NCBI GenBank assembly: GCA_003228915.1
Contig: QIGL01000024.1
Span: forward strand, 1 to 45,066
Direction of reading: 5' to 3'
DNA length: 45,066 bases
DNA from: Acidiferrobacteraceae bacterium
GTDB lineage: Bacteria; Pseudomonadota; Gammaproteobacteria; Acidiferrobacterales; SZUA-150
Positions 1 through 45,066 of the stretch are shown in pieces. The position numbers and the translations under genes are program-made. The notes under the pieces are model-generated. The model ran no database searches. It saw only the letters and a program-made list of their open reading frames with translations, and had not been told where the DNA came from. Within the stretch, counting starts at the first letter, position 1. Each line of letters starts with the position of its first letter.

Positions 1-1773
1 TTGGTAACGGGTGTTTTGGGCATAAATCGTCACCGATATAGCCTCATTTATCATGTACTGTGCATCAAGGCCGATGCCTGTTTCACTGAGGTCGGTCAGG
101 CCGATCTCGGAATCAGTGTAATCATAAACTGCCGTATCCGCTTGCAGACCCAAAACCAGGCTCTCAATTCCGGAATAAGTGAGATTGATAGCTGCCTTAT
201 TACCTTTGCGATCGGCCATATTATACTTTCGGGTTAAGGTATTTTCCGGCGGTGTTAGTACCGGGATTTGCTGGTAGTCGTCTACCTTGCGGTCGCTGGC
301 CTCTACCTTGAGCCGGGCGTGGACTGCATCACTAATACTATTGCCGATGGCCGCCCACAGGCCGGTTTCTTTTTGTTTTTCGACGGCCTGGAAAGTGCGA
401 TCCCTGGTAACATATTTTACCCCGCCATCCAGTTTTATTTTATTCTCAAAACGATGGCCCAGATCAAACTTAAATCTTTGTTTCCTGAAACTGTAGGCGG
501 GATTTATTCGTGGGTTTGCAGATAGTGTGGTGTCCGCGATGACATAATCATACTGGTTTGATTTTGTATTATTAACCTGTTCCTGGTAATCATATAAAAT
601 ATTCAGTCGCGTCCGGGGAAGAAAGCGCCAGTTAGCTTTTAATGTGCCGGTGTTGGCAATAATTTCACCACCCAGGGATGCAACTGGTAAGGCCGAGGCA
701 CCCACCGCGCTATTTATAGTGTAGGGTAAAAAATCCTGGTCCTGGGTCATACGCCCGTAAGAAAAATATCCGGCCAGGTTCAGTTTGTCGACACCGTGGT
801 AATTGACTGTCAGCATCAACTGTTGCATATCATTGTCAGGATCAGTCGCTGCCTGGCCTACGGTCACAGGTGGTGGTCCGGCTGGCTCGGTATAAGCATT
901 CTGCCATCGCAGTGATTCATTGGCATTACGAAAACTGGAGTTGATAAAAGCGAGCCGGCCTGAAAAATCATTACCTTTATAGTTGGCTGCCAAACCCACC
1001 TGGTCTGTTACATAGTCTACAGGCGCGGCCAGAATCGCAGAGCGAGCCTGCGCAAAGTTGGAGCCAATAGCTGCACCAAAACTTTGCCGGCCTTCCTTGG
1101 CCTGGCGATCAAAATTCAGGTCATAGGAAATTCGACTGCTCTGGTTATAGGTTGCACCCAGTTTAATGTTCTGGCGCTGGGTGTATAAGTCTGCATCCCG
1201 CAGGCTCTCATTTATGGTCGTGAATCCGGAAGTATCCGGTGCTGCCACCCAACTAGATGGTAGTGATTGGTTTGCACCGCCGCTATAGGGGGTGCGGCCA
1301 GTGTCTTCGTCGTACTTGTATAGTTGATCGTATAATAATTTAAGTTTATATGTTCCCTGCTTGCCGCCTTCCAGTTCCAGGGAACGATTATCCAGGCCCA
1401 GCCGGTCGCCTCTTGCCTTAAAATAATTGCCACTGCCATCGCGATACTGGCTGTCAAAATTTAGAACCGCGAATACACCTTTTTTATTCAGGCCGTTGTA
1501 TTGACCAAACTGGTAGGAATCATTGCTGACATAACCAAGACCGGCATCGATTTGCAAATACCAGGGTTCTTCGGATGCATCGGGGCAGTATTTACATTTC
1601 CATTTTTTCTTGAGTGCTGCTATTTCTTCGGTACTAAGATCGGGGTCCATAAGTACTGCAATTTCTTCAGCAGTCAAATTAGAGTTGACTATCTCGGGGT
1701 CGGCAAGCACTGGTTGTGCCGCCAACAGTAACGCTATCAGCATGTAAAAACTTTTTTTAGTTTTTTTAATCAT
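1..1773 (-). CDS. MtrB/PioB-family outer-membrane beta-barrel protein (partial, 3' end outside window)
   Basis: The minus-strand frame is open from the ATG at 1773 to base 1 (591 codons) and runs off the window. The first 24 or so residues form a signal peptide ending in a VLA-type cleavage site. Near residue 60 is a CKYC (CxxC) motif like the one near the N-terminus of MtrB proteins. After that come alternating polar and aromatic strands typical of a large beta-barrel. In this family the barrel sheathes a periplasmic multihaem cytochrome and carries electrons across the outer membrane. The gene lies 92 bp downstream of a decahaem cytochrome on the same strand, which is the usual mtrA-mtrB order. 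Its ribosome binding site is ATCAGGAGCATC just before the ATG. The family assignment rests on CxxC, barrel character and context. Whether it serves metal oxidation, metal reduction or DMSO-type respiration cannot be told. Confidence 0.85.
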   Translation of the reverse strand, partial: MIKKTKKSFYMLIALLLAAQPVLADPEIVNSNLTAEEIAVLMDPDLSTEEIAALKKKWKCKYCPDASEEPWYLQIDAGLGYVSNDSYQFGQYNGLNKKGVFAVLNFDSQYRDGSGNYFKARGDRLGLDNRSLELEGGKQGTYKLKLLYDQLYKYDEDTGRTPYSGGANQSLPSSWVAAPDTSGFTTINESLRDADLYTQRQNIKLGATYNQSSRISYDLNFDRQAKEGRQSFGAAIGSNFAQARSAILAAPVDYVTDQVGLAANYKGNDFSGRLAFINSSFRNANESLRWQNAYTEPAGPPPVTVGQAATDPDNDMQQLMLTVNYHGVDKLNLAGYFSYGRMTQDQDFLPYTINSAVGASALPVASLGGEIIANTGTLKANWRFLPRTRLNILYDYQEQVNNTKSNQYDYVIADTTLSANPRINPAYSFRKQRFKFDLGHRFENKIKLDGGVKYVTRDRTFQAVEKQKETGLWAAIGNSISDAVHARLKVEASDRKVDDYQQIPVLTPPENTLTRKYNMADRKGNKAAINLTYSGIESLVLGLQADTAVYDYTDSEIGLTDLSETGIGLDAQYMINEAISVTIYAQNTRYQ

Positions 1774-1865
1774 GGTGATGCTCCTGATAAAAATTCACTT
1801 AATACTTGTTACATTTCACCTGCTTCTCGTCCTGTTATCGATGTTATCCTTAAAGCCATAAAATA

Positions 1866-2843
1866 CTAACGTAATAACTTCACGCCCGATGGATGATTGC
1901 TGCCATGTATCCTGGAGTGGCAGTTCAAGCAACTTTTTGATAACAGAAACTGGTTTGGTGTCCCACCCGGCAGGCCACTGCCATTATAGGCAGTACTGGG
2001 GTGACCGCCCGAGGCATGGCAAGACTGGCACAATAATGGCGGAATTTTCTTTAGTAACGAGCCATAAACCGATCCGTGGGGGCTATGACAAATTGTGCAG
2101 TCTTCCTGTACCGGGGCATGGGCCCACAAGTATGGTCCACGTTTTTCAGCATGGCAGGTATAACAAAGCTCGTTGGTGTTTGGTGTTTTAACCAGCTTTT
2201 CATTAAACGTACCGTGGGGATTGTGGCACTGGGAACAGCGAATTTTGTCAAAACGCACCGGGTGTGTTGAGGTACGCTGGAATTCTGCCCGTTGTTTTAG
2301 GTGACAGGAGACACATTTTTCTGTCTGGGTCCGGGCCTGCAACATAGGATCACTGCGGGTATGAACGGTATGGCAGTCGGCACAAACAACACCCGCATCT
2401 TCATGAATACCGCCCTGCCAGTTAGCCCGGGTATGATCATTGTGACAACTCATGCAAACTTTATTTTGTTCGGCGGGTGGCGTCCAGGCCTTTGAGCCAA
2501 ATGCCCGTATCGGGGCCTTTTTTTCACCTTTTTTTGTTTTTTTCTGGTGATCGCCACCACGACCATGACAGGTCTCACATTGCAGTCCAGCCATAGGTGT
2601 CCGGGCATCACCACGCTCACCATGCTTGGTATAAAATAACGGTAAGACAGGATATTCGTTATCCTCATCATGGCATTTGAGGCAGGTATCAGCGCCCTTT
2701 TTGGAATAGCTGATTTCTTTTTTATTCTGGGTATTATTATTTTGGCTATTAACCGGGTCGGCCGCCGGGGCAGACATCGATACTGATAATAAAATAGTGA
2801 TGTAGATTATTTGATAAATATAACTACGCGCAGAATGGTACAT
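1866..2843 (-). CDS. DmsE/MtrA-family decahaem c-type cytochrome
   Basis: 325 residues with a signal peptide (about 1-28, ending SAPAA) and exactly ten CXXCH haem-binding motifs, with first cysteines near residues 54, 89, 130, 154, 177, 203, 227, 249, 272 and 305. This number, the length and the NPHG/SPHG spacers match the MtrA/DmsE/PioA periplasmic decahaem family, which passes electrons between the periplasm and an outer-membrane porin. ATG at 2843 follows an AGGAGA ribosome binding site. It lies between a monohaem lipoprotein cytochrome upstream and an MtrB-type porin downstream, all on the minus strand, so a porin-cytochrome conduit is very likely. The direction of electron flow is not determined by the sequence. 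Confidence 0.93.
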   Translation of the reverse strand: MYHSARSYIYQIIYITILLSVSMSAPAADPVNSQNNNTQNKKEISYSKKGADTCLKCHDEDNEYPVLPLFYTKHGERGDARTPMAGLQCETCHGRGGDHQKKTKKGEKKAPIRAFGSKAWTPPAEQNKVCMSCHNDHTRANWQGGIHEDAGVVCADCHTVHTRSDPMLQARTQTEKCVSCHLKQRAEFQRTSTHPVRFDKIRCSQCHNPHGTFNEKLVKTPNTNELCYTCHAEKRGPYLWAHAPVQEDCTICHSPHGSVYGSLLKKIPPLLCQSCHASGGHPSTAYNGSGLPGGTPNQFLLSKSCLNCHSRIHGSNHPSGVKLLR

Positions 2844-2927
2844 TTTCCCGGTCTCCTCGTGCCCTGTTTAGAACGGACATTCTTATTGGTGCGGAGTAGT
2901 TTAACTGGTTTTACCTGCTCCTGTCAG

Positions 2928-3296
2928 TTACAACGTCGCCAAGTAAGCCACAAGATCATCAACACGCTGCTGACTCACATCGTTAAGCTGGGTCATCATT
3001 TTATTTGTTGGGTCAAGCGCAGACATGTCATTAGCAATCAGACCCTGTTTCTGGCTGAGGTCTGAGGAACCAAATGCCGTGGTGGTATCATCGGCACCGG
3101 CTGCGTGGCAGGAACTGCAGTTGGACTGATAGTAGATTTTACCGTTCACAACTGATCCGATGGGAGCGCCGCCGCCATCGTCTACTATCACCGTGCTGTG
3201 CAGGTTATCGCTACTGCTTTCATAACAGCCAACCACAGCAAAACTCAGGATCAGCACCAGTGTGATTTGTTTTATCCTGTGTATTATCCTGTTCAT
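2928..3296 (-). CDS. Monohaem c-type cytochrome lipoprotein
   Basis: About 122 residues. A hydrophobic signal ends in the lipobox VVGC, so the mature protein should be lipid-anchored. A single CSSCH haem motif lies in a short class-I-like cytochrome domain (NGKIYYQSNCSSCHAAGAD), with a later Met-containing segment (NKMMTQL) that could give the distal ligand. The ATG at 3296 is preferred because GAAGGTGA lies just upstream; an in-frame GTG at 3305 overlaps that ribosome binding site. It sits 13 bp after the stop of the PKD dihaem gene and 84 bp before the decahaem gene, so it is probably co-transcribed. A role as a small electron shuttle at the outer membrane is inferred from context. Confidence 0.85.
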   Translation of the reverse strand: MNRIIHRIKQITLVLILSFAVVGCYESSSDNLHSTVIVDDGGGAPIGSVVNGKIYYQSNCSSCHAAGADDTTTAFGSSDLSQKQGLIANDMSALDPTNKMMTQLNDVSQQRVDDLVAYLATL

Positions 3297-3317
3297 GGTC
3301 ATCACCTTCTAAATAAA

Positions 3318-4613
3318 TTATTTCATTTTCATGTCAGCCAGATACTCAGCGATTAATTCCGCGGCACCGCCTGGTAATACAATTGATTGCATTTCTGGTT
3401 CCTTGGCAATCGCTTTATTGATGTCGCTGGCAGATTTATTGCGAACCTCTTCGTATAGACCGCCATCACCATTTGGGCCATGACACGACAGGCAGTAGGC
3501 GTTGTAATACTCTTCACCTGTCGTTGGTGGTGGTGCACCCGCGACTGTAACCGTGGTGGTGGCAACACCGGTCATGAAACTTGCATCCTGTACGGCCACT
3601 GTCAGTGTATAACTGCCCTGGGTCGCATAAGTATGTGACACAGCCGGCGTAGTTGTCGTTACAAACGCGCTACCATCACCATAATCCCAGAGATAACGGG
3701 TAATCGCGGAATCATGGGTTGAGCCCGAGGCATCAAAATTAATCACCACTGTTGGTTCACCGGTATAGGGGCCGCCGGGATTGGCTGACGGAATCATGGC
3801 GCCGCCAATCGTGATATCAACGAAGGTCTTGTTGGTTAGATTAGTATCGTCGGTTACCTTCAGGGTCGTCGTATAAGTGCCGGCTACCGCAAAACTATGG
3901 GTAGCGATAGCACCCGTGGCGACTGTGCCATCACCAAAATCCCAATCATATTGAGTTATCGTGCCATCAACATCAGTTGACCCGGAACCGTCAAAGGTAA
4001 CAGTCACTGCGACAGGCGCGGTTAACGGGGCCTTGATTGCCGCAACTGGCGCCTGGGCGGCTCCGGTAGAAACAGTCACTAGCAAAACTGCCGTGCTGCC
4101 GCCATCACCGCTGGTGCCGCCGTTGGCATCGGCAGACAGCCCAGCACCATACAAAGTGTAATTGCCGCCTACTGCAGGTGCTGTCCAGTCAAAAGACCAG
4201 GATACATTTCCATTTGTTGCTGCAACAGCTGGCTGCTGATGAGTTAGCTCACCAGAGAGTAACCGTGTATTGGCCTGGGTGCTGATTAAAGTACCGCCTT
4301 GCGCACTAATATCCAGTCCGCCGATATTCTGCTGGCCACCAGTCATGGTAAACGTAAAGGTGCTTGTCGAAGAAGGCTGAACACTGGTAGGGCCAGTAAT
4401 GCTGACCGAGGGTAAAACACCGCCTGAATGACAGTTGCTGCAAGTCGCGCCACCACCTGCAAGTGGGTTGCCAGAATGATTAATGATGCCACCACTGGAC
4501 GTGAATGAGATCGGGATATTGAAAATCCCTATAATCAGGATACCTGCAATAGCAATAATATAATGACTATTTTTCAAGATCCCTCCTTTGCCATTCAGAA
4601 ACAGTTTCGACAC
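3318..4613 (-). CDS. Secreted PKD-repeat dihaem cytochrome-like protein
   Basis: 431 residues. A signal or anchor segment at about 15-36 is followed by a CSNCHSGG motif at 58-65 in the GNPLAGGGATCSNCH context seen in exported surface proteins. A beta-rich domain comes next, then two PKD domains at about 190-275 and 276-365 (YDWDFGDG and YLWDYGDG signatures), and a C-terminal small cytochrome c domain with CLSCH at 374-378. It therefore has two potential haem sites joined by a protein- or polymer-binding stalk. GTG at 4613 has AAAGGAGG upstream. An in-frame TTG at 4577 has its own AAAGGAGGGA and would give a neat signal peptide. It heads the cytochrome operon and could act as an extracellular electron-exchange or substrate-contact partner of the conduit (inference). 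Confidence 0.8.
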   Translation of the reverse strand: MSKLFLNGKGGILKNSHYIIAIAGILIIGIFNIPISFTSSGGIINHSGNPLAGGGATCSNCHSGGVLPSVSITGPTSVQPSSTSTFTFTMTGGQQNIGGLDISAQGGTLISTQANTRLLSGELTHQQPAVAATNGNVSWSFDWTAPAVGGNYTLYGAGLSADANGGTSGDGGSTAVLLVTVSTGAAQAPVAAIKAPLTAPVAVTVTFDGSGSTDVDGTITQYDWDFGDGTVATGAIATHSFAVAGTYTTTLKVTDDTNLTNKTFVDITIGGAMIPSANPGGPYTGEPTVVINFDASGSTHDSAITRYLWDYGDGSAFVTTTTPAVSHTYATQGSYTLTVAVQDASFMTGVATTTVTVAGAPPPTTGEEYYNAYCLSCHGPNGDGGLYEEVRNKSASDINKAIAKEPEMQSIVLPGGAAELIAEYLADMKMK

Positions 4614-4635
4614 GGCTAATCCTCCTTTGCTGGGG
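4575..4635 (-). promoter_or_regulatory. Two strong ribosome binding sites, two possible starts for the PKD cytochrome
   Basis: On the minus strand AAAGGAGGATTAGCC precedes GTG at 4613, and AAAGGAGGGATC precedes an in-frame TTG at 4577. The shorter product would start KNSHYIIAIAGILIIG, a compact export signal. The longer one adds 12 residues including a basic stretch. Both are plausible from the sequence alone. Confidence 0.5.
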
Positions 4636-4789
4636 GGCTATCATTCAATAGCTAACCTGCTGCGCATTCTCACTGTATCCCTAAGGTCGCTTTCTCGTCA
4701 ATAAGTACCGGTGTAACTGTAAGTCATTCAATATTAAAGAATTAATCCAACCTCTCGTAACTACAATACTTAATAGGCGGATTAATAAC

Positions 4790-4805
4790 AATGACCTGGA
4801 TCAGG
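4790..4805. promoter_or_regulatory. CRP/FNR-like palindrome upstream of the cytochrome operon
   Basis: AATGACCTGGATCAGG contains TGA-N6-TCA with the same CCTGG centre as the perfect sites at 15381 and 16348. It lies about 185 bp upstream of the GTG of the PKD cytochrome, in a 301-bp gap with no gene. The outer bases deviate from TGTGA/TCACA, so it would be a weaker site or one for a related CRP/FNR-family regulator. Nothing else recognisable was found in 4614-4914. Confidence 0.35.
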
Positions 4806-4914
4806 TTTAGAATAAAAAATGGTGGATTCTCTATGGAGATGTATTTGCAGATATTCGACCAAATGCATGGCCAAGGATTAACAAGACTTTAAGAAACCAC
4901 CAGATAGCGACGGT

Positions 4915-5406
4915 TTAAAGTTTTTTGAGAATGTCAGCGCCTTTTTGTTTAACTGTTTTTGCTTTTTTACCATCGATCGTTAACTCGATATATTCAAAAC
5001 ATTGATCGAGCGCTTTGCTTAAGGCCTTTTGTGTGTCGTCGATTTCCATAAAACGTTTTGTTGCGCGCTCGCCAAATTCTGCGCCGACAACGTCTCGAAC
5101 CATGCCAACAATTTCCCACTTGGCCATGGTCGTTGGTGATTCATTGCCAGTTTTTCCGACAACACTAGGCGCAGGCGCATCAGTGGTAAATTTGTTTTGA
5201 TCCTGGACATATCCCCCGGTGACGAGATCCTGGAGATAGTCTTCAAGTTCCGCAAGACTAATGGCTTTTTTCTTCAGGGCGGCGACGTTTGATTTGCCGT
5301 CAATGAGTATTAATACCATGCGCAAGGCCTGGGACAAGTTGTATTTTCTTGTCTTGAGCTCTTCAACACCTTTTACTGTTTTCTTTAATACTGTCGTTTG
5401 TTCCAT
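4915..5406 (-). CDS. Conserved-looking hypothetical protein, possible winged-helix N-terminus
   Basis: 163 residues, not recognised. The N-terminal 75 residues (TRKYNLSQALRMVLILIDGK, then a helical segment and VTGGYVQ) resemble small winged-helix modules of soluble proteobacterial proteins. A linker rich in Pro/Ser/Thr follows, then a helical C-terminal domain (about 92-163) with a conserved-looking QCFEYIELTIDGKKA segment. No signal peptide or membrane segment is seen. ATG at 5406 has only a weak ribosome binding site. The gene is 40 bp downstream of a small membrane-protein gene on the same strand, so the two may form an operon just upstream of the cytochrome genes. Function unknown. Confidence 0.65.
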   Translation of the reverse strand: MEQTTVLKKTVKGVEELKTRKYNLSQALRMVLILIDGKSNVAALKKKAISLAELEDYLQDLVTGGYVQDQNKFTTDAPAPSVVGKTGNESPTTMAKWEIVGMVRDVVGAEFGERATKRFMEIDDTQKALSKALDQCFEYIELTIDGKKAKTVKQKGADILKKL

Positions 5407-5446
5407 GATCTACATCTAAAATTTTTATCTAATCGTGTTGAGTCGC

Positions 5447-5746
5447 TTATTGTACCAGTACTTTTATAATCGACCTGAGTAAATTAATTGTAATCAGCAC
5501 ATATACCGCACCGAAGAAAAATACTACCGAGATAATCAGCCTGAGCACCTCCGGTGAAATTTCACTAAAAAACGGCATGGCCAGGTAACCCAACGAAAAG
5601 AAAACCACCAAACCGGTGAGAATATTCCATTTTGCACCAATCTTGCCACCAGGAATATTTTTTTTCTGGGCGATGACAGACCATAAACAGTAAAGCATTA
5701 CTACAACCGCAGCTATATCCAAAACAAGCGTGAGACTAATTTCCAT
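5447..5746 (-). CDS. Small three-helix membrane protein, function unknown
   Basis: 99 residues with three hydrophobic segments (about 5-24, 41-60 and 69-92) separated by a short basic loop (AQKKNIPGGKIGAK). A strong ribosome binding site (GGAGGAG) precedes the ATG. The compact layout is that of a small inner-membrane protein. It is followed at 40 bp by the unknown 163-residue gene. No family recognised. Confidence 0.7.
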   Translation of the reverse strand: MEISLTLVLDIAAVVVMLYCLWSVIAQKKNIPGGKIGAKWNILTGLVVFFSLGYLAMPFFSEISPEVLRLIISVVFFFGAVYVLITINLLRSIIKVLVQ

Positions 5747-6031
5747 AACTCCTCCGTGGTTTTGCGCGCTACACTAACCATCTGTACGATTAACGACCTG
5801 AATAATCCATTTATTTCGAGTTTAACATTAAATATAACCTCTTTGGTGCCGGTTAATCAAAAGCAAATATTCTAATTTATATGATTTGAGCCCGTTTTTA
5901 TGCTGTATTTTTTAAACTTCGGCAGAAATACTTGTATATAGCACCTAATGCCTGGATCAGGCTCAAGGCCATGATCGGCCCATGAGCTCATCCCAACCTA
6001 ACTTGCTAACGCCAGGATTTTAGGGGAACGT

Positions 6032-6766
6032 ATGCAAAACGAAATTAATCTAGTGGGATACATATTAATGATAGAACTCTATACCGCGGCCACGCCCAAT
6101 GGTTTCAAGGCCTCCATTATGCTTGAAGAATCCGGCCTGGATTATCAAGTCATGCCCATTGATTTGGGGCTGGGGGAACAAAAAAAGAAAAATTATTTAA
6201 AGCTTAATCCCAATGGTCGCATCCCGACGATTGTCGATCGCGACCCTGGCAATGGTGGTGGCGATTTTGCAGTATTTGAATCCGGCGCTATCCTGATTTA
6301 CCTGGCAGATAAATGCGGCAAGTTTTTACCCACGAACACCCCGGAAAATATTCAAGCGCGCTCACGGGTGGTGCAGTGGTTAATGTTTCAAATGGCCGGT
6401 ATCGGACCCATGATGGGGCAAGCCGGTGTATTTTTTCGTTACGCACCGGAAAAAATTCAATACGCTATCGATCGTTACCAGCATGAAAGCCGGCGCCTGT
6501 TAGAGATTTTAAATAAACAGCTGGCTGACAATGAATACCTGGCCGGTGACTATTCGATTGCCGACATCGCTACTTATCCCTGGGCTGTGGCCTATGATTA
6601 TATTGGTGTGAATATTGATGGCCTGGACCATTTGCAAGACTGGCTGGACAGGATTGGACAACGACTGGCGGTGCAAAAAGGCATGTCTATCCCGGAGGCC
6701 GTTGATATGAAAGATGAAGAAAAAAACGCCGAACGGGCCAGGAAGGTAAAGGAATTGCTGGCCTGA
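6032..6766 (+). CDS. Glutathione S-transferase, YfcG/YghU-like
   Basis: 244 residues. An N-terminal thioredoxin-fold domain starts [19 protein letters not shown] and contains the NGRIPTIVD cis-proline segment and [13 protein letters not shown], which bind glutathione. An all-helical C-terminal domain with [10 protein letters not shown] follows. This matches YfcG/YghU-type bacterial GSTs (disulfide reductase or peroxidase activity). YfcG homologues begin at the internal ATG at 6068, but the ATG at 6032 has the better ribosome binding site (AGGGGAACGT), so the start is uncertain by 12 residues. It is convergent with ppiC, and the two share the terminator at 6802. Confidence 0.9.
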
Positions 6767-6801
6767 TGTAGGTTAATATTTCATCAACTTAAAGTAGACA
6801 T

Positions 6802-6830
6802 AAAAAAGGGCTGACGAATCAGCCCTTTTG
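6802..6830. terminator. Bidirectional Rho-independent terminator
   Basis: AAAAAAGGGCTGA-CGAA-TCAGCCCTTTT: a 7-bp GC-rich stem flanked by A-run and T-run. It sits between the convergent GST and ppiC genes and should terminate both. Confidence 0.9.
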
Positions 6831-6859
6831 TTATTTCATTTGATTACTTATTAAAATAA

Positions 6860-7141
6860 TCAATCAGTTCGACTGGTGGTTTCCAGTAAGTGAAAACCAA
6901 ACTGGGTCTTGATCGGGCCATGGACCACGTTCAGATCATCGTTAAATACTACTTTGTCGAACTCAGGCACCATCTGGCCCTGACCAAATTCACCTAAATC
7001 ACCACCACTCTTGCCTGATGGGCACTTGGAATGTTCTTTTGCGACTTCGGCGAAATCAGTGCCGCCAGCGATTTGTTTCTTTAAATCCTCACATTGTTCC
7101 TCGGTTTCGACAAGAATATGTCTTGCGCTTGCTCGTGCCAT
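6860..7141 (-). CDS. ppiC: Peptidyl-prolyl cis-trans isomerase C (parvulin)
   Basis: 93 residues when started at the ATG at 7141, which has GGAG seven bases upstream and begins MARASARHILVE as in E. coli PpiC (also 93 residues). A single parvulin domain fills the protein: HILV, CPSGKSGGDLGEFGQGQMVPEF and the final FGFHLL segment. It is a cytoplasmic foldase that accelerates Xaa-Pro isomerisation. The same frame extends upstream to 7270 without a sensible ribosome binding site, and that extension is rejected. It is divergent from arfB. Confidence 0.95.
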   Translation of the reverse strand: MARASARHILVETEEQCEDLKKQIAGGTDFAEVAKEHSKCPSGKSGGDLGEFGQGQMVPEFDKVVFNDDLNVVHGPIKTQFGFHLLETTSRTD

Positions 7142-7296
7142 GGGTAATCTCCAGTTTAAAATTAATCTACAACCGTGTGTGATTATAGCAGATATGCTGG
7201 AATCTGACCGGATCGTATCTGACACAATTACCGTGATTTTTGGGCTCCATGACAGCGCTGGGCAGATCATGGCTGGTCAGAATGCTAGAATACACC

Positions 7297-7722
7297 ATGT
7301 TTCAGATCACACCCAAAATTTTTATCAAGTATCGCGACATTCAATTTAGTGCAATTCGCGCCCAGGGTGCCGGCGGTCAAAATGTTAATAAAGTCTCCAG
7401 CGCGGTGCACTTACGTTTTGATATACGTAACTCGAGCCTGCCTGTTCTTTATAAAAACAGGTTACTGGCCCTGCAAGATACACGCATCACCAAAGACGGG
7501 GTTATTATTATCAAGGCACAGGAATCCCGCAGCCAGCTAAAAAATAAACAAGTTGCCTTAAATCGCCTGCAAGTTTTAATTGGTAGTGTATGTTCCCGTC
7601 CCAAAAAACGCATCGCCACAAAAATTAAACGAAGCACCTTGTTGAAACGTCAACAGGACAAGCGTCGAAATGCGATGAAAAAATCCCTGCGTGGCCGTGT
7701 CCGGGCTCCAAATGATGACTAG
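7297..7722 (+). CDS. arfB: Alternative ribosome-rescue factor B (peptidyl-tRNA hydrolase)
   Basis: 141 residues from the ATG at 7297. That start puts the catalytic GGQ at residues 26-28, the position it has in E. coli ArfB (YaeJ, 140 residues). The RF-1-like domain (AQGAGGQNVNKVSSAVHL) is followed by the basic C-terminal tail that threads into the empty mRNA channel (KKRIATKIKRS, KRQQDKRRNAMKK). The protein hydrolyses peptidyl-tRNA on ribosomes stalled without a stop codon. The frame is open further upstream, but the ribosome binding sites there are no better. Its stop overlaps the convergent glcF stop by four bases. Confidence 0.93.
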   Translation: MFQITPKIFIKYRDIQFSAIRAQGAGGQNVNKVSSAVHLRFDIRNSSLPVLYKNRLLALQDTRITKDGVIIIKAQESRSQLKNKQVALNRLQVLIGSVCSRPKKRIATKIKRSTLLKRQQDKRRNAMKKSLRGRVRAPNDD

Positions 7723-8957
7723 TGGGTTAATGCGGGTTCAATGAGTTCTATCCAGTGAACTACCGGCAGTTTCGTGGCGGTTTGCAGGTGTAAATGGCAG
7801 CCTATATTTGCAGTGGCCACCACATCTGGCTGATTTATGGTCAGGTTATTAATTTTGTTATTAAGCAAAGTCCGGGACAAAACTGGCTGGGTAATTGAAT
7901 ATGTGCCAGCGGAACCGCAACATAAATGACCGTCCTGAATTGTTGTTAGTGTATAACCTGCCGCTTTTAATATTGACTCAACCACGCCGTTAATCTTTAG
8001 TCCATGTTGCTGGGTACAGGGCGCATGGTAACCGACAGATTGATTATTAATGGTAGATAATTTTTTACTGATATTTTCTTTCGTTAGTATTTCTGATAAA
8101 TCCTTGTTCAGCATTTTTATTTTTTTTGCTTTCACGAGATAATCTGACTCAGGATAATCAGGGTCACCTGCCAGATAATCTACATACTCAGAAATCATTA
8201 AACCACAGCCACTGGCCGTACTGAGTATGGCCTCGGTACTATCATCAATCAGCGGCCACCAGGCATCGATATTCTGTTTAATCATCGTACGCGCCTGTTC
8301 CGGCGCATCGAGATGGGCTGGAATTGCAGCACAACATTTTACACCGGGTACACGAACTGTCCTGATCCCCAGGTGATCCAGTACACGAATAGCGGCGGCA
8401 TTGGTCGCGGGTGTTGCGCTGCGCTGGACACATCCATCGAGCAAAATGACATTTCGTTTATGCGCGCTGGTTTGCGTAACAGTTTGGACTTTTTGCCTGC
8501 GGGGAATCTTATTGCCCAGTTTTCCTGGTAACAGGGGTCTGAATAGCTGACCTGTTTTTAATAATAACCCGAATAGCTCAGGGCGTAGCAAAACAAAATT
8601 TAATATCTTGCGAATGGCCCTGGCAGGAAATGCTCTACCGACTTTCGCATTGATTATTTTCTGGCCCACGCGCAATAGTGTTGAATACTGCACGCCAGAA
8701 GGACAAGTTGTTTCACAAGCGCGACACTGTAAACATCGATCCAGATGAAACTGCGTTTCTTTGCTGAACTGTCCACCTTCCAGGACCTGTTTTATCAGGT
8801 AAATCCGTCCCCGTGGACCATCCAGCTCATTACCTGTTATTTGGTACGTAGGACAAGTCGCATTACAAAATCCACAGTGGACACATCGACGCAGGACTTC
8901 ATCTGCTTGTTTGCCTTCTTCCGTTTGCTTGATGAAATCAGCGAGCCGGGTTTGCAT
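7719..8957 (-). CDS. glcF: Glycolate oxidase iron-sulfur subunit GlcF
   Basis: 412 residues (E. coli GlcF 407). Two ferredoxin-type 4Fe-4S motifs lie near residues 25-35 (CVHCGFCNATCP) and 75-86 (CLQCRACETTCPSG). Two CCG-type motifs follow (VKCCAAIPAHLD and LCCGSAGTY). Together with GlcD and GlcE it oxidises glycolate to glyoxylate and passes electrons to the membrane quinone pool. Its ATG overlaps the glcE stop, as expected for translational coupling. In an autotroph this enzyme would salvage 2-phosphoglycolate carbon, but no CO2-fixation genes are in view. Confidence 0.95.
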   Translation of the reverse strand: MQTRLADFIKQTEEGKQADEVLRRCVHCGFCNATCPTYQITGNELDGPRGRIYLIKQVLEGGQFSKETQFHLDRCLQCRACETTCPSGVQYSTLLRVGQKIINAKVGRAFPARAIRKILNFVLLRPELFGLLLKTGQLFRPLLPGKLGNKIPRRQKVQTVTQTSAHKRNVILLDGCVQRSATPATNAAAIRVLDHLGIRTVRVPGVKCCAAIPAHLDAPEQARTMIKQNIDAWWPLIDDSTEAILSTASGCGLMISEYVDYLAGDPDYPESDYLVKAKKIKMLNKDLSEILTKENISKKLSTINNQSVGYHAPCTQQHGLKINGVVESILKAAGYTLTTIQDGHLCCGSAGTYSITQPVLSRTLLNNKINNLTINQPDVVATANIGCHLHLQTATKLPVVHWIELIEPALTH

Positions 8958-10057
8958 TAAACTTCCTTGTACATAATCCCGGGATTCAGGATTCCCTTTG
9001 GATCAAAAACATGTTTTATTTTTTTGTGCCAGTTTAATAAAGCTGGCGCAAGCGGCTGACAACGATAACCAAAACCATCGTTAAGACTTCTGAATAACCG
9101 GGCATGGCCACCAAGAGTATCCGCATGGGCGAATATTTTTTCAGGTGCTTCGCCTGAACTTAACCATACCTGGGCTCCGCCCCACTCGACCAGGCAATCA
9201 CCATTAAGTTTTTCCTCGATACCAGGCCAGTCACTGGCGACTGGTAAGGATAAACGCCATAACGGCTTGTCTGATTTAAAAAATGGATGTTGTTGCTCTC
9301 GAATATCGTGCCAAAAGGTCTCATGGTTAAGGATTGTTTCACCACCTATTTTTTTAATCGCCGCAGTAACTGCAGATTGCGGTCCTGAAAGACGAATATA
9401 TAAAAAGTGCCCGACATAACTCATGGCCGAAATTGGTGAATATTTACTTACCAGGTCAACCATGCGTTTCCTGGCATCTATTGATGTCAAATCCTGGACC
9501 AGTGTCATTTCAACTTCGGGTAACGGTAAAACTTTCAGGCTGATATCCAGTATAATCCCCAATGTGCCCATAGCGCCGGTCATCAATCGCGAGACATCGT
9601 AACCGGCAACATTTTTCATTACCTGGCCGCCAAATCTCATGGTTTCACCACGGCCGTTAATCATGTGGACACCCAAAACATAATCACGGGCCGAACCGGT
9701 ATAGGGACGACGCGGGCCGGATAAAGCGCAGGCAATCGTACCGCCCAGGGTTGCTTGTTCGCCAAAGGCAGGGGGTTCAAACGCCAGCATTTGATTCTTA
9801 CCCGCCAATGTATTCTGGATATCATGTAACCTGGTACCGCTACGGGCAGTCAGAACCAACTCATTAGGCTCATAATTGACTATGCCCTGATGTTTGGTTG
9901 TCGTGATAGATTCAGCCGTTTTTTGACCGAGGTCTGAATTGCCAAGAAATGATTTTGTCCCACTACCCCGTATGCCAAGTATCGACCCGTTGCTATAGGC
10001 ATTTTTAACCTGGTCAGCAAGTTTATTGGCGATATCTTTTGTTGTACCCGCGGTCAA
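8957..10057 (-). CDS. glcE: Glycolate oxidase FAD-binding subunit GlcE
   Basis: 366 residues with an FAD-binding PCMH/FAD_binding_4 domain: ELVLTARSGTRLHDIQ, PPAFGEQATLGGTIA, and GGQVMKNVAGYDVSRLMTG as in GlcE. The C-terminal end has the DPKGILNPG motif of FAD-linked oxidases. The start codon is TTG at 10057, two bases after the glcD stop, so translation is probably coupled. It lies between glcD and glcF in the conserved order. Confidence 0.95.
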   Translation of the reverse strand: MTAGTTKDIANKLADQVKNAYSNGSILGIRGSGTKSFLGNSDLGQKTAESITTTKHQGIVNYEPNELVLTARSGTRLHDIQNTLAGKNQMLAFEPPAFGEQATLGGTIACALSGPRRPYTGSARDYVLGVHMINGRGETMRFGGQVMKNVAGYDVSRLMTGAMGTLGIILDISLKVLPLPEVEMTLVQDLTSIDARKRMVDLVSKYSPISAMSYVGHFLYIRLSGPQSAVTAAIKKIGGETILNHETFWHDIREQQHPFFKSDKPLWRLSLPVASDWPGIEEKLNGDCLVEWGGAQVWLSSGEAPEKIFAHADTLGGHARLFRSLNDGFGYRCQPLAPALLNWHKKIKHVFDPKGILNPGIMYKEV

Positions 10058-10059
10058 AA

Positions 10060-11520
10060 CTAGAAACGCTCTAGCTCTGGATGGGGTAGTTGACCATTAT
10101 GAACATGCATAGCGCCCAGTTCCGCACAACGGTGGAGTGTCGGTACGGCCTTGCCGGGATTTAACAGGCCGTGCTCATCAAAGGCATCTTTAATGGCATG
10201 GAACTGGCTCAACTCTAACGGCTTAAACTGGACACACATTTGATCAATTTTCTCAATACCCACGCCGTGCTCACCGGTAATGGCACCTCCTACCTCAACA
10301 CATAGTTCCAGTATCCGGCCACCAAACTGTTCTGTTTTTTCAAGCTGCCCGGCTATATTGGCATCATAAAGAATTAGTGGGTGGAGGTTGCCGTCACCGG
10401 CATGAAATACGTTGGCGACTGGTAAATCATACTCCTTGGCCATGTCACTAATCCGTTTTAATACTTCTGGTAAACAATGGCGTGGGATGGTGCCATCCAT
10501 ACAATAATAATCAGGGGCCAAACGACCAATTGCCGGAAACGCTGCCTTGCGACCGGCCCACAATTTTTTTTGTTCTTTTTCATCGGCGGCAATGCGTATC
10601 TCTGTCGCACCACACTGCAGGCATAACGCATGAATTTTTTTTGTATAGTCGTCCACTTCCGGGCTATTGCCATCAACTTCGCATAACAGGATGGCCGTCG
10701 CCTCTACGGGATAACCCGCGTGGATAAAATCCTCGGCGGCCTTGATTGCAAGTGAATCCATTAATTCAAGTCCGGCCGGGATGATGCCGGCAGATATTAT
10801 TTCACTCACGGCTTTGCCGGCATTGGCGACATCATCAAAGGCAACCAGCAAAACCTGGGTTCGTTCCGGTTTTGGTAAAAGCTTGACGGTAATTTCGGTA
10901 ATAATACCCAGCAAACCTTCTGAACCCGTCATTAGCGCCAGTAAATCATACCCGGGACTATCCAGAGCCTGGCTACCGATTGTTAAAAGTTCTCCCTCGG
11001 CAGTGATGATTTCAAGCTTTAAAATATTATGGACGGTTAAGCCGTATTTAAGACTGTGGACACCACCGGCATTCTCAGCCACATTACCGCCAATAGAACA
11101 GGCAATCTGAGATGATGGATCCGGCGCATAATACAAACCGTGGTCTGATACGGCTTCCGAAATTGCCAGGTTACGGACACCCGGCTGAACAACAGCAGAC
11201 CGGTTTTCTGGATTAATTTTCAAAATTTTATTGAGACGCGTCAGGTTCAACAATAAACCATTTTCCAGCGGTAAAGCGCCACCAGATAACCCGGTACCAG
11301 CACCCCGCGTTACCACGGGTATTTTAAATTCCTGGCAAAGCTTGATAATACGAATAATTTCATTCTTGTTACCGGGCAAGGCAACTGCCAGCGGCAGCTG
11401 CTTGTAGGCAGATAATCCATCACACTCATAAGGACGTAAGCTTTCTTCGCCGGTTAGCAAAGAATCGACTGGCAAGAAAGCCTGCAGGGCTTTGAGAAAT
11501 TTAGTTTGCTTTGAACTCAT
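10060..11520 (-). CDS. glcD: Glycolate oxidase catalytic FAD subunit GlcD
   Basis: 486 residues (E. coli GlcD 499). FAD-binding N-terminal domain with VVTRGAGTGLSGGALP and PDPSSQIACSIGGNVAENAGG. The C-terminal FAD-linked oxidase domain has HAGDGNLHPLIL, GAITGEHGVGIEK and LLNPGKAVP, all characteristic of GlcD and D-lactate dehydrogenase-like enzymes. With glcE and glcF directly downstream in the same direction, glycolate is the likely substrate. The upstream 138 bp to the divergent flavoprotein gene should hold both promoters. Confidence 0.95.
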   Translation of the reverse strand: MSSKQTKFLKALQAFLPVDSLLTGEESLRPYECDGLSAYKQLPLAVALPGNKNEIIRIIKLCQEFKIPVVTRGAGTGLSGGALPLENGLLLNLTRLNKILKINPENRSAVVQPGVRNLAISEAVSDHGLYYAPDPSSQIACSIGGNVAENAGGVHSLKYGLTVHNILKLEIITAEGELLTIGSQALDSPGYDLLALMTGSEGLLGIITEITVKLLPKPERTQVLLVAFDDVANAGKAVSEIISAGIIPAGLELMDSLAIKAAEDFIHAGYPVEATAILLCEVDGNSPEVDDYTKKIHALCLQCGATEIRIAADEKEQKKLWAGRKAAFPAIGRLAPDYYCMDGTIPRHCLPEVLKRISDMAKEYDLPVANVFHAGDGNLHPLILYDANIAGQLEKTEQFGGRILELCVEVGGAITGEHGVGIEKIDQMCVQFKPLELSQFHAIKDAFDEHGLLNPGKAVPTLHRCAELGAMHVHNGQLPHPELERF

Positions 11521-11658
11521 AACAATATTCTTAAAACTATTTGACGTATAATACAGGTGTTATTGTTGATAATAATAAATTGGTTGCCATAAGTATCAAA
11601 ATATCTTTAATTATCACAATAAACACGTGTTTAATAAAATAACCGGAAAGAGAAAAAC

Positions 11659-12819
11659 ATGGATCCCATCATAATTATTGGCTCCGGTCTGGCAGGCTAC
11701 ACGCTGGCCCGTGAATTCAGAAAACTGGATAAGGAAACAGCGGTTACCATAATAACTGTCGATGATGGTACTTCTTACTCAAAACCCATGTTATCCAATG
11801 CCCTGTCAAAACAAAAGAATGCCGCCAGCCTGGCCATGGCCTCTGCCGAAAAAATGGCAAACGATCTAAAACTGAATATTCTGACAAACACAAAAGTAGT
11901 AAATATAAATCCCGAACTAAACGCCCTTGAAACTGATCAGGGTAATCTCGCATATTCCCGGCTGGTATTCGCCACGGGCGCCAAACCTATTACTATCCCG
12001 TTCGCTGGCAACGGCGCCCACGAGATTTTATCCATAAACAACCTGGAAGATTACAAAATTTTCAGGGAAAAACTGGATGGTAAAAAACATGTTGCCATCC
12101 TCGGACCAGGCTTGATTGGTTGTGAATTTGCCAATGATCTTATTAGCAGTGGTTATCAAGTCAGCGTTATCGGACCTGACAAATACCCGCTCCAGCAAAT
12201 GCTTCCCAAAGAAGCTGGCCAGGCACTACAAAACGCCCTCGGTGACCTGGGTGTCAACTGGTACCTGGAAACACTCACCAGTGAAATCAGTAAAAACAGC
12301 ACTGGTTATACATTAACTTTTGCAAATGACGAAACACTCGATACAGATATTATTCTCTCCGCCGTTGGCCTGAAACCGGATACAATACTTGCTGCTACAG
12401 CTGATATAAATGTCAATCGCGGCATAATCGTTGACCGTTTTTTGCAAACCAGCGAACGAAATATTTATGCACTCGGTGATTGTATGGAAGTAGAAAACCT
12501 GGTATTACCATTTGTTATGCCCATCATGTTTTGCGCCCGGGCACTGGCAAATACACTGGCGGGTACCCATACACAAATTACATTTCCAGCGATGCCGGTC
12601 GTCATTAAAACACCAGCTCATCCAATTGTTAATTGCCCTCCCCATCCCCGTTACGACGGCCACTGGCAACTAAGTATTGAAGAGGACAAGGAAGGCGTAA
12701 AGGCCTGTTATTATGATGAACAAAAACTTCTGTTAGGATATACGCTAACGGGCAAGAAAATCCTGGATAAACAATCGCTCACAGTTTTATTACCTGCGTA
12801 CCTGGAAGAAAACTTGTAG
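11659..12819 (+). CDS. FAD-dependent NAD(P)H oxidoreductase, rubredoxin-reductase-like
   Basis: 386 residues. Dinucleotide-binding motifs for FAD (IIIIGSGLAGYTLAREFRKL, residues 4-23) and NAD(P)H (AILGPGLIGCEFANDL near 148) frame the fold, and YALGDC near residue 270 closes the FAD site. The start and overall length are like Pseudomonas rubredoxin-NAD(+) reductase (RubB/AlkT) and NorW. No rubredoxin gene is beside it, so the electron acceptor is unknown. ATG follows GGAAAGAG. Divergent from glcD. Confidence 0.85.
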   Translation: MDPIIIIGSGLAGYTLAREFRKLDKETAVTIITVDDGTSYSKPMLSNALSKQKNAASLAMASAEKMANDLKLNILTNTKVVNINPELNALETDQGNLAYSRLVFATGAKPITIPFAGNGAHEILSINNLEDYKIFREKLDGKKHVAILGPGLIGCEFANDLISSGYQVSVIGPDKYPLQQMLPKEAGQALQNALGDLGVNWYLETLTSEISKNSTGYTLTFANDETLDTDIILSAVGLKPDTILAATADINVNRGIIVDRFLQTSERNIYALGDCMEVENLVLPFVMPIMFCARALANTLAGTHTQITFPAMPVVIKTPAHPIVNCPPHPRYDGHWQLSIEEDKEGVKACYYDEQKLLLGYTLTGKKILDKQSLTVLLPAYLEENL

Positions 12820-12935
12820 TTGCATGGGCGGCCTGCTTGTTAAAAATTGTAAGGCCCTGTTTTTAAGGTAAAAATTAATTTTTATCCTATGTTAAGATAT
12901 CAGCTGATAGATATTCGCATATCACGCTCACCACT

Positions 12936-13349
12936 ATGTCTGATAATCAGGAAAAACGCATTGCAATCACCCAGGCAGTCATGACCTTACTAGATGACTG
13001 GAAGGTACGGGCGACTGACCAAATCAGTCTCCTGGCTTTGCCTGATCAATTTAAAGCCAGGCAACTGCGGCAATACCACCAGGGCACACCTTTCCCTGAT
13101 TCTGAATTACTGGATATAAGAATTGAACACCTCGCTGGCATCGCTGACGCGTTGCGTACTACCTATCCGCGTAACGCCCAAATGGCTACATTCTGGCTAA
13201 ACCAAAAGAATGTACGCTTCAATAACAGATGCCCGATTTCAGTCATGGTTGAAGACGGCCTTGATGGTGTCCAGGCTATTCGTGCCCATCTGGATTGTGC
13301 ATGGGATTGGCATATGGATAGTAAAAATTCAGCAGGTTCTATGTCATGA
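12936..13349 (+). CDS. Xre/MbcA/ParS-like antitoxin-family protein, orphan
   Basis: 137 residues. The N-terminal half is helical (ITQAVMTLLDDWKVRATDQI, LLALPDQFKARQLRQY). The C-terminal part, ATFWLNQKNVRFNNRCPISVMVEDGLDGVQAIRAHLD, follows the pattern of the DUF2384 toxin-binding domain (WL...N..F.G..P...M..G...). Family members usually neutralise a RES-domain toxin encoded next to them, but no RES gene is present. The gene overlaps the following methyltransferase by four bases (ATGA), so the two are translated together. An adaptor or regulator role rather than antitoxin is possible. Confidence 0.65.
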   Translation: MSDNQEKRIAITQAVMTLLDDWKVRATDQISLLALPDQFKARQLRQYHQGTPFPDSELLDIRIEHLAGIADALRTTYPRNAQMATFWLNQKNVRFNNRCPISVMVEDGLDGVQAIRAHLDCAWDWHMDSKNSAGSMS

Positions 13350-13990
13350 GCTGTTGTGCCCATGCAGGATCAGCAAACCGTTTTTTCTCATTTTTTGCAC
13401 GCCGTTATCATAAAAGATATCTCAAGAAAGGCCTGGAGAAAACGCAGTTACAATTAATTGATGGCCTGACACAGGCTGGTTATAAACAATCTACCCTGCT
13501 GGAAATAGGTTCCGGGGTTGGTTACCTGCATCAGCAAATACTAAAAGATGGTGCCACTACGGCTGTGGGCATCGACTTATCAGATAAAATGTTGATCGAG
13601 GCTGAAAAACTGGCCCTGTTCCAGGGACTAGACAAACAAACAGTTTATTTACACGGTGATTTTCTGGATTTAATACCAGATGTTGAAAAAGCAGATGTAA
13701 CAATACTTGATAAAGTCGTTTGCTGTTATCCCGATGCCAATTCCCTGGTTCATGAATCGGTTAAAAAAACCAGCCGCGTTTATGGTTTAACTTATCCAAG
13801 AAAAACCCTGATGACTAAAACTGCCGAGGCAATAATGGCGATCATCATGAAAATCATTCGATCTGATTTCAGATCTTATGTCCATGACCCGTTGCTGGTT
13901 GAGCAATGGATAACGGAGCAGGGATTCAGAAAACTCTACCAGAATCAAACCCTGGTCTGGTTAACCCAGGTTTACGTAAAAAATACCTAA
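13346..13990 (+). CDS. Class I SAM-dependent methyltransferase
   Basis: 214 residues. A Rossmann-fold methyltransferase with motif I LLEIGSGVGYLHQQIL (near residue 50), the acidic loop VGIDLSDKM, and ILDKVVCCYPD at the motif IV position. The N-terminus MSCCAHAGSANRFFSFF is Cys-rich and of a type seen in proteins loosely related to the Mg-protoporphyrin methyltransferase BchM. No substrate can be assigned. It is translationally coupled to the preceding MbcA-like gene. Confidence 0.8.
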   Translation: MSCCAHAGSANRFFSFFARRYHKRYLKKGLEKTQLQLIDGLTQAGYKQSTLLEIGSGVGYLHQQILKDGATTAVGIDLSDKMLIEAEKLALFQGLDKQTVYLHGDFLDLIPDVEKADVTILDKVVCCYPDANSLVHESVKKTSRVYGLTYPRKTLMTKTAEAIMAIIMKIIRSDFRSYVHDPLLVEQWITEQGFRKLYQNQTLVWLTQVYVKNT

Positions 13991-14027
13991 CGTGTGTTGT
14001 GCGGTTCCGTGCAGCATAAAACGATTT

Positions 14028-14213
14028 TTTAAGAAAGCTCTGGTCAATTGTCATCTCGACCACAGTGCAGTGTCATCTCGACCGTAGTGCAGTGTCATCT
14101 CGACCGTAGTGGAGAGATCTCAACCAACGGAACTTCAGTAGTCTCAGGAAGTGACAAGATTCCTCCGCTTCGGTCGGAATGACAAACATATAATAATCAG
14201 GGCTTTCTTAAAT
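14028..14213. mobile_element. Small non-coding inverted-repeat element (MITE-like)
   Basis: About 186 bp with imperfect terminal inverted repeats: TTTAAGAAAGCTCTGGT at the left and its complement form in ATCAGGGCTTTCTTAAA at the right. Inside are three tandem copies of GTCATCTCGACCNNAGTG, the last followed by GAGAGATCT. On the right arm CTTCGGTCGGAATGAC is the inverted partner. The 11-mer AAATACCTAAC occurs on both sides (13981 and 14210). A second copy of the left end begins near 44967. No coding capacity. Confidence 0.7.
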
Positions 14214-14215
14214 AC

Positions 14216-14282
14216 CTAACAGCACGATTACTTTTGCTGCTGTACTTGTATGTCTGATTTACGATTTCGATATAGGCAGTCG
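14216..14282 (-). pseudogene. Remnant duplicate of the arsM 3' end
   Basis: On the minus strand this stretch aligns with the last codons of the adjacent arsM. It shares CAGCAGCAAAAG, a TGYTGTTAR end with stop codon, and GCCTATATCGAA; the conceptual peptide AYIEIV..SSK..RAV mirrors AYIEAV..QQKKACC. It lies about 115 bp beyond the arsM stop, with diverged bases between. This looks like the relic of a tandem duplication or of a former second arsM whose body was lost next to the repeat element. Confidence 0.5.
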
Positions 14283-14290
14283 CCCGTAGC

Positions 14291-14305
14291 GTGCGCTATG
14301 CGCAC
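14291..14305. repeat. Short hairpin downstream of arsM
   Basis: GTGCGC-TAT-GCGCAC is a perfect 6-bp stem with a 3-base loop, located 27 bp after the arsM stop (minus strand). There is no T-run directly after it, so a termination role is uncertain. Confidence 0.35.
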
Positions 14306-14331
14306 GTAACATAAATGATTATTTTTAGTTC

Positions 14332-15174
14332 TTAACAACAGGCTTTCTTTTGCTGCTGAGATACGCCCTCTGGTTTCACAGCTTCGATATAGGCTGAAAC
14401 GACATAATCCTCGGCATGACTACCTGGCGCCCAGTCTTTGATAAATTCGCGTGACTCATCTTTCGGTTTAATAGAAATATCCTTAAAACCGGCCGCTTTC
14501 ATCATAGTTTCAAGATCGGCAATCATTGAAGCGCCGGCCATACACCCTGCGAATAACTTTTCATCATTTTTCATAGCCGCCGGCATTTCGGCTGTGGCCA
14601 CAACATCTGATATGGCAAGGCGGCCACCAGGTTTCAATACCCGGATGGCATCCTTAAAAACCTGTGCTTTATTTGGCGAAAGATTGATCACACAATTTGA
14701 GATAATAATATCTGCTGCGTTATCAGCGATGGGTAAATGCTCTATTTCACCAAGGCGAAACTCGGTGTTATTAAAACCTGCCTTTTCAGCATTTGCCCGC
14801 GCTTTGCTCACCATGGCCGGGGTCATGTCAACGCCAATCACAACCCCATTTTTACCAACTTCGCGGGCAGCCAGGAATGCATCGAAACCACCGCCAGCAC
14901 CCAGATCCACCACCGTTTCACCGGGTTGAAGACTGGCAATTGCCCTGGGATTCCCACAACCCAGACCCATGTCGGCACCAGCAGGAGTGGCGGCCAGGTC
15001 ATCCTCTGAATAACCTAACCTGAGTGAATTGAGGGTATTGATATCAATATCATCGGAAACACCGCAACAGCTTGAAGCAACCCCACTTTTTTCACCGGCG
15101 TTACTGGCCTTGGCAACTTCACCATAACTTGTGCGGACACCCTGCCTGACTTGATCGGCTTTTTTCTCACCCAT
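14332..15174 (-). CDS. arsM: Arsenite S-adenosylmethionine methyltransferase
   Basis: 280 residues. SAM-binding motif VVDLGAGGGFDAFLAAREVG near residue 85. The cysteines used for As(III) binding are in the expected places: SSCCGVSD near the N-terminus, GLGCGNP, SNCVINL and AGCMAGAS. A KKACC tail closes the protein. It methylates arsenite to methylated arsenicals in the cytoplasm. ATG at 15174 follows GAGG. No arsR or other ars genes are in view, so it stands alone. The adjacent 3' remnant and repeat element suggest local rearrangement. Confidence 0.93.
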   Translation of the reverse strand: MGEKKADQVRQGVRTSYGEVAKASNAGEKSGVASSCCGVSDDIDINTLNSLRLGYSEDDLAATPAGADMGLGCGNPRAIASLQPGETVVDLGAGGGFDAFLAAREVGKNGVVIGVDMTPAMVSKARANAEKAGFNNTEFRLGEIEHLPIADNAADIIISNCVINLSPNKAQVFKDAIRVLKPGGRLAISDVVATAEMPAAMKNDEKLFAGCMAGASMIADLETMMKAAGFKDISIKPKDESREFIKDWAPGSHAEDYVVSAYIEAVKPEGVSQQQKKACC

Positions 15175-15290
15175 TGGTAAACCTCATTAAAATACTAAAA
15201 CGAATAATTGGCTATAACCACTTCACACACTTATGGAGTTAATAGTAACAATTTACAAGGTTAATCGATATTAAAGCCTTTTACCTGGAT

Positions 15291-15347
15291 AAAAAAAGCC
15301 CCACCGAGGCGGGGCTAAAGTAATGGGTTGTTACCCATCAGGAGGAG
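15291..15347 (-). ncRNA. Predicted sRNA 1 of a three-copy anti-SD family
   Basis: Proposed minus-strand transcript of about 57 nt. A perfect CRP-like site is centred 41-42 bp upstream of position 15347, with TTTAAT in the -10 position. The RNA would begin CCUCCUCCUGA, form a 6-bp hairpin AUGGGU-AACA-ACCCAU, and end in a terminator GCCCCGCCUCGGUGGGGC followed by seven U. The exposed 5' end is complementary to Shine-Dalgarno sequences. There is no open reading frame. The start site is inferred from promoter spacing, not observed. Two similar units lie at 15412 and 16259. Confidence 0.6.
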
Positions 15348-15380
15348 GATTTCATTAAACCTCGATCCCGGTGAATTATC

Positions 15381-15396
15381 TGTGAACCAGGTCACA
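15381..15396. promoter_or_regulatory. Perfect CRP-like palindrome, promoter of sRNA 1
   Basis: TGTGAACCAGGTCACA fits TGTGA-N6-TCACA exactly. Its centre lies about 41.5 bp upstream of the inferred sRNA 1 start, the spacing of class II CRP activation. A CRP/Vfr-type regulator is the best guess; FNR would prefer TTGAT-N4-ATCAA. Confidence 0.7.
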
Positions 15397-15411
15397 AAAA
15401 GACCAATACAT

Positions 15412-15462
15412 AAAAAACCCCGCTAAAAAGCGGGGTCAAATCAAACTACTCGTCAGGAGGAA
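15412..15462 (-). ncRNA. Predicted sRNA 2 of a three-copy anti-SD family
   Basis: Proposed minus-strand transcript of about 51 nt beginning at UUCCUCCUGACGAG and ending in the strong terminator ACCCCGCUUUUUAGCGGGGU plus U-run. The UCCUCCUGA block is identical to those in the units at 15291 and 16259, while the middle differs. A degenerate CRP-class site (TGA-N6-TCA) is at the matching upstream distance. The terminator ends 16 bp before the CRP-like site of sRNA 1, so the units are in tandem. Confidence 0.5.
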
Positions 15463-15493
15463 TAACGATAAAAAAACTGTCTGGATCCAAGTC

Positions 15494-15509
15494 CCTGATC
15501 CCATTCACT
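15494..15509. promoter_or_regulatory. Degenerate CRP-class site upstream of sRNA 2
   Basis: Read on the minus strand it is AGTGAATGGGATCAGG, i.e. TGA-N6-TCA with weaker outer bases. Its centre is about 40 bp upstream of the inferred sRNA 2 start. Weak alone; it is the equivalent position that supports it. Confidence 0.35.
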
Positions 15510-15631
15510 TTTCCATATAATTCTGTATATATAACTATTTTCTTGGTTCGTTAATTTAAATATAGACCAAATAAAGAATATTAGTAGTTATCAACTAAAA
15601 ATATTTTGAAAAAATTTACGCTTGCTTAATT

Positions 15632-16075
15632 CTAATTAAAAAAATCACTTGTCACCACATCACTTATAGGCTGACCCAATTCGTTCTCGTGAATAACGAG
15701 CACATATTTACCGGGGCCCGCTCTGCCTGCTGCGGCTTTTGTCACGTCTAATAATGTCACTTCCTGCCCTTTTAGCTCGAGATTTTGCTTAATAGACTCA
15801 ATCATGGTGTCAGTATCTGAGCTAACAATAAATGCGACCGGTACGTCGGGGAAATATTTTTTAACCAAACCAAAAACTGAGGCGTAATTCTCTTTAACCT
15901 CGGAAACAGCGTTTGTAGAGATGACAATACCATCCAGGCCATCAGGCTTGATATGGGGCAACTGTTCCATCTTGGTCAGTGTCTGCGCCTTATAGTGGTT
16001 CCTGATCAGAAACTGGCCCATTTTTTTAGCCAATAGCTGGTTTGGTCGCGCCAGTAAAATATGTTTTTCCTGCAT
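15632..16075 (-). CDS. Unknown protein with receiver-like fold, no phospho-acceptor Asp seen
   Basis: 147 residues from the ATG at 16075, chosen because GCAGGGATGTC precedes it; the upstream in-frame TTG at 16108 has no ribosome binding site. The alternating pattern (KHILLARPNQLLAKKMGQFL, GLDGIVISTNAV, VPVAFIVSSDTDTMIESI) suggests a CheY-like alpha/beta fold. The usual Asp at the end of strand 3 is absent (VISTNAV), so it would be a pseudo-receiver. No output domain. It sits between predicted sRNAs 2 and 3 on the same strand. Function unknown. Confidence 0.6.
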   Translation of the reverse strand: MQEKHILLARPNQLLAKKMGQFLIRNHYKAQTLTKMEQLPHIKPDGLDGIVISTNAVSEVKENYASVFGLVKKYFPDVPVAFIVSSDTDTMIESIKQNLELKGQEVTLLDVTKAAAGRAGPGKYVLVIHENELGQPISDVVTSDFFN

Positions 16076-16258
16076 GACATCCCTGCACATTTGAGCATGT
16101 ATTCTCAAAGAGTAGTCAGTATTTTTAGGTATGCAATTTAATCACGCTACCTTTTGTCAGGTGTTACGGGCAAAAAACTAATAGTTTTTAAAATCAAGGA
16201 ATTAACTAATATTAGTATTTGCGTAATGAAATTTTTTGACAGGCAAAGATAATTAAGC

Positions 16259-16314
16259 AAAAAAAGCCCCGCTGTTCAGGCAGGGCCAATCTGATATTGT
16301 CTATCAGGAGGAGT
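16259..16314 (-). ncRNA. Predicted sRNA 3 of a three-copy anti-SD family
   Basis: Proposed minus-strand transcript of about 56 nt starting ACUCCUCCUGAUAG. It contains a 6-bp stem CUGAUA-GACAA-UAUCAG and a terminator GCCCUGC-CUGAACA-GCGGGGC with seven U. A perfect CRP-like palindrome lies at -41/-42 and TTAAAT at the -10 position. The segment CUCCUGAUA is complementary over nine bases to UAUCAGGAG in the ribosome binding site of the mtrB-like gene (about 1780). No coding potential. Start inferred. Confidence 0.6.
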
Positions 16315-16347
16315 ACCTGTATTTAAGCTGAAAAACGGGTCGCAAAC

Positions 16348-16363
16348 TGTGATCCAGATCACA
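16348..16363. promoter_or_regulatory. Perfect CRP-like palindrome, promoter of sRNA 3
   Basis: TGTGATCCAGATCACA is very close to the E. coli CRP consensus and perfectly self-complementary apart from the central CC/AG. It is placed as in sRNA 1, about 41.5 bp upstream of the inferred start. It also lies 52 bp beyond the imuA stop. Confidence 0.75.
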
Positions 16364-16414
16364 ATATCGGTCAAACATCTGAAGAAAATAGGACGGAAAC
16401 AATAAAAAACTACT

Positions 16415-17293
16415 TTAATAGAGAGAAAGTTGGTGATTTTTAGACAGTAATTTCTGGCTGCCAAGAGCCTGGCTGGTTTGGCACTGGTGCTGGTGATCGT
16501 TATTTTTACTATAATTACTCCGGTTATTATGATTTTGGCGACTTAAGCGGTTAGCGCTAATTTTCAGGATCTGGGGTTCAGTAATTTTAGTATTCTGACT
16601 TTTTAGCACCGCAAGCTGAATTATTTGCTGCTGTTTTTTTAATAATAACCGGGTGGCCACAGGCGAGTCCTGCCTGGCATAAGACTGGTCGCGAAAGACA
16701 AAACCCGTGCTACCACCAGCCTCTGCCGCCAGTTGCAAGCGTGCTAAATAATCCGCAGTTTCACAATTATCATCCGGGTTACCAGTATTACCCCCGGTCA
16801 TCCAGGTCAACACGGCGCTACAAGTACCCGCGCGCAAAACCTGTTCAACCAACCACAACCCATTTGTAGAGGCCCGGGGGTGTACCAGCAGAACTCGGGA
16901 AATATCGATACCGGCATTGGTCAGCTTAAATTTGTCGAGAAATTGTGGCGGGCCAATCCAGCACAGCCATTTTTTTTCCTGGCTAACCGTGGCTAACGCC
17001 GGTAGTACCAGTTTGAGTGCTGAATCGTCGCCTGGATCAGACAAAATTTCAGTCACTGCTCCCCTGCGCCATCCACCGTCAGGCAGACTGTCGTCAAGGG
17101 CGGGTAGTCCGGAAGCGATGATTTGCGGTTGTGACTGATTAATAGCGCGGGTTGCAACAGATGCCAGGTCTGACCTGTAGTGCTTCTGGTAGCGGTTAGG
17201 GCGATGTTGATGCCAGGCAACAAAACCTCCAGGACTGCCATTTGAAAGTCTATCGGGTTTGGATTCCAGCCCATGACTGGCCAACCTGCTCAT
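16415..17293 (-). CDS. imuA: ImuA-type translesion-synthesis accessory protein
   Basis: 292 residues. A RecA/SulA-like core with [20 protein letters not shown] (near residues 62-80), [10 protein letters not shown] and the [18 protein letters not shown] stretch follows ImuA proteins. In typical cassettes ImuA works with the inactive polymerase ImuB and the polymerase DnaE2 in SOS mutagenesis. Here its ATG overlaps the lexA stop (ATGA), so it is co-expressed with lexA under the SOS boxes. imuB and dnaE2 do not follow; predicted sRNA 3 does. The C-terminal 50 residues are low-complexity (Asn/Gln/His-rich). Confidence 0.85.
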
Positions 17294-17913
17294 GATAAAC
17301 CACCGTTACGACCGGTGCGCAAAACACCGACAGCCAGCCCTTCTATTGCAAAAGAAGCAGATTGCAGATCTACCTCAATCGGCTTGTAGGCCTTATTCTC
17401 AGGCAATAACTGGATATTTCTACTACGGGTGTTGCGACGTTTGAAACGCTTGACCGTGACTTCATCATCTAGCCGGGCTACCACAATCTGGCCATTGCTG
17501 ACCTCGGGGGTGCTGTGTACAACCAGCAAATCGTTATCCAAAATACCTACATTAACCATACTATTGCCTTGCACACGCAGTAAATAGTCCGCACGGGGAT
17601 GAAACATACTGGCGTCAAGCTGGTAATGGTCTTCGATATTTTCCTCAGCCAATATAGGCGCGCCAGCCGCCACCCGACCCACCAGGGGCAGACCCAGTTC
17701 CAGCTGTTCAATCAGGCGTATACCTCGCGAGGTGCCAGGTATTATTTCAATCGCCCCTTTACGTGCCAGCGCCCTGAGATGTTCCTCGGCCGCATTGGGA
17801 GAACGAAAACCCAGTTGCATACAAATCTCGACCCGGGTGGGAGGCGCGCCATGGTCACGAATTGCTTCACGAATCAGGGTCAGGACCTCTGCTTGTCTGC
17901 TTGTGAGTTTCAT
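17290..17913 (-). CDS. lexA: LexA repressor, SOS response
   Basis: 207 residues, close to the usual 200-205. N-terminal winged helix ([36 protein letters not shown]). Ala-Gly autocleavage site in VGRVAAGAP, catalytic Ser in GNSMVNVGI, catalytic Lys in DEVTVKRFK. It represses DNA-damage genes until RecA filaments trigger self-cleavage. Two SOS boxes lie just upstream, so it is autoregulated. Overlaps imuA by four bases. Confidence 0.97.
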
Positions 17914-17921
17914 AGTAAATA

Positions 17922-17937
17922 CTGTATGTAATTACAG
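17922..17937. promoter_or_regulatory. SOS box 1 (LexA operator)
   Basis: CTGTATGTAATTACAG matches CTGT-N8-ACAG exactly and lies 9 bp upstream of the lexA ATG. Confidence 0.9.
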
Positions 17938-17940
17938 GAA

Positions 17941-17956
17941 CTGTAAGTATATACAG
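17941..17956. promoter_or_regulatory. SOS box 2 (LexA operator)
   Basis: CTGTAAGTATATACAG matches CTGT-N8-ACAG exactly, 3 bp beyond the first box. The tandem pair suggests cooperative autoregulation of lexA-imuA. Confidence 0.9.
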
Positions 17957-18025
17957 GTATTCGGTAATAGCAAGTTTTATGAATTATCAGCTACTTCTCA
18001 GTAAGTCCGTATAAATGGCTACATC

Positions 18026-18110
18026 GAATACCATCCAGGACACGCGATGGATACATCCATGTACGCTCGACAGCAGCTTCCCTGCTGCTACACGGTCCCG
18101 GGTGGTATTC
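18026..18110. repeat. REP-like inverted-repeat element with internal hairpins
   Basis: The ends GAATACCATCCAGGAC and GTCCCGGGTGGTATTC form a 16-bp imperfect inverted repeat. Inside are ATGGAT-AC-ATCCAT and CAGCAG-CTTCC-CTGCTG hairpins. It lies in the 296-bp gap between the lexA promoter and the end of pepN. Likely a dispersed non-coding repeat; its copy number cannot be seen here. Confidence 0.6.
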
Positions 18111-18209
18111 CCCTGCAACCAGTGGATAGTAAGTAGTTATACGAACATATTAGTAAGTTGGAATTCTTGGGGATAACTCTGAATAAGCAGATAATCAGTG
18201 AAATTACAG

Positions 18210-20915
18210 TTATTTCAAGGTCTTACTCACTATCTCATAAACATCTTTTGACAGGTCGGGATGGGCCAGGATGCGCGTTAATTGTGCGCTCATCAACTGT
18301 TGCCGGTTGGCATCATATTTTTGCCAGCGGCTGAACGCTGTCACTATACGCGAGGCCACCTGGGGATTGATGTTATTCAAGGCCAGCACCTGGTCGGCCA
18401 GAAACTGGTAACCGGCACCGTCAATAGCATGAAAATTTATGGCATTGCGCATGGCAAAACTACCTATCAGGGCGCGGACATTATTGGGATTCTTGATAGA
18501 AAATGATTCGTGATTGATCAAGGCCTTTACTTGTTCAAGTACACCCGGCAAACCGGCGCTGGCCTGCAGGGCCAGCCATTTATTGACCACCAGGGCCTCG
18601 TGTTGCCACTGCTGATAAAATGCATCCAGGGCCTGTTGTCGCTCAGGACAATCTCGCTGCACCAGGAAAGACAAGGCCGCCATTTTATCAGTCATGTTAT
18701 TGGCATTGGCAAATTGCTGGTAACAAAGCGTCACGAATTGTTTATTTTCCCCAGATAGATCCAACGCCATTAAATATGAAAGACAGGTGTTTTTCAGTGC
18801 CCGCCGGGCCGTATGCGCCGAATCAAATACATATTTTTCGTCGCCCGCCAGACAATCCCGGTATTGTTTTTCAAAAACATCCTGCAACGCTTCGGCGATT
18901 GAATGCTTAACAAATTTGCGTACTGCAAAAATTGCATCCGGGTCGGCCACGGTCATTTTTTCTGCCAGTTCATTTTCGGAAGGCAGGGTCAGGGCGCTGG
19001 CAATCAGGGCACCGTCCAGGGACTTTTCTCCCAAGGTGTTGGCCATGACTGTGACCATGCGCTGATCCACTATTAATTCTTTGTCCTGCTGATAATCTGA
19101 AATCAATGACAACAAAGAGCCCGTGGCCAGCCGCTGGCCGGCATCCCAGCGGTTAAAGGCATCGGCATCATGAGCCGCCAAAAAAGCCAGGTCATCATTG
19201 GTCAGGCCGACATCGAGCGCCACCGGCGCTGAAAAATTTCTCAGGATTGAAGGCACTGGTGTTTCGTTGACATTAATAAACTGGAAACTTTGTTCGCTTG
19301 CTTTTAATTCCAGTACCCGCGTGGTGCCCGACGCAGCACCCTCGCCTTGCAACTGCAGGGGCATGTCCTGACCTGTTTTGTCCAATAGACCGACCGCCAC
19401 TGGCATGTGAAATGGTAACTTGGTTAGTTTGCCCGGGGTTTTATTATCTACGGTTTTATTCTGCTGGTTTTTATTATCTGGGGTCTCGGGGCAGGTTTGT
19501 TTAAAAGTTAAGACGTAAATTTTGTTTTTGGCGTCATATTTACCAGAGGCTTTTAGTTGTGGTGTACCGGCCTGCTCGTACCAGCGATTAAACTGGGTCA
19601 AATCAACACCATTAGCATCCGCCATGGCATTGCGAAAATCATCCGTGGTCACGGCCTGACCATCGTGGCGTTTAAAGTACAAATCCATGCCTTTGCGAAA
19701 TCCTGCCTGCCCCAACAACGTCTGGTACATACGTACGACTTCGGCGCCCTTCTCATAAACGGTCACCGTGTAAAAATTATTGATTTCGACATAGGACTGG
19801 GGTCGCACCGGGTGGGCCATGGGGCCGGCGTCCTCCGGGAACTGGCGCGCCCGTAACATGCGCACATCCTGGATCCGTTTGACCGGCCTTGATGCCATGT
19901 CAGCAGAAAATTCCTGGTCACGGAATACGGTCAGGCCTTCCTTGAGACTCAGTTGAAACCAGTCACGACAAGTCACCCGGTTACCGGTCCAGTTATGAAA
20001 ATACTCATGGCCAATGACACCTTCAATATTTTCATAATCCGCATCGGTAGCGGTCTCGGGCCGGGCCAGGGTGTAGGCGGTGTTAAAAATATTGAGCCCC
20101 TTGTTTTCCATGGCGCCCATATTAAAGTCACCCACGGCCACGATCATGTATATATCAAGATCATATTCAAGACCAAAACGTAACTCGTCCCAGGCCATGG
20201 CGCGCTTGAGGCTATCCATGGCATGTTGAGTTTTGTCCAGGTCATGTTCCTCAACATAAATCTCTAACGCAACTTGCCGGCCTGAACCCGTGGTATAGCT
20301 ATCCTTCAGGCAAGCCAACTTGCCCGCCACCAGGGCAAACAAGTAACAGGGTTTCCGGAATGGATCATGCCAGGTGGCAAAATGTTTGCCACCTGGCAGT
20401 TCTCCCGATGCCAGCAAATTACCGTTTGAGAGCAACACCGGGTATTTTTCCTTGTCGGCAATAATTTTTGTCGTGAACTGGCTCATGGTATCGGGCCGAT
20501 CCAGGTAATAAGTAATCTTGCGAAAACCCTCCGCCTCACACTGGGTATAAAACTTGCCATTGGAGACGTACAAACCCTCGAGGGAGGTATTGGCAGCAGG
20601 ATTTATTTGAGTGGTAATTTCCAGCTCAAAGGATTTCGGTACCTGGTGAATAGTCAGGGTTTCATCGCTCACCTGAAAAGCAGTGCCAGGCAGGGTATTG
20701 CCATCCAGTTTCAGGGTAAGCAAAGTTAATGCTTCGCCATGTAATACCAGGGGGCGCTGGCCCTCAGAATCCGGATTACTGGCCCGCATTTTTAGCAACG
20801 AGCGAACCACGGTCTCGTGATCGGCCAGTTCAAATGTCAGTGTCACCGCCTCAACCAGGTAATCTGGCGGCGTGTATTCTTTCAGATAAATCGTCTTTGG
20901 GGTGGCGTGTTTCAT
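18210..20915 (-). CDS. pepN: Aminopeptidase N (M1 zinc metallopeptidase)
   Basis: 901 residues (E. coli PepN 870). It has the exopeptidase motif GAMENKGLN and the zinc site HEYFHNWTGNRV followed by LKEGLTVFRDQEF. The N-terminal beta domain and the long helical C-terminal domain are both present. It cleaves N-terminal residues from peptides in the cytoplasm. A Q/N/K-rich loop (PETPDNKNQQNKTVDNKTPG, near residue 480) is encoded by imperfectly repeated DNA and explains part of the extra length. Confidence 0.97.
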   Translation of the reverse strand: MKHATPKTIYLKEYTPPDYLVEAVTLTFELADHETVVRSLLKMRASNPDSEGQRPLVLHGEALTLLTLKLDGNTLPGTAFQVSDETLTIHQVPKSFELEITTQINPAANTSLEGLYVSNGKFYTQCEAEGFRKITYYLDRPDTMSQFTTKIIADKEKYPVLLSNGNLLASGELPGGKHFATWHDPFRKPCYLFALVAGKLACLKDSYTTGSGRQVALEIYVEEHDLDKTQHAMDSLKRAMAWDELRFGLEYDLDIYMIVAVGDFNMGAMENKGLNIFNTAYTLARPETATDADYENIEGVIGHEYFHNWTGNRVTCRDWFQLSLKEGLTVFRDQEFSADMASRPVKRIQDVRMLRARQFPEDAGPMAHPVRPQSYVEINNFYTVTVYEKGAEVVRMYQTLLGQAGFRKGMDLYFKRHDGQAVTTDDFRNAMADANGVDLTQFNRWYEQAGTPQLKASGKYDAKNKIYVLTFKQTCPETPDNKNQQNKTVDNKTPGKLTKLPFHMPVAVGLLDKTGQDMPLQLQGEGAASGTTRVLELKASEQSFQFINVNETPVPSILRNFSAPVALDVGLTNDDLAFLAAHDADAFNRWDAGQRLATGSLLSLISDYQQDKELIVDQRMVTVMANTLGEKSLDGALIASALTLPSENELAEKMTVADPDAIFAVRKFVKHSIAEALQDVFEKQYRDCLAGDEKYVFDSAHTARRALKNTCLSYLMALDLSGENKQFVTLCYQQFANANNMTDKMAALSFLVQRDCPERQQALDAFYQQWQHEALVVNKWLALQASAGLPGVLEQVKALINHESFSIKNPNNVRALIGSFAMRNAINFHAIDGAGYQFLADQVLALNNINPQVASRIVTAFSRWQKYDANRQQLMSAQLTRILAHPDLSKDVYEIVSKTLK

Positions 20916-21025
20916 ATTCAGTCTATGTTATTGTGATTAAGTTTAAGTGGCTGAAGTCTTTATTTTATCGATAAATTGTTGATTATACTAATCTATTGCA
21001 GATTCCTGGCTGCGGGAACGCAATA

Positions 21026-21082
21026 ATACTTGACTTCGTTACTAGGTTAAATATAATGTTGACTAAATTACTCAGTTATTAT
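21026..21082. promoter_or_regulatory. Two tandem IscR type-1-like boxes upstream of the Rrf2 gene
   Basis: ATACTTGACTTCGTTACTAG at 21026 and ATGTTGACTAAATTACTCAG at 21056 share TTGACT-N2-RTTACT-NRGTT. They align with the IscR site of the E. coli iscR promoter. The spacing between equivalent bases is 29 bp. This implies control by an IscR-type protein, perhaps the adjacent product itself. Confidence 0.6.
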
Positions 21083-21156
21083 GTGTGGGTAAACCAAATC
21101 ACGTGCCAGCCGAATCTGGCGACAGCCAAAATAGGTAATAGTAAAGAGGTAACATT

Positions 21157-21597
21157 ATGAGATTATCCAGAAAAGGACGTTTTGCCATCACCGCCATGAT
21201 GAACCTGGCCTTGAACGAGAAAAAAGGCCCCATGACCTTAACCCAACTGACTCACGACCAGGGTATTTCATTGTCTTACCTGGAGCAGATTTTTGCCCGT
21301 CTCCGACAAGAAAACCTGGTTTCCGGCGTCCGTGGTCCAGGTGGTGGTTATTGCCTGTCACGGCCAGCCAAAGATATTTCTATTTCAGACATTGTCTCGG
21401 CAATTGATGAGTCTGCACCGAAACGGGATGCCAATACCCAGGCAGCGTTATTACTGCCTGAAAGAAGCCCGATCCACTCCATGTGGCATGACCTGAGCGC
21501 AGATATGCATGATTTTTTAGGTGCGATCAACCTGGCGGATTGTGTCAGTCGTTATCATGAAAAATTACAACACTTTGGCAGATCTGAGGCGGCTTGA
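21157..21597 (+). CDS. Rrf2/IscR-family regulator lacking the Fe-S cysteines
   Basis: 146 residues. The winged-helix domain is strongly IscR-like (MRLSRKGRFAITAMMNLAL, SLSYLEQIFARLR, VRGPGGGYCLSR, AIDES), including the Glu of the recognition helix (YLEQIF). Where IscR has its three cluster-ligating cysteines, between AVDES and the ALWRDLS helix, this protein has APKRDANTQAALLLPERSPI with none. It therefore should not hold a [2Fe-2S] cluster in the IscR way and may act like constitutive apo-IscR. It stands alone, without iscS/iscU. Two IscR-type boxes lie upstream and a terminator follows. Confidence 0.85.
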   Translation: MRLSRKGRFAITAMMNLALNEKKGPMTLTQLTHDQGISLSYLEQIFARLRQENLVSGVRGPGGGYCLSRPAKDISISDIVSAIDESAPKRDANTQAALLLPERSPIHSMWHDLSADMHDFLGAINLADCVSRYHEKLQHFGRSEAA

Positions 21598-21659
21598 TTT
21601 AGCGCGTCCCATGTAAAACTTTTACCAAATTCAGGAACTTATCAACTCCTGTCCTCCTG

Positions 21660-21692
21660 CGCCCCGGATCCTATGGTTTGGGGCGTTTTTTT
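21660..21692 (+). terminator. Rho-independent terminator after the Rrf2 gene
   Basis: CGCCCC ... GGGGCG with a 14-base loop, then seven T. The sequence just before it is GTCCTCCTG, the same anti-SD octamer as in the predicted sRNAs, but without an upstream CRP-like site. Confidence 0.85.
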
Positions 21693-21740
21693 ATTTAAAT
21701 ACAGGTCATATTTCAGGTGATTCACAGAGAAAGGTATTCA

Positions 21741-21829
21741 GAATCAGGTTAAAACTCGAAATATTTGTAACCTCGTTTTAGCATCTTCAAACACCCATTG
21801 AATATTTAACGAGTTTTCACACTAATCCT
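21741..21829. mobile_element. MITE-like element, copy A
   Basis: About 89 bp. Reads AATCAGGTTAAAACTCGAAA at the left and ATTTAACGAGTTTTCACACT at the right, an imperfect terminal inverted repeat around AAAACTCG / CGAGTTTT. CATTGAATAT and AAATATTTG are shared with the inverted copy at 24359. Non-coding. The left terminus is more decayed than in copy B. Confidence 0.65.
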
Positions 21830-21839
21830 AAATACCCGT

Positions 21840-22256
21840 CTACTTCTTTACCAGTACCCGTTTTTGTCCATTTTCATCTATGGCCACGTAGGTGAGATTG
21901 GCTTCTGTTACCTTAATGGTTTCACCCATGATATCGCCAGCCCGCCAACCCCGCTGGACATAAACAGACACATCGACAGTCACCGAAGTCTTGCCCACAT
22001 GGGTGACCTTGCCGTAACAACTCACCAGATCGCCGACAAAAACGGGTTTCTTGAACTGGAATTCATTAACCGCCACGGTGGCCACACGACCATTGGCATA
22101 ATGGGAAGCCACGATACTGCCCGCGACATCCACTTGCGACATAATCCAGCCACCAAAAATATCTCCTGCCGGATTGGTATCCTGGGGGTAAGGTACCACC
22201 CGAATCACCGGTTGCTGATCTTTTGGTAACCCATTATGCAGCTTGCTGGTAGTCAT
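21840..22256 (-). CDS. Acyl-CoA thioesterase, YciA-like hotdog protein
   Basis: 138 residues from ATG 22256, chosen for the GAGGAG nine bases upstream and because the family begins about there. Single hotdog domain: NPAGDIFGGWIMSQVDVAG carries the catalytic Asp region of YciA-type enzymes; AVNEFQFKKPVFVGDLVSCYG and EANLTYVAID follow. It hydrolyses acyl-CoA in the cytoplasm. It is divergent from the DUF4442-like gene, itself a likely hotdog protein. Confidence 0.9.
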   Translation of the reverse strand: MTTSKLHNGLPKDQQPVIRVVPYPQDTNPAGDIFGGWIMSQVDVAGSIVASHYANGRVATVAVNEFQFKKPVFVGDLVSCYGKVTHVGKTSVTVDVSVYVQRGWRAGDIMGETIKVTEANLTYVAIDENGQKRVLVKK

Positions 22257-22374
22257 AAGATTGCTCCTCGTTATTAATTCATTATGCCTTGCCGCCAACT
22301 TCTACAGCAACCTGGTGAACAATCAATACTATGGCAACTTGGTGAACGAATCATTACATGACAGACTATCTACC

Positions 22375-22890
22375 ATGAACTGGTTTAAATTTCTCAAATT
22401 ACCCTGGGCGCGCAAACGACGCGACATTACACTGTTCCCGCCCTTTTGGCTGTTGGATATTAAAATTCTTGAGGCCCGCGAAGATTGGCGTCATGTCGAG
22501 ATCCAGCTGCCACTTAGTTTTTTTAATCGCCACGGTGGTGGCGCCATGTTTGGTGGTGCCCAGGCCTGCCTGGCTGATCCGATCCCGGCCCTGGCCTGCG
22601 CCCGGATATTTCCCGGCTATGCGGTCTGGACCCGCGACCTGAGCCTGGATTTTCAGGCACCTGGCAGCACTAATCTAACCCTGCGTTTTGACATGGATCC
22701 GACCCAAGAGGCCCAAATACGGACGGAATTGGACCGTCGAGGCCGGGCAACACCAACCTTTGAGCTGGGTTTTTACCTGGCCGATGGCAGCTGCTGCACC
22801 AAAATCAGGAATACCGTGGCAATCAGGCCAAATGGTTACAAAAAACCGAACCAATCTAATGCCTCCGGGCCAGCGATTAACGTAAAATAA
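22375..22890 (+). CDS. DUF4442-like hotdog thioesterase-family protein
   Basis: 171 residues from ATG 22375 (MNWFKFLKLPWARKRR). The frame is open further upstream but only into the thioesterase promoter region. LPLSFFNRHGGGAMFGGAQACLADPIPAL and VWTRDLSLDFQAPGSTNL match the DUF4442 pattern, a hotdog fold related to acyl-CoA thioesterases. Activity unproven. It is upstream of cfa in the same direction, so a lipid-related role fits. Confidence 0.7.
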   Translation: MNWFKFLKLPWARKRRDITLFPPFWLLDIKILEAREDWRHVEIQLPLSFFNRHGGGAMFGGAQACLADPIPALACARIFPGYAVWTRDLSLDFQAPGSTNLTLRFDMDPTQEAQIRTELDRRGRATPTFELGFYLADGSCCTKIRNTVAIRPNGYKKPNQSNASGPAINVK

Positions 22891-22926
22891 AGGTGAAAAA
22901 CCAGCATTTATCTTACATATGTCTTA

Positions 22927-22948
22927 CATTTGTCTTGGGGGACAAATG
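22927..22948. repeat. Hairpin upstream of cfa
   Basis: CATTTGTC-TTGGGG-GACAAATG, a perfect 8-bp stem, preceded by two TCTTACAT direct repeats (22911-22929). It lies 37 bp after the DUF4442 stop and 56 bp before cfa. There is no T-run, so an operator or mRNA structure is as likely as a terminator. Confidence 0.4.
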
Positions 22949-23003
22949 GATTTAGGATAACACCCCTGCATTTAAAGCAATCAAACAATAAGAAAAGACG
23001 AAA

Positions 23004-24320
23004 ATGACAGATTTAGGCTCAATAAAAAAAGAAAAATCCATTTCCATGGGTGTGCCAGCGGGGCAAGGCAATACGCCAGGCCTGGAGCCCCTTGATCTGG
23101 GCATCCCCACCACGCGTATATTGGCCATTGAGCGCTGGTTAATAAGCTATACCCTGAAAATGCTGGATGACCCTGCCATCGAGATCGTACTCTGGACCGG
23201 TGAGACATTCATGGGGGCCGATGCCAAGCCCAGGTCACGTTTGACAATTAACGATCGTGGCGCACTTTATCGCTTGTTCACCAACCCAAACCTGAATTTT
23301 GGCGATTTATACAGCAGTGGCCGCCTGCAAATCGAAGGTGATTTTCTCGACTTTATCACCACCACAACCCAGGCCATGTACAACGCCCAATTAACGGCCA
23401 GCCCGGTGAAAAAATGGATTGGTGAAATTCTTACCAAGGCGCCCCGCGCCAACACCATGGCTGGCTCCAGAAAGCATATTTATCATCACTACGATATTGG
23501 CAATAAATTCTATGGGCTGTGGCTGGACAAAGACTATACCCAGTACACCTGCGCTTATTTTGCCAGACCAGATATGACGCTTGAACAAGCACAGGCAGCC
23601 AAGCTGGAACATGTCTGTCGCAAGTTGCAATTAAAACCCGGTGACACGGTAGTTGAAGCTGGTTGTGGCTGGGGTGGTCTGGCACGCTACATGGCCCGCC
23701 ATTATGACGTACAGGTTCGCTCCTATAATATTTCCCGCGAACAAATTATCTATGCCCGCGAACGCGCCAAGGCCGAAGGTCTGGATGGCAACATTGAATA
23801 CGTCGAAGATGACTACCGGAATATTGAAGGAAAATATGATGCCTTTGTTTCAATTGGCATGCTTGAACATGTAGGCGCAGAGAATTATGCCGGACTTGGG
23901 CGCGTTATTGGCCGCTGCCTGAAAGAAGATGGCATTGGCATGGTGCACTCTATTGGTCGTAACCGACCGGCTTTAATGCACCCATGGATAGAAAAACGAA
24001 TTTTCCCGGGCGCTTATCCGCCAGCGTTAAGGGAAATGATGACAATTTTTGAGTCCAATGAGTTATCAGTACTGGATGTGGAAAACCTCAGGCTCCATTA
24101 CTCGCGGACACTGGAACATTGGCTGGAACGTTACGAACAAAACGTGTCTATAGCGGAAGAAATGTTTGACGAAAATTTTGTTCGGGCCTGGCGACTTTAC
24201 CTGGTGGGTTCAATCTCAGCCTTTAATATTGGTGAGTTGCAGTTGTACCAAATTTTGTTTTCTCGTTCCCAAAATAATAAAATCCCGCAAACACGGGATC
24301 ATGTATATCGCGAGACCTAA
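23004..24320 (+). CDS. cfa: Cyclopropane-fatty-acyl-phospholipid synthase family protein
   Basis: 438 residues. The C-terminal SAM domain has VVEAGCGWGGLARYMARHY (near residue 217), YNISREQIIYARERA and VSIGMLEHVGAENY, typical of CFA/mycolic acid synthases. HHYDIGNKFYGLWLDKDYTQYTCAYF, the lipid-site signature, precedes it. The enzyme adds a methylene bridge to unsaturated fatty acyl chains in membrane lipids. The start has a weak ribosome binding site. No terminator with T-run was found after it; the next thing downstream is MITE copy B. Confidence 0.93.
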   Translation: MTDLGSIKKEKSISMGVPAGQGNTPGLEPLDLGIPTTRILAIERWLISYTLKMLDDPAIEIVLWTGETFMGADAKPRSRLTINDRGALYRLFTNPNLNFGDLYSSGRLQIEGDFLDFITTTTQAMYNAQLTASPVKKWIGEILTKAPRANTMAGSRKHIYHHYDIGNKFYGLWLDKDYTQYTCAYFARPDMTLEQAQAAKLEHVCRKLQLKPGDTVVEAGCGWGGLARYMARHYDVQVRSYNISREQIIYARERAKAEGLDGNIEYVEDDYRNIEGKYDAFVSIGMLEHVGAENYAGLGRVIGRCLKEDGIGMVHSIGRNRPALMHPWIEKRIFPGAYPPALREMMTIFESNELSVLDVENLRLHYSRTLEHWLERYEQNVSIAEEMFDENFVRAWRLYLVGSISAFNIGELQLYQILFSRSQNNKIPQTRDHVYRET

Positions 24321-24358
24321 AAATAGTTAGCAAAACGAGAGGTCTGATCAGGATCTGG

Positions 24359-24447
24359 AGTTAGTGTAAAAACTCGTTGGATATTCAATGGAGATTAGGC
24401 GGCGCTTAAATACTGGCGCAAATATTTCGAGTTTTTACACTGATCTC
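24359..24447. mobile_element. MITE-like element, copy B (inverted relative to copy A)
   Basis: About 89 bp with good terminal inverted repeats: TTAGTGTAAAAACTCG at the left, CGAGTTTTTACACTGATC at the right. Its reverse complement aligns over its length with the element at 21741 (AAACTCGAAATATTTG and CATTGAATAT near the ends), while the middle differs. Copies A and B flank the thioesterase, DUF4442 and cfa genes. Confidence 0.7.
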
Positions 24448-24469
24448 AAACAACTCAAACATACGTATA

Positions 24470-24790
24470 TTAGTTATAATGTTTGATACTGGATCGCCTG
24501 CCATTCGAGCGTTGAATCACCACACCCCTGACCCGGTATGCGCCTGAAATTGTTACATCGGGATAATCCTTGTGCAGGGCCCGGAGAATTTTTTGTTCGC
24601 CGTCAAAAACAAACTGTCTCAACGTCGTATCGTTATCATAATCAATAACCACGTAAGCGCCATCCGTTGCCGATGTGCCCGGATCAACAATTATAATATT
24701 GCCCTCTTCAAATTCAGGCTCCATGCTGTTTCCCAGTACCCGTAAGGCATAAGGTTCTGCCGTTGAACAACCGCCGCCAATATCGCTCAT
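24470..24790 (-). CDS. S24-fold (LexA-like peptidase domain) protein lacking the catalytic Lys
   Basis: 106 residues: only the S24 domain, with no helix-turn-helix and no Ala-Gly cleavage site. The Ser motif is intact (ALRVLGNSMEPEFEEGNIIIVDP). At the position of LexA VTVKRL the protein has TTLRQF, so the general-base Lys is replaced by Arg. It is probably a non-catalytic relative that might bind RecA or another protein (inference). It is 155 bp downstream of a parA-type gene on the same strand, with the 11-bp tandem repeats between. Confidence 0.8.
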   Translation of the reverse strand: MSDIGGGCSTAEPYALRVLGNSMEPEFEEGNIIIVDPGTSATDGAYVVIDYDNDTTLRQFVFDGEQKILRALHKDYPDVTISGAYRVRGVVIQRSNGRRSSIKHYN

Positions 24791-24857
24791 TTACTCATCT
24801 CATCATGCATTGAAGTACTGGAATATAGTTTTCTTTACAGTAAATGTCATGACTAAA

Positions 24858-24901
24858 ATAGTACGGGAATAGTATGGGAATAGTATGGGAATAGTATGGG
24901 A
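24858..24901. repeat. Four tandem 11-bp repeats
   Basis: ATAGTACGGGA followed by three perfect copies of ATAGTATGGGA, between the S24-fold gene and parA. 11 bp is about one helical turn, so the same face is presented each time. It could be an iteron-like protein binding array or a simple slippage repeat. Confidence 0.85.
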
Positions 24902-24945
24902 ATACGCTTGAAGATACATTGAGGAAATTCCAGGCAGACTGATCA

Positions 24946-25665
24946 TTACTTATTTTTGCTGGCAACAGGCAAACTCTTGCGACTCGCCAGCCAATCGATC
25001 AGTGACTGCCACTGCCATTTTTCCTTGATTCCCTCTGCTTCTTCCAGCTCAAACAGCCCGACGCCCTTCGCATCCGCCGACTGGTAAGCAATACTGTCAG
25101 ACAAGGTCGCAATTAACGGAATTTTAAACATTTGTAAAAACTCTTCCATGGTTTGTTCATTTTGACTGACCTGGGTCTTGAATGGAATCATCAAGCTATT
25201 GAGGAGCTTCTGGACAGAACCCATCATGTCTGAGTTTTGACGGACTCGATTCGCTACCAGTGCCACCCGTGTTTGCTTGCGCGAAACCCTGCCCACGACC
25301 AGCAAGTCATGAACAAATCGAGCCGCGGCCCGCAGATCTGTTGGTGAGGGCTGAACCGGTACCAGGATCGAGTGGGCGCGTCGGACAAGATTGGCCAGTG
25401 ACTGACCAAAACTACCGGCCGCCGTATCCATAATTAAATAATCCGGCTTGCCGGGGATACGCAAGCGCCCATCCTTAAGTTCGATGCCCAGTATTCGTGG
25501 ATATTGATCGCCCCGGACAGATAACCAGCCAAGACTGGATTGCTGTGGGTCCAGGTCTGCCAATACCACGGACTTACCTAACCAGGCATAATAACTGGCC
25601 AGGTTGGTCGCCAGCATGGACTTGCCACTGCCGCCCTTGGCATTAAGAATCATGATTCTGCGCAT
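24946..25665 (-). CDS. ParA/MinD-family ATPase
   Basis: 239 residues with a deviant Walker A KGGSGKSMLATNLA at 10-23, ADLDPQQSS (switch I) and YLIMDTAAG (Walker B). ParA-type ATPases position DNA or protein cargo on the nucleoid or membrane. No parB partner is adjacent. ATG at 25665 has AGGGGAG upstream. Neighbours are a CTG-start unknown gene upstream and the S24-fold gene downstream, all minus strand. Cargo unknown. Confidence 0.9.
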   Translation of the reverse strand: MRRIMILNAKGGSGKSMLATNLASYYAWLGKSVVLADLDPQQSSLGWLSVRGDQYPRILGIELKDGRLRIPGKPDYLIMDTAAGSFGQSLANLVRRAHSILVPVQPSPTDLRAAARFVHDLLVVGRVSRKQTRVALVANRVRQNSDMMGSVQKLLNSLMIPFKTQVSQNEQTMEEFLQMFKIPLIATLSDSIAYQSADAKGVGLFELEEAEGIKEKWQWQSLIDWLASRKSLPVASKNK

Positions 25666-25768
25666 ACCCGCTCCCCTCTATATTCCTGATTGAACTTTAT
25701 TTTTGTTTGTCAGGGTAACATTACACTGTTTTTGAACAGTCTGGCCAATATATTGAGGGTTGAGGATA

Positions 25769-25830
25769 GAGGGTCGAGCAAGAAAATTGAATCACGCCCG
25801 GCTCCTGTTGCCTAGCTACTAGGTACTAGC
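25769..25830. repeat. Direct repeat copy 1
   Basis: GAGGGTCGAGCAAGAAAATT, then CACGCCCGGCTCCTGTTGCC and CTAGCTACTAGGTACTAG. It recurs at 26808 in the same orientation with few changes. It overlaps the last codons and stop of the gene at 25819. Confidence 0.85.
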
Positions 25831-26718
25831 ACCTGGGGCAGTCGTGCGGTTAGCCAAACCAATTTTGGCCTGCACAAAGGCCACCTTCACGCGCTCCAGG
25901 TTAAGCATGGTGGGCAAAATATGGCGACGCTCATAAAGCTTAAAGGCCTCGGCACACGCCGCGTGCTCAAGCCGTTCCCGGGTATCGAGGCTCAAATTAT
26001 TCTGGCTCAGTAAATTGGCCGCATGCCAATGATGGTAATCCTTGACCAGCACTCGTTCAGCCTCATTTTGCCAACAGAGTTCTGATACCAGTAATTCGGG
26101 AAAACAATCGGCCGTTAACAACCTGCCCTGCTCCCCGGCCTTTAATTTCAGTCCGGCCTGGCCTTTACCATTGCCCTCGTGGTCACGCTGAAACCACTGG
26201 GCCCGGGTCATGCTGCCGGCCGCTACGCTAATATAGCGGCGCAAGATTTCACCATGATCCATGGGTATCGCGCTGTTTTTTTCACCCGACATTAATTTTT
26301 GAAAACCCGGTGAGCTAAAATCCCGGTCCCCTGATAAAAAAGCGGACCAATTGACGGATTCAATTGCTGGCACCCGCTTTCTGGGTAAGGCACTGGTCAC
26401 AATTGCCAATGGCAAACCCGCGCGGGCATCAAGCAGCCATAATTCCAGTGTGTCTGCCATGGGTAATGGCAAGGGCGGGCTATTATTCATAGCAGCGATG
26501 AGTGGTGCAGTGAAATTGTTTTCGGTAAGTGTGGACTGTCCGTCCTGACGCCAGATGGCCTGGGTGATATAACGCGCCTCCGGGTGCTGCACTTGTACCC
26601 GCCAGGTGATGCCGTCGGCACTGATGGCACGAAATCCTTCGCACTCGACAACCTGGGCAGTGCCCTGGTAGGGCCCAAACCGACGGATACTAAAATATTT
26701 TACTTCAGGATCAGACAG
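25819..26718 (-). CDS. Unknown protein, apparently starting at a CTG codon
   Basis: About 299 residues, not recognised. The frame is open with coding character upstream of the GTG at 26592 (DPEVKYFSIRRFGPYQGTAQ) and is closed by TAA just before CTG at 26718. GCGGAG sits seven bases before that CTG, and no ATG/GTG/TTG lies in the extension before 26592. CTG is therefore the best start, or an ATG was lost. The body is soluble, Trp- and Leu-rich (SVNWSAFLSGDRDFSSPGFQ, DCFPELLVSELCWQN). The C-terminal residues and stop lie in the direct repeat that also ends lpxC. It is upstream of parA on the same strand. Confidence 0.65.
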   Translation of the reverse strand: MSDPEVKYFSIRRFGPYQGTAQVVECEGFRAISADGITWRVQVQHPEARYITQAIWRQDGQSTLTENNFTAPLIAAMNNSPPLPLPMADTLELWLLDARAGLPLAIVTSALPRKRVPAIESVNWSAFLSGDRDFSSPGFQKLMSGEKNSAIPMDHGEILRRYISVAAGSMTRAQWFQRDHEGNGKGQAGLKLKAGEQGRLLTADCFPELLVSELCWQNEAERVLVKDYHHWHAANLLSQNNLSLDTRERLEHAACAEAFKLYERRHILPTMLNLERVKVAFVQAKIGLANRTTAPGAST

Positions 26719-26807
26719 TTAACTTCTCCGCTCAATAAATATTTATTACTACAGTAAATACAGTTAAGACTATTTTAGAGGCAGGGGCCAGTAAAAAAGA
26801 AAGTATC

Positions 26808-26880
26808 GAGGGTCGAGCAAGAAAATTGAAACACGCCCAGCTCCTGTTGCCTAGCCACGAGGTATTAGGTACTAGGTACT
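26808..26880. repeat. Direct repeat copy 2
   Basis: Same sequence as at 25769 (GAGGGTCGAGCAAGAAAATT, CTCCTGTTGCCTAGC), 1039 bp away in the same orientation. Its right part carries extra GGTATTAGGTACTAG units and forms the last codons and stop of the lpxC frame. Confidence 0.85.
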
Positions 26881-27810
26881 TGATCGGCGTGAGCGGGCTG
26901 GATATAAGGGATGGGTGAGGGTTTATCGTTATTGAAGGTAACAATTTCCCAGGCATCGGCCTGGGAAAGCAATGCCCTGAGCAACTGGTTGTTCAGGGAG
27001 TGGCCAGATTTATAACCACTAAAAGAACCAATCAGGCTGTGGCCAAGTAAATAGAGGTCACCAATGGCGTCAAGGATTTTATGTTTTACAAATTCATCTT
27101 CGTAGCGCAGGCCATCTTCGTTCAGTATGCGGTAATCATCCATTACCACCGCATTATCAAAACTGCCGCCGAGGGCCAGGTTTCTCTCATGCAAGGCCTC
27201 AATATCGCGCATAAACCCAAATGTGCGGGCGCGACTGACTTGTTTAACAAATGAGGTAGATGAAAAATCCAGTGACGATTCACTATGATGGTCTTTGAAA
27301 AGTGGATGTTCGAAATCAATTTTGAATGAAACCTTGAATCCCTTGTAAGGGTCAAATCTCGCCCATTTATCGCCGTCTTCGACCACGACAGATTTTTTGA
27401 TCTGGATAAAACGCTTGGCAGCATCCTGTTCATGGATACCGGCAGACTGAATCAGGAACACGAAAGGCGCGGCACTGCCGTCCATAATGGGTACTTCCGG
27501 TGCGCTGACATCAATATAGGCATTATCAATGCCCATGCCTGCCATGGCCGAAAGCAAATGTTCAACAGTGGAGATACGAACATCACCCTTGATCAGGGTA
27601 GTAGATAAACTGGTATCACCGACACAGCGGGGCGTCGCACGTATTTCTACCGGCTCTTCCAGGTCTACCTACCCGGCGAAAAATTATCCCGGAATCAACA
27701 GGGGCGGGCCGCAGGGTCAGGTAAACTTTTTCACCCGTGTGCAAGCCAACACCAGTCGCGGTAATGACATTCTTGAGCGTTCTTTGTTTATAGTTTGAAA
27801 ATACAGCCAT
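26865..27810 (-). pseudogene. lpxC: lpxC, UDP-3-O-acyl-GlcNAc deacetylase, frameshifted by a 4-bp duplication
   Basis: The N-terminal frame from ATG 27810 reads [20 protein letters not shown] ... GIIFRRV and stops early. The correct continuation ([32 protein letters not shown]) is in another frame and runs to 26865. The break is a tandem GTAG-GTAG (plus strand CTACCTAC, 27665-27672); deleting four bases would give one 313-residue protein, the normal size. The zinc ligands are conserved (STVEH, and [11 protein letters not shown] for His/Asp). LpxC makes the committed step of lipid A synthesis and is usually essential. Possibilities: a true pseudogene beside an intact copy elsewhere, a strain variant, or a sequencing error. 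The gene lies outside its usual ftsZ neighbourhood, and its last codons are in a direct repeat. Confidence 0.9.
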
Positions 27811-28075
27811 ATTTTTGTCTTTGCCAACCCGGGCCCCCAGGATACTGAACCCTGGGCCACATTCCCTGTTATTTGCCTTAATATTTGAACCGTGATTTAT
27901 CTGTTACTCAGATCAATAAAACAGCATTTTGATCTAACATCAAACATCCACTACTTTATATAGCAAACAGTTCAAACTTTACCAAGATCAGGCTATCGAG
28001 CCCCACTCTCGAACCTGTAACCGATCCAACCAAAGGTCGACCGGAGGCCGACTGGCCAGCGGCGTTGCTGGCGCA

Positions 28076-29005
28076 TTATAACCCAGTTTTCGGCTTTTTC
28101 CGAGCCCGGGGATGGGCCTTGTCATAAACCTCGGCCAAGTGCTGAAAATCCAGGTGGGTATAGATCTGGGTCGTTGAAATATCGGCATGGCCCAACAACT
28201 CCTGAACAGCACGTAAATCGCCGCTGGATTCAAGTAAATGGCTGGCAAATGAATGCCGTAACATGTGCGGAAACACGGTGACATCGATACCATGCAACCG
28301 GGACCAGCGTTTGAGGCGCAATTGTACTGCCCGTGATCCAAGTGCCAGACCCCCCTGGCCGACAAAAACTGCTTGCTCATTTTCGGCCGCTAATGTCGTT
28401 CTGACCTGAAGCCATTCTTTAATAGCGACATTTGCCCTACTTCCAATAGGGATATAGCGTGTTTTCTGACCCTTGCCAATCACCCGGGCCTGACCGTTGG
28501 CCAAATCAAGCTGGTCAAGTTTCAAGCCAGTCAGTTCCGACAGTCGCAGTCCAGATGAATAAAGCAGCTCAAACATGGCCAGGTCTCTGAGCTGTAAAGG
28601 ATCGTCACGGTTAATTTTTACATCCAGCAAGCTACCCAGTTGATCAACTGACAGGGTTTTGGGCAAACGTTTGTCTGATTTGGGCGCAACCACGCCGATC
28701 GCCGGGTTGGCCTTGATCTGGTTTTCACGCACCAGGTATTTAAAGAATGATCGAGCCGCAGATAAAAAGCGTTGAATCGTTTTGCCCGACAAACCGGTGC
28801 GATGCATTTTGGCAACACACAATTTCAGTTGTTTGTTTTTAAGTTGTGACCAGTCTGTCAAATCCTGATCAAAACAATACTGTTGCAGACGATTCAGGTC
28901 GCGAACGGTGTGGTTGGATAAACGACGTTCGAATTGTAAGTAGTCGATAAAGGATTTTATGGAATTCTGCAAAACAAGTCGCCTAATTGAAAATCCATTC
29001 ACCAT
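28076..29005 (-). CDS. xerC: Tyrosine recombinase XerC
   Basis: About 309 residues. N-terminal SAM-like domain (SFIDYLQFERRLSNHTVRDL) and catalytic domain with Arg in SSGLRLSELTGL, HMLRHSFASHLL (HxxR), LGHADISTTQIYTHL (His and Tyr nucleophile). It resolves chromosome dimers at dif with XerD. ATG 29005 has a poor ribosome binding site; a TTG at 28972 (starting at QNSIKSFIDYL) is an alternative near the usual family start. The 5' end lies next to two genes that do not belong to the conserved dapF-DUF484-xerC operon. Confidence 0.93.
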   Translation of the reverse strand: MVNGFSIRRLVLQNSIKSFIDYLQFERRLSNHTVRDLNRLQQYCFDQDLTDWSQLKNKQLKLCVAKMHRTGLSGKTIQRFLSAARSFFKYLVRENQIKANPAIGVVAPKSDKRLPKTLSVDQLGSLLDVKINRDDPLQLRDLAMFELLYSSGLRLSELTGLKLDQLDLANGQARVIGKGQKTRYIPIGSRANVAIKEWLQVRTTLAAENEQAVFVGQGGLALGSRAVQLRLKRWSRLHGIDVTVFPHMLRHSFASHLLESSGDLRAVQELLGHADISTTQIYTHLDFQHLAEVYDKAHPRARKKPKTGL

Positions 29006-29011
29006 CAACCA

Positions 29012-29632
29012 TTAAAAATAATGGACATATTTTGCTGTTGCAACGGTTACAACCCGATCATAGTCAAGAAAATCTATACTGTATCTATCCAGATCAATTC
29101 GTATAGAGCCTTTCTTAAAAAAGTCAAAATTGACTCCTATGCCAATGAAAAAACTTGTCCCATTATCATCTTCAGTGACAGTACCCAATTCATCCCTTAA
29201 TTCGACCTTGGCGTCCCAATTTAGAAATCCAGCTTTTCCTGTAATATTGAATATATGTCTTCTTCCGAGAGGCAAGTAACCGATTAGCGCCAAAGTGGAA
29301 CCCATTGCTTTTTCGGTGACTTTTATTGGACCTGCAACCCAGAAACTACCTGTGCCATCAGATTTTCCATCAAGAACGTATTCACCGAAATCTATATAAC
29401 CAATCTCTACAGAGATATATTCTGTAAATCGATTGCCAACGATAAAAGAGGGAACAAAAGGCGCCCCTTTTTTATTGAGCCAGAGTAAACTGCCGTCTTC
29501 ATAATCATTCTGTTCAAGATCAGACCAACCAGTTCCTACCCCAAGTCCAACGTACCAGCCAGTTTGATCGGCAGATGCAGTGGATATATAAGAGCTGAAA
29601 ATTAATACTACAATAAGTAGCAGTGTTTTCAT
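29012..29632 (-). CDS. Outer-membrane beta-barrel protein, unknown role
   Basis: 206 residues. Signal peptide 1-21 (MKTLLLIVVLIFSSYISTAS). Then alternating strands (GWYVGLGVGTGWSD, YISVEIGYIDFGEY, TLALIGYLPLG, GTSFFIGIGVNFDF) ending in an aromatic C-terminus (YVHYF), as in small OmpA/OmpW-like 8-strand barrels. GGGGAGTG precedes the ATG. It is AT-richer by eye than its neighbours and sits between DUF484 and xerC with the next lipoprotein gene. Confidence 0.75.
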   Translation of the reverse strand: MKTLLLIVVLIFSSYISTASADQTGWYVGLGVGTGWSDLEQNDYEDGSLLWLNKKGAPFVPSFIVGNRFTEYISVEIGYIDFGEYVLDGKSDGTGSFWVAGPIKVTEKAMGSTLALIGYLPLGRRHIFNITGKAGFLNWDAKVELRDELGTVTEDDNGTSFFIGIGVNFDFFKKGSIRIDLDRYSIDFLDYDRVVTVATAKYVHYF

Positions 29633-29682
29633 TTCACTCCCCTTGCTTAGTTGTTTCTCTGTGGTTCAGTTTTTTTAACGAA

Positions 29683-30015
29683 TCATGAATTCGGCCCTAA
29701 CTCTGGAAAGTTGCGATGAATAGCCTCAACAACAGCTGCATCGCCCATGTCACTTGGAAATTCAATATCGCCAATGCCTTCGACATGAATTATTTGTGTT
29801 TCTTTTGCTGTCCGGCTTCCCGATTTACTTCCTGTTGCCTGAACAGTTTTTTTCTTAAACTTTGTTTCGCAAGCCTTTCTTAAATACATGGCCGCAGCTT
29901 TTGTTTTAGCGTCAGGAACGTATCTAAAAACACAATCTTCATAGGTTTTTGGTTCGCTAGAACAAGCGGTCAATATAAAGAGGGGAATAACAACGGCAAA
30001 TATTAAATGTCTCAT
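29683..30015 (-). CDS. Small lipoprotein, unknown function
   Basis: 110 residues. Signal ends in lipobox LTAC. The mature part has three Cys (one acylated, two that could form a disulfide: EDCVFRY and RKACETKF), a Lys-rich middle, and a short C-terminal module (IGDIEFPSDMGDAAVVEAIH) like the small 'FP-D-MS-EEI--AI--NFP' domain of other secreted proteins. Strong ribosome binding site AGGGAGG. Likely co-transcribed with the barrel protein downstream. Confidence 0.7.
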   Translation of the reverse strand: MRHLIFAVVIPLFILTACSSEPKTYEDCVFRYVPDAKTKAAAMYLRKACETKFKKKTVQATGSKSGSRTAKETQIIHVEGIGDIEFPSDMGDAAVVEAIHRNFPELGPNS

Positions 30016-30139
30016 TATTCCTCCCTAACGGATTGAATTATTCTATTACTTAATCCTTTTCCTATGTAAAATAATTATTTTTTAATACAGAACAACCAGT
30101 TTTTATAATACTCCCTTACTTAAGCGTGACAACCCATTA

Positions 30140-30850
30140 TTAACGCCGTGCGGCCAGGATACGATTTATTAAATCTGCCAACCGATTCAGATAAGTGGTG
30201 CTCATGCCCGGTCGGAATCGCTGTTCATCGGTACTGCCCAAAGCGAGTAATCCGGAGGTAGTGCTGCCACCCATGGGCAAAACGACGCTTGATCGAATTT
30301 CCTGTGATTGCAGATTATGCTGATTATACAGGGCCTGGAAACAGCCTTTGTCGGGATCAGTAAAACAGGTTGTAACGGCATCGGTTGTAAATAATTTTTT
30401 TATTAAATCGCGCGTTTGGTCGCTGTCTTGATCAAGATTTAAAACCACCTGGTCAATTTTAAAAATTTCCTCTAGCTCAGTCTTAATACCGGATAAAACA
30501 TCCTTATAGGTATCACACTCAAGTAACTTTAAGGTAAAACGATGCAGTCGAATTGCCAGCTGATCATTGTCACGGGCAATATCAAGCAACTCCTGTAGTT
30601 GTTGATTGAGCTCGTGATTGTCACTGCGCAGATTTTTCACCTGGCGCTCGACCAGGGAAACCGCTGACCCCCGTTCAATATGGGGAACATGCATTTTGTT
30701 TAACAGGTCAGGATTTTGATCAAAAAAATCGGGATGATCGGACAGGTATCTGGAGACAAATTCACTTTCAGTCGCGGGCTCACTTTTTGACGATGATGGT
30801 GCCGATGACAGTGACGGTTCCAGCTTTCGCTCAGGCAGTTTTATGGTCAT
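30140..30850 (-). CDS. DUF484 family protein (GAF-like)
   Basis: 236 residues. FVSRYLSDHPDFFDQNPDLL, then ERGSAVSLVERQVKNLR, are hallmarks of DUF484. A GAF-like C-terminal domain includes SGLLALGSTDEQRFRPGMST and TTYLNRLADLINRIL. The gene is normally between dapF and xerC in gammaproteobacteria. Here dapF is immediately upstream, but xerC is separated by about 1.1 kb. Role unknown. Confidence 0.92.
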   Translation of the reverse strand: MTIKLPERKLEPSLSSAPSSSKSEPATESEFVSRYLSDHPDFFDQNPDLLNKMHVPHIERGSAVSLVERQVKNLRSDNHELNQQLQELLDIARDNDQLAIRLHRFTLKLLECDTYKDVLSGIKTELEEIFKIDQVVLNLDQDSDQTRDLIKKLFTTDAVTTCFTDPDKGCFQALYNQHNLQSQEIRSSVVLPMGGSTTSGLLALGSTDEQRFRPGMSTTYLNRLADLINRILAARR

Positions 30851-30913
30851 ATTATTGTTAACCCCGGGTCTGTACTTCTAACCAGTTCAAGTATCAGGCC
30901 CTTTGATTTTCTA

Positions 30914-31768
30914 TTAAAAATCACTTAAATCTATCGTGCCTTCAAAAACCGTGGTTGCCGGTCCGGTTAACCATACCGGATTCCCTTCACCTTCCCAAGT
31001 AATTTCTAGATCGCCCCCGGTTAAACTGGCAGATACTTTTGCATCCAGGTCACCATTTTGAATGCCCGTGATAACAGCCGCGCAGGCGCCTGAACCACAG
31101 GCCTGGGTTTCACCGGATCCGCGTTCAAACACACGAACTGCGATTTGACTGCGGGAGATCACTTGCATAAAACCGGCATTTACCCTTTCCGGAAAATTCG
31201 AGTGTTGCTCAATCCTGGGGCCGAGTGTCAGAACCGGTGCCAATTTAATATCATCTACCTGCATCACTCCGTGGGGATTGCCCAGGGAAAGAATATTTAG
31301 CTGGATTGTAATATTTAGCTGGATTGTCTGACCATCCAGGTCGAGCGCATACTGGGCCGCTCTTTTAGTTGCTGCATAGGGAATGAGTGCGGGCTCAAAG
31401 TTCGGCACACCCATATTCACCGTTACCAGGCCATGGCCGAGCAAACGCGGGAAAATATTTCCACTATTGGTCTCGACCCCGATTTCGTTCTTGTCAGTCA
31501 ATCCCTGGTCATGAACAAATCGCATAAAACAACGGGCGCCATTACCGCATTGCGCAACCTCGCCACCATCGGCATTGAAAATGCGGTACCGGAAGTCCAT
31601 ATCAGGGTCGGTGGCTTTCTCAACAAGCAGCACCTGGTCACAACCTATGCCAAAATGGCGATTGGCGATTCGTTGTATTTGGTCGGCACCCAGATCGACA
31701 TCCTGATTAATGCCGTCAAAAATGACAAAATCATTACCCAGGCCATGCATTTTTGTAAAACGAGTCAT
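30914..31768 (-). CDS. dapF: Diaminopimelate epimerase
   Basis: 284 residues (typical 274-276). Both catalytic Cys are present: [12 protein letters not shown] and [10 protein letters not shown]. It begins [16 protein letters not shown]. It interconverts LL- and meso-diaminopimelate for lysine and peptidoglycan. Near residue 150 is [12 protein letters not shown], a duplicated hexapeptide from an 18-bp tandem repeat, which explains much of the extra length. It probably remains in frame and functional, since the insert falls before the conserved LGNPHGVM loop. Confidence 0.95.
31292..31327. repeat. 18-bp perfect tandem duplication inside dapF
   Basis: AATATTTAGCTGGATTGT twice in a row, in frame, giving TIQLNI twice in the protein. 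Confidence 0.97.
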
Positions 31769-31849
31769 TTTGAGTCAGATATAATTGAAAATTAATAGCG
31801 GCATCCCGGTCTATGAAAACCTGTTTGCACAGATAAAGACCTACTGTAA

Positions 31850-32119
31850 ATGAAAAAGACAATTAACAAAACATTCCATCGCATAAAAAACCACCCCAAC
31901 CAGTGGGTGCGCAAAGGCATTGCTATTGCCCTGATGATTGGCGGTGTGCTTGGCTTCTTGCCAGTACTTGGTTTCTGGATGCTGCCCCTGGGGCTGGTAT
32001 TGTTCTTTTCTGACTCGCCCGCCTACTGGCGTTTACGGAAACGTTTTGTGGCCTGGCGAATAAAACGACGTCAGCGCAAAGAGTTGCTAAAAAAGAATTC
32101 TGGCCCAAATACTGATTAG
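31850..32119 (+). CDS. Small membrane protein, PGPGW-like
   Basis: 89 residues. One hydrophobic hairpin, GIAIALMIGGVLGFLPVLGF then WMLPLGLVLFF, flanked by strongly basic ends (IKNHPNQWVRKG; RRQRKELLKK). This matches short proteobacterial inner-membrane proteins of the PGPGW type, function unknown. It is divergent from dapF and convergent with the CoA-binding gene, their stops overlapping by four bases. Confidence 0.75.
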   Translation: MKKTINKTFHRIKNHPNQWVRKGIAIALMIGGVLGFLPVLGFWMLPLGLVLFFSDSPAYWRLRKRFVAWRIKRRQRKELLKKNSGPNTD

Positions 32120-32565
32120 GCTTTGGGTAACCGGAAATCTTCCCCAAAACAGGCCACGTATTCCTTGTAAATACATTTATCCATAACGACATCAATGCCT
32201 GAAAGCTGGGCCCGGATGGCAGCGTTATCATCGACCACCCCTTCCTGTAACCACAGGGCAGGCAACCACAAATCCATGCAATCATCGACAATTGCATCGA
32301 CAAATTGCGGATCACGAAATACATCAACCAGGTCAATTTTATCGGGTACTGATCTAAGATCAGGATAAGCCTTTTCACCCAAAACAGACTCAACGGCCAT
32401 TCGCACCGGGATAATCCTGTAGCCAAACTGTCTTAATTTTTTTGCGACCTGGTAACTGGGACGATCAGGATTAGGAGATAACCCGATAATTGCAATTGTC
32501 CGGACCCGGAGCAACAGGTTGTTGATCTGGTCATCAGATGGATTTTTAAATTTTTCTTTTTTCAT
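32116..32565 (-). CDS. CoA-binding domain protein, YccU-like
   Basis: 149 residues. Rossmann-like CoA-binding domain: TIAIIGLSPNPDRPSYQVAK, GYRIIPV, LVDVFRDPQFVDAIVDDCM, and PALWLQEGVVDDNAAIRA with the final VVMDKCIYKEY. Homologues (E. coli YccU, human-like small CoA-binding proteins) are of unclear function. It follows lysA at 30 bp and is probably in its operon. Confidence 0.9.
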   Translation of the reverse strand: MKKEKFKNPSDDQINNLLLRVRTIAIIGLSPNPDRPSYQVAKKLRQFGYRIIPVRMAVESVLGEKAYPDLRSVPDKIDLVDVFRDPQFVDAIVDDCMDLWLPALWLQEGVVDDNAAIRAQLSGIDVVMDKCIYKEYVACFGEDFRLPKA

Positions 32566-32595
32566 TCGCGGTATCCGGGTAACCCGTCAAATAAT

Positions 32596-33861
32596 TTAAT
32601 CAGGTAATAAGCTTTCGCCTCGCATTAAATCATCCATGTTTTCCCGCTTGCGAATTATATGCCAGGCATCGCCAGACACCATGACCTCGGCCGCCCTTGG
32701 CCTGGAATTGTAATTAGAGCTCATGACTGAGCCGTAGGCACCCACTGAACACACGGCCAGTAAATCACCTTCCCGGATATCAAGCTCACGCCCACGGCCC
32801 AAAAAATCACCGCTCTCGCAAACCGGCCCGACAACATCATAGATTTGGCTATTTCCATATTCATTTTTAATCACTGGCACAATCTCGTGCCAGGCATCAT
32901 AGAGTGCTGGTCGCATGAGATCATTCATGGCCGTGTCGACAATGGCAAAATTTCTGACCTCGGTTTTTTTCAGATATTCAATCTTCGCAAGCAGGACACC
33001 GGCATTTCCAACAATTGACCGGCCCGGCTCAATAATAAACTGCATGTTTTGATAACGTGAACCCATATCCTGAAATCGATCCATCATGGCCAATATGAAT
33101 TCTTCTGGCCTCGGTGGTTGCTCATCATAATAACTAATACCGAGGCCGCCACCGATATCAATATGTTCCAGGGTCACGCCCTGGTCTTGCAAGTCACCCA
33201 CCAGCTCAAGTGTCCGGTCGAGCGCCTCCAGGAAAGGCTCAATCTCGGTTAACTGGGAACCAATGTGACAATCGACACCGGTGATTCGGATACCGCCCAT
33301 TTGGCTGGCACGGGCATAAACGTCACTGGCCTGCTCAATAGCAATACCAAATTTACTCTCTTTCAGTCCTGTCGCTATGTAGGGGTGGGTATTGGCATCC
33401 ACATCCGGGTTCACGCGCACAGAAACAGGTGCCACGCGGCCCATTGATTCGGCCACCCCATTAAGCTGATCAAGCTCGTTGACCGATTCAATATTAAAAC
33501 AGTGAATTCCAACTTCCAGTGCCCGGCGCATTTCTGCTTCGGTTTTTGCTACCCCTGAAAAAATTATTTTTTTGGGATCGCCACCGGCCCTGAGTACCCG
33601 TTCCAGCTCACCGATAGAAACTATATCAAAACCAGAGCCAAGTTTTGCCAGTAATGCCAGGACAGCAAGGTTGGAGTTGGCCTTCACGGCATAACAAATT
33701 AAATGGTTACGACCACCAAAAGCCTCATCATAATCCCGCCAGCGTTGTTCTATTTCGCCACGGGAATAAACAAACACGGGCGATCCGACCGCTTGCGCAA
33801 TATCCGTCAGGGCAACAGACTCGGCAAATAATTGCCCGTCCTGGTAAGAAAATGATTCCAT
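32596..33861 (-). CDS. lysA: Diaminopimelate decarboxylase
   Basis: 421 residues. Alanine-racemase fold: PLP Lys in ICYAVKANSNLAVL, DIGGGLGISYYDE, IIEPGRSIVGNAG, and VCESGDFLGRGRELD with the catalytic Cys. It converts meso-diaminopimelate to lysine in the cytoplasm. It sits downstream of lptM and one gene away from dapF, the conserved gammaproteobacterial lysine block. Confidence 0.97.
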   Translation of the reverse strand: MESFSYQDGQLFAESVALTDIAQAVGSPVFVYSRGEIEQRWRDYDEAFGGRNHLICYAVKANSNLAVLALLAKLGSGFDIVSIGELERVLRAGGDPKKIIFSGVAKTEAEMRRALEVGIHCFNIESVNELDQLNGVAESMGRVAPVSVRVNPDVDANTHPYIATGLKESKFGIAIEQASDVYARASQMGGIRITGVDCHIGSQLTEIEPFLEALDRTLELVGDLQDQGVTLEHIDIGGGLGISYYDEQPPRPEEFILAMMDRFQDMGSRYQNMQFIIEPGRSIVGNAGVLLAKIEYLKKTEVRNFAIVDTAMNDLMRPALYDAWHEIVPVIKNEYGNSQIYDVVGPVCESGDFLGRGRELDIREGDLLAVCSVGAYGSVMSSNYNSRPRAAEVMVSGDAWHIIRKRENMDDLMRGESLLPD

Positions 33862-33925
33862 TGGTATGTAAAATTTAACTTTAAAAAAACTAATTAATCA
33901 TAATTAAATAATGCTTTTCCAAACG

Positions 33926-34156
33926 CTATTTTTTCTTGCTCCCGGTAGCGGTCGATTTCTTTTTTTGATCCGGCTCATCAGTTTTTTGTTTCTGTGCCTG
34001 GCCTGCCTGCGCCTGCTCACTTTCAGCATCTCGTAAATACAATGGCCCGCGATTACCGCAACCCGGTATAGACAGTACTGCCAGCACTGACAAAATAATG
34101 AGGGCCAAAACAGTAAAACGTGCCTTCAAAAAAACGGTGCTTGTATGATCGAACAT
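33926..34156 (-). CDS. lptM: LptM-type small lipoprotein (YifL/LppL family)
   Basis: 76 residues. Lipobox SIPGC followed by CGNRGPLYL, the family signature (CGxKGPLYxP). The remainder is a hydrophilic Lys/Gln-rich tail. LptM stabilises the LptDE LPS translocon in the outer membrane. Its position just upstream of lysA is conserved and supports the call. Confidence 0.9.
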   Translation of the reverse strand: MFDHTSTVFLKARFTVLALIILSVLAVLSIPGCGNRGPLYLRDAESEQAQAGQAQKQKTDEPDQKKKSTATGSKKK

Positions 34157-34259
34157 GCATTATATCCCGTCAAAAATAACCATATTAGACCTGGTAATTT
34201 ACCCGAATCGTAATTAAACAGGCGAAGCTTACAAGGAAAAGGCCATGAGAGGTAGCCGT

Positions 34260-35333
34260 CTAGTGACGGACCAGCACGATGTCATGCTGGCTCAATTCCA
34301 GGCGCACATCATCCATCTTTAGCAAATCCTGGCAGCTTGTGGCGCCAGGCTTGTCAATGCCCTGGTTGACCCATTTCTTGATCAGGCTGGCAACAGGCGT
34401 ACAGGGAATAACCAGGCTACTTTGAGAGCGGCTAACAAGATATGCCACGTGGTCAACTTCTTGTCCGGCAATTTCACCTTTCATCATCACGCCAATGGCG
34501 TCTTTATCGCTACCAAAATTGCGCAGCCAACCGGCAGCACTTGCCAGTAACGGTGCATAAGCCTCGGGGCGCTTGTCCTGTTTTTTACGCTTACGCCAAG
34601 CCAGCCATGCGGTGCCCAGGTTAAACAATGACAACTCAAAACCGGTACTGAATGTCACTGTATTGGCACTATAACGTGAGGGAAATGTCTCCAGCTCTAT
34701 AGCCTCGTACAAAAAAAGCCGACGCGGGCCAACTGGTTTGGGGAAGTTAATTTTTTCGGATCGGCTCCAGATATGTACATCTTGCCAGCGCCCTTTCTCC
34801 TTAATACGTATTTTTTTGCCGATATTTTTTAACAGGTCATAGAGGCTGCTACGGGAACCAACACTTCTGTTGCCCGGTGCATAGGCCACCTGAATTTCCG
34901 TGATTCGTTCAAATTCTTTAGTTAAATGATCGGCCAACACTGTTGACAATACGGGACTGGCACCGGCATTGGTTACCAGGCAGACTTTATTTTTTGCCGC
35001 TTGCCTGTTTAGTTTTAGAAACCCGGTCGAATATTCCTGGCCCGCACCCATGTCAACATAGTGGACACCTGACTCCATGCAAACCTGGGCGATTGCAACG
35101 CCATTTTTTTCAAGATCGCCGCAAACATTAACAACAAAATCAATATTATTCGCGAGCGTAGATTTCAACGAACCTCTGTCGTTTGCATCCAGGGCAATAA
35201 CATTTTTATTTTGCACATTAGCAGGTGGATTCCTGCCAGCTGATATGCAGTTAATACCAGGATCGGATGAAAGCAGTGTAACCAGGCGGCTGCCACAGCG
35301 ACCATAACCCCCAAGAACAAGTACGGTTTTCAT
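34260..35333 (-). CDS. Saccharopine dehydrogenase-like NAD(P)-binding protein
   Basis: 357 residues. The N-terminal Rossmann motif VLVLGGYGRCGSRLVTLLSS is followed by VVNVCGDLEKNGVAIAQVCM and HYVDMGAGQEY, as in saccharopine-dehydrogenase-like oxidoreductases. ATNAGASPVLSTVLADHL-type segment (VTNAGASPVLSTV) is a family mark. Homologues are rarely characterised and the substrate is unknown. It follows the coiled-coil lipoprotein gene by only three bases, so the two are co-transcribed. Confidence 0.8.
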   Translation of the reverse strand: MKTVLVLGGYGRCGSRLVTLLSSDPGINCISAGRNPPANVQNKNVIALDANDRGSLKSTLANNIDFVVNVCGDLEKNGVAIAQVCMESGVHYVDMGAGQEYSTGFLKLNRQAAKNKVCLVTNAGASPVLSTVLADHLTKEFERITEIQVAYAPGNRSVGSRSSLYDLLKNIGKKIRIKEKGRWQDVHIWSRSEKINFPKPVGPRRLFLYEAIELETFPSRYSANTVTFSTGFELSLFNLGTAWLAWRKRKKQDKRPEAYAPLLASAAGWLRNFGSDKDAIGVMMKGEIAGQEVDHVAYLVSRSQSSLVIPCTPVASLIKKWVNQGIDKPGATSCQDLLKMDDVRLELSQHDIVLVRH

Positions 35334-35336
35334 AAA

Positions 35337-35627
35337 TTAGTTTCTTGTAAGAACTTTTCTTAATGCTTTAAGTTCCAGTTTTAGTTTGTCGCGCTCTACT
35401 TTTACAAGGACCAGCTCTTGTGTGACCTCAACAAGTTGTTGCTGCTGTTTTGCCAATCTTACGTCGTACATATTTTCTGATAAATTGTTGGGTTGACTTT
35501 TAGCGGCCAGTTTTTGCTCAAGTAACAAAATTTTCTGCTGCTGACTTTCACGCTCACGATCTTGTTGCTGACAACCGGCCAGTAGTATTACTGGTAAAAC
35601 GATGGAAAATTTCAGGAACTTGATCAC
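35337..35627 (-). CDS. Short coiled-coil lipoprotein
   Basis: About 96 residues from GTG 35627, preferred for its AGGGTGGCAA ribosome binding site and because it leaves an ideal lipoprotein signal (IKFLKFSIVLPVILLAGC). An in-frame TTG at 35657 gives 10 more residues. After the lipobox Cys the protein is almost wholly Gln/Glu/Lys-rich heptads (LLLEQKLAAK, VEVTQELVLVKVERDKLK), a predicted coiled coil. Function unknown. Confidence 0.65.
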   Translation of the reverse strand: MIKFLKFSIVLPVILLAGCQQQDRERESQQQKILLLEQKLAAKSQPNNLSENMYDVRLAKQQQQLVEVTQELVLVKVERDKLKLELKALRKVLTRN

Positions 35628-35769
35628 TTGCCACCCTATATAGATTCTCGATTGCAACGCTTGTCAGTGTCGGCCCAGTATCAATCTGGTTAATCCTGTA
35701 ATCAATATAAACCAGATGATTTATTACGGTTCGCAGACAAACGTCTGGCTATCGGTATAATCCACAACT

Positions 35770-36165
35770 ATGCCAGACTCTGACAAAAGACCAAAATTCA
35801 ATTGTACAGGTTGTGGGAACTGCTGCACAGGCAACCCCGGGACCCACTACATTGAACTAACCACTGGTGAAGCAGAAAAAATACGCCGATTGCTTAATAT
35901 CAGTCGACCATGGTTTGATCGTCGTTACCTGGTGAGGTTGGACGGACAGGCCCGGGGAATTCGTATTGGTAATGATAAAAAATGTGTTTTCCTGGATAAA
36001 ATGAAGACTTGCCGAATTTACCAGTCACGCCCGCAACAATGTCGCAGCTATCCTTTTTGGCCTGAAATCCTGTGCTCCCGTTCAGCCTGGCAAAATGAAT
36101 CCCGGCGTTGTGAAGGTATTGGCCAGGGTAATCTCATCGCCAAAAAATACCAGCGGAATTTATAA
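35770..36165 (+). CDS. YkgJ-family cysteine-cluster protein
   Basis: 131 residues. N-terminal CTGCGNCCTGNPG, then CVFLD, CRIYQSRPQQCRSYPFWP and a final Cys (RRCEGI), the pattern of the zinc- or iron-cluster-binding YkgJ/UPF0153 family. Role unknown; such proteins are thought to bind a metal cluster. Its TAA stop lies immediately before the MITE-like element at 36166. Confidence 0.85.
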   Translation: MPDSDKRPKFNCTGCGNCCTGNPGTHYIELTTGEAEKIRRLLNISRPWFDRRYLVRLDGQARGIRIGNDKKCVFLDKMKTCRIYQSRPQQCRSYPFWPEILCSRSAWQNESRRCEGIGQGNLIAKKYQRNL

Positions 36166-36479
36166 TGAGGCCTTTGCACGGATTGCCTTATATTATGGAT
36201 TGGCTTTCAAGACGAAGTAATCTAATCAGCGAAAAAGTGGAATTTAAGTACAGGACGTACTTATGTCGCGCAGTCCAGGGATGACCTGAGCAAAGCGAGG
36301 AAATGCTGAATGACGCCTGGAGCCGATGGCGAAGGTGCCCATAATGAACCTCGAAGAGGTTCTTTGGGAAATAAAGGGGTTCTACAGTAGGACGGGAGCG
36401 ACTAACACATCATTTCTCAGCATTTTGAGCTGGTTTTTAACGCAGTATTGGGAGAAGAGACTTTCGTGCACAGGTCTCA
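36166..36479. mobile_element. MITE-like element between ykgJ-type and mazG-like genes
   Basis: About 314 bp with imperfect 15-bp terminal inverted repeats, TGAGGCCTTTGCACG at the left and CGTGCACAGGTCTCA at the right, flanked by a TAA/TAA direct repeat. The left TAA is the stop codon of the ykgJ-type gene and the right end TCA provides the TGA stop of the mazG-like gene. Inner hairpins include GAAATGCTGA with TCAGCATTTT. No ORF. It resembles a non-autonomous insertion sequence derivative; no transposase is in the window. Confidence 0.65.
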
Positions 36480-36833
36480 TAAAGATTTTTTAATATACTT
36501 ATCCTGATCACCCATCACTTTTTCTGGTGGAAACCGTTGCTCATTAATAGCGATTTTTTCATTGGTGACAGCAAACAGGTCGATATCGAGCTGGTCAGAT
36601 AATCGCGATAAATATATCAGTATATCCGCCATCTCCAACGCGACTTCTTTTTTCTGCTGTTCAGGTAATGAAGTAGCCTGCTCCGGCGTCAGCCATTGAA
36701 AATGCTCGGTCAACTCAGCGGCCTCGACAATCAATGCCATGGCCAGGTTCTTTGGGTTATGAAACTGTTCCCAATCCCTGGCCTGGGCAAATTTGCGCAA
36801 GCGATTTTTCAGGTCTTCAAAGTCATCCGTCAT
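36477..36833 (-). CDS. MazG-like nucleotide pyrophosphohydrolase
   Basis: 118 residues. All-alpha NTP pyrophosphohydrolase: EAAELTEHFQWL (EExxE-like metal site) and EMADILIYLSRL (ExxD). Close in size to dCTPP1/RS21-C6-type enzymes that remove non-canonical dNTPs. Its last residues and stop codon lie at the edge of the adjacent MITE-like element. Confidence 0.88.
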   Translation of the reverse strand: MTDDFEDLKNRLRKFAQARDWEQFHNPKNLAMALIVEAAELTEHFQWLTPEQATSLPEQQKKEVALEMADILIYLSRLSDQLDIDLFAVTNEKIAINEQRFPPEKVMGDQDKYIKKSL

Positions 36834-36850
36834 GGAAAAACAACAACCGC

Positions 36851-38059
36851 CTACATTGGTTGCAACATGCGCGCTCGTTTTGGCAATAAACGCATGTCAA
36901 CAAGGGCCGAGACCAGTGCCGCGACAAAGCTGGCCTTGTCTTCATAAACCATTTTGTAGTACTGCACCTTCATGGTCAGGGCACTACCGAATATAAAGGA
37001 TCCAAAAGCGATGGCCGAGCCGACCGCCATTGTCGAAAGCCCGGTCACGCCCTGGCCGATGGTGCAACCCATGGCCAATACGCCGCCGATGCCCATGAGC
37101 ACGGCACCAATCACATGCCGTACAAAATCGGAAAATGATGTAAACCACTCGAATCGAAACTGGCGAGTAACAATAGAATACAGGAACGAACCAAAGATCA
37201 CGCCCGTAAGAATGGCCACACCAAAAGTGATCAGGGTGAACGTCAGGGGATGAGCCAGATAATAAACCGTCTCGCCCATGGGATTGACAAAGGTCAATGA
37301 CATTACGCCAACCCCGGGTGGAGGGAACAACATAAAACTTGCCTGGTCCACCGCAGCCTGACCAAGCGGGCCACCTGTTACGTACCAGGCAGCAAGCACT
37401 AACAAACCCACGCTGGTGCCACCCAGGACGTTGTCGAAGCGGCTACGGAAATCCCGCGATTTGAATATAAAAGTTAACAAGCCGGCCACGATCAGGCCAC
37501 CCACGGCCCAGTGAAATACACCGACATCTTTTATGCCCAGTATCCCGGCCAGGATGGCGCTCACTGACTGGTTCTCGATACCGTACTGCGCCAGCTCAAT
37601 ATTCGTGGGACTCATCCAGATATTAAAGCCATAGTAAAAAAAATCGGTCTTGGTCATCAGGTAGGCAAAATAGCCACCGATAAAGAGCACCATCAGCGAC
37701 TTCAGGTTACCGCTACCGATGCGGATCAGGGTCTTGTTGACGCAGCCGCTGGCCAAGGTCATGCCGATACCAAATATTATGCCGCCGAGGAGATAACGCA
37801 TCCAGGCGAAGTTAGAAGTACGATAAGGCGGCATGGTTTGACTTAAATCGATAATGCCGAAGCCCTCCATGAGTAAAACGCCGGCCAAGGCCACTGTGAA
37901 AGCGAGTACCCAGGCCCACAACCGCCCGGTATCGTTCATATTAACCAAATCAGAAACCGAACCCATGGTGCAGAAGTTGGTTTTGTTAACGATTATCCCC
38001 AACACCACCGCAATAACGAAACCCCAAACTATCACCTGTATAATCGGTGTTAACTCCAT
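36851..38059 (-). CDS. YeeE/YedE-family sulfur-compound transporter
   Basis: 402 residues with many membrane helices arranged in two similar halves. Conserved Cys motifs are NFCTMGSVSD, ASGCVNKTLIRI and AMGCTIGQGVTG, as in YeeE/TsuA and related proteins that move thiosulfate or sulfide species across the inner membrane. ATG 38059 has GGAGG upstream. In this setting it fits a sulfur-using lifestyle. No sox, dsr or tusA gene is alongside, so the substrate is open. Confidence 0.9.
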   Translation of the reverse strand: MELTPIIQVIVWGFVIAVVLGIIVNKTNFCTMGSVSDLVNMNDTGRLWAWVLAFTVALAGVLLMEGFGIIDLSQTMPPYRTSNFAWMRYLLGGIIFGIGMTLASGCVNKTLIRIGSGNLKSLMVLFIGGYFAYLMTKTDFFYYGFNIWMSPTNIELAQYGIENQSVSAILAGILGIKDVGVFHWAVGGLIVAGLLTFIFKSRDFRSRFDNVLGGTSVGLLVLAAWYVTGGPLGQAAVDQASFMLFPPPGVGVMSLTFVNPMGETVYYLAHPLTFTLITFGVAILTGVIFGSFLYSIVTRQFRFEWFTSFSDFVRHVIGAVLMGIGGVLAMGCTIGQGVTGLSTMAVGSAIAFGSFIFGSALTMKVQYYKMVYEDKASFVAALVSALVDMRLLPKRARMLQPM

Positions 38060-38219
38060 ATCTTGCCTCCTCGACCAGCATTAAACCCGTGTTCATTAAA
38101 TTATCTTGCTTTCACAACTACTTGCCAAGCTCGTGTATTTTTAAAGCTACATTGTGGACAACAAGGGCAAACCACTCAATCTAGAACCTGTGTGTAGCGT
38201 ACAGGTCAACTACCGAAAT

Positions 38220-38233
38220 ATTGTAGCTACAAT
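38220..38233. promoter_or_regulatory. 14-bp perfect palindrome upstream of yeeE
   Basis: ATTGTAGCTACAAT, followed by TGTCACA. A partial repeat AAGCTACATTGTGG lies about 80 bp nearer the gene (38141-38154). It could be a regulator site for the yeeE promoter; identity unknown. The rest of 38060-38344 shows nothing I can name. Confidence 0.4.
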
Positions 38234-38344
38234 TGTCACATACATATAGTTTGCCGGGCAACCAACAGGAATAGCCAGGCCTATTAGCTGCCCATCGTTA
38301 ATCGTCCTACACTTAACCTATCTGCCGGCATTATCTGCTGGCGT

Positions 38345-39730
38345 TTAAATTTTTTTAACTCGCTTGCGGGCATTTTTAATCGCTGCAGCTACCTGTTTCG
38401 GCGCAGTGCCACCAAGATGGTTCCTGGCAGAGACCGAGCCTTGCAGGCTCAGGACATCAAACACATCTTTCTCAATTATTTCCGAGCCTGATTTAAGTTG
38501 CGCCAGTGACATATCTGCCAGGTCGATTTTTTGCTGGATCCCTTCATGGACAAGTTTGCCAACCACTTCGTGGGCATCCCTGAATGGCAGACCTTTGCCC
38601 ACGAGATAATCTGCCAGGTCAGTGGCGGTACTGAAACCTTTGCCGGCCGCTTCTAACATGACTGCTGCATTCACTTGCAGGCCCGCCATCATACCCGTAT
38701 ACGCATGCAGACAATCCAGCGCCGTATCCAATACATCAAATACCGGCTCTTTATCCTCCTGGTTATCCTTGTTATAAGCCAGTGGTTGCGCCTTCATTAA
38801 TGTCAACAATGACATTAAATGGCCGTAGACCCGACCTGTTTTACCACGAACCAGCTCCGGCACATCCGGATTTTTCTTTTGCGGCATAATCGAGGAACCG
38901 GTGCAATAAGCATCCGTTATCTCAACAAAGTTAAACTGGGCAGACGACCACAACACCAGTTCTTCCGAGAATCGGGACAAGTGCATCATGAGTGTCGCGG
39001 CTGCCGAGACAAATTCGATCACGAAATCCCGGTCAGATACCGCGTCGAGAGAGTTGGCCGCCGGTCTATCGAAACCCAACAACTCGGCAGTGTAATTACG
39101 ATCAATAGGAAAAGTAGTGCCAGCCAGTGCGGCCGCCCCCAGGGGCAAGACATTAATGCGCTTGCGACAATCATGGAAACGTTCGTGGTCACGGAACAGC
39201 ATTTCCACCCAGGCCATCATGTGATGGCCAAAAGTAACCGGTTGCGCTGTTTGCAAGTGGGTAAATCCTGGCATCACCGTTTCAACCTGCTTTTCTGCCA
39301 GGTCTATCAGCGTCGAAATTAATCCGTTAATGCCGCTACCCACGGCATCAACCCCGTCTCGCAGGTAAAGTCGCAGGTCGGTGGCAATCTGGTCATTGCG
39401 GGAACGGCCGGTATGCAGTTTTTTCCCCACATCCCCAATGAGCTCGATGAGCCTGGCCTCAATATTCATGTGTACATCTTCACGATCTACGCGCCAGTCG
39501 AACGTGTCTTGTTCGATTTCTTCAAGAATTTCCTGTAGACCCTGGGTGATGACCTTGCATTCATTTTTATTCAGGACGCCGGTTTTGGCGAGCATGTTCG
39601 CGTGGGCCACTGACCCCTCAATATCATGGCGATATAATCGACGATCAAAGTCGACTGAGGCGGTAAAAACCTCGACAAACTGGTCAGTAGGCGCAGTAAA
39701 ACGACCGCCCCAGAGTTTTTTGTTGGTCAT
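38345..39730 (-). CDS. argH: Argininosuccinate lyase
   Basis: 461 residues, normal length. [17 protein letters not shown]-like HTGRSRNDQ, and the flexible signature [20 protein letters not shown]. It cleaves argininosuccinate to arginine and fumarate. Its neighbourhood (argH, divergent AlgZR-type genes, hemC) is the same as in Pseudomonas. Confidence 0.97.
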
Positions 39731-39979
39731 AAATCAATAATTCCGATTATTGTCTGTAATATTGCCCTAAAATACCGGGCTTACCGGGGTAAAAACAAGC
39801 CCAAAACCCAATAAAATAAGCTATTTGTTGTAATTAAATAACGCCGTCCGCCCGTCCGTGGTCCCATCCCGGTTATCGGTAACAGGTTGAGAGTCATTAC
39901 GGGTGTGGTTATTGTTCTTCCAGCAATAAAAAACAAAGGTACTCCTAGCAATTTGAAAGTGTTTATTAGAAATTAGCGT

Positions 39980-40071
39980 TTATCTGGTTCGGTCTCTCCT
40001 CTCGTGCACCCCCACCCTGAAGAATCCCGAATCAGATGTTACACCACCCCCGATCACCGGGGGTTTTTTTT
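39980..40071 (+). ncRNA. Possible sRNA or attenuated leader in the argH / kinase gap
   Basis: A strong Rho-independent terminator CCCCCG-ATCAC-CGGGGG plus eight T ends at 40071 on the plus strand. No plus-strand gene precedes it (argH is on the other strand), so the transcript it ends must be non-coding or a leader of the kinase gene. The 80 bases before it are C- and U-rich (TCTCTCCTCTCG, CACCCCCACCC). Start unknown. The gap is 403 bp and otherwise shows no gene. Confidence 0.45.
40047..40071 (+). terminator. Rho-independent terminator upstream of the first kinase gene
   Basis: Six-base GC stem, five-base loop, and T-run of eight. It lies 62 bp before the GTG start of the kinase gene. Confidence 0.85.
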
Positions 40072-40133
40072 GTCCGAAAACTGGATTCGGCAGTATACTC
40101 TGGCAATATCAATTTTGGAGCGCATTTCCAAGT

Positions 40134-41225
40134 GTGTCCGCTAATATACATTTTGGGCCGGGTAAAAATTTTATGGTAGGTTTAAAGAATCCTGACACGA
40201 ACCAATTACCAGATTTTGGTTCATTTGGTGTGGCCCTGAGAATCATCCTGCTGGCAGAAATGGTCGCGGTTATTACCACCATCGCCCGCAATCCTGTTTT
40301 TGACCAACAGGCCTGGCAAGACCTGAACCTGCTCTCGGCCTTCGCGCTGACTTTATCTTTTATCGCAATTGTTACACTCAAACTTGCCTCACCAATAATA
40401 AACAAAATGTCGGCCGAGTTGGGCGGCATTACCGTTTTCCTGATACTGCTTATTGCTTCTGTTTTGGGTACTGAAGCCATGATATTTACCCTTTACGACA
40501 TCGGCATGATCAGTGAGCGCTGGCCTGAGTGGCATAAGCCACTATTAGTAAGAAGCTTGATTATCACGGGTTTAATCGGGGTGCCAGGCATCCGTTACCT
40601 GATCCTGACCCACCGCTCCCAGGTAGATGCCAAGATCCAGCAAGATGCCAGGATGCAGGCACTGCAATCGCGTATTCGGCCGCATTTTTTGTTTAACAGC
40701 CTCAATAGTGTCGCCAGCCTGACCAGGGCCGAGCCAGAAAAAGCCGAAGCCGTATTGCATGATCTCGCTGATTTGTTCAGGGTCCTGTTAGCCGATGCCC
40801 GCAAGCTGGTACCTATCTCGGCAGAACGAGAAATTTCGCGCCAGTACCTGGAGGTTGAAAAAATACGCCTGGGTGACCGGCTTAACGTGAAGTGGAATGT
40901 CCAGAATATTCCCCGTGCCGCTCAAATACCGGCATTAACACTACAGCCACTGCTGGAAAATGCCGTCTACCATGGCATTGAAACACGCTTTGGCGGTGGC
41001 ACTGTCAAGATTGATATGTGGGCCGAGAACGATATGCTCAATATCATGATCAGTAACCCGTTGCCTGACGTAGCCAGCAAAGGCAGTAGCAAGGGCAACC
41101 AGATTGCCCAGGACAATATTCGAGAACGATTACTGACGCAATACGGCATCACGGCCACCATGCAATCGTTCGAAGAAGGCGGTCAATACCACGTGAAAAT
41201 CAAAATGCCGATTATCAAGGCCTGA
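40134..41225 (+). CDS. LytS/AlgZ-type sensor histidine kinase 1
   Basis: 363 residues from GTG 40134; ATG 40173 is an alternative. Four hydrophobic segments (about 32-50, 66-84, 96-120, 140-158) form the sensor. The His_kinase domain has the phospho-acceptor in IRPHFLFNSLNSVA (His near 184) and LQPLLENAVYHGIE (N box); the G box (KGNQIAQDNIRERL) is degenerate as in AlgZ/FimS. Its partner should be the LytTR regulator two genes on. A second kinase of the same type follows at 21 bp. Confidence 0.92.
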   Translation: MSANIHFGPGKNFMVGLKNPDTNQLPDFGSFGVALRIILLAEMVAVITTIARNPVFDQQAWQDLNLLSAFALTLSFIAIVTLKLASPIINKMSAELGGITVFLILLIASVLGTEAMIFTLYDIGMISERWPEWHKPLLVRSLIITGLIGVPGIRYLILTHRSQVDAKIQQDARMQALQSRIRPHFLFNSLNSVASLTRAEPEKAEAVLHDLADLFRVLLADARKLVPISAEREISRQYLEVEKIRLGDRLNVKWNVQNIPRAAQIPALTLQPLLENAVYHGIETRFGGGTVKIDMWAENDMLNIMISNPLPDVASKGSSKGNQIAQDNIRERLLTQYGITATMQSFEEGGQYHVKIKMPIIKA

Positions 41226-41245
41226 ACAGTGAACAGAAAAATATA

Positions 41246-42397
41246 ATGGATTCAACCAACAACACCAATGTCTTTAATCGCGTCATGACCTGGCTAAACA
41301 AAGGTGCCGGGAACGGGAAAGAGTCGACAAACGCGGGCCATGTTGCTGATGACAGCCATGAACATTTTCTGCCGAATTTTTGTCAGTTAAATATGACTTT
41401 CAGGGTGCTGATTATTGCTGAATTACTGGCCCTGGTGATTACCCTGGTGATGCCGGTTCCCAGTATCTTTTTTGATAATTACTTCGAGGCATTATTCCAG
41501 ATTTCGTTATTTGTTTTATGGATCGCTTTGGCCTGTGCCATGGGCCTGTGTCTTTCCCGAAAATACCTGAACCGGTTACCTAACCGCATGGCTATTATTA
41601 CGGCCTATTTATTACTTTTGCTTATTACCATCATTGTTAATGAGTCGGCCGTCTGGTTGTTATATATTTTTGGTAAAATCAGCTCACCACGACCAGAATG
41701 GTATGCCCACCTGCAATTTCAAAATATTTTTGTCAGTGCAATTATCAACGCATTGGCGCTTGGTTATTTCCTGACTAAACAGGAATTACTGCAGCGTACC
41801 GTGTCGGAGGCGAAAGCAAAAAATCAGGCACTGCAGTCACGTATCCGCCCGCATTTTGTATTTAACGCCATGAATATTATTGCCAGCCTGACCCGTTCCG
41901 AACCGGCAAAGGCTGAAGCTGCTATTGAAGATATGTCTGAGTTATTCAGGATGATGCTCAACGAAGAAGAAACCCTGGTACCGGTGAATCGGGAAATTGA
42001 AGTGGCCCAAAAATACCTGGCGCTGGAAAAATTACGTCTCGACAACCGGCTCCAGGTGGACTGGGATATTGGCAAATTTCCCAGGAAGGCCATTATGCCC
42101 ATTTTAACGCTGCAACCACTGCTGGAAAATGCCATTAGTGAAGGCATTGAGCCTTCGGCCACCGGCGGTACCATCAGTATAAAATTATGGGAAAATGATG
42201 ACATTATTTACATAAATATTTCGAATACGGTTCCCAAAAAACGGGGTCGTAAATCGAGGTCACAAAATAACGAGTCTCTGGACAACATCAGGCTGAGGTT
42301 TCGGAGCCACTACGGTGACAAGGCATCCCTGACAGCAGATGCCCATGATGACCACTACCTGGTTGCCATGACCTTGCCCGTTAGAGATACGATTTAA
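41246..42397 (+). CDS. LytS/AlgZ-type sensor histidine kinase 2 (tandem paralogue)
   Basis: 383 residues. Longer hydrophilic N-terminus (about 50 residues), then four hydrophobic segments and the same kinase core: IRPHFVFNAMNIIA (His near 203), LQPLLENAISEGIE. The G-box region (SQNNESLDNIRLRF) lacks the usual glycines, even more than in kinase 1. The core is closely similar to kinase 1, so the pair arose by duplication, while the sensor part has diverged. The LytTR gene follows at 16 bp. Confidence 0.92.
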   Translation: MDSTNNTNVFNRVMTWLNKGAGNGKESTNAGHVADDSHEHFLPNFCQLNMTFRVLIIAELLALVITLVMPVPSIFFDNYFEALFQISLFVLWIALACAMGLCLSRKYLNRLPNRMAIITAYLLLLLITIIVNESAVWLLYIFGKISSPRPEWYAHLQFQNIFVSAIINALALGYFLTKQELLQRTVSEAKAKNQALQSRIRPHFVFNAMNIIASLTRSEPAKAEAAIEDMSELFRMMLNEEETLVPVNREIEVAQKYLALEKLRLDNRLQVDWDIGKFPRKAIMPILTLQPLLENAISEGIEPSATGGTISIKLWENDDIIYINISNTVPKKRGRKSRSQNNESLDNIRLRFRSHYGDKASLTADAHDDHYLVAMTLPVRDTI

Positions 42398-42412
42398 TAG
42401 GGAAATAAAAAA

Positions 42413-43150
42413 ATGAGAATACTGATAGTTGATGATGAAAAACTTGCCCGTGATCGCTTGCGAGAACTGGTTAATGATATTGGCAACCACACGGTGCTGG
42501 GTGAAGCGCAAAATGGCAACGAGGCAGTTGAGAAGGCCTCGGAGCTAAACCCGGATTTATTGTTAATGGATATTCGTATGCCGGGCATGGACGGGCTGGA
42601 AGCCGCCATGCATTTGATGGGCATGGAGAATCCGCCCTCGGTTATTTTTACCACGGCTTACGACCAGCACGCCCTGGATGCATTTGAGGTAAATGCGGTT
42701 GATTACCTGCTTAAACCCATTCGCAAGGATCGGCTGGCCAATGCCCTGGTCAAGGCCCACAAGCTAACGCAAAAACAATTACAGGAAGTGCATCGTTCCC
42801 GGGACGAACCGCCTGCCCGTACCCACATTAGTGTCCACATGCGCGGCAATATTCGACTCGTGCCGGTCAAGGATATTTGTTATTTTCTTGCGGACAGCAA
42901 ATATGTCGTGGTACGGACACAGCCTGATGAACACTTGATCGAAGATTCACTGGTTAACCTGGAAAAAGAATTTGGTGACAACTTTCTACGGGTTCACCGT
43001 AATGCACTGATTGCCAAAAAATACATCAAGGGTATAGAAAAAAGCCCATCAGGAACCTGGCAGGTCAGTATTCATGATGTGGATAAAAAACTGGATGTCA
43101 GCCGTCGCCATGCGGCCTCAGTAAGACGATGGGCCCGAAATAAAGCTTAA
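42413..43150 (+). CDS. LytTR response regulator, AlgR-like
   Basis: 245 residues. Receiver domain with Asp near 53 (LLLMDIRMPGMDG), conserved Thr/Lys (IFTTAYDQ, DYLLKPI), and a C-terminal LytTR DNA-binding domain (ICYFLADSKYVVVRT, FLRVHRNALIAKKYIKGIE). It is the likely single output of both upstream kinases. The AlgR counterpart in Pseudomonas also lies just upstream of hemC and controls motility and exopolysaccharide; the targets here are unknown. Confidence 0.95.
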   Translation: MRILIVDDEKLARDRLRELVNDIGNHTVLGEAQNGNEAVEKASELNPDLLLMDIRMPGMDGLEAAMHLMGMENPPSVIFTTAYDQHALDAFEVNAVDYLLKPIRKDRLANALVKAHKLTQKQLQEVHRSRDEPPARTHISVHMRGNIRLVPVKDICYFLADSKYVVVRTQPDEHLIEDSLVNLEKEFGDNFLRVHRNALIAKKYIKGIEKSPSGTWQVSIHDVDKKLDVSRRHAASVRRWARNKA

Positions 43151-43162
43151 AAGATAATATAG

Positions 43163-43290
43163 ACAGGATTTACGGGATTAACGGGATATATCAAGCATCC
43201 AGTACAAATAATTGGCGGGTTAAGAATCGCGAAATAATCAAGATTAGACTCAGCGGAATTAACTTACAAAACAGAAAACCTGTTAATCCT
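43163..43290. repeat. Imperfect inverted repeat region after the LytTR gene
   Basis: ACAGGATTTACGGGATTAAC at 43163 and AACCTGTTAATCCTGTTTTT at 43276 are imperfect inverted copies of an ACAGGATTAACRGG motif. It is a common type of dispersed repeat. No gene inside. Confidence 0.5.
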
Positions 43291-43312
43291 GTTTTTAGTT
43301 TTTACCACTAAG

Positions 43313-43852
43313 TTAATTATTAGCGGCCAACTTACCCAGTTTGTTGCGGGCATCTTCAATTGAGTCCTCCAGGAAGCCCAGGTAAAAATCCGGCGAACTG
43401 TAACCAATCAATTCAGGCGTTAATAGCTGCCCGCTGGGACTGTAAATCCTGATGACAGGCGTCAGGGTTGCCCCCTCCTGATCCGCAAAAGTCTCCTGGT
43501 CCATTCGCTTGCCCTGAAAATCTATCATGTCGCCGATGCTCTCTACGGAGACTTCCCGAATAATGACCTTGTTGTCATAGGCCTTGTCTGCCTGCATGGG
43601 CTCCAGGTAGAGGTCGCGAACAATTTCGCAATAAGCACAGGATTCAGATGAAAAAAATACCAGGATCGGTTTTTTATCCTGTTTGGCAATCATGGCATCC
43701 TGGGTAAGATCACCCGCACTGAGCAAGGTACCCGCCCTTGAGCCGGCATGAGCTGCTGCCAATACCAGCATTGTCGATATAAACCACGCAGTTAAAAATA
43801 ACCGCTTCTGGCCTACTTTAATTAAATAATCTGGAAGTCTCATCAAAACCAT
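43313..43852 (-). CDS. Periplasmic thioredoxin-fold protein
   Basis: 179 residues. N-terminal signal or anchor (about 17-36, LFLTAWFISTMLVLAAAHAG). Thioredoxin-fold active site SCAYC in FFSSESCAYCEIV, cis-Pro region TPVIRIYSPSG. Resembles SoxW/thioredoxin-like reductases exported to the periplasm. Target unknown. It is convergent with the LytTR gene and divergent from hemC. Confidence 0.85.
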   Translation of the reverse strand: MVLMRLPDYLIKVGQKRLFLTAWFISTMLVLAAAHAGSRAGTLLSAGDLTQDAMIAKQDKKPILVFFSSESCAYCEIVRDLYLEPMQADKAYDNKVIIREVSVESIGDMIDFQGKRMDQETFADQEGATLTPVIRIYSPSGQLLTPELIGYSSPDFYLGFLEDSIEDARNKLGKLAANN

Positions 43853-44026
43853 TAGTCTGTGTTATCCCGTTTTTGTTCCCAACAATAGATTCAGAATCGC
43901 CCATAATACCCTAAAATATCACGGGAAAACCAGCGTCAAAAAACACCGCGTTGTGAAACCTTGCCCGGCATTCTATATTAGCCTCACGAGCCAAATCTAC
44001 AGACAACCCATTTAGGTCTTATCATA

Positions 44027-44950
44027 TTGAAAACATTACGAATTGCTACCAGGAAAAGCCAATTGGCAATCTGGCAAGCGGAGTATGTCAGGCAACAATT
44101 ACTGGCAGTCCATGAAAATCTCCAGGTAACACTGGTCAAAATGAGTACCCAGGGTGACCGGATACTGGATACGCCCCTGGCCAAAATTGGCGGTAAGGGT
44201 TTATTTATCAAAGAGCTGGAATCAGCATTATTAAATGATACTGCCGACATTGCGGTTCACTCCACCAAGGATATGCCGGCTGAATTGCCGGAAAAACTAC
44301 AGATCACGGCCTATTGTCAGCGGGCCGACCCACGGGACGCCTTTGTTTCGAATCACTACAAATCACTACAGGATTTACCGGCCGCGGCCCGTATTGGTAC
44401 GTCAAGCCTGCGCCGAACCTGCCAGTTGCGGGCACAATTTCCAGCACTGAAAATTCTGGACTTGCGTGGCAATGTCAATACCCGCCTCAGAAAACTTGAT
44501 GAAGGCCAATATGATGCCATTATCCTGGCCGCTGCGGGGTTGATCCGACTGGACATGACAGACAGGATTACCGATTACATTGAAACAACTTACTGCCTGC
44601 CGGCGGTTGGCCAGGGTGCAATTTGTATCGAAAGCCGGCTTGATGACCACGAAACAAATACCCTGCTTGGCACGCTGCAACATCCGGAAACGGAAATTAC
44701 TGTTACTGCTGAACGGGCCATGAATGCCCGTTTGCAAGGTGGCTGCCAGGTACCCATTGCCGGGTTTGCCACAATCGAAAATAATATTCTCAGCCTGCGG
44801 GGGCTGGTCGGTGATCCTGCCGGTAAAGTAATACTACAGGCCGAAGCCACTGGCGCCAGTGAAGATTCTATTTCTATCGGTATTCAGGTGGCCAACAAAT
44901 TACTGGAACAAGGTGCCGGCAAGATCTTGGCAGAAATCTATAGCCAGTGA
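44027..44950 (+). CDS. hemC: Porphobilinogen deaminase (hydroxymethylbilane synthase)
   Basis: 307 residues. Begins [20 protein letters not shown], with [11 protein letters not shown] (catalytic Asp) and [11 protein letters not shown] (Cys carrying the dipyrromethane cofactor). It makes hydroxymethylbilane for haem, needed in quantity for the multihaem cytochromes here. The start codon is TTG at 44027 with AGGT upstream. hemD does not follow within the 116 bases left; a dispersed repeat does. Confidence 0.96.
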
Positions 44951-44966
44951 ACACTGGGACAGAACT

Positions 44967-45066
44967 AAGGAAACGCTGATCAATTGTCATCTCGACCGCA
45001 GTGGACGACTCCATGGCAAGGATTGTTCCAGACAATCCTATTGCATTCCCGCCGTCCCTGGCGGTC
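44967..45066. repeat. Left end of a second copy of the 14028-type element
   Basis: AAGGAAACGCTGATCAATTGTCATCTCGACCGCAGTGGA matches the left end at 14031-14064 in most positions (TCAATTGTCATCTCGACC identical). The rest differs and the window ends inside it. Confidence 0.55.

Follow-up and report, generated by a model that had tools for sequence, protein, structure and literature searches.

Putative CRP-controlled short sibling RNAs carrying an anti-Shine-Dalgarno seed in a genome of the Acidiferrobacteraceae

Alphaproteobacterial cuckoo RNAs (CcsR1-4) carry a C-rich motif in their loops that pairs with G-rich sites near translation starts. Among the short double-hairpin sibling small RNAs (sRNAs) of Burkholderia, exposed CU-rich stretches are complementary to ribosome binding sites (PMC5688073), and the two tandem Neisseria siblings NmsRA and NmsRB act on mRNA 5' ends through anti-Shine-Dalgarno (anti-SD) motifs (PMC5362039). 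Xanthomonas sX13 pairs its C-rich motifs with G-rich sites near translation starts (PMC3771888), and CyaR, an sRNA activated by CRP, base-pairs at the SD region of ompX (PMC11795201). The group considered here consists of little-known, mostly uncultured proteobacteria, and no described sRNAs were found for the group related to Acidiferrobacteraceae. Here, we report three putative sRNA units in a 45,066-nucleotide stretch of contig QIGL01000024.1 (the window) and compare them with these systems.

The window belongs to an assembly of 2.66 Mb in 116 contigs (G000). It was compared with a sister genome of the same genus (G004), whose copy of the locus matches L009, a MAG labelled as uncultured Acidiferrobacteraceae. 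On the minus strand, the gene order is lexA, imuA/sulA-like, unit 1, an open reading frame (ORF) of ~147 codons, unit 2, unit 3, and arsM; L009 keeps the three units, the ORF, and arsM. The initial annotation described three tandem units within 1.1 kb, and the span holds, but "tandem" strictly fits units 2 and 3 only, because the conserved ORF (~150 codons) separates unit 1 from them.

The units share the 9-mer TCCTCCTGA, found exactly three times in the window, always on the minus strand (16304-16312, 15453-15461, and 15338-15346), against 0.16 expected; none of 100 shuffles reached three or more. Each site sits just upstream of an intrinsic terminator (3/3) with a U tail of 6-7, and because a simple finder called just nine terminators in the 45-kb window, the chance of all three 9-mers lying 25-80 nt upstream of one is P ~1.7e-7. 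Three minus-strand units with the exact 9-mer and a terminator, as first annotated, were thus confirmed. Over the collected stretches, the same finder placed a terminator after YTCCTCC at 5 of 92 distinct sites (units 1-3, C75, and G003, the last two described below). Other TCCTCCTGA sites of the genome were rejected as siblings, being without a terminator; C75 alone has the architecture. The 9-mer joins the seed (TCCTCC) to a hairpin base (TGA), so a free seed followed by a hairpin opening with UGAU explains why it is held in common.

Units 1 and 3 comprise the following predicted features:
16348..16363, minus strand: unit 1 CRP-type site TGTGATCTGGATCACA, a perfect match, centre 41.5 nt upstream of the inferred transcription start
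16321..16326, minus strand: unit 1 candidate -10 TTAAAT (TTGAAT in the sister genome), at -12 to -7 from that start
16258..16314, minus strand: unit 1 predicted sRNA (~56 nt) with 5' seed ACUCCUCC, hairpin, terminator, and U-run
16307-16291, minus strand: unit 1 hairpin CUGAUA[GACAA]UAUCAG, within the predicted sRNA
16287-16265, minus strand: unit 1 terminator, followed by the U-run
15381..15396, minus strand: unit 3 CRP-type site TGTGACCTGGTTCACA, a perfect match, centre 41.5 nt upstream of the inferred transcription start
15354..15359, minus strand: unit 3 candidate -10 TTTAAT (TCTAAT in L009), in the register of unit 1 and the G003 copy
15290..15348, minus strand: unit 3 predicted sRNA (~58 nt) with 5' seed CCUCCUCC, hairpin, terminator, and U-run
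15340-15321, minus strand: unit 3 hairpin UGAUGGGU[AACA]ACCCAUUA, within the predicted sRNA
15316-15297, minus strand: unit 3 terminator, followed by the U-run

The window holds only two perfect TGTGA-N6-TCACA palindromes, the pair originally noted, and they lie upstream of units 1 and 3. A class II CRP promoter was defined by such a site at about -41.5 and a -10, with no -35 required; both units match it at 10/10 positions in a fixed register relative to the inferred start, with 42 and 41 nt, respectively, from site centre to CTCCTCC and TTAAAT or TTTAAT at -10. Five promoters, a third genus included, have a TTtAAT-like -10 at this register. Between the window and L009, unit 1 keeps both CRP half-sites and their spacing, the -10, and the RNA, whereas the N6 (site TGTGAACGGCTTCACA in L009) and the -35 region have diverged; the -10 is a conserved island within a diverged promoter, and the stretch from CTCCTCC to the terminator, including seed and first hairpin, is identical. 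Unit 3 likewise keeps its -10 and its CRP-type site (TGTGACCGAGTTCACA in L009, distance unchanged). The DNA upstream of unit 1 differs in L009, where imuA is absent; since unit 1 is kept there nonetheless, we regard it as autonomous.

The seed is predicted to be unpaired in units 1, 3, and C75. Fold z scores were -2.5 (window) and -4.4 (L009) for unit 1 and -4.8 and -4.2 for unit 3. The terminator stems differ from L009 by a G-C to A-U double change in unit 1 and a G-U to G-C change in unit 3. Over six sequences, the stem is 100% paired, compared with 41-62% when partner columns were slid. Both sides have changed at two pairs and a single side at two more; as 42 of 500 column shuffles gave equal counts with these six sequences, the covariation is supportive, not decisive. 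A short ORF as the content of the units was rejected (MGNNPLL, in unit 3, is not preceded by an SD, and nothing similar occurs in the others).

The genome encodes a CRP (NF008732, 268.6 bits; cut-off, 266) with a Vfr-like sequence (best PDB match, Vfr, E 4e-69). Its recognition helix, SREMAGK, is of the R180/E181 type but, as a point against CRP control, has K in place of R185 of E. coli CRP; the alignment with Vfr keeps GELGLF, RSAW, and TS, which we take to be the residues around the cAMP pocket. Two FNR-like proteins (named by eye) are also encoded; TGTGA half-sites fit CRP, not FNR. Hfq is encoded in G000 (101 bits), and with the U-rich terminator tails this matches what is expected of an Hfq-dependent SD-pairing sRNA. 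Read from sequence, only units 1 and 3 have support for CRP control.

G003, which represents a different genus within the family, has a single copy. Its perfect CRP site, TTTAAT, and CTCCTCC keep the register seen in the window, and it too has a terminator; its gene neighbourhood differs from that of the window, and, as a point against the model, its seed is partly paired with AGGAG. A fourth sibling, recognized by its architecture, lies elsewhere in the window's own genome:
G000:C75:8174-8267 (L004:675-768): C75, CUCCUCC followed by a long UGAUGUGC...GCAUAUCA hairpin and a terminator
C75 folds into a free CUCCUCC, a UGAU...AUCA hairpin, and a terminator (z -3.5), has no CRP site, and is a probable sRNA gene. 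Units 1, 3, and C75 thus share the plan of a sibling family: free CUCCUCC, UGAU hairpin, terminator. The sister genome also holds a weaker candidate, a CTCCTCCTG RNA with a terminator (G004:C10:18934-18986, L103).

A search of the order found the CRP form in three genomes only: the window genome, its sister, and G003. A loose CRP plus TCCTCC pattern gave mostly matches without terminators, rejected as chance-like, and outside the genus the G003 copy alone was convincing. In a class sample of 369 genomes, a strict pattern (CRP16, N26-40, TCCTCC) matched 7, with no terminator at any match outside the window's genome; the six other genomes were rejected for that lack, one match lying inside 16S rRNA-like sequence. 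The order-wide covariance search used a model (R1) whose 3' stem was off by two columns, making it effectively sequence-driven and less sensitive, so absence there is weaker evidence; a model with the corrected 3' stem (R2) was scored on the collected loci. Under both, ordinary-gene terminators (L102, L104, and L106 among them) reach 22-30 bits and C75, because of its long hairpin, only 13.7 bits; hence, neither model finds distant members. The family appears to be new and lineage-restricted.

The conserved footprint, the compatible terminator stems, the G003 copy, and the encoded CRP/Vfr and Hfq together make it very probable that units 1 and 3 are genuine sRNA genes driven by class II CRP promoters. 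The original proposal of sibling anti-SD sRNAs under CRP-type control is supported for these two units by footprint, register, and terminator changes, and further backed by the encoded CRP/Vfr and Hfq and the third-genus copy; for unit 2 it is not supported.

We consider it likely that these are lineage-specific short sibling sRNAs, Hfq-compatible and, for units 1 and 3, CRP-activated, which would repress a subset of mRNAs by SD pairing. From sequence features, we infer their transcription, CRP binding and activation, SD pairing, targets, and repression. At units 1 and 3, cAMP-CRP/Vfr bound at -41.5 would replace the -35 element. The resulting RNAs of ~56-58 nt would keep their first 7-8 nt, (A/C)CUCCUCC, single-stranded; directly after them would come a small hairpin that begins UGAU, then a terminator with an Hfq-suited U-tail. 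The exposed CUCCUCC would copy the ribosome's own anti-SD and pair with purine-rich SD sequences, most favourably in mRNAs that continue the complementarity, as AUCAGGAGGAG does; this pairing would block 30S loading and lower translation. Unit 2 would be a relative that displays the motif in the loop of a hairpin and has a promoter of another kind, and C75 a fourth copy with the 5'-seed design and no CRP site. SD-directed translational repression is the best-supported candidate function, and the RNAs are probably ordinary, previously undescribed regulators that lower chosen proteins upon nutrient change.

A perfect TCAGGAGG precedes an ATG at six genomic sites, against one control match, and 2/6 precede convincing genes (named by eye from sequence), for a membrane methyltransferase-like protein and an M16-type peptidase. 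The two best SD candidates lie at G000:C22:39616 and G000:C42:4819. With so few sites and genes, no coherent regulon is visible. Predicted duplexes with the two candidate targets reach -14.6 and -15.0 kcal/mol and exceed those of ordinary strong SDs in the window, which pair with the seed at -10 to -12 kcal/mol, so selectivity is plausible. The initial annotation offered two outcomes, a global lowering of translation or the tuning of chosen mRNAs; tuning of a subset is the more likely and global lowering the less likely. As a broad brake, CRP-induced mimics of the 16S 3' end would compete for many SDs or be toxic when abundant. The seed does have a 16S-like CCUCC core, many ordinary SDs of the window pair with it at the energies just given, the Burkholderia RF02278 RNAs owe the name toxic to growth inhibition in E. 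coli (PMC5688073), and ncS27 overexpression attenuates growth (PMC5688073). Global SD titration, however, needs RNA in amounts comparable with mRNA, several siblings with differing middles suggest target choice, and known relatives act on mRNA subsets (NmsR on TCA-cycle genes); we therefore judge such a brake improbable.

Unit 2 has the motif in common with its siblings, but its architecture differs:
15410..15470, minus strand: unit 2 predicted sRNA, minimal 3' part, an anti-SD-loop hairpin followed by terminator and U-run
15468-15450, minus strand: unit 2 hairpin UCGUUA[UUCCUCC]UGACGA, the anti-SD forming the 7-nt loop
15437-15416, minus strand: unit 2 terminator, followed by the U-run
15457..15517, minus strand: conserved block with a weak TGA-N6-TCA (15494-15509), candidate unit 2 promoter or 5' part
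The hairpin is identical in both genomes (fold z -4.1 in the window and -3.0 in L009), and unit 2 is a probable sRNA gene. Two features first ascribed to it fell away. The 9-mer, placed at the RNA 5' end, forms the loop and 3' arm of the conserved hairpin, and because UUCCUCC lies in that loop the RNA must start further upstream. The CRP-type palindrome expected at ~40-42 bp, AGTGAATGGGATCAGG (15494-15509), matches the CRP consensus at 7/10 positions, a score equalled at ~290 places in the window, and its centre lies 39 nt upstream in the window and 36 nt in the sister genome; because the spacing changes, we do not regard it as a class II CRP site.

The block at 15457..15517, which begins upstream of unit 2 and runs into it, is ~90-93% identical between the window and L009, apart from indels of 1-2 nt. 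It contains GGATC-N9-GATCC (N8 in the sister genome), a possible site of another regulator, and GATCAGGGA, complementary to the siblings' seed, as a sponge might be. After the ORF, a strongly conserved AT-rich stretch (15548-15592, minus strand; CTACTAATAT..CTTATTTGGTCTATATTTAAATTAAC) is a possible unit 2 promoter.

With units 1 and 3 as described, unit 2 might instead be a 3'UTR-derived or sponge RNA that binds and titrates its siblings. The block upstream of it carries GAUCAGGGA, complementary to the siblings' UCCUGAU, and its predicted duplex with the seed has about -10 kcal/mol in the window and L009 alike, while unit 2 itself is without a CRP promoter and shows its seed in a loop; yet 4% of random stretches from the window do equally well and the block is only putatively transcribed, and we think a sponge role unlikely. 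We give very little credence to a wider scheme, again drawn from sequence, in which a CRP-driven multi-copy anti-SD cassette, with unit 2 as sponge or counter-weight, would let cAMP set the translation of strong-SD mRNAs as a class.

The genes downstream of the units are as follows:
15632..16075, minus strand: ORF of ~147 amino acids (from an ATG shared with L009), conserved, between units 1 and 2
14332..15174, minus strand: arsM, arsenite methyltransferase (NCBIfam NF008823, 355.6 bits; cut-off, 263)
The ORF product has 91% identity in the same-genus genome, no homologue among 55 further genomes of the order, and no Pfam or NCBIfam match; it is apparently a genus-specific orphan. arsM starts ~120 nt beyond the unit 3 terminator in a neighbourhood conserved in L009. 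At 12936-13990 on the plus strand, a gene whose product matches Pfam PF09722 (Xre/MbcA/ParS C-terminal) with a score equal to the cut-off overlaps a SAM methyltransferase gene by 4 nt, an unusual pair. Every unit lies upstream of a same-strand gene, and such terminators can be attenuators, but a cis role, with units 2 and 3 as tandem terminators in the arsM leader and unit 1 in that of the ~147-aa ORF, is very unlikely given the conserved CRP site and -10 of units 1 and 3 themselves, a conserved promoter-like CTTGTAAATTG...CTCCATAA between the unit 3 terminator and arsM, the different neighbours of the C75 and G003 copies, no evident alternative anti-terminator fold, and no Rfam riboswitch at threshold.

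The initial remark that this arrangement was not known elsewhere was too strong, as CyaR already joins CRP activation to SD pairing and Burkholderia has short double-hairpin siblings with exposed anti-SD stretches. CyaR (RyeE), enterobacterial and CRP-activated, is a single gene with its own distinct sequence, and no Rfam match to it was found among the units. At the gathering threshold, the units matched no Rfam family. The betaproteobacterial toxic small RNAs of RF02278 (ncS03, ncS05, ncS27, and ncS62) are dispersed, whereas the units here are clustered, and their upstream motif is not shown to be CRP. Against RF02278 (gathering, 50), unit 2 scored 20.8 bits and G004:C10 24.8 bits (closest of all), with no match for units 1 and 3. 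Anti-hemB (RF02837, Burkholderia RNA 7) resembles unit 2 in that the loop of its first hairpin shows UCUCCUCCCUG, where unit 2 has UUCCUCC, with the terminator next; unit 2 lacks the greater part of the middle hairpin. Scores against RF02837 (gathering, 49.5) were 26.8 bits for unit 2, 22.0 for unit 3, and 29.2 for L012 unit 2. These sub-threshold matches were inspected and not accepted, and because scores reach 42-59% of gathering, membership in either family is not claimed.

NmsRA and NmsRB have two internal anti-SD motifs and are under RelA/stringent-response control, with CRP not mentioned, and sX13, which does not depend on Hfq, carries three hairpin loops that are C-rich. The units appear to function like such known anti-SD sRNAs, as a new lineage-specific example in which each ingredient is known. 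For the group related to Acidiferrobacteraceae, they would provide a compact, testable CRP-sRNA circuit. Beside Burkholderia, Neisseria, and Xanthomonas, they would add a further case of short sibling RNAs exposing an anti-SD, which bears on whether SD mimicry evolves repeatedly to couple carbon/energy state with translation.
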